DNA of 64,000 nt, taken from Tissierellia bacterium (GTDB lineage Bacteria; Bacillota; Clostridia; Tissierellales; Peptoniphilaceae). The position numbers were made by a program, and so were the translations under genes. Location: the NCBI GenBank assembly GCA_030538075.1, contig JAUNUQ010000013.1, positions 1-64,000 of the forward strand. The letters run 5' to 3'. The notes beneath the pieces are model-generated. The model had not been told where the DNA came from, did not search any database, and was given only the letters and a program-made list of their open reading frames with translations. This document shows, piece after piece, positions 1-64,000 of this stretch. Position 1 is the stretch's first letter. Each line of letters starts with the position of its first letter.

Positions 1-1
1 G

Positions 2-169
2 GTGACGGCAGTATCCATCTGTCAGATCATCTTTTTTGCAGAGACCGTCGTCGTCATGCTCTCTGCCAAGCTTCCACTCAAAGTGTGGGAACTGGTTGTG
101 GTATTTTTTGAAAGAACAGTGCTTGCCATCATCATCTGTGCCGGCATTATGCATCTGTATTTTATGTAG
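2..169 (+). CDS. C-terminal end of a polytopic membrane protein (possibly YjiH-like)
   Basis: A reading frame is open from the window edge to a TAG at 167-169 and encodes the last 55 residues of a protein that starts outside the window. The residues are strongly hydrophobic, with at least one membrane helix (residues about 35-53) before the end. The pattern (QIIFFAE near the start, a FERT motif, a short hydrophobic end) reminds me of the C-terminus of YjiH/nucleoside-recognition (Gate) membrane proteins. That is recollection of a family pattern, not a search result. It ends just before a bidirectional terminator shared with the convergent flavodiiron gene. Confidence 0.6.
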   Translation: MTAVSICQIIFFAETVVVMLSAKLPLKVWELVVVFFERTVLAIIICAGIMHLYFM

Positions 170-183
170 TTCGACGATTCGAC

Positions 184-220
184 AAAAAAACGGCAAACCC
201 AATGGGTTAGCCGTTTTTTT
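184..220. terminator. Bidirectional intrinsic terminator
   Basis: AAAACGGC and GCCGTTTT form a stem, extended by AACCC/GGGTT, with an A-run on the left and seven T on the right. It lies between the convergent membrane-protein fragment and the flavodiiron gene and can terminate both. Confidence 0.85.
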
Positions 221-223
221 ATT

Positions 224-1450
224 CTAGTCCAGCATTTCCTGCAGGGAAGAGAGCCGGTCTTCTTTTAGTTTATAGGCCATTTGCTTGGCGACGCGTTTGA
301 GACCTTCGATGTCTTCGTCACAGGCTGAACATTTGGCCTCGATGACTTCATCGATTACATCGTATTTTCCACGCTCAGCGAATTCTCTTAGGGCCTTCAC
401 TGCACCACCACTCCAGCTATAGGAGCCGAAGACGCCGATGACATGGTTGATGAGATTATTCATCTCCAGCACATTCACCAGTTTGGTCATCAACGGGAAC
501 ATATAATTATTGTAGGTACAAGACCCCAAGATCACTCCCTTATATCTCCAGATTTCGCTGAGGATGTAGGATTCGTGGGTTTTGGAGACATCGAATACCT
601 TGATATTCTTAATGCCCTCTTCGGCCAATTGCCTTGCAATCACTTCCGCCATACGCTGGGTATTCCCATACATTGAGCCGTAGACGATGACCACGCCTTC
701 TTCTACTTCGTAGCGAGACCAACGGTCATAGAGCTCGATGATCTTCTCCGGGTGACTGCGCCAGATGGGTCCATGGACTGGGCAGACCATGGAGATTTCC
801 AATCCGGAGAGCTTTTTCAGAGCCGATTGCACCTGCTTACTGAATTTTCCAACGATATTCGAATAGTAGCGGCGGGTCTCCGAGTGATAGAAATCCAAGT
901 TGATTTCATCGTCAAAGATCGTGCCGTCAAGGGCTCCAAATCCTCCAAATGCGTCTTGAGAGAAGAGGATCTTGCTCTTTTCCTCATAGCTGACCATGGA
1001 CTCCGGCCAGTGGACCATGGGCGTCGTATAGAAACGCAAGCTGCGTCCACCCAGATCGAGGGTATCTCCGTCCTTGACTTCTAATATATTGTCCGTGATC
1101 CCATAAAATTCATCTAAATATTGGATGGTGCGCTTGTTGCCCACCAATTGAACATCCGGATACATCTCCCGAATCATCACAATCGAACCTGAGTGGTCCG
1201 GCTCCATATGATGAACGACCAAATAGTCGAGGGTTTTGCCCTTCAATGCAGCTTTCAATTTTGCTGAGAAATCGGAAACTTTTGTGATCTTCACCGTATC
1301 CAATAGAGCGGTTTTCTCTGCTGTCAACAGATAAGAATTATAGGCGACCCCGTTCTCCAAGGGCCATAGATTTTCAAAGAGATGGGTGTCCCGGTCATTT
1401 ACCCCAACATAGTGTAAAAAGTCATTGATCTTTACGGAAAGCAGTTCCAT
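224..1450 (-). CDS. fprA: Flavodiiron protein (A-type flavoprotein)
   Basis: Flavodiiron proteins reduce O2 or NO to water or N2O in the cytoplasm of anaerobes. The 408-residue length is typical. The N-terminal metallo-beta-lactamase-like domain carries the di-iron motif H81-x-E83-x-D85-H86, with further candidate ligands in PMVHWP (about residue 149), SQDAF (about 168) and CPVHGP (about 228). A flavodoxin domain follows from about residue 257 (YGSMYGNTQ, the FMN phosphate loop). No rubredoxin domain is attached, so electrons must come from a separate partner. The ATG is preceded by AGGAGG at a 5-base distance. It stands alone between two terminators. The O2-versus-NO preference cannot be read from the sequence. 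Confidence 0.92.
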   Translation of the reverse strand: MELLSVKINDFLHYVGVNDRDTHLFENLWPLENGVAYNSYLLTAEKTALLDTVKITKVSDFSAKLKAALKGKTLDYLVVHHMEPDHSGSIVMIREMYPDVQLVGNKRTIQYLDEFYGITDNILEVKDGDTLDLGGRSLRFYTTPMVHWPESMVSYEEKSKILFSQDAFGGFGALDGTIFDDEINLDFYHSETRRYYSNIVGKFSKQVQSALKKLSGLEISMVCPVHGPIWRSHPEKIIELYDRWSRYEVEEGVVIVYGSMYGNTQRMAEVIARQLAEEGIKNIKVFDVSKTHESYILSEIWRYKGVILGSCTYNNYMFPLMTKLVNVLEMNNLINHVIGVFGSYSWSGGAVKALREFAERGKYDVIDEVIEAKCSACDEDIEGLKRVAKQMAYKLKEDRLSSLQEMLD

Positions 1451-1567
1451 TCGTACCTCCTGTATGATGATATCTTTATTTTAACCTAGGAAGGTGGGTA
1501 ATTGCAAGGAAATCGCGATTCTTTACACCAATGACCCAGGTGCAGTTGCATGACTTCGGAGTTGCAA

Positions 1568-1616
1568 ACAAAAACCCACTAGTTTTCATCTTATGAAAGC
1601 TGAAGACAAGTGGGTT
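1568..1616 (-). terminator. Intrinsic terminator after the DMT permease gene
   Basis: On the minus strand AACCCACT pairs with AGTGGGTT around an inner TTTCAT/ATGAAA stem, followed by five T. It starts 4 bases after the permease stop codon. Confidence 0.8.
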
Positions 1617-1619
1617 GAT

Positions 1620-2546
1620 TTATAGGGAATCCGTCTTTTGAGTGCCTGGTTTCGAATTGGCTAGATATACCCCTAAGAGTACGAGGATGGTCGCAGCGCC
1701 CTGCAAATAGGAGAAACTCTCCTTGAGGAGGACCACTCCAGCCAACACCGTTATGATCGTGGTGAGTCCGGCAAAAGAAGCAGTACGGCTTGCCCCCAGA
1801 TGATGCAGAGCTGTGTTGTAGAAGAGAAAGGCGATGACACTCGACCCCAATCCGAGATAGAGAATGGAGATCAGAAAATCTAGATTTTGAAGGGGCAATA
1901 AGAGATAAGTACGAAGAGTTCCAGCGGCAACCTGTTCTATGCACGCGATGGTAGTAAAGACAATCGCACCTACGAGCATCATCACAAAAGTCTTTTCCGC
2001 GCTATTGAACTCTGTAAGTCTTTGAGACAAAACGGCAAAAAGACCATAGGCAGTGACGGCTATAAAGAGGGAGGCATAACCTAAGGGATTCAGACTCGTC
2101 TCGAACCCATTGCTCTTCGATAACACCACACCAATTACACCGAGGGTGGCAATTCCAAAACCCATCAGCTGTGTTCGACTGGGAACCTCTTTGAGTATCT
2201 TCGCAGCAAATAGCACAGTCACAATCGGAATACAGGCTATCATGGTCCCGCTCTCTGCCGTTGTCGTCAAGCTGACACCTACGACTTCGCCAATAAAATA
2301 GACGACGGGAGCCAAGAAGGAGATGAGGAGCAGTGGTCTTAAAGATTTCCCCTTAAAGTCAATCTGCAAAATACCAAGGACTTTAAGCAGGCTGATGGAT
2401 GCAAATGCCACTAAAAAACGCCAACTCAGTAGAGTGAGGGGAGTCGTAAGGGTAGTAGCTTGTTTTGTAAATAGGAAACTAAATCCGAAAATGACTTCGC
2501 AGACAAGAGCACTGAAGATTCCAAGTGTGACATTTTTCTTTTGCAT
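1620..2546 (-). CDS. EamA/DMT-superfamily permease
   Basis: This 308-residue protein is almost entirely hydrophobic, with about ten predicted membrane helices in two similar halves, the standard EamA (RhaT/YdcZ-like drug/metabolite transporter) layout. The N-terminal half has the LSWRFLVA motif near helix 2 (about residues 41-48), and the second half ends with a helix before a short charged tail. AGGAGAA lies 9 bases before the ATG. Such permeases move small metabolites or amino acids across the cytoplasmic membrane; the substrate cannot be inferred here. The gene is monocistronic, with its own terminator and about 480 bases of non-genic DNA upstream. Confidence 0.88.
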   Translation of the reverse strand: MQKKNVTLGIFSALVCEVIFGFSFLFTKQATTLTTPLTLLSWRFLVAFASISLLKVLGILQIDFKGKSLRPLLLISFLAPVVYFIGEVVGVSLTTTAESGTMIACIPIVTVLFAAKILKEVPSRTQLMGFGIATLGVIGVVLSKSNGFETSLNPLGYASLFIAVTAYGLFAVLSQRLTEFNSAEKTFVMMLVGAIVFTTIACIEQVAAGTLRTYLLLPLQNLDFLISILYLGLGSSVIAFLFYNTALHHLGASRTASFAGLTTIITVLAGVVLLKESFSYLQGAATILVLLGVYLANSKPGTQKTDSL

Positions 2547-3027
2547 TGATAAATTCTTCTCCTGAATATGATCTTACGACAGATGAATGGATAATTCGGA
2601 AAACCTCATTTGAACAGAGATACTAAAAATCCATTCTATGTCTACTCGATTCTATCATATAAGGCATAGAAAGATCCAGAATATTAAGAAAATGAAATAG
2701 GCGTTGGATATGTATGAAAAGATATAAGATTGGTTCGCCGAGTTCATCTTAATCTTGAAATTCGGGAGATAGAGGGAGTTTATACAGGACTGATAGAATC
2801 TGGAATTATAATAGATTACTGAAATATAGAGGAATTAGAGTTGATCTTTGTGGAAGTGATGGAAATAGGGGTATATAGATCAAGAGAAGTGTACAACAAT
2901 CAGGATGAAAATGCAAATCGAACAATAGAAACACAAGATGAATCAGAGGGAGGAATTTTTCCAATCCTGCCATCTACAGAGGATTCACCAATCTACCTCT
3001 AACAGGAAAAAAATTTAGGAGGAAACC
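2547..3027. other. Gene-poor gap with a possible gene remnant
   Basis: No intact gene is visible. On the plus strand one frame reads 95 codons from 2718 to a TAA at 3000-3002, broken once by a TGA at 2820-2822. The last 60 codons are rich in Glu, Asn, Ile and Ser. It has no convincing start or Shine-Dalgarno sequence and I recognise no family, so it may be a decayed gene or chance. The promoters of the flanking divergent genes should lie here, but I cannot place them securely. Confidence 0.3.
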
Positions 3028-4524
3028 ATGAGGCGAAAACTATTTTTGGGTGTTCTCTCTACCCTGGTCTTTATTTTACTGATGATGTCCATCACATACA
3101 ACTACGGGCGATATATGAGTAGAGAACCCGCTGAGTATGGGTTAACCCAGCGCAGAATCCAGTACATTCGAGGAGATCAGATCGACACGAAACTGAATCC
3201 GAAAGAGCTAATCGGTGAAGGATCACTACCAGAGATCACGATCCTAACTGAAAATCGTCAAGAACGAACCCTAGGGCTCTATGATGGGCGCATGCATTAT
3301 TCTGGCATGATTTCCCAGCGCGAATTTAGGTCCAATGCAATAGCACAGACCGATATCTTGAACGGTAAACAGGTCGGCTATCAAATCGATAACCAAGTAA
3401 ATAGAGAATCCAAAACCAATATGCAGAGCGTCGGCACCATAAAATCCGGCATGCCTTTATACGCAGAGGATTTTGATCAGGTGCTCAACCTTACGGCATT
3501 AGATTACTTGGGAGAGGTCATCTATATCGATTCAAATCAACCCATCCCATCCGAGATACAAATGCAGCTCCTAGATCATGGCTATACAGAGCATCGATTG
3601 CCACTGCCTTCAACGATAGAAATTCTCGCATGGGGCATAACCGGACATATTTACACCTCAAGTATCACATTGATGAGTCTACTTCTCTATGTCCTTTTAT
3701 TTATGGCTTTTATGCAGTTCCAAACCGCATCTAAAAAGGAGTATCGAATCCAGTCTAACGAAAGAGCAGTGATACTAGAAGAATTTCTAAATGTCAACAG
3801 CCCAATTTTTTTGCTAAATGGGATATTGACCCTTGGACTTGCAGCCTTCTTCGAAATAAGCCCAGTATTTCCCGAGTTGAGTTTGGAAAAGGGAATCTTG
3901 CTCAGGGCTGCTCTAGTGCATATGTTACTCATCCCTCTCTTAAATGGACTCGCTTTTCTGAGCATCAAAACGCAGAAACCAAGGGAGGCAAAGATGAGAG
4001 AAGATTTACGTAGATTGCCCTGGTTGAGAGGCCTGCTTTATGTCCTGTTCTCAGTTGGACTCTTAATCTCAAGCTATATCTTCGTCCAGTTGACATTTGG
4101 CATGGCGACAATGGTCGGGAGTAGACAGAGCTACTCCCAATACTCGGCTTCACAAGAATGGATCTTTTTTATGAAATTCTTGATACCCTATCTGTCCATA
4201 CTGATTCTCGCCACTTTTGGCTGTATGTATTTCATTGTAAAGGGCTTGATTCAAAGATCATTACACGATCAAGCTCCTGCCATAAGCGGTGCAAATCCAG
4301 TCCAGCTACTAAAACAATATGGAAAGGAAATTACAATTCCAATCGGGTTCTCCTTTTTGATCGGTGTACTGTTAATCTACCGCAGAAGTCCTATCGAGGT
4401 CGGGCTCAACTTCGCATATCATCTAAGCTGGATGATCGCCCTTCTCCTCTTCCTCGGATGGATTTTGAGATGCCTCCCGATGGGAGGCGATCAAAGGATG
4501 GATTCTACTAGGGTAGCAGACTAA
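3028..4524 (+). CDS. Uncharacterised polytopic membrane protein
   Basis: The gene encodes 498 residues. An N-terminal helix (about residues 6-24) is followed by a roughly 180-residue extracytoplasmic region rich in charged residues, then about seven helices grouped in two blocks (about 205-295 and 335-480). The layout resembles permease subunits of ABC-type exporters, but I recognise no FtsX or ABC-2 signature and assign no family. AGGAGG lies 6 bases before the ATG. It is the first large gene of a plus-strand cluster that continues with an orphan solute-binding-like lipoprotein and two ATPase/permease pairs. A role in that cassette is inference from position only. Confidence 0.7.
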   Translation: MRRKLFLGVLSTLVFILLMMSITYNYGRYMSREPAEYGLTQRRIQYIRGDQIDTKLNPKELIGEGSLPEITILTENRQERTLGLYDGRMHYSGMISQREFRSNAIAQTDILNGKQVGYQIDNQVNRESKTNMQSVGTIKSGMPLYAEDFDQVLNLTALDYLGEVIYIDSNQPIPSEIQMQLLDHGYTEHRLPLPSTIEILAWGITGHIYTSSITLMSLLLYVLLFMAFMQFQTASKKEYRIQSNERAVILEEFLNVNSPIFLLNGILTLGLAAFFEISPVFPELSLEKGILLRAALVHMLLIPLLNGLAFLSIKTQKPREAKMREDLRRLPWLRGLLYVLFSVGLLISSYIFVQLTFGMATMVGSRQSYSQYSASQEWIFFMKFLIPYLSILILATFGCMYFIVKGLIQRSLHDQAPAISGANPVQLLKQYGKEITIPIGFSFLIGVLLIYRRSPIEVGLNFAYHLSWMIALLLFLGWILRCLPMGGDQRMDSTRVAD

Positions 4525-4656
4525 ATGATAGAAGTGAACTACTATTATAACAATGGGTTAAACTAGGTCTACTTTATTGACGGGGATATTTTTTACTATA
4601 TGTATACTGACTTAGAGCTCGACGTTTTGTACTCAATTATTGAATATAGTTTCTAA
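4525..4656 (+). pseudogene. Possible small interrupted ORF
   Basis: Directly after the preceding stop, an ATG opens 13 codons, meets TAG at 4564-4566, and the same frame then runs 29 more codons, rich in Tyr, Asp and Ile, to TAA at 4654-4656. No good ribosome-binding site precedes the ATG. The reading is suggestive of a small broken gene but could be chance in AT-rich DNA. No family recognised. Confidence 0.2.
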
Positions 4657-4735
4657 TGATACTATTAGGAAGAAAAATCACTTATGTATATTTTGAGATT
4701 TGCTTATGTAGTATGAAGATACGAGGAGAACGAAT

Positions 4736-5242
4736 ATGAGACAGACAAGATTAGAACGCTGGGTTCGTAAAGTGGTTACAAAAGAGAATATTCTCCGTTT
4801 TTTGCGTAAGAGATGGAAGTTGCTAATCTTGCTAGTTTTCTTGGGACATGATGGTTTTCGTCTGGCGTTTCCACAACAGATCGGCGATTTCTTTAACACG
4901 GATCAGGTGATAAAGGTCGATGCTTTTCGGGGAAATATGCATCCAGTCAAGGTCGTTACTTTGTCTGATGAAGAGACGAAGCAATTATTGCAGACTTTAG
5001 ACCAGGACTATGTATCCTTTCTTGCACAGAATCTATTCCATCAACTAAAACCGCTCCCTCGATTTTTTCATGGTTATGGTCATGTCTATATTTTCTATCT
5101 AGAGGGTGGTGATCAGGTGCGGGTTGATATAGGTGGGTACATACGCATTGCCAGATTTGGTTCGCGAGAGGGAGTCTATCATATACGTTCCACTCTCCTA
5201 CAGGATCCTCCCCATAAATGGATGGAACAATTGCCACAATAG
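4736..5242 (+). CDS. Hypothetical membrane-anchored protein, 168 aa
   Basis: The N-terminus is basic (residues 1-31, many Arg and Lys) and is followed by a short hydrophobic stretch (about 32-42, LLILLVFLG), which would leave the rest outside the membrane. The remaining 125 residues look like a small mixed alpha/beta domain with a YIFYLEGG strand near residue 120. An AGGAG lies 8 bases before the ATG. I recognise no family. It sits between the 498-residue membrane protein and the solute-binding-like lipoprotein in the same direction and may belong to that cassette. Confidence 0.6.
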   Translation: MRQTRLERWVRKVVTKENILRFLRKRWKLLILLVFLGHDGFRLAFPQQIGDFFNTDQVIKVDAFRGNMHPVKVVTLSDEETKQLLQTLDQDYVSFLAQNLFHQLKPLPRFFHGYGHVYIFYLEGGDQVRVDIGGYIRIARFGSREGVYHIRSTLLQDPPHKWMEQLPQ

Positions 5243-5356
5243 CACCTACAGAGAAAATCAAAAGCGAATACTTGACGGTTATCACCAATTCCTAGAGAGA
5301 TCACTAAATACTACCCGGAAGGCAGATTCGCTTTTCTTATAAGACAGGGAGGAATG

Positions 5357-6895
5357 ATGAAACGAAAATTCTGTTTACTCCTAAGCATATTGTTTATTCT
5401 CGCACAGGTTGCATGTGTTTCGAATGAGGATCAGACACCAATCCAAGGTACTTCTACGGAAAGTGTAAGTGGACAAGTCCTTTTAAACTGGAATCTGGGG
5501 CTATTTAACCAAGAGGTGAGCCAGGGGGAATTAGTTGAAATATTAGAAGACGGACTTAACGAGATTCTCACCGAAAAGGGAAAGACCTACCGAGTGAAGC
5601 TCCATTATCCCAAGCTCTATGAGAGGGAAGTATTGGACGGGGTGAAATTAGAACAGATTGATTTGGTTCGGGAGGTCCGTGAATCTGCCGGGCAGTTTGA
5701 TCTTGTGACGATGGTGGATACCCAGCAAGAGGCGAACCAGATCGAACGACCATATTTCGAGCTGGCAAAAGAGGGCTATCTATATGAGATCGAGAGGGAG
5801 AGATTGGCGACCACCCAGATATCGGATCAAGACTGGGAGCTGGCACAGATCGACTCTAAAGTCTATGGAATTGGGTTTCAAATGCCTCAGCTTATCGGTA
5901 TGAAGTATTCGGTGGATGGATTAGAAAAAAGCGGGATTGATTCGGAAAGACTCTCTGCAAGTATTTTTGAAAATATAGAAATTTACGAGGAATATCGCCG
6001 AAAAACAGGATCGATCCCGATTCAGTGGTTTGGTTTTCAACTATTCAACTACATAAACAATCCCCTATTTCTCCCCTGTAATAACCTCTGCTGGGAGGAG
6101 GGGAGGGGATTTACTTCGATTGCAGATTTAGAAGGGATGTCAACACTGTTTCAAAATGCACTAGAATTACAAAGGAGGGGCCTTGTTCAATCGGTCAATG
6201 TGGAGACAGGCTTAGGGGCGGATTTTTTAGTCACGACGATTGGCAGTCCGATTTTTAATGAGTTGCCCTATGAAGATAATGAAGAGATCTGGATCGATAA
6301 GGCTCTAGAGGATAGAAAACTGCTCTATATCCCAAATCCGAGCCTAGCGGTCTATGATCCCGCCAATGGGGATCTGCGAACGGCGATTCTCAGAGACAGT
6401 TCGCATCCTGAGGAGGCCCTTGACTTACTACGCCTCTTAACCGAGGATCCAGATATGGCAAATCTGATGCGATATGGAACTGTCGAGGTGATAGACCAGG
6501 GCAAAGCGGGCAGGATGTTGTCATCAACAGCATTTATGGAACTCCAGTATTACGGACCTAGAATTGCCAATGGTGCATTGTCTGATTCTACAGAAGTAGA
6601 GACGGCTGACAAAGCCGCATTTAAGCAGAAGTATGAGAGGACGCTACCACAGGACTACCCGAGGGGATTCCGATTTGATCCGGTACCGGTCTTGGAACAG
6701 ATCAGCAGGACCAATGAAGTAATTGGTCCGATGGCGACTTCAGAGATTTCTGAGGAGATTCGGATGCTTGCCTTTTCCGATGCACAGGAGGTCTTGGAAC
6801 GGCTTCAAAGGGAGCTGGAGGATGCGGGTATGGACGAGATCATTCAAGAGGCAAACCATCAGCTGGAGGAATGGAGGAAGGGATCGCCCAACTGA
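5357..6895 (+). CDS. Solute-binding-protein-like lipoprotein (family 1 type)
   Basis: A signal peptide with a relaxed lipobox (AQVAC, acylated Cys near residue 20) anchors a protein of about 510 residues. Size, acidic composition and the C-terminal amphipathic helix (AGMDEIIQEA, about 30 residues from the end) are typical of family 1 extracellular solute-binding proteins. I chose the second of two adjacent ATGs because GGAGG then lies at a normal 4-base distance. No MalF/MalG-type permease lies nearby. Instead the next genes encode ABC-2-type ATPases and giant permeases. It may therefore act as a sensor or ligand-delivery subunit of a different transporter class, which is inference. Confidence 0.75.
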   Translation: MKRKFCLLLSILFILAQVACVSNEDQTPIQGTSTESVSGQVLLNWNLGLFNQEVSQGELVEILEDGLNEILTEKGKTYRVKLHYPKLYEREVLDGVKLEQIDLVREVRESAGQFDLVTMVDTQQEANQIERPYFELAKEGYLYEIERERLATTQISDQDWELAQIDSKVYGIGFQMPQLIGMKYSVDGLEKSGIDSERLSASIFENIEIYEEYRRKTGSIPIQWFGFQLFNYINNPLFLPCNNLCWEEGRGFTSIADLEGMSTLFQNALELQRRGLVQSVNVETGLGADFLVTTIGSPIFNELPYEDNEEIWIDKALEDRKLLYIPNPSLAVYDPANGDLRTAILRDSSHPEEALDLLRLLTEDPDMANLMRYGTVEVIDQGKAGRMLSSTAFMELQYYGPRIANGALSDSTEVETADKAAFKQKYERTLPQDYPRGFRFDPVPVLEQISRTNEVIGPMATSEISEEIRMLAFSDAQEVLERLQRELEDAGMDEIIQEANHQLEEWRKGSPN

Positions 6896-6914
6896 GATAG
6901 GATTGGAGGAGGAG

Positions 6915-8106
6915 ATGAAGAAGAAATGGATTCGAAGGCTCTATGCCATATTATTTTGGGTTCTGATCGTTGGATGTAATAGAAAACCAGTTGAGATAAC
7001 ATCGGATAATAATACTGAGATGCAGCTCTTTCATCGAGGCTCCTTGGGGAGCTTCCCCGGAGAGGGGGGACCTATTATGTCGATCTGAATGGTCTGCTCC
7101 ATTTCTTTGACTACGATCAAGAGGCTTCCGTCTATGTCTGCAACAAACCCAATTGTAAGCATGAAACTTGGGATCCCCACCGACCTGAAGAACTCCAGTG
7201 CAACGCGGCTCTGTATGGTTTATCGAGCGGCTTTGTAGAGATGGGTAAGCTCTATATTTTCATCCCAAATCAGGACATGGATCAAATACAAATCGTGGTG
7301 TCAGAGCCGGATCGAAGTGAACAGAGAATTCTGACCAGTATCGATGCAAGCCATATCTCTTCCTATGGAGTACTCAGCAATAAACTGTATTTGACGAGCA
7401 ACCAATTCATCTATGATACCGACGAAGAAGGGCTGATTGTCGAGACCTTTCAAATTGCATCCTCGGTGTATTGCATTGATCTGGAGACGGGAAAAAAGCT
7501 TGGGAGCGGGATCTGGGAAAGGCCTATAATGGCGGTTTGGAGATCTTTTGTGGAGATATTGAGAATCTCTATCTGCAATACAGCTATTTTGAGCAGCCCT
7601 TTGATGGAGAAAATTTTGAAGAGGCATTACACCACGCCGTAATCTATCGGCAGCCCCTTGAAGGAGAGATGATGGAGCAAGTGCTCACAGACGCAGCGGC
7701 ACCTTATCACCTATTTCGAGGATGGGTGCAAAATGATCAGCTCATCTGCAGTGGGACGAATGCCCTGAGGGATGCGTCCGTGACGACAGGTAATTATCTG
7801 TTGACATTCGATCTAGAAGAGGAGAAATTGGTAGAAGAGATTGAACTTGCTTCCTTTCCGTTTTTTGTAGATGGTGAGATCTTTTATTTAGAGCAGGGCG
7901 AGACTGATTATACCCATGTCGATCTGAGGACCAATCAAAAGGAAAAATTAGCTGGTTTGGAACTGGATGACCTCTGGCCAATGGCAAGGGCTGGGGAGGA
8001 TTTTTATTTTGCTAAGCAGAAGAAAGAGGAATCAGAGAACTGGACCTTTGTCTTTGTTCGTAGGAATCCATTTCTTAGGGGTGAAATCGAGGTCATCCAT
8101 CCCTAG
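6915..8106 (+). pseudogene. Lipoprotein gene interrupted by two -1 shifts
   Basis: The start (ATG after GGAGGAGG) gives a lipoprotein signal with lipobox IVGC. The zero frame stops at 7086-7088, but the -1 frame continues from about 7067 (YYVDLNGLLHFFDYD, then a Cys-x4-Cys-x-His segment VCNKPNCKH). A second -1 shift at about 7497 restores coding to the TAG at 8104-8106. The joined product would be about 397 residues. The repeated short strand motifs suggest a beta-propeller-like lipoprotein of a kind often found beside ABC cassettes. The shift points are G GGG GGA and A AAA AAG, both in the phase required for -1 slippage. It could be a true pseudogene, a recoded gene or a homopolymer sequencing error. 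Confidence 0.75.
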
Positions 8107-8160
8107 TCTAAGTTCTATATTCTGTGCACTCTAGTCTGAAAAGAGGGATCTAAGCTTAAA

Positions 8161-9042
8161 GTGATGAAATTGACGAAGAGATATGGAAAGATCGAAGCCC
8201 TAAAGAACATCGATATCGACTTTGATTGTGGGCTGTATGCCCTCTTAGGTCCAAACGGATCGGGAAAGAGCACTCTTCTAAACTGTTTGGTCGTAAGTAT
8301 CGCACCGACATCCGGTCGCATTCAATGGAATGGAGAGGAGATCCGCTCCTTAGGAAAAGTATATCGAAAGCTCTTGGGTTTTGTGCCACAGCAACAGGGT
8401 CTTTATGAAAGCTTTACCGGACGGCACTTCCTAGCCTATTAAGCGACCTTAAAAGATATTTCGAAATCGGAGATGGAGAAGGAACTGGATCGGGTATTAA
8501 AGCTAGTCCAGTTGGAGGAGGAAGCCGATCGAATGATTGGAACTTATTCCGGGGGAATGAAGCAGAGACTGTTGATAGCACAGGCGGTGCTCGGCAATCC
8601 TTCGATCCTCATTTTGGATGAGCCGACCGCTGGTCTCGATCCCAAAGAACGCAGCCGAATGAAGGATCTATTTTCAAAGTTGGCGGCGGATTCCATTGTA
8701 TTGATCGCCACCCATGTGGTCTCAGATATTGAGGATGTTGCAAAGGAGATCTTCCTCTTGGGTGAGGGGGAGATCCTCGCAAGTGGCTCTTCTAAGGACC
8801 TCACCAGAGAACTGGAAAAGCAGATCTATATCCTAGAAGCTGCTGCAGAGGAACTCGAGAGAATTCGAACGGAGTTTTCTGTATTATCGATTGTATATGA
8901 AAAAGAGCAGATCCGAGTGAGAATCCATTCAAAGAAACCGCCGATTTCATGGATCTATCACCAGGATTCTCCACGTCTGGAAGATGTCTACCTCTCCTAT
9001 TTTCAAGAAGAGGAGGCATGTTATGCAACTTCTACTCTTTGA
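8161..9042 (+). pseudogene. ABC-2-type transporter ATPase with an in-frame TAA
   Basis: The ATPase signatures are complete: Walker A GPNGSGKST, Q-loop near VPQQQG, signature YSGGMKQR, Walker B ILILDEPTAGLD, and His switch ATHVV. The frame is broken by TAA at 8440-8442, between FLAY and ATLKD, a segment normally continuous in this family. The N-terminus is short. In frame, 9 bases before the GTG, AAG (8152-8154) sits where a start after GAGGGA would be expected, so the original ATG may also be lost. The 3' end overlaps the following permease by 20 bases. It would energise the adjacent fused permease. As read, only two separate fragments can be translated. Confidence 0.85.
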
Positions 9043-11278
9043 GCTGTGGGAAGAACTACGAAAACCATCTTTTCTCTATGTCCTGACGATCGCCGTCCTG
9101 CTCAACGGCCTGTTGCAATACTTTTCTATATACAATTCATGGATTCAACCGGAAGACTATCGTTACGCCTATCAGCAGCTGGATCTGATTCCTGAATCGG
9201 ACCGACGTATCATTTTGGAGGAGCAGTTAGAGTCGATAAGCCATAGGGCAGATCATCCCCTTCTATTGTCGAGGGAGCGGGGGAAGGAGTTCCCGATTCT
9301 CTCAGAACTGCTGCGGCAAGCAGAGCATATTGAGGACTATCCCTCCTATTTGGAGGAGGTCCAAGTTGCTGCGAAGCAGCCGAGTATTGCAATTTTTCGT
9401 GATGCCTCTGAGTTTTCCGTGTTAAATGCACAGAAGACAGCAGATGATTTTTTGGTGCTCAAGGGAACGGAGCTTCAATGGGTCAATGGACATGGCTTCG
9501 AGAAGGCCACAGAGTCTGCCCTCAGTGATGAGATTATTGTTCTGCTTTTATACTATTTTATTGGTTATCCCATCCTCAAGAACAAAGAGACCGGTCTCTT
9601 TCATTTCCTTCGAACAACTCCACTTGGAAGAACGACCTATATTCTGTCCCGGATTTTTATTGCACTAATCTTTTCGGGAGTGTTCACTCTATTGATCTGG
9701 GGCTCAAATTACTGGCTTAGCATTGCAAAATATGGGGAAATTGATCTGTCTGCTCCCTTGCAATCGCTGATGGGCTATGGGGGAAGCGGTGTCTCTCTGA
9801 CAATCGGGTCCTTTTGGATCCGGTTTCTGCTGCTAAAAATGCTGATCTATTTTCTGATTTCTCTCCTTTTCCTCTGGCTATCCATTACAGCGAGCTCCGG
9901 AATCGTGCTCTATTTTCGGTCTGTGTTGATAGGACTCATATCCTATTTCATGCTTCAATTTATTCCAGTGCATTCGAAATTGGAAGGCCTTCGTTACATC
10001 AATCTCATCTCATTTATTGGAGTGACGCCCAATTTAAAACACTATATCAACCTCAATTTGTTCGGACAGCCAGTTGGTATCCATCAACTCTATCCAAAGG
10101 TCTTGGTTCTATTGATCCTCATCTTGATTTCTGTCATCCTTTGGGAATTCGGCAATCACCCTGTGTCCATTTCTTTTCAACCTGCTAGTCACAAGTTTTG
10201 GATTCGTTGGGATAGGATAGGCTCCATAGTACTTCAGGAAGGGTATAAACTTTTGATTTCACAGAGAGGGCTGCTGGTTCTCCTCGTACTCCTACTATCG
10301 CAAATCTGGTTGTACTCCGTAAAAGACATCTCCCTTGGAGAGCAGGAGCTCTATTACCGCAGTTTTATGAACCGTCTGTCCGGCTATTGGAATCCGGACA
10401 AGACAAAGTGGGTGCGAGAGTTCGATCGGCAGTTTGAGGAGCAAAAAAGAATTCGGGATTCTGCCCTTCTGCGATTTGAGAAAGGTGAGATAGCAGAACT
10501 GGAAAAAAACTTAACCCTGGCCCATACCTCTGCGGTATTAAAGAGAGAGTCTGCATTTCAAAAGGTGCAAAGCAGATTGTTTTACCTAGCAGATCAATAC
10601 CGATTGGAAGGTAGGGTTCTACCGGTTGTGTATGAAGAGGGTGCCCTACGGGTCTTTGGGCTTTCCAGGCGGGGATATCAAGAAGATATGATCTCTGCAG
10701 TGTTCTTATTGGTCCCTATGATCACGGTACTCCCTTCTTATTACATGATGGAGAAAAGGACAGGGTTGGATGGCTTGATCCGAACCACTTATAATGGAAG
10801 GAGGATTCATCGTCACAGGAAGAGGCAAGTAGGGGTGTATTTCACCGTCTTCTCCTTTGTGATAACGGCATCGCCTGAACTCCTATTTGTTGCAAAGAAT
10901 CTAGGTTTACCCGATTTGTCTTTAAATGCATACGGAATACCGGAGATTGCGAACTTAAGAGCACTTCCCATCTTTCTTCGGCTCCTCCTAGCATATGGGA
11001 TCAGGCTTGCTATGGCTCTAATCGTCCTCTGGTCGGTGCAGCAGCTTGCAAATCATATGGACAACCTGATCAAAGTCCAGTCAATCCTCACGGGAGTCTA
11101 CCTACTGCCCATCGCCCTTCATCTAATGGGAATGAAATGGATTGATTTTTTCTCCTTTAATCCACTGTTCTCAGGTAATCTACTGCTCAACGGGGAAGGA
11201 CACTGGTGGCTACTCTATTTGGTGAATGTAGCTTTCGGATTATACTGCTTTGATCGAGTTTGTAAAAGAAGAAACTGA
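9023..11278 (+). CDS. Fused-dimer ABC-2-type permease, 751 aa
   Basis: The chosen ATG has AGGAGG 6 bases upstream and overlaps the ATPase gene. The protein reads as two similar permease units in tandem. Each starts with a helix (about residues 10-30 and 405-425), continues with an extracytoplasmic domain of about 130-150 residues, and ends with several helices. Matching motifs NKETGLFHFLRTTPLGR (about 187-203) and MEKRTGLDGLIRTTYNGRR (about 576-594) lie 389 residues apart at the start of each C-terminal block. ABC-2 exporters normally use two separate chains, so this gene supplies the whole membrane part alone. The substrate is unknown. Confidence 0.8.
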   Translation: MQLLLFELWEELRKPSFLYVLTIAVLLNGLLQYFSIYNSWIQPEDYRYAYQQLDLIPESDRRIILEEQLESISHRADHPLLLSRERGKEFPILSELLRQAEHIEDYPSYLEEVQVAAKQPSIAIFRDASEFSVLNAQKTADDFLVLKGTELQWVNGHGFEKATESALSDEIIVLLLYYFIGYPILKNKETGLFHFLRTTPLGRTTYILSRIFIALIFSGVFTLLIWGSNYWLSIAKYGEIDLSAPLQSLMGYGGSGVSLTIGSFWIRFLLLKMLIYFLISLLFLWLSITASSGIVLYFRSVLIGLISYFMLQFIPVHSKLEGLRYINLISFIGVTPNLKHYINLNLFGQPVGIHQLYPKVLVLLILILISVILWEFGNHPVSISFQPASHKFWIRWDRIGSIVLQEGYKLLISQRGLLVLLVLLLSQIWLYSVKDISLGEQELYYRSFMNRLSGYWNPDKTKWVREFDRQFEEQKRIRDSALLRFEKGEIAELEKNLTLAHTSAVLKRESAFQKVQSRLFYLADQYRLEGRVLPVVYEEGALRVFGLSRRGYQEDMISAVFLLVPMITVLPSYYMMEKRTGLDGLIRTTYNGRRIHRHRKRQVGVYFTVFSFVITASPELLFVAKNLGLPDLSLNAYGIPEIANLRALPIFLRLLLAYGIRLAMALIVLWSVQQLANHMDNLIKVQSILTGVYLLPIALHLMGMKWIDFFSFNPLFSGNLLLNGEGHWWLLYLVNVAFGLYCFDRVCKRRN

Positions 11279-11301
11279 AAGTTGGAGCATAGGAGGTAGA
11301 T

Positions 11302-13798
11302 ATGAATTACCGTTTGACCTCTTAAAGATCCTCCGGGAGAGAAGGTGGCTGATTCTGCTTGTTTTATCAGTGTTAATTGGCGGCGCTTTCGTGGGCTATC
11401 AGAGGATCAACCACTATCAACATAGTCAGGAACTATATGAAAAGTTTGGACCTTGGGCAGAAATCTTAGGACCGATGGAAGCAAATGGAGATAATTCTGC
11501 GGACAATCCATTACAGACCTATGGTACAGCAATCTATGAGGTCTTGGACACGGCGTCTCCGGAGCGTGCAGGAGATACTCCGGCGGCAGTTCTAAGCCTT
11601 TATGAAATCGTCCATCAGTTAGAAGGGACTCCCTGGGAAGATCATCTATTATATCAAGAGAAATTTGATCTACCCTATGAAGCCTTTCATAGAGAGCTGG
11701 TGAAAAAGGCCTATCCCTATGTAAACGAAACGACAACTCTCTATGGCGCCAATCTGGTCAAAAGGACTTTGGATCAAATGTTTAGTCTACCCCTTTTTCT
11801 ACTGCTTCTCATTGTCTGTATCGGGATTTATACTGCCGAATGGGAATCAGGGACTTGGAAGTTCCGTATGATGAATCCAGGGAGCCGTTTTGCTAAACAT
11901 CTGGCTAAAGTGCTCAGTGGGACAATACTGAGTACGTTCTTCATTTTGCTCATCCTACAACTTGTCTATTTTACAGGCGGGCTGTTGGAAGGGTTTGGAC
12001 ATTGGGATTATCCGGTTTTGATTGGTCCGAAATCTGTGTCCGCCGCGGATATTCATCAATACACTTACCGTCTGACGACGGTGGGACGATGGAGCGTCCA
12101 AAGTCTAATGCTCTATATTGTTTTCCTGTTTGCTTCTTTTTCGATTGTGCAGATGATCAGTATTTTTATAAAGGAAAGCATTGGGACCATCCTCTTTTCC
12201 ATGCTGCTCATTGGATCCGTCGTAATTGGGTTTCAGAGATATGTCGCTCAGCCTATGGAGCCCGTCGTGCCTTTTTGGATGCCCTTAGCAGGGGCATCGC
12301 CAGTTGTCCTAATCGAGGAACTTAGAAGAACGATTTTTCCCTTCTTTGTGGTGCCCATCTTTTTTGGGCTCTTGATCACCGCATTATCTGCACTTATGGA
12401 GGGGAGTGCTATTGTCCGCCGTTTCTTATTGACCAGAGTAACAGAACCAATCGAAAGGACTTTTGTAAGATGGGAGAGGGGAAAAAACAACTTATTTCCT
12501 GAGCTGCAACTCGAATGGAAAAAGCTGTGTGCAAGAAAGGGGATAAAGGTCGGCTTACTCATCGGACTTCTGATCCTAGCCTATGCCGGGTATCATGAGA
12601 TGAGCATGTATGATCGAGCATTGGAGACACGACGAGAGGATGCCTTGGAGCTATATGAGGAATTACAAGGGCCGGAAGGAAATACCTTTTCCCAGGGATT
12701 TCGGCGTAGGGTGACTGACTGGATAAAGCGGATGAATCCAAATTGCCAGAGGACTATACGCGAGCTTTAATCAGCGAGGTTGATGAGCAGCAGAGAACAA
12801 ATGAAGAAATATTTAGCGTGGACACTCCCAAACCCAGAGAGAGCTTTGAAATTAGAAAGTGGAAACTCCAGGCAGTGCAGAAGACAGGTCTGATGCCAGA
12901 ACTATCAGAAAGATACAGTTATCAGCCTACAATATTTGATTCACCAGAGGATTTGGAGAGTACATTGCGCCGTAGATTTGTCGAGAGAAACTATACAAAT
13001 GGAATTGAGGGAATGATCGAATCCCAGTTCATCTGGAGTTATTATATTGCTTACGGGATGTTGATCCTGCTATTATTTGGGTCCGGCTTTAGCGAAGAAC
13101 CCCTGAATGGAAAAAGTCATTGGCTATCCAGGTTGCAGCCGAAGAGTAGCATCCGAATTTACTATGGAAAAGTTGGAATTACACTGGGCATCTTCGCAAT
13201 ACTTCTTGGGTTTCTCGCCATCGGTTCTACTGGAATGAGCTCAAGAGCACGCTGGAGGGATAGTGGATACCCGAGTATTCGATATGAACTGGTAGTACCT
13301 TTGGAAGAGGGCGAGCGAATATTGTCAAAGCACAATCCAGAGGAAAAGTCATATTCTCTACAAACACTCTATCAAGCCAGAGGAATAGAATTGTCTCCGG
13401 ATCAAATTACGGAGCGCCTACTACTGCGAATGGAGCCGATCGAAAACGCGAACCGAATACGGATGATGCTATTTGCTATGGGTGTCATCTTTCTTCTCAT
13501 CATGAATCTTTTGATCTCGATGATAACAGCGAATCGATGGCTCTCTACGGCGCTGACGGTGATCATTTCCTTGTCAGGTTATCTGTTGTCAACCAAATTC
13601 CCCCAAATCTCCTCCGTCATTTTACCCTTTGGCTATTTTGATGTGGAGGGAGTTGTAGGAGGGACAAAACTGGTGCTGGAGAATACGCCTGGTGCTTCAC
13701 CAGGGCAGGGAATACTGCTATTTGTCCTATGGTCATGGATCCTATTGGGAATTGGGAGGGCGTGGTTTAATTCCAGAATAGGCAGAAAGGATGGATAA
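11302..13798 (+). pseudogene. Second fused-dimer ABC-2-type permease, frameshifted
   Basis: AGGAGG lies 5 bases before ATG 11302, but that frame stops after six codons. A -1 shift near 11311 joins it to the long frame (FDLLKILRERRWL) running to 12770. Another -1 shift near 12727 (ATA AAG) joins the frame ending at 13798. The full product would be about 830 residues with two related units: LKILRERRWL / LYEKFGP in the first and LEWKKLCARKG / LYEELQGP in the second, each followed by an extracellular domain and helices. The duplication itself argues that the two frames were once one gene. Its partner ATPase follows one base after the stop. Confidence 0.75.
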
Positions 13799-13799
13799 G

Positions 13800-14660
13800 A
13801 TGACAATTCTGAAAATGCAAGACATCGCTTTTGCATATGGATCCAATCAAGTCTTAAAAGGAGTGTCTTACTCCATAGAAGAGCCGGAGATCATCGCATT
13901 GGTTGGACCAAATGGAGTGGGGAAGACGACCCTATTGAATATCATTGCAGGTTTATTGATTCCTGACCGAGGAAGGGTGGAGATTTGCGGGAAATCCAAT
14001 CGTAATCCACAGATCTATCGGGACCTCTCCTATATGGCCGATTCTTCTGTGCTCTATCCCTATCTCACCGGGATGGACCATCTAATTTTTGTCAGCAAAG
14101 CGCAAGAATTAGACCGATCTCGCATAAGAGAGGCAGCGGGGATTTTAGGAATTGAAGCTTTTTCGAATAGACGCGTGGGAGAATATTCTCTGGGTATGAA
14201 ACAGCAGCTACTCTTTACGATGTCGCTACTGAACAAGCCGAAGCTGCTCTTACTAGACGAACCCTTCAATGGTTTGGATCCTACAACGATCATCCGTGTG
14301 CGTCAGATTCTCCTTCGGTTAGCGGAAGAGGGGACTACCATCTTCCTATCCTCTCATAATCTGTCGGAAGTGGATCAGATGGCGGGGAAGGTGATCTTTA
14401 TCTCAAAGGGAGAATTGATAGAAGAGAATATCCGAGAGAGGCAGGATCTCATTTATAGTATCTATGTAACAGAACCGGATGTACTACAAAAAGCGAAGCT
14501 TCCCTATGGTAAATGGAATGGGGATGTTTTTCAACTACAATCTTCACAATTTCCGTTGGATACGGCGCTTCAACAGATTGGGAGGATTACTGTGATATTG
14601 GATATAGAAAAGCATATCTGTGGATCAGAGGAGAGATATCGTGAGCTCTATAATATCTGA
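13800..14660 (+). CDS. ABC-2-type transporter ATPase
   Basis: A protein of 286 residues with Walker A GPNGVGKTT (about residues 38-46), signature YSLGMKQQ (an L replaces the usual G in SGG), Walker B LLLLDEPFNGLD and His switch SSHNL. About 80 C-terminal residues follow, as in CcmA/NatA-type exporter ATPases. ATG 13800 lies one base after the permease stop, with AAAGGA upstream; an ATG at 13791 is possible but has no room for a ribosome-binding site. Unlike the first ATPase of the cassette it is intact. It probably energises the second fused permease. Confidence 0.88.
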   Translation: MTILKMQDIAFAYGSNQVLKGVSYSIEEPEIIALVGPNGVGKTTLLNIIAGLLIPDRGRVEICGKSNRNPQIYRDLSYMADSSVLYPYLTGMDHLIFVSKAQELDRSRIREAAGILGIEAFSNRRVGEYSLGMKQQLLFTMSLLNKPKLLLLDEPFNGLDPTTIIRVRQILLRLAEEGTTIFLSSHNLSEVDQMAGKVIFISKGELIEENIRERQDLIYSIYVTEPDVLQKAKLPYGKWNGDVFQLQSSQFPLDTALQQIGRITVILDIEKHICGSEERYRELYNI

Positions 14661-14761
14661 TGGTCAAGTGAACTCCCAGAGCCAGCTCAGTGGAATCCCT
14701 AGTGATCTTTGTGTTATACTTAAACCGTTAGATAGAGTTAACAACAATTGAGAGGTGAAAG

Positions 14762-15640
14762 ATGAAAAAGAGAATTGCACTACTGTTCATTCTATTTCTA
14801 TTGTTCTCTCCCTTTGCGCAGACAGCGCAGGCAGATATTGGACCCAAGCCTTCCGTTCGGATAGACTTTACGGGGATGGAGGGAGAGGAGTATTATGTGA
14901 CCCTGCTGCTCACATGGCCGAGCACGGGGCCCTATTCCTATCACAAAGACTATGCGGATGAGAAAGAGAGCAAGGCGGGGGATCGATTTCAGGAGATCGG
15001 CTCTGGTCCCCTTTACTTCTTAGGATACTACGAAGACTGCACGAAAAGCCATCAATTTAAATGGACTTATTATCCACCGACTGAATTTATCGTGGCGATC
15101 TATCACCCAAAGACACAACAGGTCTACCTCAGTGAAGAGACCTTCGATGCCTATGCCTTTAATACCACATATGTGGCGGATTTGTCAGATTTTGAATTCG
15201 CGGCCTATGCACCTACTGTGCAATCGATGGATATGGTTGCAAACTACAACTACTTTGGTGAGATCGGCGGGTTTTTAGCGCGTATGATCGCGACGATCGC
15301 CATTGAATTGGGGATTGCCCGGCTATTTGGGTTTCGAAGCCGAGAGCAGTTTCGCCTGATCGTCATCGCAAATATGGCAACCCAAGGGTTTTTCAATCTC
15401 ATCTTTCAGTTCGTCAACTATAAAGCGGGATATTTGGCCTTTTTTATTCTCTATATTTTGTTGGAGATTTTCGTGTTCCTAATTGAGGGGATCATCTATC
15501 ATATTCGGATGCCAAGGACGATGACAGAACCGGTAAGCCGGCTTAAAATCTGGCTCTATACCCTGTCTGCAAATGCCGTCTCCTTTGGGGTGGGGATTGC
15601 CATTGCCTATCTGATGATCTTGATACAATTTGTAAAATAG
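14762..15640 (+). CDS. Secreted-domain/membrane protein of unknown function
   Basis: A signal peptide (hydrophobic core residues 5-18, probable cleavage after TAQA at about 24) is followed by an extracytoplasmic domain starting DIGPKPSV, a start I associate with an uncharacterised Firmicute family. At about residues 160-290 come four membrane helices. GAGAGGTGAAAG precedes the ATG. It lies 100 bases after the ABC cassette with a possible promoter (TATACT at 14714-14719) between them, so it may be a separate unit. No catalytic motif is visible and function is unknown. Confidence 0.7.
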   Translation: MKKRIALLFILFLLFSPFAQTAQADIGPKPSVRIDFTGMEGEEYYVTLLLTWPSTGPYSYHKDYADEKESKAGDRFQEIGSGPLYFLGYYEDCTKSHQFKWTYYPPTEFIVAIYHPKTQQVYLSEETFDAYAFNTTYVADLSDFEFAAYAPTVQSMDMVANYNYFGEIGGFLARMIATIAIELGIARLFGFRSREQFRLIVIANMATQGFFNLIFQFVNYKAGYLAFFILYILLEIFVFLIEGIIYHIRMPRTMTEPVSRLKIWLYTLSANAVSFGVGIAIAYLMILIQFVK

Positions 15641-15680
15641 AAGCGATGGATATGAGGTTTCAACAGCAAATGAATTCCTT

Positions 15681-15709
15681 TTGTATTTCAATGGGATGTA
15701 TTGTATAAT
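15681..15709 (+). promoter_or_regulatory. Sigma-A-type promoter of the amino acid importer operon
   Basis: TTGTAT and a perfect TATAAT are separated by exactly 17 bases, about 44 bases upstream of the solute-binding protein start. Confidence 0.75.
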
Positions 15710-15752
15710 AAACCCAGTATCCTACAGCTTTTAAGTATGAAAGGAGATTGAA

Positions 15753-16637
15753 ATGAAGGGAATTACGAAAATATTGTTATTATTGGTGGTATTGTCTGTT
15801 TTACTCGTAGGCTGTTCACCAAAGGAAAGTGCACCAGCCACAGAGGGTGAAACTACCACCGAGACAGAAGCTGCTGCCAATGAGGGTGAAGCAAAGGACG
15901 ACAACACCTTCGTCGTCGGAATGGAAGCGGCTTATGCTCCATTTAACTGGACCCAGCTTGACGATTCCAATGGGGCAGTACCTCTGGATGGTCTCAAGGA
16001 ATTCGCCGGCGGCTATGACGTGCAGGTTGCAAAGCTGATCGCAGAGGGTCTGGGCAAGGAGCTGGTCGTCAAGAAGATCGAATGGGATGGACTACAACCC
16101 TCTATCCAATCGAATAAGATTGACGCCATTGTCGCTGGGATGTCCCCAAGTGCAGCCAGACGTGAAGTACTCGACTTTACGGACCCCTACTATGCTTCGG
16201 ATCTGGTAGTAGTAGTCAAAGCAGATGGTCCCTTTAAAGATGCAACGAGTTTAGCGGAATTTGCTGGAGCTAAGATCACGGCAATGCTCAATACCTTACA
16301 TTATGCAGCCATCGATCAAATCGAGGGCGTGGACAAACAAGAACCGATTCCGGATTTTTCATCGATGCGAGCGGCACTGCAAGCCGGAAAAATCGACGGT
16401 TATATCTCGGAAAGACCGGAGGCCATCAGTGCCAGTGCGGCGAATCCAGCATTTGCCTTTAATGATTTGACAGACGGCTTCAAGATGGAGTCCGAGGAGA
16501 CCACTGTGGCGGTTGGCGTTGCAAAGGGAAGTCCACTGGTTGACGAGATCAATGAGATCCTAAAGGGCATTACTCCAGAAAAACAAGATGAACTGATGAA
16601 ACAGGCGATCGCCGATCAGCCAGCGGCGATGGAGTAA
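15753..16637 (+). CDS. Polar amino acid ABC transporter, substrate-binding lipoprotein
   Basis: A lipoprotein signal (lipobox LLVGC, Cys21) and an acidic, Thr/Glu-rich linker (about residues 25-50) precede a family 3 solute-binding domain: FVVGMEAAYAPFNW at its start and DGLQPSIQSNKIDAIVAGM at about residues 110-130. Its 294 residues are typical. The domain binds a polar amino acid outside the membrane and passes it to the permease/ATPase pair encoded next. AAAGGAG lies upstream of the ATG. Ligand identity (Gln, Arg, His, Cys or other) cannot be read safely. Confidence 0.92.
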   Translation: MKGITKILLLLVVLSVLLVGCSPKESAPATEGETTTETEAAANEGEAKDDNTFVVGMEAAYAPFNWTQLDDSNGAVPLDGLKEFAGGYDVQVAKLIAEGLGKELVVKKIEWDGLQPSIQSNKIDAIVAGMSPSAARREVLDFTDPYYASDLVVVVKADGPFKDATSLAEFAGAKITAMLNTLHYAAIDQIEGVDKQEPIPDFSSMRAALQAGKIDGYISERPEAISASAANPAFAFNDLTDGFKMESEETTVAVGVAKGSPLVDEINEILKGITPEKQDELMKQAIADQPAAME

Positions 16638-16646
16638 TCAGAGCCG

Positions 16647-17405
16647 ATGGATCTAAATATTGTAGGTGAAATATTTATGCGAAATTGGCCCATGTTTCTA
16701 CGAGGAGCATGGGTCACTTTCTACGTTTCGATCATATCCACACTGATTGGAGCCATGATCGGCTTGGTGGTAGGTGTGGTCAAGACCATGCCCGAACCCA
16801 CACATGGACCGGGGAAATGGGCACTGAAACTGATCAAGATCTTCTTTAATATCTATATCGAAGTCATTCGGGGTACACCGATGATGGTACAGGCCATGGT
16901 GTTCTATTTCGGAATGCCCATCGCCTTCGGCATCGACATCCCGCCTTTGCTCTCCTCCTTTATCATCGTATCGGTGAATACCGGTGCCTATATGGCAGAG
17001 ATCGTACGCGGGGGGATCATCTCCATCGACAAGGGTCAGTTTGAGGCCTTTGACTCCATTGGCATGTCCCATATCCAGGGGATGATCTACATCATATTGC
17101 CCCAGGTGATTCGAAACATCCTGCCGGCTACGGGCAACGAATTTATTGTCAATATCAAAGATACTTCCGTCCTCAATGTCATCCAGGTGACAGAGCTATT
17201 TTTTCAGACCAGATCCGTGGCAGGTGCAAACTTCCGCTATTTTGAAACCTTCTCAATCACCATGGTGATCTACTTGATCATGACCTTTACTGTGACCAGG
17301 CTACTCAGAATGGTCGAGCGAAAGATGGATGGACCGGCGAACTTTATTATGGCGGGCAATCAAATGCAGGTGGTGACCCCAAAGATAGGAGATCTAAATG
17401 ACTGA
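16647..17405 (+). CDS. Polar amino acid ABC transporter permease (HisM/GlnP type)
   Basis: This 252-residue inner-membrane protein has about five helices and the BPD_transp_1 loop [21 protein letters not shown]-type EAA motif at about residues 132-152, which docks with the ATPase. The N-terminal [13 protein letters not shown] helix is typical of the His/Glu/Gln family. It starts 9 bases after the binding-protein stop with only a weak ribosome-binding site, suggesting translation coupled to the upstream gene. Its last 8 bases overlap the ATPase start. Confidence 0.93.
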
Positions 17406-18138
17406 TTCTATATTGGAAGTAAGACAGTTAAAAAAATCCTTTGGAGATCATCCCGTGCTCAAGGGAATAGACTTTGAAGTCAAGGCGGGGGAAGTGGTCT
17501 GCATCATCGGACCGTCTGGATCCGGCAAATCGACACTCCTGCGCTGTATCAACCATCTGGAGATCCCATCCGAAGGTGCGATACTCTATAGGGGCCATGA
17601 CGTGGTAAAAGAGAAGAGCATCGTCGGCAATTATCGCAGCAAGGTGGGAATGGTGTTTCAACACTTTAATCTATTCTCCAATCTGACCATATTGGAGAAT
17701 TGCACCATTGGTCCAATGAAGGTATTGGGTACAGACGCCAAAACGGCGAAGGAGGATGCCCTTAAATATCTGCAACTAGTGGGGATGGACAGCTATATTA
17801 ACGCCAAGCCCAAGCATCTGTCTGGTGGGCAAAAACAGAGAGTGGCCATCGCCCGGTCCCTCAGCATGCATCCAGATGTGCTCCTGTTTGATGAACCCAC
17901 CTCGGCCCTCGACCCAGAGACCGTCGGAGAAGTGCTGGTGGTTATGAAGGACTTGGTCCAGATGGGGATGACCATGCTCGTCGTCACCCATGAGATGGAA
18001 TTCGCCAGGGATGTATCGGATCGAGTGGTCTTTATGGACGATGGACTGATCATAGAAGAGGGATCCCCCGAAGAGATCTTCACAAATCCCAAAAACAGCC
18101 GGACCCAGAATTTCTTACAGCGATTTTTTAATTCCTAA
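17398..18138 (+). CDS. Polar amino acid ABC transporter ATPase (GlnQ type)
   Basis: The 246-residue ATPase has Walker [10 protein letters not shown] (about residues 38-46), Q-loop VFQHFNLF, signature LSGGQKQR, Walker [13 protein letters not shown] and His switch VVTHEM. The C-terminus ([16 protein letters not shown]) is characteristic of GlnQ/ArtP/HisP ATPases. It drives uptake of the amino acid delivered by the lipoprotein. It is the last gene of a three-gene operon that ends at the strong terminator at 18294. Confidence 0.95.
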
Positions 18139-18203
18139 TGGAGCGATAAAATTAAGAAAACGTAACAAATAGAGGGGGAAAACTCCCCCAAATATAGCAA
18201 TAG

Positions 18204-18282
18204 TTGTAACCGAATTGTAACCTTTGGAATATCTGCAATTGATAAGAGAACTGAATCTATAAAAGTTACAAATATGTTACAA
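18204..18282. promoter_or_regulatory. Four-box element: two 11-bp-period repeats in inverted orientation
   Basis: TTGTAAC occurs at 18204-18210 and 18215-18221, and its reverse complement GTTACAA at 18265-18271 and 18276-18282. Each pair has an 11-base period (7 bases plus 4), the spacing used by OmpR/PhoB-family response regulators, and the two pairs face each other. A related GTAAC occurs at 18162-18166. It lies between the importer operon and its terminator, about 70 bases upstream of the CWB2 gene promoter. Binding by a regulator is inference. Confidence 0.5.
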
Positions 18283-18293
18283 TTGGATCGAGA

Positions 18294-18327
18294 GACCCGG
18301 ATTTTTCAAGAAATCCGGGTCTTTTTT
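18294..18327 (+). terminator. Strong intrinsic terminator of the amino acid importer operon
   Basis: An 11-bp perfect stem GACCCGGATTT/AAATCCGGGTC with a 7-base loop is followed by six T. Confidence 0.92.
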
Positions 18328-18348
18328 CGTCCTTTTCTGAAGGGAAAT

Positions 18349-18377
18349 TTGACTCTCTTTTCTGCATTTTATAAAAT
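18349..18377 (+). promoter_or_regulatory. Promoter of the CWB2-3D gene
   Basis: TTGACT and TAAAAT are separated by 17 bases just downstream of the previous operon's terminator and 19 bases before the candidate start codon, predicting a very short leader. Confidence 0.6.
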
Positions 18378-18395
18378 GTGGGAAGGAAATGGAGG

Positions 18396-19889
18396 ATGAT
18401 TTATTTGCATAGATTTGGAAAGAAAATTTTGACCTTTGCAGTTGCTGGGCTGCTTCTAGGGCATACCGCTCTGGCGTCAGCGCCAAACCGCATCGTCTTA
18501 TTAAATGAAGAAAATAGCGCGGCTTTTATGCACAAGATAGCTGCTCAGACAAAGGAGAGTACCGCACCGGCATATATCACGTCGAATTCCACTTTTGTGG
18601 ACAGTTTGACTGGAGGTGTGCTGGCAGCAGAAACGGAGGGGGGACTTTTCTTCTATGAAGAATTAACCCAGTCCGAGGAAGCCATGGCAGAACTCAGTGG
18701 GTCTGAAGCTGTGATCCTAGGAGGTACAAGCCGGGTTTCCGAAGAACTGCAAAATGCATTGGGTGCATCCAGAGTCAATGGAGAAAACCGCTATGCTACC
18801 GCGACACAGATCGCAGAGCAGTTGGGTACGGATCGAAACCTGGTGATCATCAACGGTGAAAAATACCCCGATGCCCTCAGCGCAACTGCCTATGCAGCAG
18901 AATTTAATAGAAATATACTCCTCGTTCGTGAAGGGGAACTGCCCCAGGCGACAAGGGAATACTTAGAGACTTTTGGACAGGGGAAGAGCCTGCGATTTAT
19001 CGGCGGCGAGAGCAGCATCTCCACAGCTGTAAAGCAAGAGGTGCTGGACATCCTCGGATACGAGATCGATCCGGACATGCTGACTCTGGCAGGAGAGAAT
19101 AGGTATGAGACCTCCTATAAAGTGGCAAAGGAGTTTCGAAACCCCGAGGCAATGGTATTTGCCGAGGGAGACGACTTCAGCAGAACCATCTTAGCTTCCG
19201 TCTTTGCAGCAGATAAGAGAGCGCCCGTCGTACTCGTACGTGACTTCAGTGATCTGATGCAAGCAGTAGAAGCAGGGGAACTGGAGCTTACGTCTGAAGC
19301 CTATATCACCATCCCCACGGCAAAGATTGACCTAGAAGCCGTCAAGAAGTTGATTGAGACCCATCAGGCAGTGGAGATCACTGACCTGGAAGGAAATCCG
19401 ATCCTCATTGAGTCGTTACAGTCGCAAGACCTCATCGATAATCTGGAGGGTCCGGAACTGCCCGTAGAGCCAAAGGAACCAGCCATTGAGAAACCCGTTC
19501 AGCCAGATGCGGATCAGATCGATAAAGGCAATCAGACGATTACCCTCAAGGATGGAACCGTACGAAGGATTAAACAAGTGATTATCATGAGCTCTACTTC
19601 CTATGACGCCAGTCCAGAATCCAATGGACCATGGGGACCGATCACAGCCCTTGGAACAAACCTGCGACCCGGCGTGGTCGCCGTGGACCCAACGGTGATT
19701 CCATTGGGTACAGAAGTCTACGTAGTCTCCAACGACGACTGGCCGACCTATGGCATGGGAATCGCCGAGGATACCGGTGGAGCGATAAAGGGAAATAAGA
19801 TTGACCTCTTCTATGAGTCCAGACAGACCGTGCTGGAATATGGGAGAAGAGAAGTTACCGTATACGTATTGGAACCGGTAACGCCATAG
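18396..19889 (+). CDS. Secreted cell-wall protein with CWB2 repeats and a C-terminal 3D domain
   Basis: A signal peptide ending in ALASA (about residue 28) precedes three cell-wall-binding type 2 (CWB2) repeats at about residues 30-125, 125-230 and 230-330; markers are VILGGTSRV, RVNGENRYATA, FIGGESSIS and LAGENRYETS. After a Pro/Glu linker (about 350-385) comes a 3D domain with its three conserved aspartates (AVDPTVIPLG, AEDTGG, KIDLFY). CWB2 repeats hold proteins to secondary wall polymers; 3D domains resemble MltA-type lytic transglycosylase cores. A wall-bound peptidoglycan-acting enzyme is therefore likely. The start is uncertain: GTG 18378, ATG 18396 and TTG 18405 share one frame. Confidence 0.88.
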   Translation: MIYLHRFGKKILTFAVAGLLLGHTALASAPNRIVLLNEENSAAFMHKIAAQTKESTAPAYITSNSTFVDSLTGGVLAAETEGGLFFYEELTQSEEAMAELSGSEAVILGGTSRVSEELQNALGASRVNGENRYATATQIAEQLGTDRNLVIINGEKYPDALSATAYAAEFNRNILLVREGELPQATREYLETFGQGKSLRFIGGESSISTAVKQEVLDILGYEIDPDMLTLAGENRYETSYKVAKEFRNPEAMVFAEGDDFSRTILASVFAADKRAPVVLVRDFSDLMQAVEAGELELTSEAYITIPTAKIDLEAVKKLIETHQAVEITDLEGNPILIESLQSQDLIDNLEGPELPVEPKEPAIEKPVQPDADQIDKGNQTITLKDGTVRRIKQVIIMSSTSYDASPESNGPWGPITALGTNLRPGVVAVDPTVIPLGTEVYVVSNDDWPTYGMGIAEDTGGAIKGNKIDLFYESRQTVLEYGRREVTVYVLEPVTP

Positions 19890-19895
19890 AAATTG

Positions 19896-19930
19896 ACCGG
19901 AGAATCCCCATTAGGTGATCTCCGGTTTTC
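19896..19930 (+). terminator. Intrinsic terminator after the CWB2-3D gene
   Basis: ACCGGAGA/TCTCCGGT forms an 8-bp stem with a 15-base loop, followed by TTTTCT. Confidence 0.8.
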
Positions 19931-20010
19931 TAATTCGGGCAAAGATTACAATATTGTTCGAAATAAACGAGTGGAATCGAGTATAATGGTAGAGAACAAA
20001 GGAGGGAATT

Positions 20011-20961
20011 ATGAAAAAACATATAAAAAAGATAGCGGCATTGTTGGCAATTCTGATCCTAATGCCGATGGGAACGGCATTGGCCATCGACACAGAGGTC
20101 ATCGACGAGAGATGGGGTAAGCCCGTCTATGTCTACGGTGGGGGCCTGTCAGAGAGTGAGGTCCAGCAGACAGGTAAATTGCTCGGCATCACCAACTACG
20201 ACAATGTCAATGCCATGTCCGTTACTGGAGAGGACGAGATCAAATATCTGGGCTCTGGAGAAGGGGTTACAGGGGATATGATCTCCTCGGTGCTCGTAAA
20301 GAAGAGAGGGGAGAACTACGGTGTCAATGTCACCATTGAAACCCCGGACAAAATCACCCAGATCACCGCAGACCAATACCGAAACGCCAGCATTACTGCC
20401 GGTGTGACCAACGCGGATATCATCATCGCCTCAGTCAAACCAGTCACGGGGGAATCCGCTCTGACAGGGGTGTACAAGGCCTTTGATACCAGCGGCGAGG
20501 CTCTGAACACGGTGCGAATGCAAGTCGCCCAAAAAGAACTAGAGACGACCAACGATATTGCCCAAGAGAACAAAGACAAGTCCGGGTTTAACATCAACAA
20601 TCTAAACCAGGTGATCATCAATGTCAAACAAGAACTGGGCAAAGTGAACACAGAAACCGGAGAGGTTGCCAGCCTAGACGAAATTCGCCAGTTTATCGAA
20701 GAGGCCATCGTAAAATACGACCTAAAAGAAGTCGTCACCTCTGAGCAGGTAAACAGATTGGTACAGCTCTTTGAAGAATACCAGACCTCCGGCGCCGTCA
20801 ACGACGCCGAAGTCAAAGAGCAGCTGGGCATCCTCGCCAGCCAAGTCAAAGACAAAGCCACCCAGATCTATGAAGATGCCAAAGAGTCTGGCCTATTAGA
20901 TAAGATCCTTTCAGGTATCGCCTCCTTCTTTCAATGGGTCTCAAGTCTGATTGGCTCATAG
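20011..20961 (+). CDS. DUF1002 (YpuA-like) secreted protein
   Basis: A signal peptide (basic MKKHIKK, then a hydrophobic core, cleavage after ALA at about residue 25) precedes 290 residues matching the DUF1002 pattern: an N-terminal half with GLSESEVQQTGKLLGI (about residues 46-61), a central SVKPVTGESALTGVYKAF segment (about 140-158), and an alpha-helical C-terminal half ending in a short hydrophobic helix. B. subtilis YpuA is the best-known member; its biochemical role is not established. AAAGGAGGG precedes the ATG. A TATAAT at 19982-19987 may be its -10 box but no good -35 is visible. Confidence 0.85.
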   Translation: MKKHIKKIAALLAILILMPMGTALAIDTEVIDERWGKPVYVYGGGLSESEVQQTGKLLGITNYDNVNAMSVTGEDEIKYLGSGEGVTGDMISSVLVKKRGENYGVNVTIETPDKITQITADQYRNASITAGVTNADIIIASVKPVTGESALTGVYKAFDTSGEALNTVRMQVAQKELETTNDIAQENKDKSGFNINNLNQVIINVKQELGKVNTETGEVASLDEIRQFIEEAIVKYDLKEVVTSEQVNRLVQLFEEYQTSGAVNDAEVKEQLGILASQVKDKATQIYEDAKESGLLDKILSGIASFFQWVSSLIGS

Positions 20962-20997
20962 AAGGTAGTATAAGGAAATTAAGAATATAAATAATTG

Positions 20998-21034
20998 GGA
21001 GCATATCAAAATGGTATGCTCCATTCTATTGTTT
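20998..21034 (+). terminator. Probable terminator after the DUF1002 gene
   Basis: GGAGCATA/TATGCTCC forms an 8-bp stem with a short loop, followed by an interrupted T-rich stretch. Confidence 0.6.
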
Positions 21035-21542
21035 TCATATGGCTGATACTAGGACGATATATATTAATCAATAAATGGCAAGAGCCAGAAATTAAAGGAT
21101 AAGCATATCAATATAGGGATAGGGATTTAGATTTAGTACATAACTATATACATAGCACTTTGTACCCCTCTTGTTATATGGGTAGAAAATGTAGGTAGCT
21201 TAAGTGTGGTCACAAGAAGTTTCAATAGCAGTTTGCTCTTCATATTGTCGAAACATTCCGTTTATAACCTAATCACCATCATTAATCCTCTATGATATAG
21301 ACAGTATATGATTTATGGAATACAAATGTTGTCATTAAAATGGATAATAAATATGATATAATTATGATAGAACAATTAAATAGTTAGTCATGAAATATAG
21401 ATATTAAAACAAGAGTATATTTAAGAAGATTTAGTAGTAGAAGTGATAGGTCGTAATACTAAATGGAACCAAAAATATACGCATCCCGATACGATTCCTA
21501 AAAAAACGGAGTATTAGTGAGCACTTAATAAAAGGAGAATCC
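21035..21542. other. AT-rich gap, no gene recognised
   Basis: Neither strand holds an ORF with a credible start. Short open stretches on the plus strand (for example 21050-21100) are within what AT-rich DNA gives by chance. A TATAAT at 21356-21361 could be a -10 box for the following small membrane protein, but it lies 180 bases away. Confidence 0.5.
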
Positions 21543-21959
21543 ATGAATCAAAAAATAATTTTCGTAGTCCAATGCATTCTAGCATGGATTGTAGTATATT
21601 TACCTGATTTTCTAGTAGATACTTTTATTCTCAAAGAGGATTTTCAGCTTATCGATATCCCAACTAAACTGATCATCTTTATTGTGGTTGGTTTGATCGT
21701 GTCTATATTTTCGCCATTTATTTCGAAGGACAGACCCGGAAAACCCTTGAATCGGAAGAGGGATTCCATGATCTGGACAGGTATCCTGGGAATCATTTAT
21801 TTTTGCTATACGTATTTCACAATAGAGCCCCAAACTGCAGTGGGTTCCTACAACTACTTGAGCGTAACAATTATCAAGACTGCGATTTTTGTGTTGGGAA
21901 TAGCGATCCTATTTTGGATGAATGCGGTGGTTGAGAATCAACTGAATCAAGGAGAGTAA
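21543..21959 (+). CDS. Small polytopic membrane protein, 138 aa
   Basis: Four hydrophobic segments (about residues 5-30, 40-60, 75-95 and 105-130) separated by short charged loops suggest a four-helix membrane protein with a highly polar loop at about residues 61-73 (SKDRPGKPLNRKRDS). AAAAGGAG lies 6 bases before the ATG. I recognise no family. It stands alone between two gene-poor stretches. Confidence 0.65.
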   Translation: MNQKIIFVVQCILAWIVVYLPDFLVDTFILKEDFQLIDIPTKLIIFIVVGLIVSIFSPFISKDRPGKPLNRKRDSMIWTGILGIIYFCYTYFTIEPQTAVGSYNYLSVTIIKTAIFVLGIAILFWMNAVVENQLNQGE

Positions 21960-22381
21960 TTGATTGGTAGGGAAGTGTAGAGTCGTGATAAATCTAGTCA
22001 AGAAAAATAGATTTATAATTTTGATGCTGTTTTAGGCAACTGCATAATATTTATATCGATTCACAAGGAGAATGGAACTCCTCGAAAATGAATAGAGGAA
22101 TCGACTCATGTTTTAAAGAGATAATTTGTTCTATAGTCGTTAATGAATTGACTGCTTTGAATAGGCTAATCAGTAGTAAATTATAAATAGTCAAAGAAAA
22201 TACCCCATGAATGCGGACATCACAATTAGAGATTCACATTCATGGGGTTTATCTTTTGAAATTAAATGATTTTTATAGGTTTCTCATATGCTGGAATGGG
22301 GGATGATTGTAACCTGCCCAATGTATTTATAGCCCAGCTTCCTACTGGAAATTCAAAATATTCTTATACTTATTCTCTTCT
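21960..22381. other. Gene-poor gap with one hairpin
   Basis: I see no coding region. The only clear structure is the inverted repeat at 22202-22248, annotated separately. It is followed by AT-rich sequence downstream of the minus-strand gene ending at 22382. Confidence 0.5.
22202..22256. terminator. Probable bidirectional terminator
   Basis: A perfect 12-bp stem ACCCCATGAATG/CATTCATGGGGT encloses 23 bases. T-rich sequence follows on the plus side and A-rich sequence precedes on the left, so it could end transcription from both convergent sides (the small membrane gene and the BlaI/M56 operon). Confidence 0.6.
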
Positions 22382-22657
22382 CTAAGGTACAAGCTCCCAT
22401 TGTCCCATCCAGACTTGTTTTGTGAAATTATATAGTCTGCGATGTAATTGACCGTTAATCACTGAATATTTCCAGCCAATAATATCTGCGTATGGAGTGA
22501 TATTCGGACTGTGCTCAAATGAGCAATATAAAATATGATCCTCTAAAAACAAGACATTCGGGTTTTCAACAGATTGAGCTAAGGTAGATTCTCTGGGGGT
22601 TATTAGTATTAAGACTAGACATAATATCAAGCATAATTTCCCAAATTGTTTTATCAT
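22382..22657 (-). CDS. Small secreted protein, 91 aa
   Basis: The ATG follows GAGGAGG at a 7-base distance on the minus strand. A signal peptide (residues 1-26, hydrophobic core LCLILCLVLILI, cleavage after TLAQ or nearby) precedes a roughly 65-residue domain with IIGWKYSVINGQLHRRLYNF and a Trp-rich end, a pattern I associate with short secreted proteins in Clostridia. It is the third gene of the blaI-like operon and overlaps the M56 gene as currently read. It may modulate the sensor or be an exported effector; both are inference. Confidence 0.65.
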   Translation of the reverse strand: MIKQFGKLCLILCLVLILITPRESTLAQSVENPNVLFLEDHILYCSFEHSPNITPYADIIGWKYSVINGQLHRRLYNFTKQVWMGQWELVP

Positions 22658-23819
22658 TTTCTGCCTCCTCGATAGAGTCATAGATCTTTATCTCAGTTAG
22701 CGGCTCAATGATTTCAGTTATGGTAGCCATAAAGGCATCATCAACATATAAATCATAACCATTCTCGTCATTGCGTATTAAATAGCTGTTGTCCCTTGTA
22801 ATATCAAATGTGCCTTTTACATGCTCTGGATTCACTGAATATGGCTCAAATACTGCAAGAGATGAAAAGAACAGCAAGAAGATAATGGAGACTGTTACTA
22901 TTGTATGATAAGCCAAAAAGTGTTTCGGTTTTTTACACTGATCCAATACGAGGTGAAATCGCTGTGTTAAAAAAACACTCCCCGCTCTTTGAAATGCAGC
23001 AGAATAGAGCTGGATTTTCTTAACGGAGATCGTCTTTGCCAAATTCAACAGACACTCGATATATTGACACCGTTCTAGTTCACTCATATTCTTTGTCACT
23101 TCGTAATCGACCTGGATCTCTTGCATTCGATCGATGGCGCTACTGAGCAAATAGAGAAATGGATTCCACCAATAGAGGATCTGCAGAACTTCGATGATTA
23201 GCTTAATCTGTAAGTCCTTACGATAATAATGGGCGATTTCGTGCTTAAGGATCAATCTCCACTCTGTTGGAGTAAGATCCATAATTGGTAACAGGATCTT
23301 GGGTTGCCGAAAATCATAGAGCATTGGGACTGGGATCTCGCTGGAACAGATCACTTCAAAATCCACCTGCTTTGGATATCCAGATACAATTTGCTTGACG
23401 ATGCCATCTAGGTGATCGCATTTCTCACTGCTTAATTGCTCCACCTCATGTTTAAATTTGGCTCTAGTCCGAACCACTCGAATCAGAGTAAATATACTGC
23501 CCGCTCCCCAGATAAGGAGAAAGATGTGATAGACAGTAAAGTCGGTATCACCTAAAGGTGATAACATAAAGTCATATATCTTGGGCATCAACCGTTTACT
23601 AGCAAAAGTGGTGGTGACTGGAAACTCCAAGGGGAGCAGAAACCTTATTAGTAAAAAACCAGTGAACAGTAGAATCAACCGGTTGCCAATGCGTTCAAAT
23701 CCACCCCCATATTGTAGAAGGAGCCAAAAGGCGGTGATGAGCAAGTTGCAAAAGAAGATCGCCGTAGTAAATGAAGAAATGGAGAGCTGTAGCTCACCTG
23801 CCATCACGATTATGTTCAT
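22566..23819 (-). CDS. BlaR1/MecR1-type M56 membrane metallopeptidase
   Basis: An integral membrane protein with helices at about residues 10-33, 45-62, 93-112 and 295-315 and the zinc protease motif HEIAH (about residue 191) in the cytoplasmic loop, followed by an EIQVDYEV-type acidic motif. In BlaR1 this domain destroys the BlaI repressor after a signal is sensed outside. Unlike BlaR1 there is no penicillin-binding sensor domain; only about 95 residues follow the last helix, so the signal is different. The frame overruns the next gene by 92 bases. A one-base deletion in the AAAA before the next ATG would explain this, since the -1 frame stops at TGA overlapping that ATG. Confidence 0.88.
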   Translation of the reverse strand: MNIIVMAGELQLSISSFTTAIFFCNLLITAFWLLLQYGGGFERIGNRLILLFTGFLLIRFLLPLEFPVTTTFASKRLMPKIYDFMLSPLGDTDFTVYHIFLLIWGAGSIFTLIRVVRTRAKFKHEVEQLSSEKCDHLDGIVKQIVSGYPKQVDFEVICSSEIPVPMLYDFRQPKILLPIMDLTPTEWRLILKHEIAHYYRKDLQIKLIIEVLQILYWWNPFLYLLSSAIDRMQEIQVDYEVTKNMSELERCQYIECLLNLAKTISVKKIQLYSAAFQRAGSVFLTQRFHLVLDQCKKPKHFLAYHTIVTVSIIFLLFFSSLAVFEPYSVNPEHVKGTFDITRDNSYLIRNDENGYDLYVDDAFMATITEIIEPLTEIKIYDSIEEAENDKTIWEIMLDIMSSLNTNNPQRIYLSSIC

Positions 23820-24225
23820 CGTCAGGATCCTCTTCCAGTTCCTTTTTACGCTGTTTTAACAAGGCCTCCAGTTCTGTAATCGTCAAATACTCATCAGGTT
23901 CTTGCTTTAAGAGGGTGGCCACAATATTCTTAGTCGACATTGTCTGATTCAAGAGCTTAAATTGATCCAAGAAGGCGCTTCCCACAAAATCCTCCCTTTG
24001 GATCAGAGGACGGTAGGTTCGAGACAGTACGGTTCCGCTGTAAACGATATCTGCCACCTCAATCAGTTCCTTAGTTAATAGATTACGCAATGCCAGCTGT
24101 ACCGAGCTAATCCCCAGCTCTGGATTCATCTTGGGGATATCCGATGCCAACAATGGACCATCGCTGTCCCAAAGAGCTTCCAATACATCTCGTTCTCGAT
24201 TGGTAATTTTCACTTTTTTCGCCAT
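23794..24225 (-). CDS. BlaI/MecI-family transcriptional repressor
   Basis: The 143-residue protein begins with the BlaI winged-helix signature (ITNRERDVLEALWDSDGP, residues 7-24), a recognition-helix region (SSVQLALRNLLTKELI) and a C-terminal dimerisation helix. AGGAGG lies 10 bases before the ATG. Its 3' end overlaps the M56 gene by 26 bases, the normal blaI-blaR1 type coupling. It presumably binds the inverted repeats at 24242-24258 and 24341-24358, repressing its own operon and the divergent ABC transporter. Confidence 0.9.
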   Translation of the reverse strand: MAKKVKITNRERDVLEALWDSDGPLLASDIPKMNPELGISSVQLALRNLLTKELIEVADIVYSGTVLSRTYRPLIQREDFVGSAFLDQFKLLNQTMSTKNIVATLLKQEPDEYLTITELEALLKQRKKELEEDPDDEHNRDGR

Positions 24226-24241
24226 ATCTTTTACCTCCTAG

Positions 24242-24282
24242 AGTATTAATTATATACTAGCAAAACATAAGAAGAATGTCAA
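24242..24282 (-). promoter_or_regulatory. Promoter of the blaI-like operon with overlapping inverted repeat
   Basis: On the minus strand TTGACA (24277-24282) and TAGTAT (24254-24259) are 17 bases apart. An imperfect palindrome AGTATTAATTATATACT (24242-24258) covers the -10 box. Its AGTAT...ATACT arms match those at the facing ABC promoter. Confidence 0.65.
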
Positions 24283-24329
24283 TTATAAGTATTATTTATA
24301 AAAACATGAGGATAAATTAAATAAAAGGA

Positions 24330-24358
24330 TTGACACAATGAGTATATTTACATATACT
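24330..24358 (+). promoter_or_regulatory. ABC-transporter promoter with palindromic operator
   Basis: A consensus TTGACA (24330-24335) and TATACT (24353-24358) are separated by exactly 17 bases. The 7-bp inverted repeat AGTATAT-TTAC-ATATACT (24341-24358) covers spacer and -10 box. BlaI/MecI operators are AT-rich palindromes placed in this way. Orientation is rightward, towards the FtsX-type permeases. Confidence 0.7.
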
Positions 24359-24463
24359 AACATTACATGAAAATAGAATCAAAGATTTTTCGTGCAAGTT
24401 TCGATTATTGACTATAGTAGTAAGCAAACGATATCTTTTGTGTTTTATTGGATAAAGTAAAAA

Positions 24464-24606
24464 ATGACGCTATACGTACAAATGGATAATCATGGGATGA
24501 AGTGACAATCAATAAATACGGAATTAATAAGTACAAGGGATACTACTCTTTAGACATTGCAGATCATAGCTATGAATATGATCATGCTTGGTTGGAGGAA
24601 AACTAG
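24464..24606 (+). pseudogene. Possible broken small ORF in the transporter leader
   Basis: ATG 24464 opens 13 codons that stop at TGA 24503-24505. The -1 frame, entered at the GGG of 24495-24497, continues through a Tyr-rich segment (NKYGINKYKGYYSLDIADH) to TAG 24604-24606. The joined product would be about 47 residues. No clear ribosome-binding site is present. It could be a leader peptide, a decayed small gene, or chance. Confidence 0.25.
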
Positions 24607-24615
24607 TATGCTTAC

Positions 24616-24651
24616 ATTACAGAAAAGGAGAAACCCCTCCTTTTCTGTAAT
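24616..24651 (+). terminator. Perfect 15-bp hairpin between promoter and permease gene
   Basis: ATTACAGAAAAGGAG and CTCCTTTTCTGTAAT pair perfectly around AAACCC, followed by the weak T-tract TACTTTTC. It lies in the transcribed leader, 23 bases before the permease ATG, and could be an attenuator, an internal terminator or a processing site. Confidence 0.6.
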
Positions 24652-24674
24652 ACTTTTCGAAATATGGTGATAAT

Positions 24675-25748
24675 ATGCTGCAGAATATGAAAGCAAATCG
24701 CGTGACATCTGTAATCCTGATTTTGGGTCTAGTTGTTGCAATTTTGAGTATCTCTCTTGGCGTATCGCAGATTCAAAATGTCCAAGAAGTAGTCAATTTA
24801 TCAAATCAGTATTAATTTCAATTTGATGAGAGGATGTTGGTTGGCATAGACTCGAGAGATGACTTTGATAGGATATTGACGAAATTCAAGACATCACCTC
24901 ATGCGTTCGCAGTGCAATTAGAGAATATTTATTATGTTATTGACAATAATGGCATGTTAATCTATCCGACCTATTATTCCCTAGACAGGCAATTACCGTA
25001 TCCTATTCTCAAAGGGAGGAATCTATCCTCCGACGATTTTCTGAAGGATCAGGCAGTTGCACTTTTGGGAGATAGGATCGGCATAGAGGTGGGGGATTAT
25101 TATCAGATCGATGAAAATCGATATGAAGTTGTGGGAATAAGCGGCTTCGAGGATCTAGCCGTGCCTCCATTCTCTTTTATTCGTGTCATCTCATTGCTGA
25201 ACCTCCCTGAAGGTGTGATTGATGGTATAGTTGGGGAGAAGAAGATGGTGTTGGGATTCTCGCAAGTAGAGGAGGGGTTTATCGAGTCATTTCGAAAGGA
25301 TTTAGAAGAGAGAGGGATTGTTTATAGGGACGACCCGCCCGGAACAGGGTTAAAAATGGACGAGTCCCTATCCGTCAATCTAGCAAAAACCAGTACTTTT
25401 ATCTATGCGATGGCGCTCTTAAACACCTTTAATATCTCCTTGTTTTGGATCCAAAAAAGAAGGAGAGAAATCGGAATACGAAAGGCAATTGGCTTTACCA
25501 ATGCAGACATCCTGTGGATGCTGATGAAGGAAATGGGGATCTTGGTCTCTAGCTCAGTTATCATTGCGGTTTTGCTCCAGATTATTTTCATGCCTGTAAT
25601 TGAAAAGTATTTATCTGTGAGAATCCGTATTTCTTTTGAACATATTTACATATCCTTATTCTTCGTCATCGGGACGACGATCCTCACGGTGATTATTCCA
25701 GGATACTATGCTTCAAAGATTCAACCGGCAGATGCCATAAGAGGATGA
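24675..25748 (+). pseudogene. FtsX/MacB-type ABC permease with an in-frame TAA
   Basis: The ATG opens an N-terminal helix (about residues 12-30), then TAA at 24813-24815 interrupts codon 47. The same frame continues 311 codons with a MacB-type periplasmic domain (LKGRNLSSDDF, VAPP-like AVPPFS) and the FtsX domain: RRREIGIRKAIGFTNADI at about residues 265-282, three helices, and the family-typical end ASKIQPADAIRG. Family members have no natural stop here, so this reads as a nonsense mutation or readthrough codon. It pairs with the next permease and the LolD-like ATPase. Confidence 0.85.
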
Positions 25749-25752
25749 AGCT

Positions 25753-27027
25753 ATGATCACTCAAACATTATAATCGATGCAAAAGAGATCTCTATCTGTG
25801 CTGTTTATCTTCTTGCAGTTGGTTTTTACTTATTATTTGATCGTTCAGATTTGGGTCAATATCAATCAAGTTAACTATCAGGAGCGGGAATTTGTCAAAC
25901 ACACTAATAATATATTACCCTCGCAGATCTATACGATTTGGGCTTTGGATGATATTCGTACGGGCGAACAGGTGACCAATTTCTTGGAATTGGAGGGGGA
26001 TATTGACAAGGCGATTGCAGATGGGTTACTCAATGAGTATGGTTCCTATGACCTCGTCGAACTGCCATTAAAGGATCCGCTAAAATTCCGCGAATGGAAT
26101 GAACGATTACAAAGCGCTTATGGGAAGTCGCGGTTTCGGACCGAAGCGATCTTAACAGACTTCTCTATTTATGGCAAGATGCGCATTGGCGTAAAGCTTG
26201 GCAGAGGTCTGACGGAGGAGGATTTTCATTTACAGGATCATCATGCTGTTCCGATCTTGATAGGTGCAGGACTGGAGGATATATTCTCAATTGGAGATCA
26301 ATTAGAATTGATCGGGGGAGAAGCAGGTCAGAGTTATATGGGAGATGTCGTCGGAATACTCGAAAGTGGTACGCATTGGGTTAATGAGGACTTCTTTATA
26401 GGTAATTTTTTAGATATGGAATATAGGATGATTTTGCCCTATATCCCCATGACAAGGGATACGCATTGGATGGACGTAAGCATTCGCAGCTCTCGGATGA
26501 TCGTCACAGCCGATGGCGAACCGGAGAATGTGATTGCAGAGCTTTCAAATATGGGGAAATAACGGGGGATTCCCCTTATTATCGAACAACTCAGCAAAAA
26601 TATAGAAATCCATGCCATTCGCCTACAGAGCTATGTGATCGAGAGTTTGGTTACTTCTGGAATTCTGCTGATCGTTGCGATAGCGGGGATTGTAACGACG
26701 ACGATCTCTTCGCTCACTCAGCGTAAATATGAACTTGGCATTCGGATGAGCCTCGGTTTTACAAAGTTTCAAATCTGTGAAATGGTGCTCTTTGAACTAG
26801 GGTTTTTAAATGGATTAGCGGCGACTCTCGTATACTCTGTGATCTATTTGATCGAAAGAAGTACCATGCTGGAAGACATTTACACGAGAATCGGGGTCTT
26901 AACAGATTCGATTACAATAGTGGGTATTCTACTTACGATGACGATGATCCTCTCGGTTTCCGTTTTCATTCCCTGGCTTGTAATCCGGAGGTACACGATT
27001 ATTGATCTGATCCGAAAGGATGAATAG
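25753..27027 (+). pseudogene. Second FtsX-type ABC permease with two in-frame TAA codons
   Basis: AGAGGATGAAGCT precedes ATG 25753, which reads MITQTL, then TAA (25771-25773), then in the same frame SMQKRSLSVLFIFLQ, an N-terminal helix. After about 260 codons a second TAA (26560-26562) is followed in frame by IEQLSKNIEIHAIRLQSYV and a complete FtsX domain with SSLTQRKYELGIRMSLGFTK and three helices, ending at TAG 27025-27027. The intact protein would be about 424 residues. The absence of any frameshift over 1.27 kb suggests recent loss or suppression. Confidence 0.82.
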
Positions 27028-27093
27028 AACAAATTCGTCAGAATGGCAATATGCAAAGAGCAAGAGAAGGAATGTCAATAGACAGGAGGAAGT

Positions 27094-27576
27094 ATGAAAA
27101 AGATACTGGGTATTAGCGGGATCGTCATTGTACTTATGATTGTGATTGGTGTATTTGTATTCTTCAAACCGGATGGGAAGGCGGATCTATTCACTTTTGA
27201 TCGCGAGACAGCTTTCTTGAAAAAGGATTATAACGAAGAAAATTACCCGATTGTTCGAGAGATTAACGTAAACAAAGTTCGTTACGAAAAACTCATAGTC
27301 CTGATTCAAGCGGAGCTTGAGGAAGGAAAACTGTCCTACGAGGTGATGGATCCAAGTGGACAAGTGCGTATTAGTGATAGTTTTTCTGAAGGGGATTACG
27401 AAAAGCTCGAAGAATTTGAGCCAAAAAGAGGGGTCTGGAAAGTGATCATACAAGTGGATGAACACGATCAAGGCAGGATTCGTGTTGCCTTCTTTGATGA
27501 CGCACAAAAAGATGAGCTCCACTATCGGGAACCTGAAGACAAGAGCAATATGCAGGACAGACCTGAAGATAAATAG
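27094..27576 (+). CDS. Membrane-anchored extracytoplasmic protein, 160 aa
   Basis: A single N-terminal helix (residues 4-24, ISGIVIVLMIVIGVFVFF) anchors a roughly 135-residue extracytoplasmic domain with a beta-sandwich-like pattern (KLSYEVMDPSGQVR, RGVWKVIIQVDEHDQG) and a charged tail. GGAGGAAGT precedes the ATG. The gene is embedded between the FtsX permeases and their ATPase, so it is probably an accessory subunit of that transporter. Family not recognised. Confidence 0.7.
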   Translation: MKKILGISGIVIVLMIVIGVFVFFKPDGKADLFTFDRETAFLKKDYNEENYPIVREINVNKVRYEKLIVLIQAELEEGKLSYEVMDPSGQVRISDSFSEGDYEKLEEFEPKRGVWKVIIQVDEHDQGRIRVAFFDDAQKDELHYREPEDKSNMQDRPEDK

Positions 27577-27653
27577 GAGAGTATGGGAGAAGTGGGAACG
27601 AGCTGAGTTTCTGTCTCGCCTGTTCGATACACGATTACTTGGAGGAAAAAAAA

Positions 27654-28334
27654 GTGATTGAACTACAGGGGGTAAACAAAGTTTTTGGCAGTGGAGAATC
27701 AGAGGTACGGGCTCTTGTAGATGTTGATCTATTGATCCAATCGGGAGAGTTTGTATCCATCATGGGTCCATCGGGATGTGGTAAGACAACCTTATTAAAT
27801 ATTCTTGGATTGATGGATATTGCTACGAGTGGGAAATATATTCTCGATGGAATCGATACGTCGGGCTTAAATGATGAAAAGAAGGCAAGAACCAGAGCGA
27901 ATCGATTGAGCTTCATATTTCAGAGCTTTGCTCTGATGGAAGGGTACAGTGTCTATGAGAATATTGCTTTGTCCTTGTTCCGAAAAAAGATCTCCACAAA
28001 TGAAAAACGCAGATTAGTGGCGAATGCATTGGGAAAGCTGGATCTAGATGGAATGGAAAAGAAAAACGTAAATCTATTATCGGGTGGACAAAAACAGCGG
28101 GTTGCAATTGCGAGGGCGTTGGTATCGGATTCTCAGCTGATCCTTGCAGATGAGCCAACCGGTGCACTCGATTCAGAAAACTCGCTGCTCCTAATGGATC
28201 TGATCTGCTCCTTAAATCAAATGGGAAAGACAATCGTCGTCATTACACATGATGAAAAAGTCGCCTCCTATGGAAAGCGGTTAATTAAGATGATCGATGG
28301 CCGGATTGTTGAGGACAGCAGTGAAGCTAACTGA
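27654..28334 (+). CDS. LolD/MacB-type ABC transporter ATPase
   Basis: This 226-residue ATPase has Walker A GPSGCGKTT, signature LLSGGQKQR, Walker B LILADEPTGALD and His switch VITHD, the set typical of ATPases that partner FtsX-type mechanotransmission permeases. GTG 27654 with GGAGG 8 bases upstream is preferred over a TTG at 27639. It is intact, whereas both permeases upstream carry stop codons. Such systems export antimicrobial peptides or lipoproteins, or act with sensors in antibiotic resistance. The facing BlaI/M56 pair suggests inducible self-protection. Confidence 0.92.
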   Translation: MIELQGVNKVFGSGESEVRALVDVDLLIQSGEFVSIMGPSGCGKTTLLNILGLMDIATSGKYILDGIDTSGLNDEKKARTRANRLSFIFQSFALMEGYSVYENIALSLFRKKISTNEKRRLVANALGKLDLDGMEKKNVNLLSGGQKQRVAIARALVSDSQLILADEPTGALDSENSLLLMDLICSLNQMGKTIVVITHDEKVASYGKRLIKMIDGRIVEDSSEAN

Positions 28335-28909
28335 GAGAAACGAGTTCTTTTATGCTAGTAGACTTAAATATTATGTATAAGGAATCGTTGTAAGGACTAT
28401 ATGAAATCTATAGGATAAAATGACTAAGAGTAGTGCCCACAAATTGAAAACGAATGCATTTATGGTAGTAATCCATCTATATCTTTTGTCGTCAACTCCC
28501 ATTTTACTGAATTTAACGTAGTAATCTGCCAACCTCAAATAGGACCGATTATTATGAGACCCCTCTTTGATGCTCCATCGGTATTTGGTAATCTAACGAT
28601 CTCTGCAACCGATGATGATAATACCGATTTACATTTTCAAGGAACTCCCATATTAAGATGATGTTTTTTCTATTCATGGTGGCGATAATATGGAACGGGT
28701 GAATAAACAGAAAAATATATTGAGGATGAAAAAAGGGTATATGTAAACAATCTAAAATAAGACCTACAGGAAATATTAACCACTTAATAGCAGAGCCTAA
28801 TGCATGCCTGTTGGGAATTTGCATGATAAAAACAGATGCGTGCTATCTTGATTTCTAGAGTTTATGTTGGCTGTGATTGGTTTTGAATTACAAACAAGAG
28901 GAGGATAAA
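28335..28909. other. Gap with a possible pseudogene fragment
   Basis: On the plus strand 28434-28661 is open for 75 codons (segments such as GPIIMRPLFDAPSVFGN) with no start or ribosome-binding site. It may be the remains of a secreted protein or chance. TGCTAGTAGACT near 28361 recurs near 29432, also next to an open stretch, hinting at a duplicated remnant. Nothing else is recognisable. Confidence 0.3.
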
Positions 28910-29268
28910 ATGAAAAAAGAGGCAAACCTGAATTCACTGTTTTTTACTGGCGTTCCCATTATACTAATAAATTTTCTCGCTATTAAATTAGCAACGGAGT
29001 TTAATATAATACACTTATGACATTGATGGGGATTCTGTATTTTGGGGTGCAATTAGCAGGGATGTATATCCTATATAAAATATTTCTGCGAAATAGCTAT
29101 AAGAATATTCAGTCTTATCTTTTGATAGCTTTTGTAGGTTTTATCCACACCTTGAGCTTTATATTAATGCAGGAAAGGTACGGATTTTCCTATAGAAGCC
29201 TCATTATACCAATAGTTTTCCTTGTAGTATTTTTGTGGATATGGAACAAGACGAAGACTTGCAAGTAG
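28910..29268 (+). pseudogene. Small membrane protein split at a TTATGA overlap
   Basis: ATG 28910 follows AGGAGG at 7 bases and encodes 36 residues with one helix before TGA 29018-29020. ATG 29017 overlaps that stop and encodes 83 residues with three helices. Either these are two coupled small membrane proteins, or one four-helix protein of about 118 residues was split by a one-base deletion (restoring one A would join them in frame). No family recognised. Confidence 0.5.
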
Positions 29269-30225
29269 TATTTCTGCAATTATACAATCAAAAACGAAAA
29301 AATACTGATCAAAAGCGTAGGATATCTGAAATATTATATTTTCTTAATTGATGGAGATGTAGATGTGTAGTAATCGTCTGAACGAGAGGGAGCTATGTAG
29401 CGAATAACAAGAATCAAAATGTCGTTTCTGCTAGTAGACTATCAATATTCTTGGAGAAGATTGAAGATCTTTTACATCTTATGCCATTTAATTGTGTTTT
29501 CCAATTATGCGGTAATAATGGTGGAGAATCGAATGTCACGTTCTATATTGCTTTTGATTTATTTGTAGGACCTACGAAAGAAAAGAGAAAAAGATACTAC
29601 TAAACATTAACGGCAAACCGCTATAGCTATGCATCTAAAACAACTTCAAGCAGATATGTCCATCCTCTATGATCTTGAATCATCTCAATAATTCTGCCAT
29701 ATTTACTTCTTGAAAGGAGAACAATATTTTGCAACGAAGAGATATTTGGATGCTTTTTTACCGCTAATAATGGTGATGTTACCTAGGGATGCATTAGCTA
29801 AAGATAAATAACCTCGGGCAAATGCAGATTACTATGGTTCATATATCTTCACTATTTGCAAAAGAGCTCTGTGTAGTACACGGGCTCTTTTTTATTCTTC
29901 TTAACCCGAAACATTTGTCCTACACTTAACCTATTTGTTCCTGAAACCTGTTCTAAATGGAGTAGAAGGCGATTATAGATGCCCGTTCTGGAAAATTGCT
30001 CTTATAAATGACTTCAATTCATACCGTTCACGATGGAAAGTATACCCCTTGTTTCATTAGAAGGTGAAGAACGGTGACTCTTGTATTAACTTCTTTTTCT
30101 AATTACTTGTAACCTTTCAATTTATTTCCTGTCCTTATAGGTGAAGGGGAGTAGATCAATTCGCTTAGAGGAGCTGTTGTATGATAGGAACCCCTTACAC
30201 TTTCATAATACCAAAGGAGAGTGAT
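29269..30225. other. Long gene-poor region with degraded reading frames
   Basis: The stretch 29382-29603 is open for 73 codons (segments GNNGGESNVTFYIAFDLF, GPTKEKRKRYY) and after one TAA continues in frame for about 20 more coding-like codons. TTG 29729, with AAAGGAGA upstream, starts a signal-peptide-like frame that needs a -1 shift near 29757 and ends at 29811. Neither is convincing alone. The intrinsic terminator at 29860 implies that a transcript once or still passes through here. Confidence 0.35.
29860..29896 (+). terminator. Intrinsic terminator in a gene-poor region
   Basis: AAAAGAGC/GCTCTTTT with an inner GTGT/ACAC stem is followed by six T. Confidence 0.8.
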
Positions 30226-30419
30226 ATGAAAAAGAGATGGAGAACTGTATTGGAAATGTTATTGAGTTTGGTTATACTACTACCAGTTGTAACGAGAGTA
30301 AATGGATCTGATCCGAATTGGGTAAAGGATGACCATGGATCATCGGAAAGACGGTGGTGCCGATTGATGTAGTCGTTCATGGGATTTTCGATCACTGGGA
30401 TTCTTCCACTATCCATTGA
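30226..30419 (+). pseudogene. Small secreted-protein gene with a probable -1 shift
   Basis: ATG 30226 (AAAGGAGAG 6 bases upstream) encodes a clear signal peptide (MKKRWR, then LLSLVILLPVV, possible cleavage after VNG). The zero frame ends at 30372 in an unlikely Arg-rich tail. The -1 frame from about 30332 reads IIGKTVVPIDVVVHGIFDHW and ends at TGA 30417-30419, giving about 64 residues. The position immediately before the ECF sigma gene suggests a link to that regulon. Family not recognised. Confidence 0.45.
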
Positions 30420-30475
30420 TCATAAGGAAAGGTAATTCTGAGAAGGATGGAATAGAGCTGAATGGGGGTGATGTT

Positions 30476-31036
30476 TTGGATGAACCGATATTGATTGAAC
30501 TGTATTGGAAGCGGGATGAGTCAGCGCTTACGAAGACGGAGGGGATCTATGGGGCATATATTCGTTCGATTGCCCATAATATCCTGCGCAATGTAGAGGA
30601 TGTACAGGAGTGTAAGAATGACACTCTATTGCAGGTTTGGAACTCGATTCCGCAGGATCGACCCCGAATCTTTCGGGCCTATATTGGCCGGATTGCCCGC
30701 AATCTCTCCATCAATCGCTATCAAATGCAGCGTACTAAAAAACGTGGGGGTGGGGAGCTGGAACTGATCTTTGAGGAATTGGAGAATGTGATTTCCGATC
30801 ACCAAGGTCCCGAAGCGCAGTTGGAGGGAAAAGAGCTCCTCCGATCGATCAATGCATTTTTAGCAGAGCTGCCTTCGGAGCAGCGCAGGGTCTTCGTCGC
30901 CAGATATTGGTATGGGAAGAGTATCTCTGAACTGAGTGTGCAGTTTATTTCCTCTGAGTCCAGGATCAAGACAATGCTCTTTCGAATTAGAGAGGCTCTT
31001 CGGGAGGAATTAGATAAGGAGGGGATCAGAGTATGA
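30476..31036 (+). CDS. ECF-type RNA polymerase sigma factor
   Basis: Region 2 (GAYIRSIAHNILRNVEDVQE, about residues 25-45, then DTLLQVW) and region 4 (LPSEQRRVFVARYWYGKSIS helix-turn-helix, about residues 130-150) are typical of extracytoplasmic-function sigma factors. I prefer TTG 30476 (186 residues, GGGGGTGAT upstream) to the upstream TTG at 30416. The gene overlaps the next by 4 bases (ATGA), and that gene encodes a membrane protein of anti-sigma layout. Together they form a membrane-signal-responsive switch. The target promoters are not visible. Confidence 0.9.
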   Translation: MDEPILIELYWKRDESALTKTEGIYGAYIRSIAHNILRNVEDVQECKNDTLLQVWNSIPQDRPRIFRAYIGRIARNLSINRYQMQRTKKRGGGELELIFEELENVISDHQGPEAQLEGKELLRSINAFLAELPSEQRRVFVARYWYGKSISELSVQFISSESRIKTMLFRIREALREELDKEGIRV

Positions 31037-32361
31037 AGGGGCAAGATCTATTTCGACTCTTGGGGGAAGTGGATGATGAGTTTATTCTAGAAGCTGAAGA
31101 AATGCCTCAAAAGGTGAAGAAACGACCATTTTCCATTTGGAAGGTCTCCTTCGTTGCCGCTGCTGTAGTCCTGATGGTCTTCTATGCTGGGCAATCCCTC
31201 GTGAATATGGATCAGCAGTCAGCCCAGGACCCGGGTTTACAGGAGACGGCGACAAGCGAACCGCCCAGCGTAGTTGAGCCGCCGGCACTGCCCGCAACGG
31301 AACCCATTTCCCAGGAGCCTGAACAGGCGGTGAATCCCGATTTACCGGTGCTGAAGCTGGAGGGCTGGGAGGTGTCCGGGTTGGGCTTTGAGGGATATAC
31401 GATCCGGGACGCAGAGGACTTGCCCCTGCTTTCGCCGTGGCGCACGGATTGGAATCTGACGGAGCTGCCGGTCTATCGGAATCGGTATTTACAGCGGGAT
31501 ACAAATGGTGATCCAATCGCTCCCGATGAGTTGGCAATGCGGAGTAGAATAATAGAAATAGCAACTGTATTTGGTTATTCGGAAGAGGATTTGGATATTG
31601 GTCCGATGAATCCTGAGATGGGTTTTGATGAAATGATTCGTCGTAAGGACCCACTGATCCCAGTTCCAATGAAGGCGCTGAGCTCCTTCGTGTTGGAAGG
31701 GAAGGGAGACGGGATCAGCATATTGATCACTCCGGACCTTTCGTTGAGTATCCATCTGGATAAAGAGGTGAGTCTGCCGATTGGAACGAGGAGCGACTAC
31801 TCCACTGAGAAGGAGTTTGCTTCAGCGGTAGGCGAGTATCTCCTAGAAAACTATGCAGAGGATCTGGGGATAAAAAATCCAATACTGGATGTGAATAGAA
31901 GATTCAATTTTGATGGAACTGAGCATTTTAGTCCAATCATTCGATCCGGATTTGGAGACTGGGATGATCAATTGATCAATTACACATTTTCGACTTTGCG
32001 TTATCATGTATCCGATGAGGGAGATCTGACGGTCCTACATCTATCGACGAGGGAAGGACTGGATCCAGTTGGAGTCTATCCCCTGATTGATCTGGAGAAG
32101 GCAAAACAGATGTTAATAGATGGCGAGTATTTCAGTGTAGCTCCAGTTCCCTTTCCAGGAGTGGAGCAGATCCTCAAAGTGGAGATCGCCTATCGGAGAG
32201 ACTATTCCACTGTATATATTCCCTATTATGTCTTTTATGTAGAGATAGAAGAAGATGAAATGGCGCATGAGGGGCTTCGCTCCACTGCAGTATATTATGT
32301 TCCAGCCGTTGATCCTGCGTATTTGGATTTGTCCTTGCTGGAAGAGTTCACTTTTAACTGA
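31033..32361 (+). CDS. Probable membrane-bound anti-sigma factor
   Basis: A short cytoplasmic N-terminus with the pattern LFRLLGEVDDEFILEAEE (residues 6-23), seen in proteins cotranscribed with ECF sigma factors, precedes one helix (about residues 37-52, VSFVAAAVVLMVFYAG), a Pro/Glu linker (about 60-100) and a roughly 340-residue extracytoplasmic domain rich in Asp, Glu and aromatic residues. Start and sigma stop overlap as ATGA, implying translational coupling. The likely role is to hold the sigma factor until an external signal releases it. No known sensor domain is recognised in the ectodomain. Confidence 0.8.
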   Translation: MKGQDLFRLLGEVDDEFILEAEEMPQKVKKRPFSIWKVSFVAAAVVLMVFYAGQSLVNMDQQSAQDPGLQETATSEPPSVVEPPALPATEPISQEPEQAVNPDLPVLKLEGWEVSGLGFEGYTIRDAEDLPLLSPWRTDWNLTELPVYRNRYLQRDTNGDPIAPDELAMRSRIIEIATVFGYSEEDLDIGPMNPEMGFDEMIRRKDPLIPVPMKALSSFVLEGKGDGISILITPDLSLSIHLDKEVSLPIGTRSDYSTEKEFASAVGEYLLENYAEDLGIKNPILDVNRRFNFDGTEHFSPIIRSGFGDWDDQLINYTFSTLRYHVSDEGDLTVLHLSTREGLDPVGVYPLIDLEKAKQMLIDGEYFSVAPVPFPGVEQILKVEIAYRRDYSTVYIPYYVFYVEIEEDEMAHEGLRSTAVYYVPAVDPAYLDLSLLEEFTFN

Positions 32362-32366
32362 CTAAA

Positions 32367-32402
32367 AAGGCGGTGGCTCCATTCTCATGGAGCCACCGCC
32401 TT
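32367..32402. terminator. Bidirectional terminator between anti-sigma gene and rpmB
   Basis: A 16-bp perfect stem AAGGCGGTGGCTCCAT with a 4-base loop. On the minus strand (rpmB) it is followed by TTTTT; on the plus strand only by TTCTCG, so it acts mainly for rpmB. Confidence 0.85.
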
Positions 32403-32453
32403 CTCGACGTAAAAAAACGGGCCGCTTGGTCTCCCTTGCTTCCCGCTTTTTGC

Positions 32454-32645
32454 TTACATTGGTCTGGTTACGCGACCGGACTTCAAGCATCTCGTGCAGA
32501 CATTTATTCTCTTAACGCTGCCATTTACCAGTGCTCTTACTCTACGAATATTAGGAGCCCAGGAACGGTTAATCTTTCGGTGAGAGAACGTAATCTTGTT
32601 CCCGAAAGTCTTCGTCTTTCCACAGACATCACATGTTCTTGACAT
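32454..32645 (-). CDS. rpmB: Ribosomal protein bL28
   Basis: The 63-residue protein begins MSRTCDVCGK and has the bL28 pattern NKITFSHRKINRSW and CTRCLKSGRV. Two CxxC pairs (residues 5/8 and about 53/56) make it the zinc-binding C+ form. The ATG is set by AGGAGGT 7 bases upstream, shorter than the longest open frame. It is transcribed alone, divergently from yloU, a common Firmicute arrangement. Confidence 0.95.
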   Translation of the reverse strand: MSRTCDVCGKTKTFGNKITFSHRKINRSWAPNIRRVRALVNGSVKRINVCTRCLKSGRVTRPM

Positions 32646-32692
32646 TATCACACCTCCTGCTCGTCGTTGATTCATACTCCAAAGACTTTAAT

Positions 32693-32722
32693 ATTATAGC
32701 ACATGGGCTAATATCTTTGCAA
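32693..32722 (-). promoter_or_regulatory. rpmB promoter sharing its -35 with yloU
   Basis: On the minus strand TTGCAA (32717-32722) and TATAAT (32693-32698) are 18 bases apart. TTGCAA is its own reverse complement and is also the -35 of the plus-strand promoter. Confidence 0.7.
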
Positions 32723-32745
32723 GAAGTTATTAGTACTGGTATAAT
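32717..32745 (+). promoter_or_regulatory. yloU-fakA-recG operon promoter
   Basis: TTGCAA (32717-32722) and TATAAT (32740-32745) are 17 bases apart. The -35 is shared with the rpmB promoter. Confidence 0.7.
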
Positions 32746-32819
32746 TAGTAAAGAAATATTCATTAGATAAAATAAACATAAAAATCTTTATATATTTTGT
32801 TATCGAAATGGGGGACAGT

Positions 32820-33170
32820 ATGACGACAAATTTTAGGAATGAATACGGAGAGGTACGTGTATCGGATGGTGTAATTGCAGATATTGCATCACAATCGGCT
32901 ATGAGCAGTTATGGGATTGTGGGATTGGCTTTTCGCAATGCAACAGAGGGGATATTGACCCTGTTAAAGATGGATAATCTGTCAAAGGGTGTGCGTATCG
33001 AAACAACGGGTACGGGGATCATCATCCACTTGGATGTAGTCTTGGAATATGGGGTGCGAATCGCCGTGGTGACCCAGAATATTATCGATACGGTGAAATA
33101 CAATGTGGAGACATTAACTGGTCTAAAGGTACGACATATCAATGTCTATGTGCAGGGGATAAGAATCTAG
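32820..33170 (+). CDS. yloU: Asp23/Gls24 (YloU) family protein
   Basis: The 116-residue protein has the YloU/Asp23 core: GEVRVSDGVIADIASQSAM (about residues 8-26), GIVGLAF and the C-terminal VRHINVYVQGIRI strand. ATG 32820 has GGGGGA 5 bases upstream; ATG 32808 is less well placed. The family members Asp23 and Gls24 are linked to envelope homeostasis. It sits directly before the fatty acid kinase-like gene, as in B. subtilis (yloU-yloV), which suggests a membrane or lipid-linked role. Confidence 0.92.
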   Translation: MTTNFRNEYGEVRVSDGVIADIASQSAMSSYGIVGLAFRNATEGILTLLKMDNLSKGVRIETTGTGIIIHLDVVLEYGVRIAVVTQNIIDTVKYNVETLTGLKVRHINVYVQGIRI

Positions 33171-33189
33171 TGGAGAGGGAATGTTGGTG

Positions 33190-34812
33190 ATGATGAAAGC
33201 GATAGATGGACGGTCGTTACAAAATGCCTTTAATATAGGGTTTCAAGTACTGGATTCGAATAAGGAAGGGATCAACGCACTCAATGTGTTTCCCGTACCC
33301 GATGGGGATACCGGTACGAATATGTCACTTACGATGAAATCCGCAGTGAAGGCGATTGGTGAGCTACAGGACTTTACGGTAGCCAAAGTGGCCAAAGCGG
33401 CGAGTACAGGCTCTTTGATGGGCGCTAGGGGGAATTCTGGTGTGATCTTGTCCCAACTCTTAAGGGGCTTCAGTTTGGGGATGGACAAGAAGGTCAGCGC
33501 AGATGTGGAAGCTTTTCATCAGGCGATGGTGCAGGCTTCTAAAGTGGCATACAATGCGGTAATGAAGCCAACAGAAGGCACGATGCTGACGGTCGCGCGG
33601 ATGATGGCGGAGTATTCACAGCAGCATTATGCTGAGTTTGAAGAGGTACCGGAATACTTGAAGGCCGTCATTTCTGAGGGCCAGAGAGTGCTTGAGTTGA
33701 CCCCGACCATGCTGCCTGCCTTGGCGGAAGCCGGGGTGGTAGACGCAGGTGGGAAGGGCTATTTGGCGATCCTGGAGGGGATGTTGATGGGGATTCAAGG
33801 TGAGAGCTTTGAGGAGACTGCTAGTATTGACAATTTCTCCAGTTATGCAGACCATGCCCATCCCCATTCGGAGAGCATCGAATTTGGATATTGTACGGAG
33901 TTTATGATTCTGGCTGGAGTTGAGGATACGAATCCCCTGCGAGAGGAATTTAGCAATCACGGGGATAGTGTCTTGGTGGTGAGTGGGGAGGATGTGACGA
34001 AGGTGCATCTACACACGAATAACCCGGGCGCTATTTTAGAACGGGCAATGCAAATTGGACCATTGACGGATATCAAGATCGACAATATGCGTCAACAACA
34101 CCAGAATATTCAGAAAAAACCCGTCCCAGAGCAGCCGGCACTTCCCTTACAGGAAAAGGAATACGGCTTTATTGCCGTCTCTTCGGGAGAGGGGATTGAG
34201 CGGGTCTTTCGGGATCTAAATGTGGATGAGGTCATTGCAGGTGGGCAGACGATGAATCCATCTACGGAAGACTTCATGGAAGCGATCAATCGGGTACATG
34301 CTAAGACGATCTACATCTTCCCAAATAATAAGAATATTATCTTGGCAGCGGAGCAAGCGAAGAAGCTGAGCAAAAAGAAGATCGAGGTCATTAAGACGAA
34401 TTCCATACCCCAAGGATTCTCGGCACTGCTCGCCTTTGAAGAGGGTGCTGCGGTACGCACCAATGTAAAGAAGATGAAGGAAGCACTGGATCAGGTGAAA
34501 TCCCTACAAGTGACTTATGCCGTTCGCGATTCGGAGTATAATGGGATCAAGATCTCGAAGGGCGACATCATCGGGATGCTGGATGGCAAGATCATCCTAC
34601 GCGGTGAGGATGTCAACGATACGGCGGAGGGCTTGATTGATCGGTCCATCGGGGACACTGACTCATTGATTACGATCTTTTACGGCGCAGATGTGAAAGA
34701 GGAGCAGGCAAATAATCTGCTGGAACGGATGGAGAAGCATCATGAGTCCTTTGACATTGAGATGGTTCAGGGAGATCAGCCAATTTACTACTATGTGATC
34801 TCTGTTGAGTAG
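33190..34812 (+). CDS. fakA: DAK-domain fatty acid kinase subunit A (YloV)
   Basis: The N-terminal DhaL/DAK2 nucleotide-binding domain shows NVFPVPDGDTGTNMSL (about residues 33-48) and GARGNSGVILSQ (about 78-89). A middle domain and a C-terminal DegV-like region complete about 540 residues, the FakA/YloV length. FakA phosphorylates fatty acids presented by a FakB carrier, feeding acyl-phosphate to PlsX/PlsY phospholipid synthesis; plsX lies 8 kb downstream. No fakB is in the window. ATG 33190 fits the GGAGAGGG upstream better than the in-frame ATG 33181. Confidence 0.88.
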   Translation: MMKAIDGRSLQNAFNIGFQVLDSNKEGINALNVFPVPDGDTGTNMSLTMKSAVKAIGELQDFTVAKVAKAASTGSLMGARGNSGVILSQLLRGFSLGMDKKVSADVEAFHQAMVQASKVAYNAVMKPTEGTMLTVARMMAEYSQQHYAEFEEVPEYLKAVISEGQRVLELTPTMLPALAEAGVVDAGGKGYLAILEGMLMGIQGESFEETASIDNFSSYADHAHPHSESIEFGYCTEFMILAGVEDTNPLREEFSNHGDSVLVVSGEDVTKVHLHTNNPGAILERAMQIGPLTDIKIDNMRQQHQNIQKKPVPEQPALPLQEKEYGFIAVSSGEGIERVFRDLNVDEVIAGGQTMNPSTEDFMEAINRVHAKTIYIFPNNKNIILAAEQAKKLSKKKIEVIKTNSIPQGFSALLAFEEGAAVRTNVKKMKEALDQVKSLQVTYAVRDSEYNGIKISKGDIIGMLDGKIILRGEDVNDTAEGLIDRSIGDTDSLITIFYGADVKEEQANNLLERMEKHHESFDIEMVQGDQPIYYYVISVE

Positions 34813-34814
34813 AG

Positions 34815-36851
34815 ATGAAGTTTTCAGATATTAAGGGACTGGGTCCAAAAAAGGCATCCCTGCTCAGGGAGATGGGAATTACCGATGTAGACGGTCTACT
34901 TGATCACTTTCCCTACGACTATGAGGACAAGTCTAGATTAGTACCGCTTTCGGAGGTCATTCCCGGACAGAGCGGTACTTTTCATTTGCAGATATTAGAA
35001 AAGGGTCCCACTCGCTATTGGGGCGGAAAGGGGCGCACGACGCAGCTGAATGCAGGCTGGGAGGGGGAGATCTGCAAGATCGTCTACTTTGGCGATATAT
35101 ACACTCCTAGGAGCCTAAAAGTAGATGAGGTCTACTATCTCTATGGAAAAGCGCAGCGAGAAGGAGGGAAAATTGTCCTCTACAATCCAGAGGTTCTCCC
35201 AAATGACCCCTCCTCATTAAGATTGTACCCAAAGTACCATACAATTCGTGGGCTTCGGCAAAAGGAGATTCAGAGCTTTATACACCAAGCTCTACAGCAT
35301 ACGCAGATCCCAGAGATCTTACCCCAGGAGTATCTCAATAGACATGGTTTTATCAATCGAGGAGAAGCGTACCGAATGATCCATGAACCCAATGGTTTTG
35401 CGGAGATCCTAGAGAGTCGGCGGCGATTTGTATATGAGGATTTCTTTCGCTTTGGCGCTGCTCTTCGCCTGCGAAAGGCATCGGAGCGGGGTCAGTCGGT
35501 CGGAGCTGTATCCACTGGAAGGCAGATGCTGAATGCTTTTCTGGCGCGTCAGCCATATTCCCTAACCGGCGCACAGCTACGCGTCCTGGAGGAGATCATG
35601 GGGGATATGGCAAGTCCTGAACCGATGAATCGGCTCCTTCAGGGGGATGTGGGCAGCGGGAAGACCATACTAGCCATCTGTGCCATGGTGCAAGCTGCAC
35701 AAGCAGGTTATCAGGGCGTGTTATTGGCACCGACGGAAGTGGTCGCACGCCAACACTATGAGAAATATCATCAATTGTTGGAGGAATTCGGCTTCAGTGT
35801 AGGTCTTTTGCTTGGGGCTACGCCTGCTGAGGAGAAGATGCAGAGCAAAGAGGCGATGGCAAAGGGGGATATGCATTTGGTCTTTGGGACCCATGCCCTG
35901 ATCCAAGAGGATGTCTCCTTTCATAGACTGGGCCTAGTGATCACGGATGAACAGCACCGCTTTGGGGTAAAACAGCGGTCTGCGCTGATTCAAAAGGGCT
36001 TGTATCCCGATGTGCTCGTGATGAGTGCGACTCCCATACCGCGGACTCTGACCTTGACGATCTATGGGGATTTGGAGGTTTCGGTGCTGGATGAGCTCCC
36101 CAGTGGCAGGCAGCCGATTCAGACCCATGCCCTGAGCTTGAGCTATCAGAAACGCATCTTCGACTTTATGCAGAGGGAGATTGAGGCAGGAAGGCAGATC
36201 TATGTAGTCTGTCCCCTGATCGCCGATTCGGAGAGGGATCTGCGGGTTCACTCAGCACAGAGGGTCTATGATCGACTCCAGAGCCATTTCCCTAGGCAGA
36301 TCAGCATCGGTCTACTCCACGGGAGACAGCATACGGAGGAGAAAAAAAGCCTACTGGATCGTTTCCATAGTGGAGATCTGGATATTCTCGTCAGCACCAC
36401 GGTTGTGGAGGTGGGGGTAGATGTGCCAAATGCCTCTGTTATGCTGATCTATAATGCGGAGCGCTTTGGGCTGGCCCAGCTACACCAGCTTCGGGGACGG
36501 GTGGGCCGCGGAAGCCACGCCTCCCATTGCATCCTATTGTGTGGGTCCAACAGCTCGGGGGTGCGGGAGAGAATGAAGCTAATGCAGGAGACGACGGATG
36601 GTTTTGTGATCGCCCAGAGGGATTTGGAACTGCGGGGATCTGGGGAGGTGCTAGGCACGATGCAGCATGGTTCGATCTCCATGCGCATTGGTGATTTCGA
36701 CCGAGATCAGGAGATCATCGAAAAAGTGAAGGAGGATCTAGATGAGCTCTTTCACTTGGATCCGCTACTTGAACGTGGAGACCATCCTTTGTACCGAGAG
36801 TATATTTATTCGGTTTTTGAAGGGAAAATGAGCGATAAACGTCTCAATTGA
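34815..36851 (+). CDS. recG: ATP-dependent DNA helicase RecG
   Basis: The 678-residue protein has an N-terminal wedge/OB domain (starting IKGLGPKKASLL) and a superfamily 2 helicase core: Walker A GDVGSGKT (about residues 278-285), motif II DEQH (about 376-379), motif III SATPIPRTL and motif VI QLRGRVGRG, then the RecG-specific C-terminus. RecG remodels stalled replication forks and Holliday junctions. It starts 2 bases after the fakA stop. Confidence 0.96.
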   Translation: MKFSDIKGLGPKKASLLREMGITDVDGLLDHFPYDYEDKSRLVPLSEVIPGQSGTFHLQILEKGPTRYWGGKGRTTQLNAGWEGEICKIVYFGDIYTPRSLKVDEVYYLYGKAQREGGKIVLYNPEVLPNDPSSLRLYPKYHTIRGLRQKEIQSFIHQALQHTQIPEILPQEYLNRHGFINRGEAYRMIHEPNGFAEILESRRRFVYEDFFRFGAALRLRKASERGQSVGAVSTGRQMLNAFLARQPYSLTGAQLRVLEEIMGDMASPEPMNRLLQGDVGSGKTILAICAMVQAAQAGYQGVLLAPTEVVARQHYEKYHQLLEEFGFSVGLLLGATPAEEKMQSKEAMAKGDMHLVFGTHALIQEDVSFHRLGLVITDEQHRFGVKQRSALIQKGLYPDVLVMSATPIPRTLTLTIYGDLEVSVLDELPSGRQPIQTHALSLSYQKRIFDFMQREIEAGRQIYVVCPLIADSERDLRVHSAQRVYDRLQSHFPRQISIGLLHGRQHTEEKKSLLDRFHSGDLDILVSTTVVEVGVDVPNASVMLIYNAERFGLAQLHQLRGRVGRGSHASHCILLCGSNSSGVRERMKLMQETTDGFVIAQRDLELRGSGEVLGTMQHGSISMRIGDFDRDQEIIEKVKEDLDELFHLDPLLERGDHPLYREYIYSVFEGKMSDKRLN

Positions 36852-36892
36852 CTTTATTATTTTGAAAATTTCTGATATTATAGGAAGAGAAA

Positions 36893-37465
36893 ATGAGAAT
36901 TATATCCGGTTTTTTAAAGGGAAGGCGGCTTCGTACACCGAAGACGGACTCAGTTCGTCCCACGGAGGACCGCGTCAAGGAAGCATTATTCAATATTTTG
37001 GGTTCATCCGTCATGGATGCAAGGGTTTTGGATCTATTCGCAGGTAGCGGTTCGATTGGACTGGAGTTCTTCAGCCGAGGTGCGGCCTATGTGCATTTTC
37101 ATGACAAGCATCCCCAGAGTCTGGCTTGTATAAGGCAGAATTTGGAGGATTTAAAGATTGTGGGATCCACATCCGTGACGAAGGGAGATTTTCGAAGCTG
37201 TATCCGGCGTTTAGGCAGTGCTGGAGAGTGCTTCGACTTCATCTTTATCGATCCACCCTATGGTCAGGGCATTGCGGAAGAAGCGGTGCAGCTCATTTGG
37301 GAAGCGGATCTACTCTGTGAGGGGGGACGGATTGTGATTGAAACGGGACTGGATTGGACTTTAGGTCCTTGTGGATACCTTCAATTGGATGAGAGGAGAT
37401 ACGGGAGCACGATGCTTCGGTTCTTTGGAAAGGAGGCATCGGATGATAGCAATTTACCCGGGTAG
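36893..37465 (+). CDS. rsmD: 16S rRNA (guanine966-N2)-methyltransferase RsmD
   Basis: The 190-residue methyltransferase begins MRIISGFLKGRRL and has the family motif RPTEDRVKEALFNIL (about residues 22-36), the SAM-binding LDLFAGSGSIGLE (about 48-60) and the catalytic FIDPPYG (about 120-126). It methylates G966 of 16S rRNA during small-subunit assembly. AGGAAGAG precedes the ATG. Its end overlaps coaD by 23 bases, a standard rsmD-coaD coupling. Confidence 0.95.
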   Translation: MRIISGFLKGRRLRTPKTDSVRPTEDRVKEALFNILGSSVMDARVLDLFAGSGSIGLEFFSRGAAYVHFHDKHPQSLACIRQNLEDLKIVGSTSVTKGDFRSCIRRLGSAGECFDFIFIDPPYGQGIAEEAVQLIWEADLLCEGGRIVIETGLDWTLGPCGYLQLDERRYGSTMLRFFGKEASDDSNLPG

Positions 37466-37925
37466 TTTTGACCCGATCACAAATGGACATCTGGATATTA
37501 TCGAAAGATGTGCTAAGAAATTTGATAAGGTCATCGTAGCGGTATCTGTCAATCTAAACAAGAAGTCAGCGTTCACGATAGAGGAACGGGTGGACATGAT
37601 CCGGGAACTGTTGGTGGATAGTGAAAATATTGAAGTGGACAGTTTTCAGGGGCTGTTGGTCGACTACACCAAGAACAAAGGAGCGGATGTCATCATTCGT
37701 GGTCTGCGTGCAGTTTCGGATTACGAGTACGAAATGCAGATGTCCATGTACAACAAAGAGCTGTATCCCGATATTGAGACATTGTTTTTGGTTGCTCGAG
37801 GAAATTATTCCTATTTGAGTTCCAGTATTGTAAAAGAGGTTGCGTATTACGGTGGAGACATCACCAGATTTGTCCCGCCTTCGATAGAGGAAAAAATTAG
37901 CGCTAAGTTAAAAGGAGGATTATAG
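37443..37925 (+). CDS. coaD: Phosphopantetheine adenylyltransferase
   Basis: The 160-residue enzyme starts MIAIYPGSFDPITNGHLDII with the TxGH nucleotidyltransferase motif (residues 14-17) and carries RGLRAVSDYEYEMQM and SSSIVKEVA, both diagnostic for CoaD. It transfers AMP to 4'-phosphopantetheine, the penultimate step of coenzyme A synthesis. AAAGGAGG lies 6 bases before the ATG, inside the end of rsmD. Confidence 0.96.
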   Translation: MIAIYPGSFDPITNGHLDIIERCAKKFDKVIVAVSVNLNKKSAFTIEERVDMIRELLVDSENIEVDSFQGLLVDYTKNKGADVIIRGLRAVSDYEYEMQMSMYNKELYPDIETLFLVARGNYSYLSSSIVKEVAYYGGDITRFVPPSIEEKISAKLKGGL

Positions 37926-37927
37926 GT

Positions 37928-38404
37928 ATGGATACAGTTCAATTGATTGAAGAGATTGAAGATCTGATTGAGGATGCGAGCTCGGTACCATTTTCTAAAA
38001 AAGTCATGATCGATGCAGATGAACTCTACGACATCATTCACGAGCTTCGCCAAAACCTGCCAGAGGAGATCAAGCAAGCCGCATGGATCACAGAGGAGCG
38101 GGAGCGAATCCTATCAGAGGCACATCGTGAGGCGGACACCGTCCTCTCCGATGCTGAAAAGGAATCGGAACGGATTGTACAGGAAGCCAAGCAAAAATTC
38201 GATGCGATGGTGGATGAGCACGAAGTGGTGATTGAGGCGAGAAATAAGGCACAGTCTCTGCAAGCGAAAGCGGAACAAGCCGCTCGGACCATGAAGATGC
38301 AGAGTATTACCTATGTGGACGATATCCTGTCCCAAACCCAGGATAGACTAAAGGGAGTCTTGAGTGTACTCGAGGACAACCGAGAAGAGCTCCGAAAGAA
38401 CTAA
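37928..38404 (+). CDS. Coiled-coil protein next to coaD
   Basis: The 158-residue protein is soluble, highly charged and almost entirely alpha-helical, with a continuous heptad-like region at about residues 45-135 (Glu/Ala/Lys/Gln rich). It starts 2 bases after coaD, with AGGAGG upstream, and ends at the terminator at 38414. Proteins like this follow coaD in many Clostridia and are loosely annotated as DivIVA- or ATPase-like. No catalytic motif is present. A role in envelope or division scaffolding is possible but unproven. Confidence 0.75.
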   Translation: MDTVQLIEEIEDLIEDASSVPFSKKVMIDADELYDIIHELRQNLPEEIKQAAWITEERERILSEAHREADTVLSDAEKESERIVQEAKQKFDAMVDEHEVVIEARNKAQSLQAKAEQAARTMKMQSITYVDDILSQTQDRLKGVLSVLEDNREELRKN

Positions 38405-38413
38405 ATCGCAGGA

Positions 38414-38439
38414 AAGCGCCGCCAGAAATGGCGGCGCTT
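38414..38439. terminator. GC-rich convergent hairpin
   Basis: An 11-bp stem AAGCGCCGCCA/TGGCGGCGCTT with a GAAA tetraloop. Neither side has a long T-run. It lies between the convergent coaD operon and tmcAL, overlapping the tmcAL stop codon by 2 bases. Confidence 0.65.
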
Positions 38440-39757
38440 ATGTCTTAGCTGGATCATCCAAATCCTTAAGGATGTCAAAATCATTGGTATCATCGAGGAT
38501 AACTGGTGCATCGATTTGATCCAAATTCATCATGGTAGAATCTGGATTGTCTGGTACATATAATCGGGGGCTATTCGTAAAATCCTGATCAAAGTCTCTA
38601 CCCCCTATGAGCATTTCGTATAGAGAAGTGGCTTTGACCTCTCGTTTTAAATGGGGACTGGGAGCTTCTCCCTCAAAGCCTTCGGCAAATCTGGAGAGGA
38701 GGGGCAAGCTGCCCTCTTTTTTTATGCGGCTCATAAGCCTTTGCCCTTGGGCGTTGAAGCTGAGGGGACGCAGATAGAGCTGTTCACCCAAGAGTGCTTG
38801 ATCTACATCCCCTTGGCTGATGTTCAGCAGGCTGTTGAGGACAAAACGCTGCAGTCTGGACAGGGTATAGCGAGTGGAACTGGCGGTATATAGGGCGGTG
38901 ACCAGATCTTCGTTTCTGCGTATAACTTTTTTAAGCAGATTATCTAATCCCGTCTCATATCTGGTGATGGTCCTCAGGTCTCTCTCCTCGATGAGGAGGA
39001 GCTGCTGTAGATGGGGACGCAGTTGATTTACGGAGGGGAATTGTCCGTATTCCAGCTGAAACAGATTCAGAGATTTGGCCATCGGGAAGGGGATATGCTC
39101 CTCTAAAGACCGTGCGGAGTCGCCTCGCAAAAGGGAGTGGCGCAGGGCGGTTGCCGAGGGATGCTGCTCTTTGGTGATCTCTTTGGATAGGTAGCTGCCT
39201 CGTCGAGCGATGGTCATCGGTTTAATCTTTGATCCTTCTAAGGCCTTTAGGTATTCAATTCCCAATATATCATTTGAACCAAGGCGTTTGTGTCTATCGA
39301 GCCCGAGATGTGTTTGGGCAGCATGATGCGCTGCCTTGGTATAGGAAAGGCCTTGGGCTAAGCCCCTGCGCAGGGTGAGGTGGTATTCTACATTGGACTG
39401 CGCCTGCAGGGCGGCCATCCGCTCCAGTGGAGCCAGGTCCCCTGCTTCACTGCCAAAGCTCAAATAGTCTACGATCCCGGTCCCTTTGACAAGGGCAACG
39501 CTCCCCCTGGCAAAACCCTCTGCACTCTGCAGACTGAAGAGCACCGGTAGTTCAATGACCAGATCCGCTCCGCACTGGGTAGCGGCATTGGCCCTTCGGT
39601 ACTTATCGACGATGGCTGGCTCTCCTCGCTGAACAAAAGAGCCGCTCATAATGACGATGAGAGCATCGGCTCCCGTGCGCCTTTTTGTCTCCTCCATATG
39701 AAATAGATGTCCTTGGTGTAGGGGATTGTATTCTGCAATAATCGCTGCGACTTTCAT
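38438..39757 (-). CDS. tmcAL: tRNA(Met) cytidine acetate ligase
   Basis: The 439-residue protein (formerly YlbM) starts MKVAAIIAEYNPLHQGHLFH, with the HxGH nucleotidyltransferase motif at about residues 14-20, then MSGSFVQRGEPAI and DLVIELPVLF. TmcAL makes N4-acetylcytidine at the wobble position of elongator tRNA(Met) from acetate and ATP. Acetate kinase is encoded divergently next door, a frequent Firmicute neighbourhood that links the two to acetate. Confidence 0.93.
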   Translation of the reverse strand: MKVAAIIAEYNPLHQGHLFHMEETKRRTGADALIVIMSGSFVQRGEPAIVDKYRRANAATQCGADLVIELPVLFSLQSAEGFARGSVALVKGTGIVDYLSFGSEAGDLAPLERMAALQAQSNVEYHLTLRRGLAQGLSYTKAAHHAAQTHLGLDRHKRLGSNDILGIEYLKALEGSKIKPMTIARRGSYLSKEITKEQHPSATALRHSLLRGDSARSLEEHIPFPMAKSLNLFQLEYGQFPSVNQLRPHLQQLLLIEERDLRTITRYETGLDNLLKKVIRRNEDLVTALYTASSTRYTLSRLQRFVLNSLLNISQGDVDQALLGEQLYLRPLSFNAQGQRLMSRIKKEGSLPLLSRFAEGFEGEAPSPHLKREVKATSLYEMLIGGRDFDQDFTNSPRLYVPDNPDSTMMNLDQIDAPVILDDTNDFDILKDLDDPAKT

Positions 39758-39865
39758 ATCTACCTCCTGGAGTTATTATACTATATGGGAAGTGGGAAGG
39801 GGAATCCATCCGATTGTCCAACGAATGCATCGTCCCCAAATGGATGGAGGCTGGAGAAATATTTA

Positions 39866-39894
39866 TTGATTTATTATTTCGTATGAGATAAGAT
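39866..39894 (+). promoter_or_regulatory. ackA promoter
   Basis: TTGATT and TAAGAT are 17 bases apart, about 43 bases before the ackA start. Confidence 0.6.
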
Positions 39895-39937
39895 TAGAAT
39901 AGCATTTAATCGAATATATGATCGGAGGTAGATATTT

Positions 39938-41131
39938 ATGAAAATTCTAGTTATCAACTGCGGTAGTTCTTCACTGAAGTATCAACTGATTGACATGGAA
40001 AATGAAAAGGTCCTCGGTAAGGGTTTAGTAGAGCGGATTGCCATTGAGGGATCTAAGCTGACCCAGACCGCAGAGGGAAAAGAGACTTTTGTCCTGGAAG
40101 CGGAAATGCCAACTCATACGGAAGCGATCAAATTCGTCTTCGATGCCCTGACGGACAAAGAGCACGGCGTTGTCGAATCCCTGGACGAAATCAGCGGTAT
40201 CGGACACCGAGTTGTACACGGCGGGGACAAGCTGGCTGAGCCAGTCATCGTAACCCCTGAAGTAAAGGATATCATTCTACAGTTCGCAGAGTTTGCTCCC
40301 CTGCACAACCCCGCTAACCTGATGGGCATCGAAGCCTGTGAGGAAAATGCTCCTGGCAAGCCCAATGTAGCGGTGTTTGACACGGCATTCCATCAGACGA
40401 TGCCCGACTATGTCTATATGTATCCGATTCCCTATGAGTATTATAAGAAATATCATATCCGAAAATACGGTTTTCATGGCACCAGCCATAAGTACATCTC
40501 CTATCAACTCGCCGAAGTATTGGGCAAAGACAGAGAGGAAGTCAACGCAGTATCTCTACACTTAGGAAACGGATCCTCCCTATGCGCCATCAAAGACGGT
40601 ATTTGCTATGACACTTCCATGGGACTGACTCCCCTTGAGGGACTCTCCATGGGTACTCGATCTGGAAATATCGACCCCTCCGTTGTCACCTATCTGATGG
40701 AAAAAGAGAATCTGACACCTGCACAGATGAGTGATATCTTAAATAAAAAGTCTGGCGTACTGGGCGTATCCGGATTGAGTTCGGACTTCCGCGACTTGGA
40801 AGAAGCTGCAAACACGGAAAATGAGAGAGCAGAACTGGCTCTGGATATGTTCGTCCTGCGCGTGAAGAGATTCCTCGGTGGATTTATGGCAGAGCTGGGC
40901 AAATGCGATGCCATCGTCATGACAGGTGGTATTGGAGAAAACGGCATCACAATGCGTAAGGCTGTACTGGAAAACATGGAGCATTTGGGAATTACGCTGG
41001 ATGAACAGAGAAATGACGTCCGCGGTAAGGTCCAAGAGATTTCTGGAGAGGACTCCAAGGTAAAAGTCTTCGTCATCCCAACGAATGAAGAGCTGATGAT
41101 CGCCAGAGATACTCTGAGCTTGATCCAATAA
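39938..41131 (+). CDS. ackA: Acetate kinase
   Basis: The 397-residue enzyme has the acetokinase signatures VINCGSSSLKYQ (residues 4-15) and the GFHGTSHKYIS region (about residues 178-188), plus the GGIGENG nucleotide-binding loop (about 327-333). It converts acetyl phosphate and ADP to acetate and ATP, the main substrate-level phosphorylation step of many anaerobes. GGAGGTAG lies upstream of the ATG. Phosphotransacetylase (pta) is not adjacent here, so the pair is split. It ends at a terminator that contains the next promoter's -35. Confidence 0.97.
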   Translation: MKILVINCGSSSLKYQLIDMENEKVLGKGLVERIAIEGSKLTQTAEGKETFVLEAEMPTHTEAIKFVFDALTDKEHGVVESLDEISGIGHRVVHGGDKLAEPVIVTPEVKDIILQFAEFAPLHNPANLMGIEACEENAPGKPNVAVFDTAFHQTMPDYVYMYPIPYEYYKKYHIRKYGFHGTSHKYISYQLAEVLGKDREEVNAVSLHLGNGSSLCAIKDGICYDTSMGLTPLEGLSMGTRSGNIDPSVVTYLMEKENLTPAQMSDILNKKSGVLGVSGLSSDFRDLEEAANTENERAELALDMFVLRVKRFLGGFMAELGKCDAIVMTGGIGENGITMRKAVLENMEHLGITLDEQRNDVRGKVQEISGEDSKVKVFVIPTNEELMIARDTLSLIQ

Positions 41132-41153
41132 TCTGATCGAAAATATTCTACTT

Positions 41154-41188
41154 AAAACCGGGGGCTGGGTTTGACAGCCTCCGGTTTT
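41154..41188 (+). terminator. ackA terminator overlapping the rpmF promoter
   Basis: AAAACCGG plus GGCTG pairs with CAGCC plus CCGGTTTT across a 7-base loop. The right arm ends in TTTT. The loop and right arm contain the TTGACA of the next promoter. Confidence 0.85.
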
Positions 41189-41199
41189 GGTAGTATAAT
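41171..41199 (+). promoter_or_regulatory. rpmF promoter nested in the ackA terminator
   Basis: Perfect consensus TTGACA (41171-41176) and TATAAT (41194-41199) with 17-base spacing. The -35 lies in the loop and right arm of the terminator hairpin. Confidence 0.85.
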
Positions 41200-41289
41200 A
41201 GCATAGCTGTTTGAATATATGGCAACTGACGCGCCTTGCACGTAGTTGGTATATATGAGAAACTCGTGTAAAGCAAAGGAGGTGTCAAA

Positions 41290-41469
41290 ATGGCTGTACC
41301 TAAGAGAAAAACGTCCAAAGCCAGAAGAGATAAGAGAAGAGCTTCATCCTATAGATTGCCAAGGGTTACGCTTTCGGAGTGTCCCAATTGCCATGAACCG
41401 AAGCTACCCCATCGTGTCTGCAGAGCTTGCGGTTACTACGATGGAAAAGAAGTGATCGTTGTAGAGTAA
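41290..41469 (+). CDS. rpmF: Ribosomal protein bL32
   Basis: The 59-residue protein starts [19 protein letters not shown], the invariant L32 N-terminus, and has two zinc-binding pairs CPNC and CRAC (about residues 31-34 and 44-47). AAAGGAGGTG precedes the ATG. The usual upstream partner yceD (DUF177) is absent: a leader of roughly 85 bases separates promoter and gene. The stop codon overlaps the left arm of a terminator, so plsX has its own promoter. Confidence 0.97.
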
Positions 41470-41500
41470 AAGATAGTGGGTTCACTATCTTTTTTTCTTT
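41469..41500 (+). terminator. rpmF intrinsic terminator
   Basis: AAAGATAGTG/CACTATCTTT stem with a 4-base loop and a run of seven or more T. Confidence 0.9.
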
Positions 41501-41501
41501 T

Positions 41502-41530
41502 CTGAAAGAGATGCGCAATCATAGTATAAT
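41502..41530 (+). promoter_or_regulatory. plsX operon promoter
   Basis: CTGAAA and a perfect TATAAT are 17 bases apart, directly after the rpmF terminator and about 30 bases before plsX. Confidence 0.65.
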
Positions 41531-41560
41531 AGAGTTAGTAATTATGAGATGGGGTGACAG

Positions 41561-42574
41561 ATGAGACTGCTAATTGATACCCTCGGCGCCGACAAAGGCG
41601 CAGAGGAAATTGTGAAGGGCTGCGTGGAGGCCTATGATGTAAAACCATATGAGATGATCCTAGTGGGAGATCCGGATCAGATTATGGGAGCCATCCCCGA
41701 AGGGTTTAAGGGGAAGCCGGATCTGCGGATCATTGAGACGAAGGATTATATCGAGAATACGGATGAGCCTGCGCTGGCGATTCGCCGGAGAAAGGAAGCG
41801 AGCATGGTGATGGGCTTTCGTGCTCTCAAGGCCGGCGAGGCAGATGGGATGCTCTCGGCCGGAAGCACAGGAGCTCTACTCGCTGGAGGCACTCTGATCA
41901 TCGGGCGCATACCAAAGGTGGAGCGAGCCGCCCTGACCATTATCAGTCCAGGGGTGGATAAGCCGACCATCGTATTGGACGTGGGCGCCAATATGGACTG
42001 TACGCCCAATCTACTCCGCCAATTCGCATTAATGGGTTCCATCTATGCAAAATCCGTATTCCATGTGGATCGTCCCAAGGTGGGACTCCTGAATATCGGC
42101 GCGGAGAAGGGGAAGGGAAACCAACTGACCAAGGAGGCCTACGACCTTTTGGAGCAGGCGCAGATTCAGTTTGTGGGCAATGTGGAACCTAGGGACATCC
42201 TGACGACAGATGCCCATGTGGTAGTCTGTGACGGCTTTGCGGGAAATGTCCTATTGAAGTCCATGGAGGGTACAGCCCAGGTGATGCTGGGTCTATTAAA
42301 AGATGCGATCTATTCATCGACCCGTGCAAAACTCGGTGGGATCCTGGTCAAGCCAGCCCTGTCGGGGCTGAAACAGAAGCTGGACTACCGCGAATATGGT
42401 GCAGCTCCTCTATTGGGGACCAAGCAGCCGGTATTTAAAGCCCATGGTAGCTCGGATCATATCGCCATCCGAAACGGGCTCTTAGCGATGATGCGCTTTA
42501 TCGAAGGGGATGTACTGACGGAAATCACGACACAGATGGGAGGAGAATCAGATGAACGAACAGAGAATTCATGA
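41561..42574 (+). CDS. plsX: Phosphate acyltransferase PlsX
   Basis: The 337-residue enzyme begins RLLIDTLGADKGAEEIVKG, the PlsX N-terminal signature with small variations, and has the central SAGSTGALLAGGTLIIGR (about residues 101-118) and DGFAGNVLLKSMEG (about 223-236) motifs. It makes acyl-phosphate from acyl-ACP for phospholipid synthesis, in a pathway shared with FakA and CdsA in this window. Its end overlaps acpP by 23 bases. Confidence 0.95.
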   Translation: MRLLIDTLGADKGAEEIVKGCVEAYDVKPYEMILVGDPDQIMGAIPEGFKGKPDLRIIETKDYIENTDEPALAIRRRKEASMVMGFRALKAGEADGMLSAGSTGALLAGGTLIIGRIPKVERAALTIISPGVDKPTIVLDVGANMDCTPNLLRQFALMGSIYAKSVFHVDRPKVGLLNIGAEKGKGNQLTKEAYDLLEQAQIQFVGNVEPRDILTTDAHVVVCDGFAGNVLLKSMEGTAQVMLGLLKDAIYSSTRAKLGGILVKPALSGLKQKLDYREYGAAPLLGTKQPVFKAHGSSDHIAIRNGLLAMMRFIEGDVLTEITTQMGGESDERTENS

Positions 42575-42767
42575 GATTTTTATGGAGAAATTTGGATTGG
42601 AAACGGTGTCCAATGACATGGTCATCGCAGAGGATCTCGGGGCGGATTCGATCGCGCTCTTGGAGATCGTCATGGATGTAGAAGAGGAATTCGACGTGGA
42701 GATTGACGATGAAACCCTGTCCAATATCAAGACCATAGGAGATGTCGTCAATTATTTCAAAGGATGA
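42552..42767 (+). CDS. acpP: Acyl carrier protein
   Basis: The 71-residue acidic protein has the phosphopantetheine attachment site GADSIALLE with Ser37, and the helix-II DVEEEFDVEIDDE segment. It carries acyl chains to PlsX, encoded just upstream and overlapping. GGGAGGAGAATCAG precedes the ATG inside plsX. Phosphopantetheine attachment depends on CoA, whose synthesis gene coaD is 5 kb upstream. Confidence 0.95.
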   Translation: MNEQRIHEIFMEKFGLETVSNDMVIAEDLGADSIALLEIVMDVEEEFDVEIDDETLSNIKTIGDVVNYFKG

Positions 42768-42776
42768 TGCGCTCCT

Positions 42777-43493
42777 ATGAATAAGAGACGAATCGAGGAG
42801 CTGAAGAGCTTTGAACAGGCGATCGGTCACCAATATCAGGACCTGAAGCTATTGGACACTGCCTTCACCCATAGTTCCTATACCAATGAGAACCGGACCA
42901 GACCAGAGCATAACGAGAGACTGGAGTTTCTGGGGGACTCCGTGGTCAATTTGATTGCCACGGATGTGCTGTATCGGATGAATCCAGGTCTACCCGAAGG
43001 AGAACTGACAAAACTTAGAGCGGCGATGGTCTGTGAAAGTGCCTTTGCAAAGCTGTCTCTGTCCTTTGGCATTGATCAGTATATGCTCCTGGGCAAGGGA
43101 GAGGAGCTGTCCGGAGGTCGAAAGAGGGAGTCTCTGTTATCGGACGCCTTTGAGGCCTTTTGTGGGTCGCTTTTTTTGGATGCGGGTCTGGGAGTTGTCC
43201 GAAAGCTGATGATGCCGAGATTTCAGGAGATCGCCCGCCAGAACTTACACAGGACGGATTTTCTCAGTGACTACAAGACCACCCTCCAGGAGAAATACTA
43301 TGCCCTTCATCAGGGGCGGGTCCACTACCGAATGGATGGCCAGGAGGGGCCTGATCATGAGAAGGTGTTCTTTATGTCGGCTATGGATGGGGACAAGGTC
43401 TTGGGAAAGGGCAAGGGCAATAGTAAGAAAGTGGCCGAGCATAAAGCGGCCAAAGATGCCCTAGAGCGTCTGGGCATTCTCCATGAGGAATAA
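42777..43493 (+). CDS. rnc: Ribonuclease III
   Basis: The 238-residue enzyme has the RNase III signature HNERLEFLGDSVVNL (about residues 41-55) with the catalytic Glu and Asp, a second acidic site at SDAFEAFCGS (about 121-130), and a C-terminal double-stranded RNA-binding domain (about 160-236, ending in the KKVAEHKAAKDAL motif). It processes rRNA precursors and double-stranded mRNA regions. It lies between acpP and smc as in many Firmicutes and overlaps the next gene by 11 bases. Confidence 0.96.
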   Translation: MNKRRIEELKSFEQAIGHQYQDLKLLDTAFTHSSYTNENRTRPEHNERLEFLGDSVVNLIATDVLYRMNPGLPEGELTKLRAAMVCESAFAKLSLSFGIDQYMLLGKGEELSGGRKRESLLSDAFEAFCGSLFLDAGLGVVRKLMMPRFQEIARQNLHRTDFLSDYKTTLQEKYYALHQGRVHYRMDGQEGPDHEKVFFMSAMDGDKVLGKGKGNSKKVAEHKAAKDALERLGILHEE

Positions 43494-44574
43494 GAAATAT
43501 GTGATCCCCGTGTTCATTCCCCATTTGGGCTGTCCAAATGACTGCAGTTTTTGCAATCAGCGGGCCATCACCGCAAGACAGAGCCCCATTACGCCGCAGG
43601 ATGTGACAAAGGAGATCGAAACCTATCTGGGGTATTGTCATACCAGACCACAGGGCGCCGAACTGGCTTTTTACGGTGGCAGTTTCACTGGAATCGGCGA
43701 GGATCGGATGAGGGCTTATTTGGAACGGGCGATCCCCTATTTGGAGTCCGGGGTCATCGAATCCATTCGAGTTTCCACGAGGCCAGACTATATCGACAAC
43801 GAGATTTTGAATCTTCTATGGGAATATGGGGTGCGCACGATCGAGCTGGGGGCACAATCCATGGTGGATGAGATCCTGATGGATAACGATCGGGGCCATA
43901 CGAGTCAGGACACACGGCGGGCGGTAGAGCAGATACGAGGGCGTGGTTTTCGTCTGGGAATCCAGATGATGCTGGGGCTATACGCTGCTAAGAGGGAAGA
44001 CGAGATGAAGAGCGCCCGGGAGATCCTCAAATTGTCGCCTGATTTTGTGCGAATTTATCCGACTCTGGTTCTAAAGGGAACCAAACTGGAAGGGCTATTG
44101 ATCGATGGAGATTACGAGCCCCTGAGTTTACATGAGACCATTGATCTATTAGTGGAGATCGTACCCTGTTTTGAATCGGCGGGAATTCCGATCATACGGT
44201 TGGGCTTATACGAATCCGGAGAGCAGCCACTGGATGTGGCAGGAGGCCCTAGGCATCCAGCAATCCGACAATTGGTATATTCCCAACTGTATTTTGATAT
44301 GCTTCGGGATAGTCTATTGAAACAGGAGTTGTCCGAATCCCTATGTATTACGGCAGGGGATGAAGAGTTATCCTATTTAGTCGGACATCGTGGAGAGAAC
44401 AGGAAGCGCTTAAGGGAGTGCTTTGGATTTACGAGTATTCGATTTAATAGGGATCCCTCTGGGAAGTGGATCTGTTTGCAATCGGGGGAAGAGAAGTGGA
44501 CATTGGACTTTTGGAGCTATATGCGGAAACGAGGTAGAGTTGAGACTAAAGAGACTGGAAATACATGGGTTTAA
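43483..44574 (+). CDS. Elp3-like radical SAM protein
   Basis: The 363-residue protein has a radical SAM cluster motif CPNDCSFC (residues about 17-24, CX3CX2C) near its N-terminus, then YGGSFTGIG (about 65-73), STRPDYID (about 98-105) and IELGAQSM (about 118-125), as in the Elp3/YtqA radical SAM group. It lacks an obvious acetyltransferase domain. The rnc - radical SAM - smc order is common in Clostridia. A tRNA- or cofactor-related reaction is likely but the substrate is unknown. Confidence 0.85.
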   Translation: MRNKKYVIPVFIPHLGCPNDCSFCNQRAITARQSPITPQDVTKEIETYLGYCHTRPQGAELAFYGGSFTGIGEDRMRAYLERAIPYLESGVIESIRVSTRPDYIDNEILNLLWEYGVRTIELGAQSMVDEILMDNDRGHTSQDTRRAVEQIRGRGFRLGIQMMLGLYAAKREDEMKSAREILKLSPDFVRIYPTLVLKGTKLEGLLIDGDYEPLSLHETIDLLVEIVPCFESAGIPIIRLGLYESGEQPLDVAGGPRHPAIRQLVYSQLYFDMLRDSLLKQELSESLCITAGDEELSYLVGHRGENRKRLRECFGFTSIRFNRDPSGKWICLQSGEEKWTLDFWSYMRKRGRVETKETGNTWV

Positions 44575-47500
44575 ATCCTTCGCGGAGAGGACCATCCTCA
44601 CCTTTGATCGCCAGTTTACGGTGATCGTCGGCCCAAATGGGAGCGGAAAATCAAATATCTCGGATGCCATCCGCTGGGTGCTCGGAGAACAGAGTGCCAA
44701 GTCCCTCAGGGGTACAAAGATGGAGGATGTGATCTTTACCGGCACGGATACTCGAAAGCCTCTGAATTTCTCCAAAGTCAATATCGTCTTTGACAATGAG
44801 GATGGGAGACTGCCCATTGAATACAAAGAGGTGGCGATCTCTCGAAAGTCCTATCGGACGGGGGAATCAGAGTATACGATCAATAAACACAATTGCCGCC
44901 TGCGGGACATCCGTGAACTCTTTATGGACACTGGAATTGGGAAAGAGGGCTACTCGATTATCAGCCAGGGGCGCATTGACGAGATCCTCAGTTCCAAACC
45001 AGAGGATCGCAGGGCGATCCTCGACGAGGCGACGGGTACGGCCAAATATAAATTCAAGAAGGATGAAGCCGAGAAGAAGCTGAGCAAGACGATGGAGAAT
45101 CTGATTCGGATTCGCGACATCGTCCTCCAACTAGAGGATCGGACGGCGTTTTTAAAGCAGGAGTCAGAAAAAGCGAGATTGGGTTTGGAAAAGATCACCC
45201 TTCTCGAGCGGCACCAGCTTTATCAATACAAAAAGGCTCTTGAGGATTCTGCGGGGGAGCGCTTGGCAATTCAAGAGAAACTGGAGTCCCTTCAGATTGA
45301 GCTGGCGGCTCTTGAGGAAGAGCATGGACAGATTCAAGACAGACTGACCCCCTTAAAGGGGTTGATCGACGAATTGACCGAAGAGAGTGAAGAGCTACAT
45401 CGGAACCTCTCCGAGAAAGAGAGGAAGAGGACCCAGCTCGAAGCCAATCGGCAAATCCTCACTGAGAAGATCACCAGTGCCATGGAGAATTTGACCAAGA
45501 GCCAGGACCGCATGCAGAGTCTGCAAGAGGAGAACGAAGGGGCATTGATCGGCCTCCAAGGGCATCGGGACCGGATCAGCGAGGCGCAGGGAGAGATCCA
45601 GCAGCACCGCGGCCGAGTTCGAGAGATAAACGATCAGCTGTCACAGACGCAGCAGAGCATTGATCAGATCAAAGAGGATCAAAGACAAGGGGAAGAACAG
45701 CTGGAGATCTTGCAGGCGGAGTTGACGGAGCTGCGCCTCTCGAAGAATACCGCCGGCACTCTGATGGATACCCTCCAGCAGGACATCGATGGCTTGAAGG
45801 CTTCGATCTCGAAGACCCAGCAGGATCTGGAGGAGCTGAAGCCGGAGCTGGACTCCTTAGAGGTTGAAAAGACCCAAGCTAATCAGCAGTTGATTTCGCT
45901 ACTCCAGCAGCTGGAGACGGAAAATGGTGAGCTGGATCAAGCTCAGGACCAACTCCGATCCACGGAACAGCTCCGCCAAGAGAAGGCTTCTCGCCTCAAG
46001 GAGATGGAATACAAAAGGCAAATTCAGCAAAATATCTATGATTCCAATGAGGGCTTTAACAAAGCAGTCCAGAACTTTTTAAAGGAGCGAAAGAGAAATC
46101 CTGAAGTGGCCAAACGCACCATGGGAACTCTGGCAGACCTGATCACAGTGGATCCGCTCTATCAAAAGGCGGTGGAGGCGACATTGGGTGGAGCCTTACA
46201 GAATATTGTGACGCTGGATTACAATGAGACCTCCTATCTCGTAAAGCTCGTCAAAGAGCGGCGGATGGGGCGAGTCACATTTTTGCCGAAGGATCGGATT
46301 TTCCCAAGGAATGCGGGAAAAGTGAGTATTCCCAAGAGTGAGTATCTCCTTCGGGGAAGTGAAGCCGTTCACTGTCCAGAGGAGATTCGGGGCATTGTGG
46401 ACTACTTTCTGAACCAGACCCTGATTGTAGAGGATATCGATCAGGCGGTGGCGCTGTCAAAGAGGGTGCGGCAGTACAGACTGGTCACATTGGACGGAGA
46501 AATCATCAATACTTGGGGTTCAGTCGTCGCAGGGAGCAGTGCCAACTATTCCTCGCAGCTGATCAATCGACGAGCGGCCATCGAGGCCATGACGGAGGAG
46601 ATCGCCCAAGCTGGTTCACAGCTTACCGCATTGGAAGAGGATATTCTGATTCAAACCAATCGCATTGCCCAAAGACAAAAGATCCAAAACGACCGAAAGG
46701 AACAGGAGGGGAAGCTGCGGGTTCTCTTGCAGAGTTTGGATCATAGCTATGCGGAAAGACAATATGAATATAAGCTGCTCTTAAATCGAAAGGAACAGTT
46801 GTCCCAGGACCTGATGAAGAAGGACGAGGAAAAAGGCTCCTATTCAGAGCGGAACTATGGGGATATGGGTGGATTGGAGAAGCAGATCGAAGCCCTAAAT
46901 GCAGCCCTCACTCAGCAGGATCGTGAGAAGCGAAGGCTCTATGACCTGCATATGGAGCAGGACAAGGATATTCTCTACTGGCGAAATCAAGTGGAGCTGG
47001 CCGAGCGGGATCTGGCCATGGCGGAAAACCGATGTGCAGAACTGGAGGAGTCCCTTGCCTCCAAGGCATCTGAGTTTCAGAGGGAAAAAACAGCCAGTCT
47101 CGGCTACGAAACCTCCATTGAGGCCTTTCGAGGAGATCTAGACACAGAAGCCCTGGAGTTAGAGGGCATCGATCTCATGCTAAAAGAGGGAAGCATTGAG
47201 CGAGATACATTGCGAACGAAGATCACCAAGATGCGAACAGAGCATGAAGAGTTATTGGAGCGCCGGGTCGCTCTAGCAGAGGAAGCTGCAATCCTACGCA
47301 GTTCTGTGGAGAAGCTGGAGTCGAATAAGGAACTCTTCGAATCCAAGCTTCTCAGCCGATTAGAAGATCTTCGAGAGGAATACGGCTATGAAGACGAGAC
47401 GCTGGAGCAAAAGTTAGCCCAAGTGGAGCCCATCAAGACGAGTAGGACGATCGTACTGACTCTGCGCCAGGAGATTCGAGAGATCGGCCACTTTAGCTTT

Positions 47501-48079
47501 GACTCGATAGAGGAGTACAAGGTCGTATCGGAACAGCTGGAGCTCTACCAGACCCAAGAGGAGGATCTGATTCGATCGAAGGAGGATATCCAGCGGATTA
47601 TCAAAAAGTTGAATGATGATATCGTGCGAGATTTTGACCAGAGTTTTCATCAGATCAACCAGCGCTTTAATAAGATATTTAGTATCCTCTTTGAAGGTGG
47701 TAAGGCGAGGCTGGTGATCGATGGGGAGGATCTCCTCTCTGCCGGCGTGGACATCGTCGTGGAGCCCCCTGGGAAGAAGCTACAGAGCCTCTCCCTATTG
47801 TCGGGGGGAGAGCGAGCGCTGACTGCGGTAGCGCTTCTCTTTGCGATCTTTGAGTCGAGACCGGCGCCATTCTGCATTTTGGATGAGGTGGATGCGGCTT
47901 TGGATGAGGCGAATATCGGAAGATATGTGAAGTATCTGCGCTCCTTTATCGGTATCCAATTTATCATCATCACCCATCGAAAACCTACGATGGAACTGGC
48001 AGATGTGCTATACGGAGTTACGATGGAAGAAGAAGGGGTGAGCAAGATGCTCTCCCTAGCCCTGGACACAGAAGGATAG
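44540..48079 (+). CDS. smc: Chromosome segregation ATPase SMC
   Basis: I place the start at TTG 44540, giving the canonical RLKRLEIHGFKSFAERT N-terminus after GAGGT and a length of 1179 residues. Walker A is GPNGSGKSN (about residues 32-40), followed by coiled coil, a hinge (about 510-650), returning coiled coil, then signature LSGGERALTAVALLFAI and Walker B FCILDEVDAALDEAN near the C-terminus. SMC condenses and segregates the chromosome with ScpA and ScpB (not in this window). It overlaps the radical SAM gene by 35 bases and is followed by ftsY, the usual order. Confidence 0.97.
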   Translation: MRLKRLEIHGFKSFAERTILTFDRQFTVIVGPNGSGKSNISDAIRWVLGEQSAKSLRGTKMEDVIFTGTDTRKPLNFSKVNIVFDNEDGRLPIEYKEVAISRKSYRTGESEYTINKHNCRLRDIRELFMDTGIGKEGYSIISQGRIDEILSSKPEDRRAILDEATGTAKYKFKKDEAEKKLSKTMENLIRIRDIVLQLEDRTAFLKQESEKARLGLEKITLLERHQLYQYKKALEDSAGERLAIQEKLESLQIELAALEEEHGQIQDRLTPLKGLIDELTEESEELHRNLSEKERKRTQLEANRQILTEKITSAMENLTKSQDRMQSLQEENEGALIGLQGHRDRISEAQGEIQQHRGRVREINDQLSQTQQSIDQIKEDQRQGEEQLEILQAELTELRLSKNTAGTLMDTLQQDIDGLKASISKTQQDLEELKPELDSLEVEKTQANQQLISLLQQLETENGELDQAQDQLRSTEQLRQEKASRLKEMEYKRQIQQNIYDSNEGFNKAVQNFLKERKRNPEVAKRTMGTLADLITVDPLYQKAVEATLGGALQNIVTLDYNETSYLVKLVKERRMGRVTFLPKDRIFPRNAGKVSIPKSEYLLRGSEAVHCPEEIRGIVDYFLNQTLIVEDIDQAVALSKRVRQYRLVTLDGEIINTWGSVVAGSSANYSSQLINRRAAIEAMTEEIAQAGSQLTALEEDILIQTNRIAQRQKIQNDRKEQEGKLRVLLQSLDHSYAERQYEYKLLLNRKEQLSQDLMKKDEEKGSYSERNYGDMGGLEKQIEALNAALTQQDREKRRLYDLHMEQDKDILYWRNQVELAERDLAMAENRCAELEESLASKASEFQREKTASLGYETSIEAFRGDLDTEALELEGIDLMLKEGSIERDTLRTKITKMRTEHEELLERRVALAEEAAILRSSVEKLESNKELFESKLLSRLEDLREEYGYEDETLEQKLAQVEPIKTSRTIVLTLRQEIREIGHFSFDSIEEYKVVSEQLELYQTQEEDLIRSKEDIQRIIKKLNDDIVRDFDQSFHQINQRFNKIFSILFEGGKARLVIDGEDLLSAGVDIVVEPPGKKLQSLSLLSGGERALTAVALLFAIFESRPAPFCILDEVDAALDEANIGRYVKYLRSFIGIQFIIITHRKPTMELADVLYGVTMEEEGVSKMLSLALDTEG

Positions 48080-48087
48080 GAGGACTT

Positions 48088-49086
48088 ATGTTTAAAAATC
48101 TCTTTGGAAAAAAAGCAGAGCCGGTTCAAACCGAGGAGCAGGCTCAGGAAGTACTGGAGGAGACGCCAAAGCAGGAAGGTTTCCTTACCGGATTTTTTAA
48201 GGGCCTGACGAAGACTCGTGACAATATCTCTAAGCGGATCGACGAGGTATTGTCTGGTTATGTGAAGATTGACGATGAGATGTATGAGGATTTAGAGGAT
48301 ACTCTGGTCTCTGCGGACATCGGGATGGATGCCACCTTGGAGTTGATTGACGAGCTGCGAGAGGTCATTCGGGAGAAGAAGATCACGGATCCCTCTTTGG
48401 TCAAGGGCGAACTGGGACTGCTCCTCAAGGACTTGATGCGTACGGATGAGGCCGAAGGGGGCATCGATCTATCCCAGACTCCGATGATCCTACTCGTGGT
48501 AGGGGTGAATGGCGTGGGAAAGACCACCTCTATTGGAAAATTGGCGGCGAAGTTCAAAGCCCAGGGTAAAAGTGTACAGTTGGCTGCGGCGGATACCTTT
48601 CGTGCAGCGGCCATCGATCAGCTCAGAGAGTGGGCAAATCGGGCAAAGGTGGAGATCATCGCTCAATCCGAGGGCTCTGATCCAGCAGCTGTCATCTTCG
48701 ATGGCATCGCTTCTGCAAAATCCAAGGGGACGGATATCTTGATCTGCGATACGGCAGGCAGGCTTCACAATAAAAAGAATCTGATGCAGGAGCTCAACAA
48801 AATTCACAGGATCATTGAGCGGGAGTATCCAGAGGCGAAGAAACAGACCCTTTTGGTGCTGGATGCGACGACTGGACAAAACGCCCTTTCGCAGGCGAAG
48901 GAGTTCAAGGAAGTGGCGGATATCTCTGGGGTCATCCTGACCAAATTAGACGGCACCGCCAAGGGGGGCGTCGTCGTTCGAATCGTCAAGGAGTACGGCA
49001 TTCCCGTGCGCTATATCGGCTTAGGTGAGGGCATCGACGATTTGATGGAATTTGACGCAGAGGTATTTGTGGATTCGATTATTTAA
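48088..49086 (+). CDS. ftsY: Signal recognition particle receptor FtsY
   Basis: The 332-residue GTPase has a short acidic A region (about residues 1-30), the N domain, and the G domain with GVNGVGKTTSIGKLA (about 137-151), DTAGR and TKLDGTAKGG (about 288-297). It docks Ffh-ribosome complexes at the membrane. AGGAGG lies 5 bases before the ATG and the gene starts 8 bases after smc. Transcription ends in a hairpin that also contains the ylxM-ffh promoter. Confidence 0.96.
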   Translation: MFKNLFGKKAEPVQTEEQAQEVLEETPKQEGFLTGFFKGLTKTRDNISKRIDEVLSGYVKIDDEMYEDLEDTLVSADIGMDATLELIDELREVIREKKITDPSLVKGELGLLLKDLMRTDEAEGGIDLSQTPMILLVVGVNGVGKTTSIGKLAAKFKAQGKSVQLAAADTFRAAAIDQLREWANRAKVEIIAQSEGSDPAAVIFDGIASAKSKGTDILICDTAGRLHNKKNLMQELNKIHRIIEREYPEAKKQTLLVLDATTGQNALSQAKEFKEVADISGVILTKLDGTAKGGVVVRIVKEYGIPVRYIGLGEGIDDLMEFDAEVFVDSII

Positions 49087-49100
49087 TCGAGATGGTCAAT

Positions 49101-49156
49101 AAAAAAACTTGACAGCAGATCAGCTTCATAGTATGATTAAGCGGTCAAGTTTTTTT
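49101..49156 (+). terminator. ftsY terminator enclosing a promoter
   Basis: A 13-bp perfect stem AAAAAAACTTGAC/GTCAAGTTTTTTT encloses 30 bases. The right arm ends in seven T. The loop is unusually long because it contains a complete promoter spacer and -10 box. Confidence 0.8.
49109..49137 (+). promoter_or_regulatory. ylxM-ffh operon promoter inside the ftsY terminator
   Basis: Consensus TTGACA (49109-49114, in the left arm) and TATGAT (49132-49137, in the loop) are exactly 17 bases apart. The predicted transcript would start at about 49144, the first base of the terminator's right arm. Confidence 0.8.
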
Positions 49157-49178
49157 GTTGACTTATGGGGGTGAAGCG

Positions 49179-49535
49179 GTGGAAATGAGAATGCAGCTCG
49201 CCATTCTGTTTGATTACTATGGTAATCTGCTCAGCGACAAGCAGAGGCAGGCCATGCAGTTGTACTATGAAGAGGATTACTCCCTGAGCGAGATCGCGGG
49301 GATGATTGGGATTTCCAAGCAGGGGGTCTCCGATTTGATCCTCAGGGCAGAAGCGAAACTTCGAGAACTGGAAGGGGAGCTAAAGCTCCACGAGAGGACA
49401 GAAACCCTTAGGTCAGAGCTATCGGAATTACAAGAGAGGCTATTGATCGCTGCAACGGATCCTTCTGTGGATGGGGCAAAGGTCCGCATCGTTGAAGAGG
49501 TGCAAGCTTTGAACGCAATCATTGGAAGGCTGTAG
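49179..49535 (+). CDS. ylxM: YlxM-family helix-turn-helix protein
   Basis: The 118-residue protein resembles sigma-70 region 4: LFDYYGNLLSDKQRQAMQLYYEEDYSLSEIA (spread over about residues 8-40) and the recognition helix GISKQGVSDLILRAE, followed by a coiled-coil tail. YlxM precedes ffh throughout the Firmicutes and is linked to signal recognition particle function. I chose GTG 49179 (GGGGGTGA 4-5 bases upstream); ATG 49185 is possible. The ffh gene starts 18 bases after its stop. Confidence 0.92.
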   Translation: MEMRMQLAILFDYYGNLLSDKQRQAMQLYYEEDYSLSEIAGMIGISKQGVSDLILRAEAKLRELEGELKLHERTETLRSELSELQERLLIAATDPSVDGAKVRIVEEVQALNAIIGRL

Positions 49536-49553
49536 AGAACCGGAGGTGAGCAG

Positions 49554-50894
49554 ATGCTCGACAATCTAGCAGATAAACTTCAAAATATATTGAATGGGCT
49601 CAGGGGTAAGGGAAAACTGAGCGAAAAAGATGTAGACGTCGCCATGCGAGAGGTCCGTTTGGCCCTATTGGAAGCTGACGTCAACTATAAGGTCGTCAAA
49701 GACTTCGTCAAGGCGGTCAAGGCGCGCTGTATCGGCGAAGAGGTGATGGAGAGCTTGACGCCAGGACAGATGGTCGTCAAGGTCGTCAATGAGGAGCTGA
49801 GCGCTCTGATGGGGGAGAAAGAGGTTAAACTCAACCTGGCACCCACTCCGCCGACGATCATCCTGCTCTGTGGACTTCAGGGGGCTGGTAAGACCACCCA
49901 TGCCGGTAAGCTGGCGCTCTTTCTAAAGAAGATGAACAAGCAGCCTCTGATGGTGGCCTGTGACATCTATCGTCCAGCGGCGATCAAGCAGCTGGAAGTT
50001 GTGGCAGGACAGGTCGGAGTTCCCGTATTTTCCATGGGAGACAAGATCAGTCCAGTGGAGATTGCAAAGGCGGGGGTCCAAGAAGCCAAGCGCACCAATC
50101 GAGACGTGGTCATCATCGACACGGCGGGACGCCTGCACATCGATGAACAGCTGATGGGAGAGCTGATTGGCATAAAAGAAGCCGTAGTACCGGATGACAT
50201 CCTATTGGTCGTCGATGCGATGACTGGGCAGGATGCGGTGAATGTGGCAGAGACCTTTAATGAAAATCTAGATATCACGGGAGTCATCCTCACGAAGCTG
50301 GATGGTGACGCAAGGGGTGGAGCTGCTCTGTCCATCCGAAGTGTGACTTCGAAGCCAATTAAATTCATAGGGGTTGGGGAAAAACTGGAGAATCTGGAGA
50401 CCTTTTACCCAGATCGCATGGCTTCTCGAATCCTCGGGATGGGGGATGTGCTGACTCTGATCGAGAGGGCGCAGACGGCCATCGACGAAAAAAATGCCAA
50501 GGAATTAGAAGAGAAGATACGCTCTCAATCCTACACTTTGAATGACTACTTGCAGCAAATCGACCAGATGCGAAATATGGGGCCCATTGATGAACTCCTG
50601 TCCATGGTGCCGGGGATTAACCCGAAGGCCCTCAAGGGAGTCTCCATCGACGAGAAGGATATCAAGAGGGTGGAGGCGATCATCCAGTCGATGACGATGA
50701 AGGAGAGGGAGCGACCGGAGCTGATTGATGGCAGCCGAAAAAAACGGATTGCCCTGGGATCGGGAGTGACGACCTCCGATGTCAACAAATTACTCAAACA
50801 GTTTAAAGATACGAAGAAGATGATGAAGAAGTTTACGGATATGGAAAAAAACGTGAAAAAAAGAGGCAAATTTAATATGCCCTTTTTCAAATAA
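49554..50894 (+). CDS. ffh: Signal recognition particle GTPase Ffh
   Basis: The 446-residue protein has the N domain, G domain motifs GLQGAGKTTHAGKLA (about residues 103-117), DTAGRLHID and TKLDGDARGG (about 247-256), and the M domain (about 300-430) that binds SRP RNA and signal sequences. The C-terminus is short (NMPFFK), without a long Gly/Met tail. It works with FtsY, encoded just upstream. No SRP RNA gene is visible in this window. Confidence 0.97.
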   Translation: MLDNLADKLQNILNGLRGKGKLSEKDVDVAMREVRLALLEADVNYKVVKDFVKAVKARCIGEEVMESLTPGQMVVKVVNEELSALMGEKEVKLNLAPTPPTIILLCGLQGAGKTTHAGKLALFLKKMNKQPLMVACDIYRPAAIKQLEVVAGQVGVPVFSMGDKISPVEIAKAGVQEAKRTNRDVVIIDTAGRLHIDEQLMGELIGIKEAVVPDDILLVVDAMTGQDAVNVAETFNENLDITGVILTKLDGDARGGAALSIRSVTSKPIKFIGVGEKLENLETFYPDRMASRILGMGDVLTLIERAQTAIDEKNAKELEEKIRSQSYTLNDYLQQIDQMRNMGPIDELLSMVPGINPKALKGVSIDEKDIKRVEAIIQSMTMKERERPELIDGSRKKRIALGSGVTTSDVNKLLKQFKDTKKMMKKFTDMEKNVKKRGKFNMPFFK

Positions 50895-50915
50895 AAAATT
50901 TTTGGAGGCAGAGAT

Positions 50916-51272
50916 ATGGCAGTTAAAATCAGATTGAGAAGAATGGGAGCAAAGAAAAGACCCTTTTACAGAGTAGTTGTAGCAGATACCAGAGCCCCTA
51001 GAGGTGGACGATTTATCGAGGAAATTGGCATTTATAATCCACTGACCGAACCGGTTACCGTCAAAGTGAATCCCGAGCGCGTAGCTTATTGGGTTGGAAC
51101 AGGTGCAAAGCCCACGGATACCGTTCACAGACTATTCAAAGCCCATGGCGTCTACGAAGCCAAGCCAGAGGTGGTTGAAGAAGCCGCTGCCGCTGAGCCA
51201 GTTGTAGCAGAAGTGAAGGCAGAAGAAACTCCCGCAGAAGAGATCGCCGAGGAGCAACCGTCCGCAGAATAA
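50916..51272 (+). CDS. rpsP: Ribosomal protein bS16
   Basis: The N-terminal 80 residues ([19 protein letters not shown] and the [10 protein letters not shown] segment) are bS16. An Ala/Glu/Pro-rich tail follows (about residues 85-118), longer than in E. coli and probably disordered. It assembles early in the 30S subunit. GGAGG precedes the ATG and a 32-base gap separates it from the KH-domain gene. Confidence 0.96.
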
Positions 51273-51304
51273 TGGCATATAGATTATGTGCATAGGAGGG
51301 GGAA

Positions 51305-51535
51305 ATGCGAGAATTAATCGAGGAAATCACCAGATCTCTGGTCGATTATCCAGAGGATGTCAAAGTTACTGAAACTAGAGTCAATGACAATGTGACGATT
51401 GAAATCGTCGTAAATCCGAGTGATATGGGTAAAGTCATCGGAAAACAGGGAAAGATCGCAAAAGCCATCCGAACTGTTGCGAAGGCAGCAGGAACCAAAG
51501 AGAATTTGTACGTACAAGTTGATATCGTAGATTGA
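51305..51535 (+). CDS. khpA: KH-domain RNA-binding protein (YlqC/KhpA)
   Basis: The 76-residue protein is a single KH domain with the GKQG loop in VIGKQGKIAKAIRTV (about residues 43-57). KhpA proteins bind RNA, often with KhpB/EloR, and the gene is fixed between rpsP and rimM in Firmicutes. AGGAGGGGG precedes the ATG. The rimM start follows 2 bases after its stop. Confidence 0.93.
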   Translation: MRELIEEITRSLVDYPEDVKVTETRVNDNVTIEIVVNPSDMGKVIGKQGKIAKAIRTVAKAAGTKENLYVQVDIVD

Positions 51536-51537
51536 TT

Positions 51538-52041
51538 ATGGATTGGATTAAAGTAGGACAAATCGTCAATACCTATGGCATTAAGGGGGAGCTGAAACTG
51601 TTTCCCCTTACTTTCGATCCCGATCGCTTCAATCAGGGCGGAAAGTATCGAATAGAGGGCATGGAAGAGAGCATCTCCATCACCCACGCCAGACCCTTAA
51701 AAAATCTGGTCGTCATCCGCCTAGAGGGCTATGATGATATCAACCAGGTGATCCCCTTCAAGGGGAAGTACCTCTATGTATCGGAAGGATCTCTATTGCC
51801 CTTGCCGGAGGACACCTATTATATCCACGATTTGGTGGGCTTAGAGGTCTACGAAGGGGAGAGGCAATTAGGCCGCTTGGCCGAGGTGATCGAGGGCAGT
51901 GCAAATGATATCTACCGAATTGAAAACCTGGACAATAAGAGCTTTTTGGTCCCAGCGGTACGAGAATTTATCAAAGAGGTGGATCTGGAGTCCGGGATTC
52001 TCCGAGTGGAGCTGATCGAGGGCATGTCGGATGCGTTTTGA
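51538..52041 (+). CDS. rimM: Ribosome maturation factor RimM
   Basis: The 167-residue protein begins MDWIKVGQIVNTYGIKGELKL, the RimM N-terminal domain, and has the C-terminal PRC-barrel domain (YYIHDLVGLEVYE at about residue 90 onwards, FLVPAVREFIKEVD near the end). RimM helps assemble the 30S head next to S19 and S13. ATG 51538 follows the khpA stop by 2 bases, so translation is probably coupled. It overlaps trmD by 11 bases. Confidence 0.95.
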   Translation: MDWIKVGQIVNTYGIKGELKLFPLTFDPDRFNQGGKYRIEGMEESISITHARPLKNLVVIRLEGYDDINQVIPFKGKYLYVSEGSLLPLPEDTYYIHDLVGLEVYEGERQLGRLAEVIEGSANDIYRIENLDNKSFLVPAVREFIKEVDLESGILRVELIEGMSDAF

Positions 52042-52714
52042 TGTCTTGACCTTGTTTCCAGAATTTGTTCTCGGCCTACAGTCCTATGGACTGATCGGCA
52101 AGGCCATCGAAGCGGGGAGGATCGAGCTAGGATCCATTGATATACGGAATTTCTCAAGGGACAAGCACCGCCGAGTGGACGATGCCATCTTTGGAGGGGG
52201 ACCGGGGATGTTGATGACGCCAGAGCCGATTTACGAATCCATCCAAAGCTGCAGAAGAGCAGAATCCAAGGTCCTCTTTTTATCTCCCCAAGGCAGGGTA
52301 TTGGACCAAGCTTTGGTGCAAGAGCTGGCCCAGGAGGAGCATCTGATTCTCCTTTGTGGCCACTACGAGGGGATTGACCAGAGAATCATAGATCATTATG
52401 TGGATATGGAGGTCTCCATAGGAGACTATGTGCTCACGGGAGGGGAGATTCCGGCGATGGTCCTCATCGATAGCATCTCGCGTTTTATCGATGGTGTGCT
52501 GGGCAACGAAGAGTCTGTCACCGAGGATTCTCACTATGACGGGCTATTAAAATACCCGGTGTATACGAGACCACGAGTTTTTCAGGGACATGAGGTTCCA
52601 GAGGTGCTCCTCAGCGGTGACCATGGACGGATCGAAGCTTGGCGGCAGGAGCAGTCCCTCGAGGTAACCAGGCAGAAACGACCGGATCTACTGAAGAAGA
52701 GCTCCGATAATTAG
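52031..52714 (+). CDS. trmD: tRNA (guanine37-N1)-methyltransferase TrmD
   Basis: The 227-residue SPOUT methyltransferase starts MRFDVLTLFPEF, has GGGPGMLM (about residue 55), the LCGHYEGIDQRI motif, and the trefoil-knot region EVSIGDYVLTGGEIPAM (about residues 125-142). It methylates G37 of tRNAs reading CNN codons, preventing frameshifts. The usual next gene rplS is absent: rpsB with its own promoter follows. Confidence 0.96.
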   Translation: MRFDVLTLFPEFVLGLQSYGLIGKAIEAGRIELGSIDIRNFSRDKHRRVDDAIFGGGPGMLMTPEPIYESIQSCRRAESKVLFLSPQGRVLDQALVQELAQEEHLILLCGHYEGIDQRIIDHYVDMEVSIGDYVLTGGEIPAMVLIDSISRFIDGVLGNEESVTEDSHYDGLLKYPVYTRPRVFQGHEVPEVLLSGDHGRIEAWRQEQSLEVTRQKRPDLLKKSSDN

Positions 52715-52735
52715 GGAAAATAGGAAGCGGGATAT

Positions 52736-52764
52736 TTGAAATTCATATGGCTGTATGTTATAAT
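52736..52764 (+). promoter_or_regulatory. rpsB-tsf promoter
   Basis: TTGAAA and a perfect TATAAT with 17-base spacing. Confidence 0.8.
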
Positions 52765-52781
52765 GACTAGGTGATTATACA

Positions 52782-52837
52782 CATCTCCCGATCAAATCGA
52801 GGTTGCCTGCGGGTTTCGATGCGAGTAGACGGAGATG
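52782..52837 (+). ncRNA. Structured rpsB leader RNA
   Basis: In the 5' leader, CATCTCC (52782-52788) pairs with GGAGATG (52831-52837), enclosing an inner ATCGA/TCGAT stem. Firmicute rpsB leaders are known to fold for autoregulation by S2. I see this fold directly but cannot confirm that it matches the published motif. Confidence 0.5.
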
Positions 52838-52859
52838 GAGGAAAAAACAAGGAGGAAAT

Positions 52860-53681
52860 ATGTCAGTTATCACAATGAAATCATTATTGGAGGCCGGTGT
52901 ACACTTTGGCCACCAAACCAGAAGATGGAACCCCAAGATGGGCAAGTATATCTTCACGGAGAGAAACGGGATCTACATCATCGACCTACAAAAGACGGTA
53001 AAGAAGATGGAAGAGGCCTACAATGTCACAAAAGAAGTCATCGGTCGCGGTGGCAGCATTCTATTTGTCGGCACGAAAAAACAAGCACAAGAAGCCATCG
53101 AAACAGAAGCGAAGAGAAGTGGTCAGCACTATGTCAGCCAGAGATGGCTCGGAGGCATGTTGACAAACTATGGCACCATCCGCAAGAGAATTGATCGGCT
53201 CCATGAACTGGAGCAAATGGAAGAGGATAATGTCTTCAGCCTATTGCCCAAGAAGGAAGTCATTCGCCTCCGACACGAGCGCGACAGATTGGAGAAATTC
53301 CTAGGCGGTATTAAGCATATGACCAAACTACCGGATCTGATGTATGTGGTGGACCCGAAGAAGGAAAAGATCGCCGTCAATGAGGCGAGAATTCTGGGCA
53401 TCCCCGTAATTGGCATCGTAGATACGAACTGTGATCCAGATGAAGTGGACTATCCAATTCCTGGAAATGACGACGCCATTCGTGCTGTGAAGCTGTTGAC
53501 GGGAACGATCGCCAATGCAGTGATCGAATCCAATCAAGGCGCACAATACGATGAGCCAGAAGAAGTGAAAGCTCCTGTCGTAGAAGAAACAGCAGAAGAG
53601 GCTCCGGAAGAAGAAGTAGCAGAAGACGAGTTGGAAAACTCGATTGAAATAGAAGTAGAAGTAGAAGTCGAAGCAGAATAG
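52860..53681 (+). CDS. rpsB: Ribosomal protein uS2
   Basis: The 273-residue protein starts [20 protein letters not shown], the uS2 signature. Others are [13 protein letters not shown] and [22 protein letters not shown] (the latter over about residues 190-212). A highly acidic tail (about 232-273, mostly Glu and Val) extends it beyond the usual length. AAGGAGG lies 5 bases before ATG 52860. It is followed by tsf, the standard pair. Confidence 0.97.
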
Positions 53682-53693
53682 GACTCAGAGAAT

Positions 53694-53731
53694 AGGGTAA
53701 GGGTACAAAGGTCTCTTTTTGCTCTTACCTT
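53694..53731 (+). terminator. Weak hairpin between rpsB and tsf
   Basis: AGGGTAAG pairs with CTTACCTT around a 22-base loop, followed by AT-rich sequence. It may be a partial terminator reducing tsf expression relative to rpsB. Confidence 0.35.
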
Positions 53732-53753
53732 AATTATTATACAGGAGGATGGA

Positions 53754-54425
53754 ATGGCTTATACAGCAGCAGAAGTTAAGGAGCTCCGTGCCAGAACCGG
53801 AGCAGGTATGATGGACTGCAAGAATGCATTGGTGGCAACCGATGGCGACATCGAAAAAGCGATTGAGTGGCTGAGAGAAAAAGGACTGTCTGGAGCGGAA
53901 AAGAAAGCTGGTAGAATCGCATCAGAAGGTATTGTAGAAGCCTATATCCACAGCGGACGTATCGGCGTTTTAATCGAAGTGAACACGGAGACGGACTTCG
54001 TAGCAAAGAACGAAGACTTTAAAAAATTCGTCAAGGACATGGCCATGCAAGTGGCGGCATCCAACCCACAATATGTGAGCCGTGATGAAGTGCCAGAGAG
54101 TGTCATCGAAAACGAAAAGCATATTCTGGTCACCCAGGCTTTAAATGAGTCGGAAGGCAAGAACATCCCAGAAGATAAGGCCAAGATGATCGCTGAGAAA
54201 AAGGTCGTCGGCAGAATGGAAAAGTTCTTCGAAGAGCGCTGCCTGATGGAACAAGACTTCATCCGTGAACCAGATGTGAAGGTGGAGACGGTATTGACGA
54301 ATCTGATTGCCAAAATCGGAGAGAATATCAAGATCCGTAGATTCACTCGCTATGAAGTCGGTGAAGGTTTAGAGAAGAGAGAAGAGAACTTCGCAGACGA
54401 AGTGGCAAAACAAATCAATAAATAA
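53754..54425 (+). CDS. tsf: Elongation factor Ts, short form
   Basis: The protein has an N-terminal UBA-like domain (VKELRARTGAGMMDCKNAL, residues about 8-26), the TDFVAKNEDF motif (about 80-89) and a C-terminal coiled-coil-like region. At 223 residues it is shorter than the roughly 280-300 residue EF-Ts of B. subtilis or E. coli and resembles the short Thermus-type form in having a reduced core. EF-Ts recharges EF-Tu with GTP. Reading frame and stop look sound, so the length is probably genuine. Confidence 0.95.
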   Translation: MAYTAAEVKELRARTGAGMMDCKNALVATDGDIEKAIEWLREKGLSGAEKKAGRIASEGIVEAYIHSGRIGVLIEVNTETDFVAKNEDFKKFVKDMAMQVAASNPQYVSRDEVPESVIENEKHILVTQALNESEGKNIPEDKAKMIAEKKVVGRMEKFFEERCLMEQDFIREPDVKVETVLTNLIAKIGENIKIRRFTRYEVGEGLEKREENFADEVAKQINK

Positions 54426-54430
54426 CCAAT

Positions 54431-54544
54431 AAGCCATTGCATGATCGGCGAGTATTGAAGAGGCTCTATTTCGGATGAGTTCTTCTAACTCCTTCGAATC
54501 TCTGATTCGATTGATGAAGCCAACCGAATTGCAATGGCTTTTTT
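54431..54544 (+). terminator. Long-range terminator in the tsf-pyrH gap
   Basis: AAGCCATTGCA (54431-54441) and TGCAATGGCTT (54530-54540) are perfectly complementary and the right arm runs into a T-tract. About 88 bases lie between, including CGG/CCG extensions and smaller inverted repeats (TTCGAATC/GATTCGA). The layout resembles a terminator with a structured insert, or an attenuator upstream of pyrH. Confidence 0.6.
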
Positions 54545-54573
54545 ATAGGCTTTTACCAAGTCAGGAGGTGCAA

Positions 54574-55281
54574 ATGACACCATTATATAAACGGATTATA
54601 TTGAAACTGAGCGGTGAGGCCCTGTCAGGTGATAGGGGATTTGGGCTCGACGATCAGACGATCCACGAGATATGCTCTGTGATTAAGCGCGTCAATGAAC
54701 AGGGCGTGGAAGTGGCCATTGTCGTCGGCGGAGGCAATTATTGGAGGGGTAAGACTTCGACGCTGATGGATCGAAGCACATCGGACAATATGGGAATGCT
54801 GGGCACGGTAATCAATGCCCTCCGATTGCAGGCCTCATTAGAGGAGATGGATGTGGATACGAGAGTACAAACCGCCATTGAAATGCAGCAGGTGGCAGAA
54901 CCGTATATCCGCAGGCGGGCCATTCGCCATCTGGAGAAGGGGAGAATTGTCATATTTGGAGCTGGATCTGGACTGCCCTATTTCTCAACGGATACCACAG
55001 CAGCCCTTCGAGCGGCGGAGATCGATGCGGATGTCATCTTGATTGGCAAGCGGGGAGTGGACGGAGTCTATGATAGCGATCCCAAACACAATCCAAATGC
55101 AAAAAAATATGATTCCCTGACCTATATTGATATTCTCAATCAGGGATTGGGTATAATGGACTCAACAGCAACATCTCTGTGCATGGATAATCAGATCCCC
55201 GTGATCGTATTTGGGATCGATGATCCGACGAATCTCCTTCGGATCTTCGAGGGTGAAACCATCGGCACAGTGATTGGATAA
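54574..55281 (+). CDS. pyrH: UMP kinase
   Basis: The 235-residue enzyme begins [16 protein letters not shown], the PyrH phosphate-binding start, followed by [10 protein letters not shown] (about residues 50-59) and [20 protein letters not shown] (about 127-146). It phosphorylates UMP to UDP as a hexamer. AGGAGGT lies 4 bases before ATG 54574. A longer in-frame extension upstream lies inside the terminator structure and is rejected. Confidence 0.96.
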
Positions 55282-55297
55282 TAAGGGGGAGACTGAA

Positions 55298-55855
55298 ATG
55301 TATAAACCGGTTATTAAGGAATTAGACGAGAGACTAGAGAAGACCATTATCGCGCTGAAGGAAGAGCTACAATCCATCCGTGCAGGTAGGGCCAATCCCG
55401 CCTTGGTGGAGAAGATGATGATCGACTATTATGGAGTGCCAACGCCTTTGATGCAATGTGCTTCGATCTCCGTACCCGAGGCGAGACTATTGGTCATTCA
55501 GCCCTGGGATGCCAGCTTGATCAAGGAAATTGAGAAGGAGATTCAAAAATCGGATCTGGGGATTACTCCGTCCAATGACGGAAAGCTGATCCGCCTGCCC
55601 TTCCCAGTGCTCACGGAAGAGCGTAGAAGGGATTTGACCAAGGTCGCTAAGAAGATTTCTGAAAACTCCAAGGTGAGCCTGCGCAATACGCGAAGGGATG
55701 CCATGGACAAGGTGAAGAAACTGGAGAAGGAAAACTCCTTGCCGGAGGATGAGCGCAAGACTGCAGAAGATGAGATTCAAAAGCTCATCGATAAGTACAC
55801 GAAGCAGGTTGACGAAATTCTGAAGGCGAAGGAAGATGAACTGCTGGAAATCTAG
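55298..55855 (+). CDS. frr: Ribosome recycling factor
   Basis: The 185-residue protein is full length for RRF: an N-terminal helix, RAGRANPALVEKMMIDYYG (about residues 29-47), the LVIQPWDASLIKEIEKEI motif of the second domain, and the long C-terminal helices starting RRRDLTKVAKKISENSKVS. With EF-G it splits post-termination ribosomes. GGGGGAGA precedes ATG 55298. It forms an operon with pyrH and uppS. Confidence 0.97.
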   Translation: MYKPVIKELDERLEKTIIALKEELQSIRAGRANPALVEKMMIDYYGVPTPLMQCASISVPEARLLVIQPWDASLIKEIEKEIQKSDLGITPSNDGKLIRLPFPVLTEERRRDLTKVAKKISENSKVSLRNTRRDAMDKVKKLEKENSLPEDERKTAEDEIQKLIDKYTKQVDEILKAKEDELLEI

Positions 55856-55898
55856 TAGGAAATAAGATTCAAAATGATGAGCAATGGGAGGCTGACCG

Positions 55899-56627
55899 AT
55901 GACGGACCAAATCCATAGGCTGGATAAAGAGAATATTCCAAAGCATATCTGTATCATTATGGATGGGAATGGTCGATGGGCCACCTCCCGGATGATGCCC
56001 AGGTCCTTTGGTCACAAGAAGGGCATGGAGCGCGTAGTGGAGATTGTGGAGAGCTGCCGCAAGCTGGGGATCAAACATCTGAGCTTATATGCCTTTTCTA
56101 CCGAGAACTGGAAGAGGCCCAAGGCAGAAGTCAATGCCCTGATGGGGCTTTTGGTCAGCTATATCCGCGCTCAACTCAACCGGCTGATCGATCACGGCGT
56201 TCGGGTGCGGATCATGGGGGATATCACCCCCTTGCCCGAGCTACCAAGGGCGGAAGTGCTTCGAGCGATGGAAGAAACCCAGCATTTATCGGATATGACC
56301 TTGAATATCGGCATCAATTACGGTGGTCGAGACGAGATCCTCCACGCCACCAGAGAACTGGTCCACCGAGCGGAGAGGGGCGAGCTGAAGGCCTCTGATC
56401 TGACGAGGGAAATGCTGGAAGATCTACTCTACACCTCCCATGGCCCGGATCCTGATCTATTGATTCGGCCAGGTGGTGAACAGCGAATCAGCAATTTCAT
56501 GATCTACCAGATCGCCTATTCGGAGTTGTATTTTACCGATGTACTCTGGCCGGACTTCGATGAGGCACAGCTCATCAAGGCGATCGACTCATATCAAAAT
56601 CGAAACCGAAGATTTGGGGGAGTTTAA
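55899..56627 (+). CDS. uppS: Undecaprenyl diphosphate synthase
   Basis: The 242-residue cis-prenyltransferase has CIIMDGNGRWA (about residues 17-27) with the catalytic Asp, LYAFSTENWKRP (about 66-77) and the C-terminal DLLIRPGGEQRISNF (about 190-204). It makes the C55 lipid carrier for cell wall precursors from isoprenoid units; ispG in the same cluster supplies the precursors. The stop and the cdsA ATG share one base. Confidence 0.96.
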   Translation: MTDQIHRLDKENIPKHICIIMDGNGRWATSRMMPRSFGHKKGMERVVEIVESCRKLGIKHLSLYAFSTENWKRPKAEVNALMGLLVSYIRAQLNRLIDHGVRVRIMGDITPLPELPRAEVLRAMEETQHLSDMTLNIGINYGGRDEILHATRELVHRAERGELKASDLTREMLEDLLYTSHGPDPDLLIRPGGEQRISNFMIYQIAYSELYFTDVLWPDFDEAQLIKAIDSYQNRNRRFGGV

Positions 56628-57403
56628 TGAATAAGCTGATCACAAGGACGATTAGCGGAATTGGTCTGGTGCTCCTCGTCCTATTTTTTACCTTGCGAGG
56701 AGGTTTGTACCTCTTTTGGGCCACCGCTATCATCACGGCGGTAGCCGCCTATGAATTTCATCGAGCTTCTGCCCGAATGGGATATGTGTATCCACTATCC
56801 CTTCAATTGGTGCTGGGCTTCGCTTTGAATGTCTTCGTTTTGATGGATCGACAGGTGTGGGTACAGGCGATCCCTGGAGTCCTCATCATCCTCTCGATGA
56901 TCTATATCACCTTCGGGACCAAATACCGCGCGGAGGATATGATGATGTTTCTATTCTCCTTTTTGTATATCAACTACCTACTCAGTTATATGCTGCGTTT
57001 TGAATCTCCGGTACAGCTCCAACTCGTATACTGCTGTGCTTGGGGGACAGACACTTTTGCCTATCTAGGTGGAGCCATCGCCGGTAGGCACAAATTGATC
57101 GAGAGGCTCAGCCCCAATAAGACCATCGAGGGTTCCATCAGTGGTGTATTGGGATCTGTGCTAGTGGTCTATCTCTTGTCCCGTCTCGATTTGATCGAAT
57201 TTAATTGGGGGATTGTGCTCATCGCAGTGATCGGATCGATCATGTCCCAAATAGGAGACCTGAGCGCCTCTTATATCAAACGCCGAGCGGGAATCAAGGA
57301 CTATGGAAATATCATCATGGGCCATGGCGGGGTACTGGACCGTTTTGATTCCATCCTATTCGCCATCCCCACGGTCTATATACTGACCCATCTACTACTC
57401 TAG
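56627..57403 (+). CDS. cdsA: Phosphatidate cytidylyltransferase
   Basis: A 258-residue membrane protein with about seven helices and the CDP-diglyceride synthase signature: SPNKTIEGSISGVLGS (about residues 159-174), SQIGDLSASYIKRRAGIKDYG (two segments, about 205-225) and GHGGVLDRFDS (about 229-239). It makes CDP-diacylglycerol for phospholipids. It follows uppS with a one-base overlap. The expected dxr gene does not follow; rseP does. Confidence 0.96.
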   Translation: MNKLITRTISGIGLVLLVLFFTLRGGLYLFWATAIITAVAAYEFHRASARMGYVYPLSLQLVLGFALNVFVLMDRQVWVQAIPGVLIILSMIYITFGTKYRAEDMMMFLFSFLYINYLLSYMLRFESPVQLQLVYCCAWGTDTFAYLGGAIAGRHKLIERLSPNKTIEGSISGVLGSVLVVYLLSRLDLIEFNWGIVLIAVIGSIMSQIGDLSASYIKRRAGIKDYGNIIMGHGGVLDRFDSILFAIPTVYILTHLLL

Positions 57404-57412
57404 GAGGAGTTT

Positions 57413-58423
57413 ATGCTTTCGACTATTCTGACAGCAGTGACGGCCATATTGGTCTTTCTGCTGGTCATCATCATACATGAATTTGGTCACTTTGCAGTGG
57501 CTAAACTCGTCGGCATTCGAGTCAATGAGTTTGCCATCGGCATGGGGCCGAAGTTATTGGATAAAAAGGGGCCGGAAACCCAATACACTCTAAGGGCATT
57601 CCCCATTGGCGGCTATGTTGCAATGGAAGGAGAGGAGGAGTCCTCCTCGGATCCCAGAAGTTTTGGAAAGGCGAGTGTCGCCAAGAGAATTGCAGTCGTC
57701 GTCGCGGGAGCCATGATGAATTTCCTGTTGGCGATTGTCGTGCTTTTTTTAGTTGGGCTCTATCTAGGAGAGCCGACGACGACAATAGCCAGTTTTACTG
57801 AGAATGCACCGGCGCAAAAGGCCGGCATGGAACTGGGAGATGATATCCTCCAGGTGGACGGCGTGCAAACACCCACTTGGGAGGATGTGATTGTGGCGAT
57901 ACGATCCGCAGAGAAGGAGTCCATATCGGTGCAGGTACAGCGAGCGGATGAGGTCGTGGAGCTGGAGATTCCCTTGGACGAGAATGGACAGATTGGGATC
58001 ATCAGGGGCACGCATCGTTCTCTAGGCGGGGCGATCCGCTATAGCATGTCGACCTTTTTTATGCTTCTCGCACAGTTGATAGGCTTTTTTCAAACCCTAC
58101 TTCGAGGTGGTGTGGGCCTATCCGATGTCTCAGGGCCAGTGGGCATCGTCGTAGTCATCGGCCAAGCCGCCAGTGCAGGTCTATTTAATGTGCTCCTACT
58201 ACTCGCCTTTATCAATATCAATGTGGGCTTTTTTAATCTACTGCCAATTCCAGCTCTGGACGGCTCAAAGATCCTATTGCTTTTGCTGGAGAAACTACGA
58301 GGAAAGCCGATCTCCGTAGAAAAGGAGAGCATGATCAACTTGATTGGCTTTATCTTTCTAATAGGGCTGTTAATACTGGTGACTTTTAAAGATATCATGA
58401 CCTTGGGATCCATAGGAGGCTGA
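57413..58423 (+). CDS. rseP: Site-2 membrane metalloprotease RseP/RasP
   Basis: The 336-residue zinc protease has HEFGH (about residues 23-27) in the first helix, a PDZ domain (about 125-195, QKAGMELGDDILQVDGV) and the second metal-site motif NLLPIPALDG (about 276-285). Four helices complete the S2P fold. It cleaves membrane-bound substrates such as anti-sigma factors within the membrane. The anti-sigma-like protein encoded at 31-32 kb is a possible client, which is speculation. Confidence 0.95.
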   Translation: MLSTILTAVTAILVFLLVIIIHEFGHFAVAKLVGIRVNEFAIGMGPKLLDKKGPETQYTLRAFPIGGYVAMEGEEESSSDPRSFGKASVAKRIAVVVAGAMMNFLLAIVVLFLVGLYLGEPTTTIASFTENAPAQKAGMELGDDILQVDGVQTPTWEDVIVAIRSAEKESISVQVQRADEVVELEIPLDENGQIGIIRGTHRSLGGAIRYSMSTFFMLLAQLIGFFQTLLRGGVGLSDVSGPVGIVVVIGQAASAGLFNVLLLLAFININVGFFNLLPIPALDGSKILLLLLEKLRGKPISVEKESMINLIGFIFLIGLLILVTFKDIMTLGSIGG

Positions 58424-58424
58424 G

Positions 58425-59477
58425 ATGATCCATCGCAGAGAGACAAAAAAAATACAAGTCGGCAATATCGGAGTCGGTGGGGATTCCCCAATTACAGTAC
58501 AGAGCATGACCAATACGATCACTGCAGATATTCCGGCGACGGTGGCGCAGATTCACAGCTTGGAAGCTGCCGGATGTGATATCATCCGCTGTGCGATCAA
58601 CGACGAAGAGGACGCTGTGGCGATCCGGGAGATTAAGCGACAGATCCGAATCCCCTTGATTGCGGATATCCAATTTGATCATCGTCTGGGATTATATGCA
58701 GTTGAGAATGGCTGTGACTGTCTGCGGATCAACCCTGGCAATATCGGCTCAAAGGAGCAGGTGATCCAGGTGGTGGAGCGTTGTAAGGAATACCGTGTTC
58801 CCATCCGGATCGGGGTGAACTCCGGCTCAATCCACAGGGAAATTCTCCAAAAATATGGCGGTGTCAATACAGATTCCCTGGTCGAATCGGCTTTGCAAGA
58901 GATTCGAACCCTAGAGGAATTGGATTTTTACGATATAAAGATTTCGATCAAGTCCAGCAATGTGGTGACGATGATCGAAGTGTATCAGAAGATCAGTGAG
59001 CTTGTGAATTATCCCCTTCATCTAGGTGTCACTGAGGCGGGTCCAGCGCGAAGTGGGAGTGTAAAATCGAGTATCGGGATTGGAACCCTATTATATATGG
59101 GAATTGGGGACACGATACGGGTCTCTTTGACGACAGATCCCGTCGAGGAAATCCGCATTGGTCGAGAGATCCTCAGATCTTTGGGTCTACTCAAAGAAGG
59201 GGTGGATCTGATCTCCTGTCCCACCTGTAGCAGGACCAAGGTGAATTTGATTGACCTGATCCAAAGGGCGGAGGAGCGATTGGCAACTGTGGATAAGAAC
59301 CTGAGTGTCGCCATCATGGGCTGTCCTGTCAATGGGCCAGGAGAGGCGAAAGAAGCAGATCTTGGGATCGCCTGTACAAATGGATATGGAGTGCTCTTTA
59401 AAAAGGGAAAGGTCATCCGTCAAGTGGAGGAACAGCAGCTCTTGGAGGCGATGATGGAAGAACTGGACAGGATGTGA
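58425..59477 (+). CDS. ispG: 4-hydroxy-3-methylbut-2-enyl diphosphate synthase
   Basis: The 350-residue enzyme has GGDSPITVQSMTNT (residues 16-29), NPGNIGSKEQ (about 106-115) and the iron-sulfur cysteines in CPTCSRTK (about 265-272) and GCPVNGPGEA (about 301-310). It performs the penultimate step of the MEP isoprenoid pathway using a 4Fe-4S cluster. AGGAGGCTGAG precedes the ATG. Its presence implies that dxr is encoded elsewhere. Confidence 0.96.
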   Translation: MIHRRETKKIQVGNIGVGGDSPITVQSMTNTITADIPATVAQIHSLEAAGCDIIRCAINDEEDAVAIREIKRQIRIPLIADIQFDHRLGLYAVENGCDCLRINPGNIGSKEQVIQVVERCKEYRVPIRIGVNSGSIHREILQKYGGVNTDSLVESALQEIRTLEELDFYDIKISIKSSNVVTMIEVYQKISELVNYPLHLGVTEAGPARSGSVKSSIGIGTLLYMGIGDTIRVSLTTDPVEEIRIGREILRSLGLLKEGVDLISCPTCSRTKVNLIDLIQRAEERLATVDKNLSVAIMGCPVNGPGEAKEADLGIACTNGYGVLFKKGKVIRQVEEQQLLEAMMEELDRM

Positions 59478-59483
59478 TTGAGA

Positions 59484-62400
59484 ATGTTAAACCATGATCT
59501 GTTTACAGAATTTGATTTTTTAGAGTCCGTAGAAAAGGTCGAATACCAGGAAGACGCGCGAAAGCTGTCCCTTCGTTTTAAGGTGTCCCGCCGAATCTCC
59601 AAGGAAGAACATGAGAGTCTCCATCGTAGACTCTCTTCTCTTTTGCAGGAGACGACCTTGGTGATTGGATACGATTGGGGTCAGCAGGAACTATCTGAGG
59701 AAGAGTTCTTAAATGCGTTATTGACCCATTTTCAGGAACAGTATCCCATGTTACAAAGTGAGGATTGTCAGCTTCGAAGAATTCCCCAAGAGGATCGGGT
59801 CATCTTACAAACCCCCAATGAGATGTTGAAAAAATACATCGAATCCAGAGATATTCCCAAGGAAATGCAGAATTTATTGTATCGGGAAATCGGAAGACAG
59901 ATCGCAGTGGAAGTCCGAAGTGGGGGGAGCTTGGATCGAGATGATTTCTTGGAAAAGACCGCAGAGGCGGAGAAGCTGGCCACAGTGAAGATGGCTAAAG
60001 CGCAAGGGGTTACGCAAAAGCCGACGAGGAAGAAGGCAGCACCGGAACAGGCTTTAATCGGAAAGCGGATTACCGAAACGCCTATCCCCATCTCCTCTCT
60101 CAACGAGGAGACTTATATGCCCACGGTCTCCGGCATGGTATTTGGCTTGGACTATCGTCCGATCAAAGATGGGAAGACCATCGTCACTTTCTTTCTATCC
60201 GATGAGACGGGAGCCACGAGCTGTAAGGCATTTTGGTCAAAGGAATTACTGGATCGCTTCCAAGAACAAATCAGCGAGGGCACGAATGTCATACTCAAGG
60301 GAAAGTATGGTTATGACAATTTTTCAAAGGGGGAATGCATCGTCATTCAGTCCCTCTCCAAACAGAGCACTGCGTTGAAGAGCGATCTCGAGGAAGTGAA
60401 AAGGGTGGAACTGCGGATCCATACCCAGATGAGCACCCTTGACGGATTTACGGACATAACGAGCCTCTATCAGAGGGCTGCCGAGTATGGACATGATGCC
60501 TTGGCCATCACAGATGCCCATGTGGTCCAGGCCTATCCAGAGGCGATGTATAAGTCCTCGAGTACGAAGATCAAGACCATTTATGGCCTGGATGCGAAGA
60601 TCCTCTTTGACGGTCTGCCCATTCTGATGGGTGCAGAAAACCGCGAGCTCCCAAGGGAATATGTGGTCTTTGACATTGAAACGACGGGTCTTTCCACCTA
60701 CTGTGATAAGATCACGGAGATCGGTGCGGTGCGAGTTGTGGACGGGGAGATCACAGGTAGATATGGACGATTAGTGAACCCTGAGATGCAAATCGATGCC
60801 AAGATTGTCGACCTGACGGGAATCACCAATGAAATGGTCGCTGATCAGCCGACGATTGATGAGATCTTGCCGGACTTCTTAGAATTCTCCAAGGGGGCGG
60901 TATTCGTCGCCCATAATGCGGAATTTGACATCAGCTTTATCCAGGAAAACGCCTATCAACTGGGGCTGGATTTTGATGCGCCCTATATCGACACCCTATA
61001 CTTGGCGAGGGGTCTGTTTCCCGAACTGCGAAATCACAAACTGGACACTCTAGCCAAGCATTTTGAAATCAAATTGCTACAGCATCACCGAGCGGAAGAT
61101 GACGCAGAGGCGACGGCGCAAGTGATGATTCGTCTATTAGAGGAGCTTGAGAATAGGGGGATTGAAGTATCCGCAGATCTCAATCAGATTCAGACGGACT
61201 GGAATCCAGGTGCGACGAGGGACTCGAATGCTCTGATTTTAGTGGCGAAGCAGTCTGGACTAAAGAATCTCTACCAGATGATCTCCTGTTCCCATATGGA
61301 CTACTATAACCGCTCGCCTGGCATTCCCAGGGAAATACTCAGGAAAAAGAGAGAGGGTCTACTGATCGGGTCTGGAAACCTCTATGGCGAATTGGCACAG
61401 GCGATCCTGGCACATAGAAGAGAGGAAGAGCTCCACACAATCGCGCGGAATTATGACTTCTTGGAAGTGCAGCCACCGGAAAACTATGATTATCTATTGG
61501 CGAGTCGAGAGAATCGAAATGCCCTGCCGGGTAGAGCCAAGCTGGAAGAATGGATTCGAAAGACGATTGCCATTGGGAGGGAGCTGGACATTCCCGTAGT
61601 GGCCACAGGAGATGTGTATTATCTGAATCCACAGGATGCAATCTATCGTGAGATCGTAAGAACGGTACAATTTCGTCAGGACCGGAGATTGTCATCGAAT
61701 CTCTATTACAAGACCACCCAGGAGATGTTACAGCAATTCCAATTCTTGCCGAAGGAAGTCGCATATGAGATTGTCGTCACAAATTCTAGGGGGATTGCGG
61801 ATTCCATTGAAGCCGTGGAGCCGATTCCGAAAGGGACTTATCCCCCCATTATCGATAATGCAGAGGAGGACCTGCGCTCTGTGACTTATGGCAATGCCCA
61901 GGCCATCTATGGCGCCCCCCTTCCAGAACTGGTTGAAAAGAGGCTGAATAGGGAACTGGATTCCATCATTAAAAATGGCTATGCAGGCCTCTATATGATC
62001 TCCAGAAAGCTCGTCAAGAAATCCAATGAAGACGGCTATCTCGTCGGCTCAAGGGGTTCGGTGGGATCTAGTTTCGTGGCGACGATGGCGGAGATCACCG
62101 AGGTCAACCCCCTAGCTCCCCATTATGTCTGCCCAAAATGCAAGCATTCCGAATTTGTCACTGATGGATCCTATGAATCGGGAATCGATATGCCAAAGAA
62201 GGATTGTCCCTCCTGTGGAACCCTTCTCAATCAAGACGGTCATCAAATTCCATTTGAAGTCTTCTTGGGCTTTGATGGGGACAAGGAACCGGATATCGAT
62301 CTGAACTTTGCAGGGGAATACCAGCCCTATTGCCATAAATACGCCGAGGAGTTATTTGGATCGGATAAGGTGTTCCGCGCCGGTACGATTGGGACCATCA

Positions 62401-63749
62401 AGGAGAATACGGCCTTTGGATACATTAAAAAGTTTTATGAACAGACGGGGGAATATCTGACGCAGGCGCAGACCGAGAAACTAAAGAGGGGGATTGTCGG
62501 AGTAAAGAGGACCACGGGGCAGCATCCCGGTGGCTTGATGATCGTACCTCAGGACAAGGATATTGAGGACTTCACACCGGTGAATTATCCGGCCGATGAT
62601 CCGAAGAACCAGGTGATCACCACGCATTTCACCTATAAGGCCATCGCCGAGAACATCCTCAAGCTCGACCTATTGGGGCATGATGTGCCCTCCATTGCCA
62701 GGCTGTTAACCGACCTGACCGGCGTGGATCTGATGGATGTTCCGATGAACGATCCGGGCTGTATGAGTATATTCAACTCCGTAGACGCCCTGGGTTTTTC
62801 TGACTCGACCTATCGTCAGGACATTGGAACTCTCGGTGTGCCGGAGTTCGGGACGAATTTTGTACGGCAGATGCTCCAGGACACCAAGCCGACCAGCTTT
62901 GGAGAATTGGTGCGGATCTCCGGCTTGTCCCATGGGACCAATGTGTGGCTGAACAACGCCCAGGAGCTGGTTCGGGACAAGGTCGCCACCTTGAAGGAGG
63001 TCATCTGCACGCGAGATGATATTATGACCTTTTTGATCCTGAAAGGCCTGGACAATAAGGAGGCCTTTAAGATCATGGAGACCGTACGGAAGGGGAGGGA
63101 TCTTTCGGATAAGGTGATCGAGTATATGGACGGCTTCGACCTGCCAAGTTGGTATATCGACTCCTGCCAGAAGATCGAATACATGTTCCCCAAGGCCCAT
63201 GCTGTTGCATATTCTCTGATGTCCTATCGGATTGCCTACTACAAGGTCTATTATCCCGAGGCCTTCTATGCCACCTATTTTACGACGAAGCTGGCGGATT
63301 TCCCAGGATCCATCGCCATGGCTGGACCAATGGCGGTGAAGGACGAGATGCAGAGAATCAAGGAGCTGGGAAGGGGCGCCAGTGCAAAGGAGAACTCCGT
63401 ACTGAATGTGCTGGAGGTGGTTGAGGAGATGTACGCCAGAGGGATCCTCATCGCTCCGGTTCGGTTCGAGAACTCCCAAGCGGCCCATTTTTCCCTGGGG
63501 AAACAGGGTATGATCGTACCGCCCTTCTGCGCACTCGATGACGTCTCTGAACAGAACTCGCGCCAGATCTATGAGGAACTGCAAAAGGGCTCTTTTATCT
63601 CCGTGGAGGATTTCACCGCTCGAACGAAGGTGAATCGATCTGCCCTCGAATCTCTAAGGCAGAATGGAGTGCTGGCCCATCTCCACGAAACGAATCAGCT
63701 CGACCTGTTTTCCGCCTTTGGATTGGAGCCAGGAGGCATTGTGCATTAG
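59484..63749 (+). CDS. polC: DNA polymerase III alpha subunit PolC
   Basis: About 1421 residues in the Gram-positive PolC order: an N-terminal domain, an OB domain (TVSGMVFGLDYRPI, about residues 213-226), a PHP domain split by the proofreading exonuclease (VVFDIETTGLS at about 395-405, AHNAEFDISF, HRAEDDAEAT), then polymerase palm and fingers with a four-Cys zinc site (CPKCKHSEF, CPSCG) and PDIDLNF (about 936-942). The PHP motifs are altered (RIH instead of HLH; TDAH where TDHA is usual). The start is ATG 59484; TTG 59478 is possible. It is the main replicative polymerase of low-GC Gram-positives. Confidence 0.97.
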   Translation: MLNHDLFTEFDFLESVEKVEYQEDARKLSLRFKVSRRISKEEHESLHRRLSSLLQETTLVIGYDWGQQELSEEEFLNALLTHFQEQYPMLQSEDCQLRRIPQEDRVILQTPNEMLKKYIESRDIPKEMQNLLYREIGRQIAVEVRSGGSLDRDDFLEKTAEAEKLATVKMAKAQGVTQKPTRKKAAPEQALIGKRITETPIPISSLNEETYMPTVSGMVFGLDYRPIKDGKTIVTFFLSDETGATSCKAFWSKELLDRFQEQISEGTNVILKGKYGYDNFSKGECIVIQSLSKQSTALKSDLEEVKRVELRIHTQMSTLDGFTDITSLYQRAAEYGHDALAITDAHVVQAYPEAMYKSSSTKIKTIYGLDAKILFDGLPILMGAENRELPREYVVFDIETTGLSTYCDKITEIGAVRVVDGEITGRYGRLVNPEMQIDAKIVDLTGITNEMVADQPTIDEILPDFLEFSKGAVFVAHNAEFDISFIQENAYQLGLDFDAPYIDTLYLARGLFPELRNHKLDTLAKHFEIKLLQHHRAEDDAEATAQVMIRLLEELENRGIEVSADLNQIQTDWNPGATRDSNALILVAKQSGLKNLYQMISCSHMDYYNRSPGIPREILRKKREGLLIGSGNLYGELAQAILAHRREEELHTIARNYDFLEVQPPENYDYLLASRENRNALPGRAKLEEWIRKTIAIGRELDIPVVATGDVYYLNPQDAIYREIVRTVQFRQDRRLSSNLYYKTTQEMLQQFQFLPKEVAYEIVVTNSRGIADSIEAVEPIPKGTYPPIIDNAEEDLRSVTYGNAQAIYGAPLPELVEKRLNRELDSIIKNGYAGLYMISRKLVKKSNEDGYLVGSRGSVGSSFVATMAEITEVNPLAPHYVCPKCKHSEFVTDGSYESGIDMPKKDCPSCGTLLNQDGHQIPFEVFLGFDGDKEPDIDLNFAGEYQPYCHKYAEELFGSDKVFRAGTIGTIKENTAFGYIKKFYEQTGEYLTQAQTEKLKRGIVGVKRTTGQHPGGLMIVPQDKDIEDFTPVNYPADDPKNQVITTHFTYKAIAENILKLDLLGHDVPSIARLLTDLTGVDLMDVPMNDPGCMSIFNSVDALGFSDSTYRQDIGTLGVPEFGTNFVRQMLQDTKPTSFGELVRISGLSHGTNVWLNNAQELVRDKVATLKEVICTRDDIMTFLILKGLDNKEAFKIMETVRKGRDLSDKVIEYMDGFDLPSWYIDSCQKIEYMFPKAHAVAYSLMSYRIAYYKVYYPEAFYATYFTTKLADFPGSIAMAGPMAVKDEMQRIKELGRGASAKENSVLNVLEVVEEMYARGILIAPVRFENSQAAHFSLGKQGMIVPPFCALDDVSEQNSRQIYEELQKGSFISVEDFTARTKVNRSALESLRQNGVLAHLHETNQLDLFSAFGLEPGGIVH

Positions 63750-63767
63750 AGGAAATTGTGATATAAT
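63739..63767 (+). promoter_or_regulatory. Candidate rimP(-nusA) operon promoter
   Basis: TTGTGC and a perfect TATAAT are 17 bases apart, the -35 lying within the last codons of polC. Confidence 0.55.
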
Positions 63768-63780
63768 ACACTGAAGCAAG

Positions 63781-63808
63781 GAGTGGGAGAGTCCCACTCT
63801 TTATTCTT
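63781..63808 (+). terminator. Terminator/attenuator hairpin before rimP
   Basis: GAGTGGGA/TCCCACTC with a 3-base loop, followed by TTTATTCTTT. It lies downstream of the candidate promoter at 63739, so it can end polC transcripts and attenuate the rimP operon. Confidence 0.7.
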
Positions 63809-63831
63809 TCCATGGTGAAGGAGGTGAAGGT

Positions 63832-64000
63832 TTGAAAAAATCAGAAATTATTAAGAAAACCCGTGGTCCCATCGAAGACATTTTGGAATCTAAATCCCTT
63901 GAGTTGGTGGATATCGAATTGGCAAAGGACTACGGCAGCATTGTCTTTCGCGTCCTCGCAGATAAAAAGGGAGGACTGACGATGGAGGATTGTCAGGTCG
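63832..64000 (+). CDS. rimP: Ribosome maturation factor RimP, N-terminal part
   Basis: The first 56 codons are visible before the window ends. TTG 63832 follows AAGGAGGTG at a normal distance and opens a frame reading KKSEIIKKTRGPIEDILES, then LELVDIELAKDYGSIVFRV and KKGGLTMEDCQ, the RimP N-terminal alpha/beta domain. RimP assists 30S maturation; it normally begins the rimP-nusA-infB operon after polC, consistent with this position. Confidence 0.9.
   Translation, partial: MKKSEIIKKTRGPIEDILESKSLELVDIELAKDYGSIVFRVLADKKGGLTMEDCQV

Follow-up and report, generated by a model that had tools for sequence, protein, structure and literature searches.

Gene Organization of the Cassette

The window, i.e., the whole 64,000-nucleotide stretch of DNA analysed here, is contig C13 of a 2.5-Mb draft genome that consists of 65 contigs and is 98% complete. 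Eight coding regions were located between positions 3028 and 14660, all on the + strand and in the order given by an earlier reading made from the letters and open reading frames (hereafter, the sequence-only reading). They are listed below together with the evidence used for each assignment.

3028..4524, + strand: 498-aa membrane protein, no family assigned (ORF list, hydropathy)
4736..5242, + strand: 168-aa protein, no family assigned (ORF list, Pfam, comparison with fetched loci)
5354..6895, + strand: family 1-type solute-binding protein (SBP), 513 aa (DUF3502, profile match to solved SBPs)
6915..8106, + strand: lipoprotein 2 pseudogene, predicted beta-propeller family (profile matches, frame reading)
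8161..9042, + strand: ABC-2-type ATPase 1, in-frame TAA (profile matches on either side of the stop)
9023..11278, + strand: permease 1, 751 aa, intact (ORF, profile, AlphaFold model, Foldseek)
11302..13798, + strand: pseudogene of permease 2, ~830 aa when its frames are joined (frame reading, ABC2_membrane_2 below cut-off)
13791..14660, + strand: ABC ATPase 2, complete (Pfam, NCBIfam TIGR03740 below cut-off)

From the SBP through ATPase 2 the genes overlap or lie ~55 bp or less apart. The gaps are 211 bp after the 498-aa gene and 111 bp after the 168-aa gene, which makes the membership of these first two genes in the unit uncertain. Hydropathy of the 498-aa protein indicated one N-terminal transmembrane (TM) helix followed by a ~190-residue external segment and a TM cluster, and nothing above cut-off was obtained for it in Pfam or NCBIfam. 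The 168-aa protein possesses a short hydrophobic stretch at its N-terminus, which is below the hydropathy threshold for a TM helix. No relatives of either protein were detected among the fetched loci. Promoter- and terminator-like sites occurred across the cassette at a frequency no higher than in shuffled sequence. A 292-aa secreted or membrane protein with no family assigned (14762–15640) directly follows ATPase 2 and is only a possible member of the unit. About 1.1 kb downstream of the decayed cassette lies a complete importer of the polar amino acid type (15753–18138), composed of a binding protein, permease, and ATPase.

Lesions in the Window Copy

Three of the eight genes, encoding lipoprotein 2, ATPase 1, and permease 2, are broken, and the sequence-only reading had treated the cassette as a working one. 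Lipoprotein 2 is spread over three frames, of which the first starts from the lipobox LIVGC, the second from ~7060 (...YYVDLNGLLHFFDYDQEASVYVCNKPNCKH...), and the third from ~7510. The two frameshifts are hence located near 7060, at a run of six G, and near 7510; the family profile was matched at its positions 56–191 in the second frame and 242–322 in the third. ATPase 1 is cut by a TAA at 8440–8442, with Walker A before the stop and the signature and Walker B after it, and the profile is covered from 2 to 97 before the stop and from 99 to 286 after it. The two ATPases described earlier thus comprise one complete gene, ATPase 2, and one reconstruction. Permease 2 consists of two ORFs (to 12770 and from 12743) with a frame change near 12727, so that its earlier length of about 830 aa is also a reconstruction. 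An ideal SD-ATG is located at 11302, but its frame is closed by a stop seven codons on; the conserved reading is in the next frame. Since this start is in the wrong frame, a second frameshift is suspected just after it, perhaps near the beginning of the gene.

Altogether, 4 lesions fall within 6.9 kb and none in the ~40 kb of intact neighbouring genes, for which a post hoc probability of ~5e-4 was evaluated assuming uniform distribution. As each of the three in-frame stops is TAA, reassignment of this codon was considered, and it was rejected since TAA terminates 14 of the 36 intact window genes and frameshifts are present too. Phase variation at the G-run at 7060 is ruled out as the whole story by the nonsense codon. 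Two MacB/FtsX-type permease genes (24675–25748 and 25777–27027), each having one in-frame TAA, lie beside an intact ATPase gene (27639–28334); to judge from these reading frames, a second ABC system in the accessory stretch at 24.7–27.0 kb is also decaying.

It is highly improbable that the lesions are sequencing or assembly errors and that the organism itself has uninterrupted genes: the contig does belong to a 65-contig draft and one frameshift occurs at the run of six G, but two frameshifts away from homopolymers and a TAA substitution make up a mixture of lesion types, and they cluster in accessory genes, including the two further TAA at 24.7–27.0 kb, with none in 40 kb of neighbours. This mixture of frameshifts and nonsense codons, found in accessory genes only, favours real decay. 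The window cassette is a damaged, decayed copy of a conserved transporter cassette. The SBP, permease 1, and lipoprotein 2 were each found at one locus only in their own genome. Given the damage to three genes (ATPase 1, lipoprotein 2, and permease 2) and the lack of another copy, the pump can hardly work in this genome.

Conservation of a Three-Gene Core

A single-sequence search with permease 1 against named genomes gave no match, and a profile was needed; its scan over 84,980 species genomes yielded 30 loci. They include Alkalibaculum sporogenes, Pseudoflavonifractor, Acetatifactor and other Lachnospiraceae and Oscillospiraceae, and Paenibacillus cellulosilyticus. Among the 27 permease-selected loci that were readable around the permease, three of which are near-copies from Pseudoflavonifractor, lipoprotein 2 is part of the permease's unit in 24. 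Two of the others (L076 and L088) begin at the edge of a contig, and no lipoprotein 2 was seen in the third, L096. In a reverse search, 391 genomes of the class were scanned with a profile of lipoprotein 2, and the permease adjoins lipoprotein 2 in 11 of the 13 other positive genomes. The two exceptions (G387 and G486) are of the same genus as G449, which has the full unit; their lipoprotein 2 genes stand alone, at a distance from any ATPase (L133–L136 and L138–L139, respectively).

These searches define a shared core of lipoprotein 2, ATPase 1, and permease 1, the last a single chain of ~700–850 residues. Intact cassettes with this core are present in numerous bacteria from gut and soil. Recurrence of this order in many genomes indicates that the cassette is more than a chance arrangement. 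By the same comparison of gene neighbourhoods, permease 2, ATPase 2, and the first two genes are outside the conserved core, although they had been counted as cassette parts. The earlier description of an SBP-centred cassette was not supported either: an SBP is missing from most permease 1 loci, which do possess lipoprotein 2. The occurrence of the permeases without the lipoproteins had been named as a refuting observation, and it holds often for the SBP but hardly ever for lipoprotein 2. Hence, the idea of an uncharacterised system combining lipoproteins with ABC-2 components was partly borne out, inasmuch as the set is conserved and no paper on it was found, but its centre was moved from the SBP to lipoprotein 2.

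We defined the cassette by a lipoprotein with a lipobox and the motif C-x2-P/A-x-C-x-H-x(n)-C, an ATPase, and a permease containing Y[ILV]N[ILV]N[LFV]FGxP. The window copy fits this definition, as the motif residues are present in its lipoprotein 2 and permease 1. These two simple sequence signatures allow us to find in culturable species a recurrent transporter cassette of Bacillota that is apparently undescribed, to which the window adds a decayed copy with an extra SBP, a second permease, and a second ATPase. Genes for a histidine kinase and a response regulator are located within 4 kb of 7 of 35 cassettes, and no two-component genes lie beside the window cassette.

Lipoprotein 2 Family

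Lipoprotein 2 of the window has the lipobox IVGC and the motif VCNKPNCKH...C, and matched the family profile with an E value of 6e-17 in a search of its own genome. The lipobox Cys is kept in all 27 members, and the motif C-x2-[P/A]-x-C-x-H-x(4-14)-C is kept save in a degenerate Paenibacillus member (L087). The alignment shows no variation in the columns of the lipobox Cys, the His, and the final Cys; the remaining two Cys are found in 90% or more. No Pfam or NCBIfam model above cut-off was obtained for this family except a generic lipoprotein signal. DUF5050 (PF16472) shows a weak likeness to one member, L079 (E 6e-6, 26.0 bits), which is below the cut-off of 27, and it was not matched by the other lipoprotein 2 proteins tested.

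An AlphaFold model constructed for one relative (L072) is all-beta with four-strand blades, at moderate confidence (pLDDT 69.5, pTM 0.70). The matches of this model in the PDB are beta-propellers, with which the sequence profile agrees weakly, so that lipoprotein 2 is predicted to be a beta-propeller.

Tandem arrays of lipoprotein 2 were observed at some loci. The largest (L132, 2638–17966, in G449) places seven paralogues upstream of one ATPase and permease, several of them separated by near-identical ~127-aa secreted proteins. At another locus (L131, 465–17876, in G550), six lipoprotein 2 genes are interleaved with three two-component systems and followed by an ATPase and permease.

Permeases and ATPases

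The 751-aa length given earlier for permease 1 was confirmed, and the gene is intact. The protein is composed of two fused six-TM halves with helical ectodomains and contains the signature YINLNLFGQP at residues 341–350, whose general form is common to permease 1 and its distant relatives. It matched the family profile at 9e-214, a value obtained with permease 1 itself a member of that alignment. Its AlphaFold model exhibited two repeats (pLDDT 82.9, pTM 0.72), each consisting of one TM helix, a helical external domain, and further TM helices. The best Foldseek matches were the ABC-2 permeases of PmtCD and NosDFY (probability 1.00), with an E value of ~0.03 that speaks for likeness at the level of fold only. 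At this level, the model supports permease 1 as a fused dimer of ABC-2 halves. Two fused-dimer permeases had been proposed for the locus, and this description suits permease 1. A search for relatives of permease 2 gave only short, weak, and generic ABC-2 matches. Permease 2 also matched ABC-2 models below their cut-offs, of which ABC2_membrane_2 fell just short at 9e-6.

For ATPase 1, the best NCBIfam match was drrA (4.8e-31) over the C-terminal piece, and Walker A, the signature, and Walker B are visible. Its motifs are those of the ABC-2 group; the gene cut by TAA in the window is intact in relatives. ATPase 2 is similar to BcrA and lantibiotic-protection proteins, scoring 177 bits against TIGR03740, for which the cut-off is 309.75. 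ATPase 1 scored lower than ATPase 2 against the lantibiotic-protection model, and it lies far below the curated lantibiotic-type models. In Candidatus Avimonas (L078, 12450–18745), the core is directly followed by a second ABC-2 module of a 699-aa lipoprotein, an ATPase, and 2–3 permease ORFs, which resembles the added permease 2 and ATPase 2 of the window.

The Solute-Binding Protein

The family 1-like SBP of the sequence-only reading was verified by a match of Pfam DUF3502 at the C-terminus (E 8e-11). The protein has a near-lipobox AQVAC, and a profile including it matched the solved family 1 SBPs 5swa, AlgQ1/2, and YesO. No MalF/MalG-type permease with an EAA motif was found between 2.5 and 15 kb of the window. 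The SBP is absent from all 100 nearest genomes, and 249 genomes of the order gave only one weak match, which is MalG-linked. Consistent association of the lipoprotein homologues with MalFG had been named as refuting, and the outcome was mixed for the SBP: of 20 homologue loci in the class, 13 are with MalFG-type permeases, 1 is with an ABC-2 cassette (L027, the same as locus L076), and 6 are with neither.

That a family 1-type SBP sits with an ABC-2 ATPase and permease 1, as claimed earlier, recurs in three cassettes outside the window. The proposed neighbourhood search for the same order recovered SBP, lipoprotein 2, ATPase, and permease in G502 (L140), exactly as in the window. An Acetatifactor MAG (L074) has the order lipoprotein 2, SBP, ATPase, and permease, and G521 (L076) has SBP, ATPase, and permease at a contig end. 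L074 and L140 came from the permease and lipoprotein searches and not from the SBP-homologue set. Another 27 genomes from the genus to which G502 belongs all lack the SBP. From these occurrences, the SBP is a real member of the cassette, though an optional and uncommon one.

In the permease tree, all four SBP-bearing cassettes are inside one nine-member part (93/94). The SBP tree (97/92) and the permease tree (99/99) each pair L140 with L074 as sisters, and this agreement of sequence trees, in which the two cassettes have long branches, offers support, not proof, for a partnership of SBP and permease. The SBPs linked to the cassette have diverged strongly from those linked to MalFG. The window SBP forms a very long branch with no firm placement; the partnership may be of single origin, with the window branches too long to place. 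The SBP might instead be a chance neighbour left from a decayed LplABC-type importer, as the majority of SBP homologues serve MalFG and the window SBP has no firm place in the tree. This is very unlikely, however, because three other lineages show the SBP with these neighbours, one of them in the identical order, the two trees agree for L140 and L074, and the SBP-bearing permeases share one part of the tree. Tentatively, and rating it below an even chance, we propose that a family 1 SBP, recruited from sugar importers to a pump of the export or mechanotransmission type, is dedicated to an ABC-2 (type V) transporter and serves it together with a Cys3His beta-propeller lipoprotein. If true, the SBP-bearing branch represents a solute-binding protein serving an ABC-2 pump, in conflict with the rule that assigns SBPs to type I/II importers.

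Comparison with Known Systems

The closest analogies are found among lipoprotein-assisted pumps. In LanI and LanFEG, the lipoprotein binds a lantibiotic and the ABC pump expels it (PMC5786555). LanFEG/LanI and CprABC resemble the cassette in having an ABC-2-type ATPase and permeases with a ligand-binding, membrane-associated lipoprotein (PMC5786555). A two-component system is often present in them (PMC5786555); one lies near 7 of 35 related cassettes and none beside the window cassette. The Lan/Cpr permeases are separate six-TM proteins, whereas the cassette permease is one fused chain of 670–870 aa. Lipoprotein 2 differs from LanI as a ~400-aa predicted beta-propeller; the cassette ATPase scores far under the LanF-type cut-off, and no lantibiotic genes were seen near the cassettes.

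NosD works with NosFY in a copper relay (PMC13068155). NosDFY, a top Foldseek match, shares with the cassette an ABC-2-fold permease having an extracytoplasmic repeat protein as its partner. NosD is, however, a right-handed beta-helix, while lipoprotein 2 is modelled as beta-propeller blades; furthermore, the window cassette has neither NosZ nor NosL relatives, and its permease is single-chain.

In Bacillus subtilis, the YtrBCDEF operon combines a putative substrate-binding protein with two ATPases and two permeases (PMC8060467), a make-up shared by the window cassette. YtrF is nevertheless a MacB/FtsX-like membrane protein and not an SBP, and the Ytr permeases are not fused. Neither the MacB/FtsX-like YtrF nor the GntR-type repressor YtrA has a counterpart between 2.5 and 15 kb of the window. 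The sugar importers LplABC and YtcQ-YtcP-YteP have the DUF3502-type SBP family in common with the cassette, which lacks their MalF/MalG-type permease. The cassette is apparently a type V ABC transporter whose partner lipoproteins are extracellular; literature searches found no description of this gene set.

Proposed Function and Alternatives

We give about an even chance to the following reading: the window holds a damaged copy of a conserved cassette that, in intact relatives, would form a type V pump whose lipoproteins help to clear an envelope-active ligand. In this type V (ABC-2) pump, the fused permease would be powered by two ATPase subunits. Outside the membrane, the lipoproteins would capture an amphipathic or envelope-derived ligand and would either accept it from the extracellular domains of the permease or hand it over to them, so that the envelope would be protected or remodelled. 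This division of work is likened to that of LanI with LanFEG or NosD with NosFY. Clearance of a putative envelope-active ligand is the likeliest function, followed by mechanical work or metal delivery via Cys3His, and then by import. The two-component genes at 7 of 35 cassettes and the arrays of up to seven lipoprotein paralogues hint toward an envelope response. Two-component neighbours would suit a role in envelope stress, as a hint that is far from general and absent in most relatives.

It is unlikely, in our estimate, that no solute is moved and that ATP cycles work the propeller lipoprotein, as in NosDFY or FtsEX, to load metal via Cys3His or switch an envelope enzyme. The invariant C...C.H...C in an extracellular lipoprotein and the presence of NosFY and NosDFY among the top Foldseek matches point in this direction, NosDFY being a copper-delivery ABC system (PMC13068155). 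Against it, L087 of Paenibacillus has the motif in a degenerate form, the Cys residues of the motif could simply form disulfides, and no metalloenzyme was noticed beside the cassettes.

An unusual importer, in which the SBP and the propeller lipoprotein feed an oligosaccharide, glycopeptide, or metal ligand to an inward-working ABC-2-fold permease, is quite unlikely. Its argument is drawn from the SBP, whose family is sugar-binding (solved relatives 5swa, AlgQ1/2, and YesO) and whose homologues lie beside classical importers at 13 of 20 loci; YtrBCDEF has likewise been argued to be an importer from its putative binding protein (PMC8060467). The permease, however, has neither an EAA motif nor a relation to MalFG, and its best folds are the export or mechanotransmission permeases PmtCD and NosDFY. 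In addition, the ATPase is of the DrrA/GldA export type, and the SBP is absent from most cassettes.

Broken Copies in Related Loci

The window cassette, being a decayed copy, serves as a caution, and any function should be examined in relatives whose genes are whole. Splits or deletions affect one or more core genes in 10 of 36 related loci (L073, L080, L085, L092, L096, L097, L098, L099, L144, and L145), which are mostly metagenome bins in which breaks are inseparable from assembly error. Pseudoflavonifractor sp. An44 is a strain record not labelled as a MAG, and its permease (L080, 2310–4694) is split by a stop. The same permease is whole in An85 and An386a (L079 and L081), and comparison of the three sequences suggests an apparent natural loss in a living lineage.
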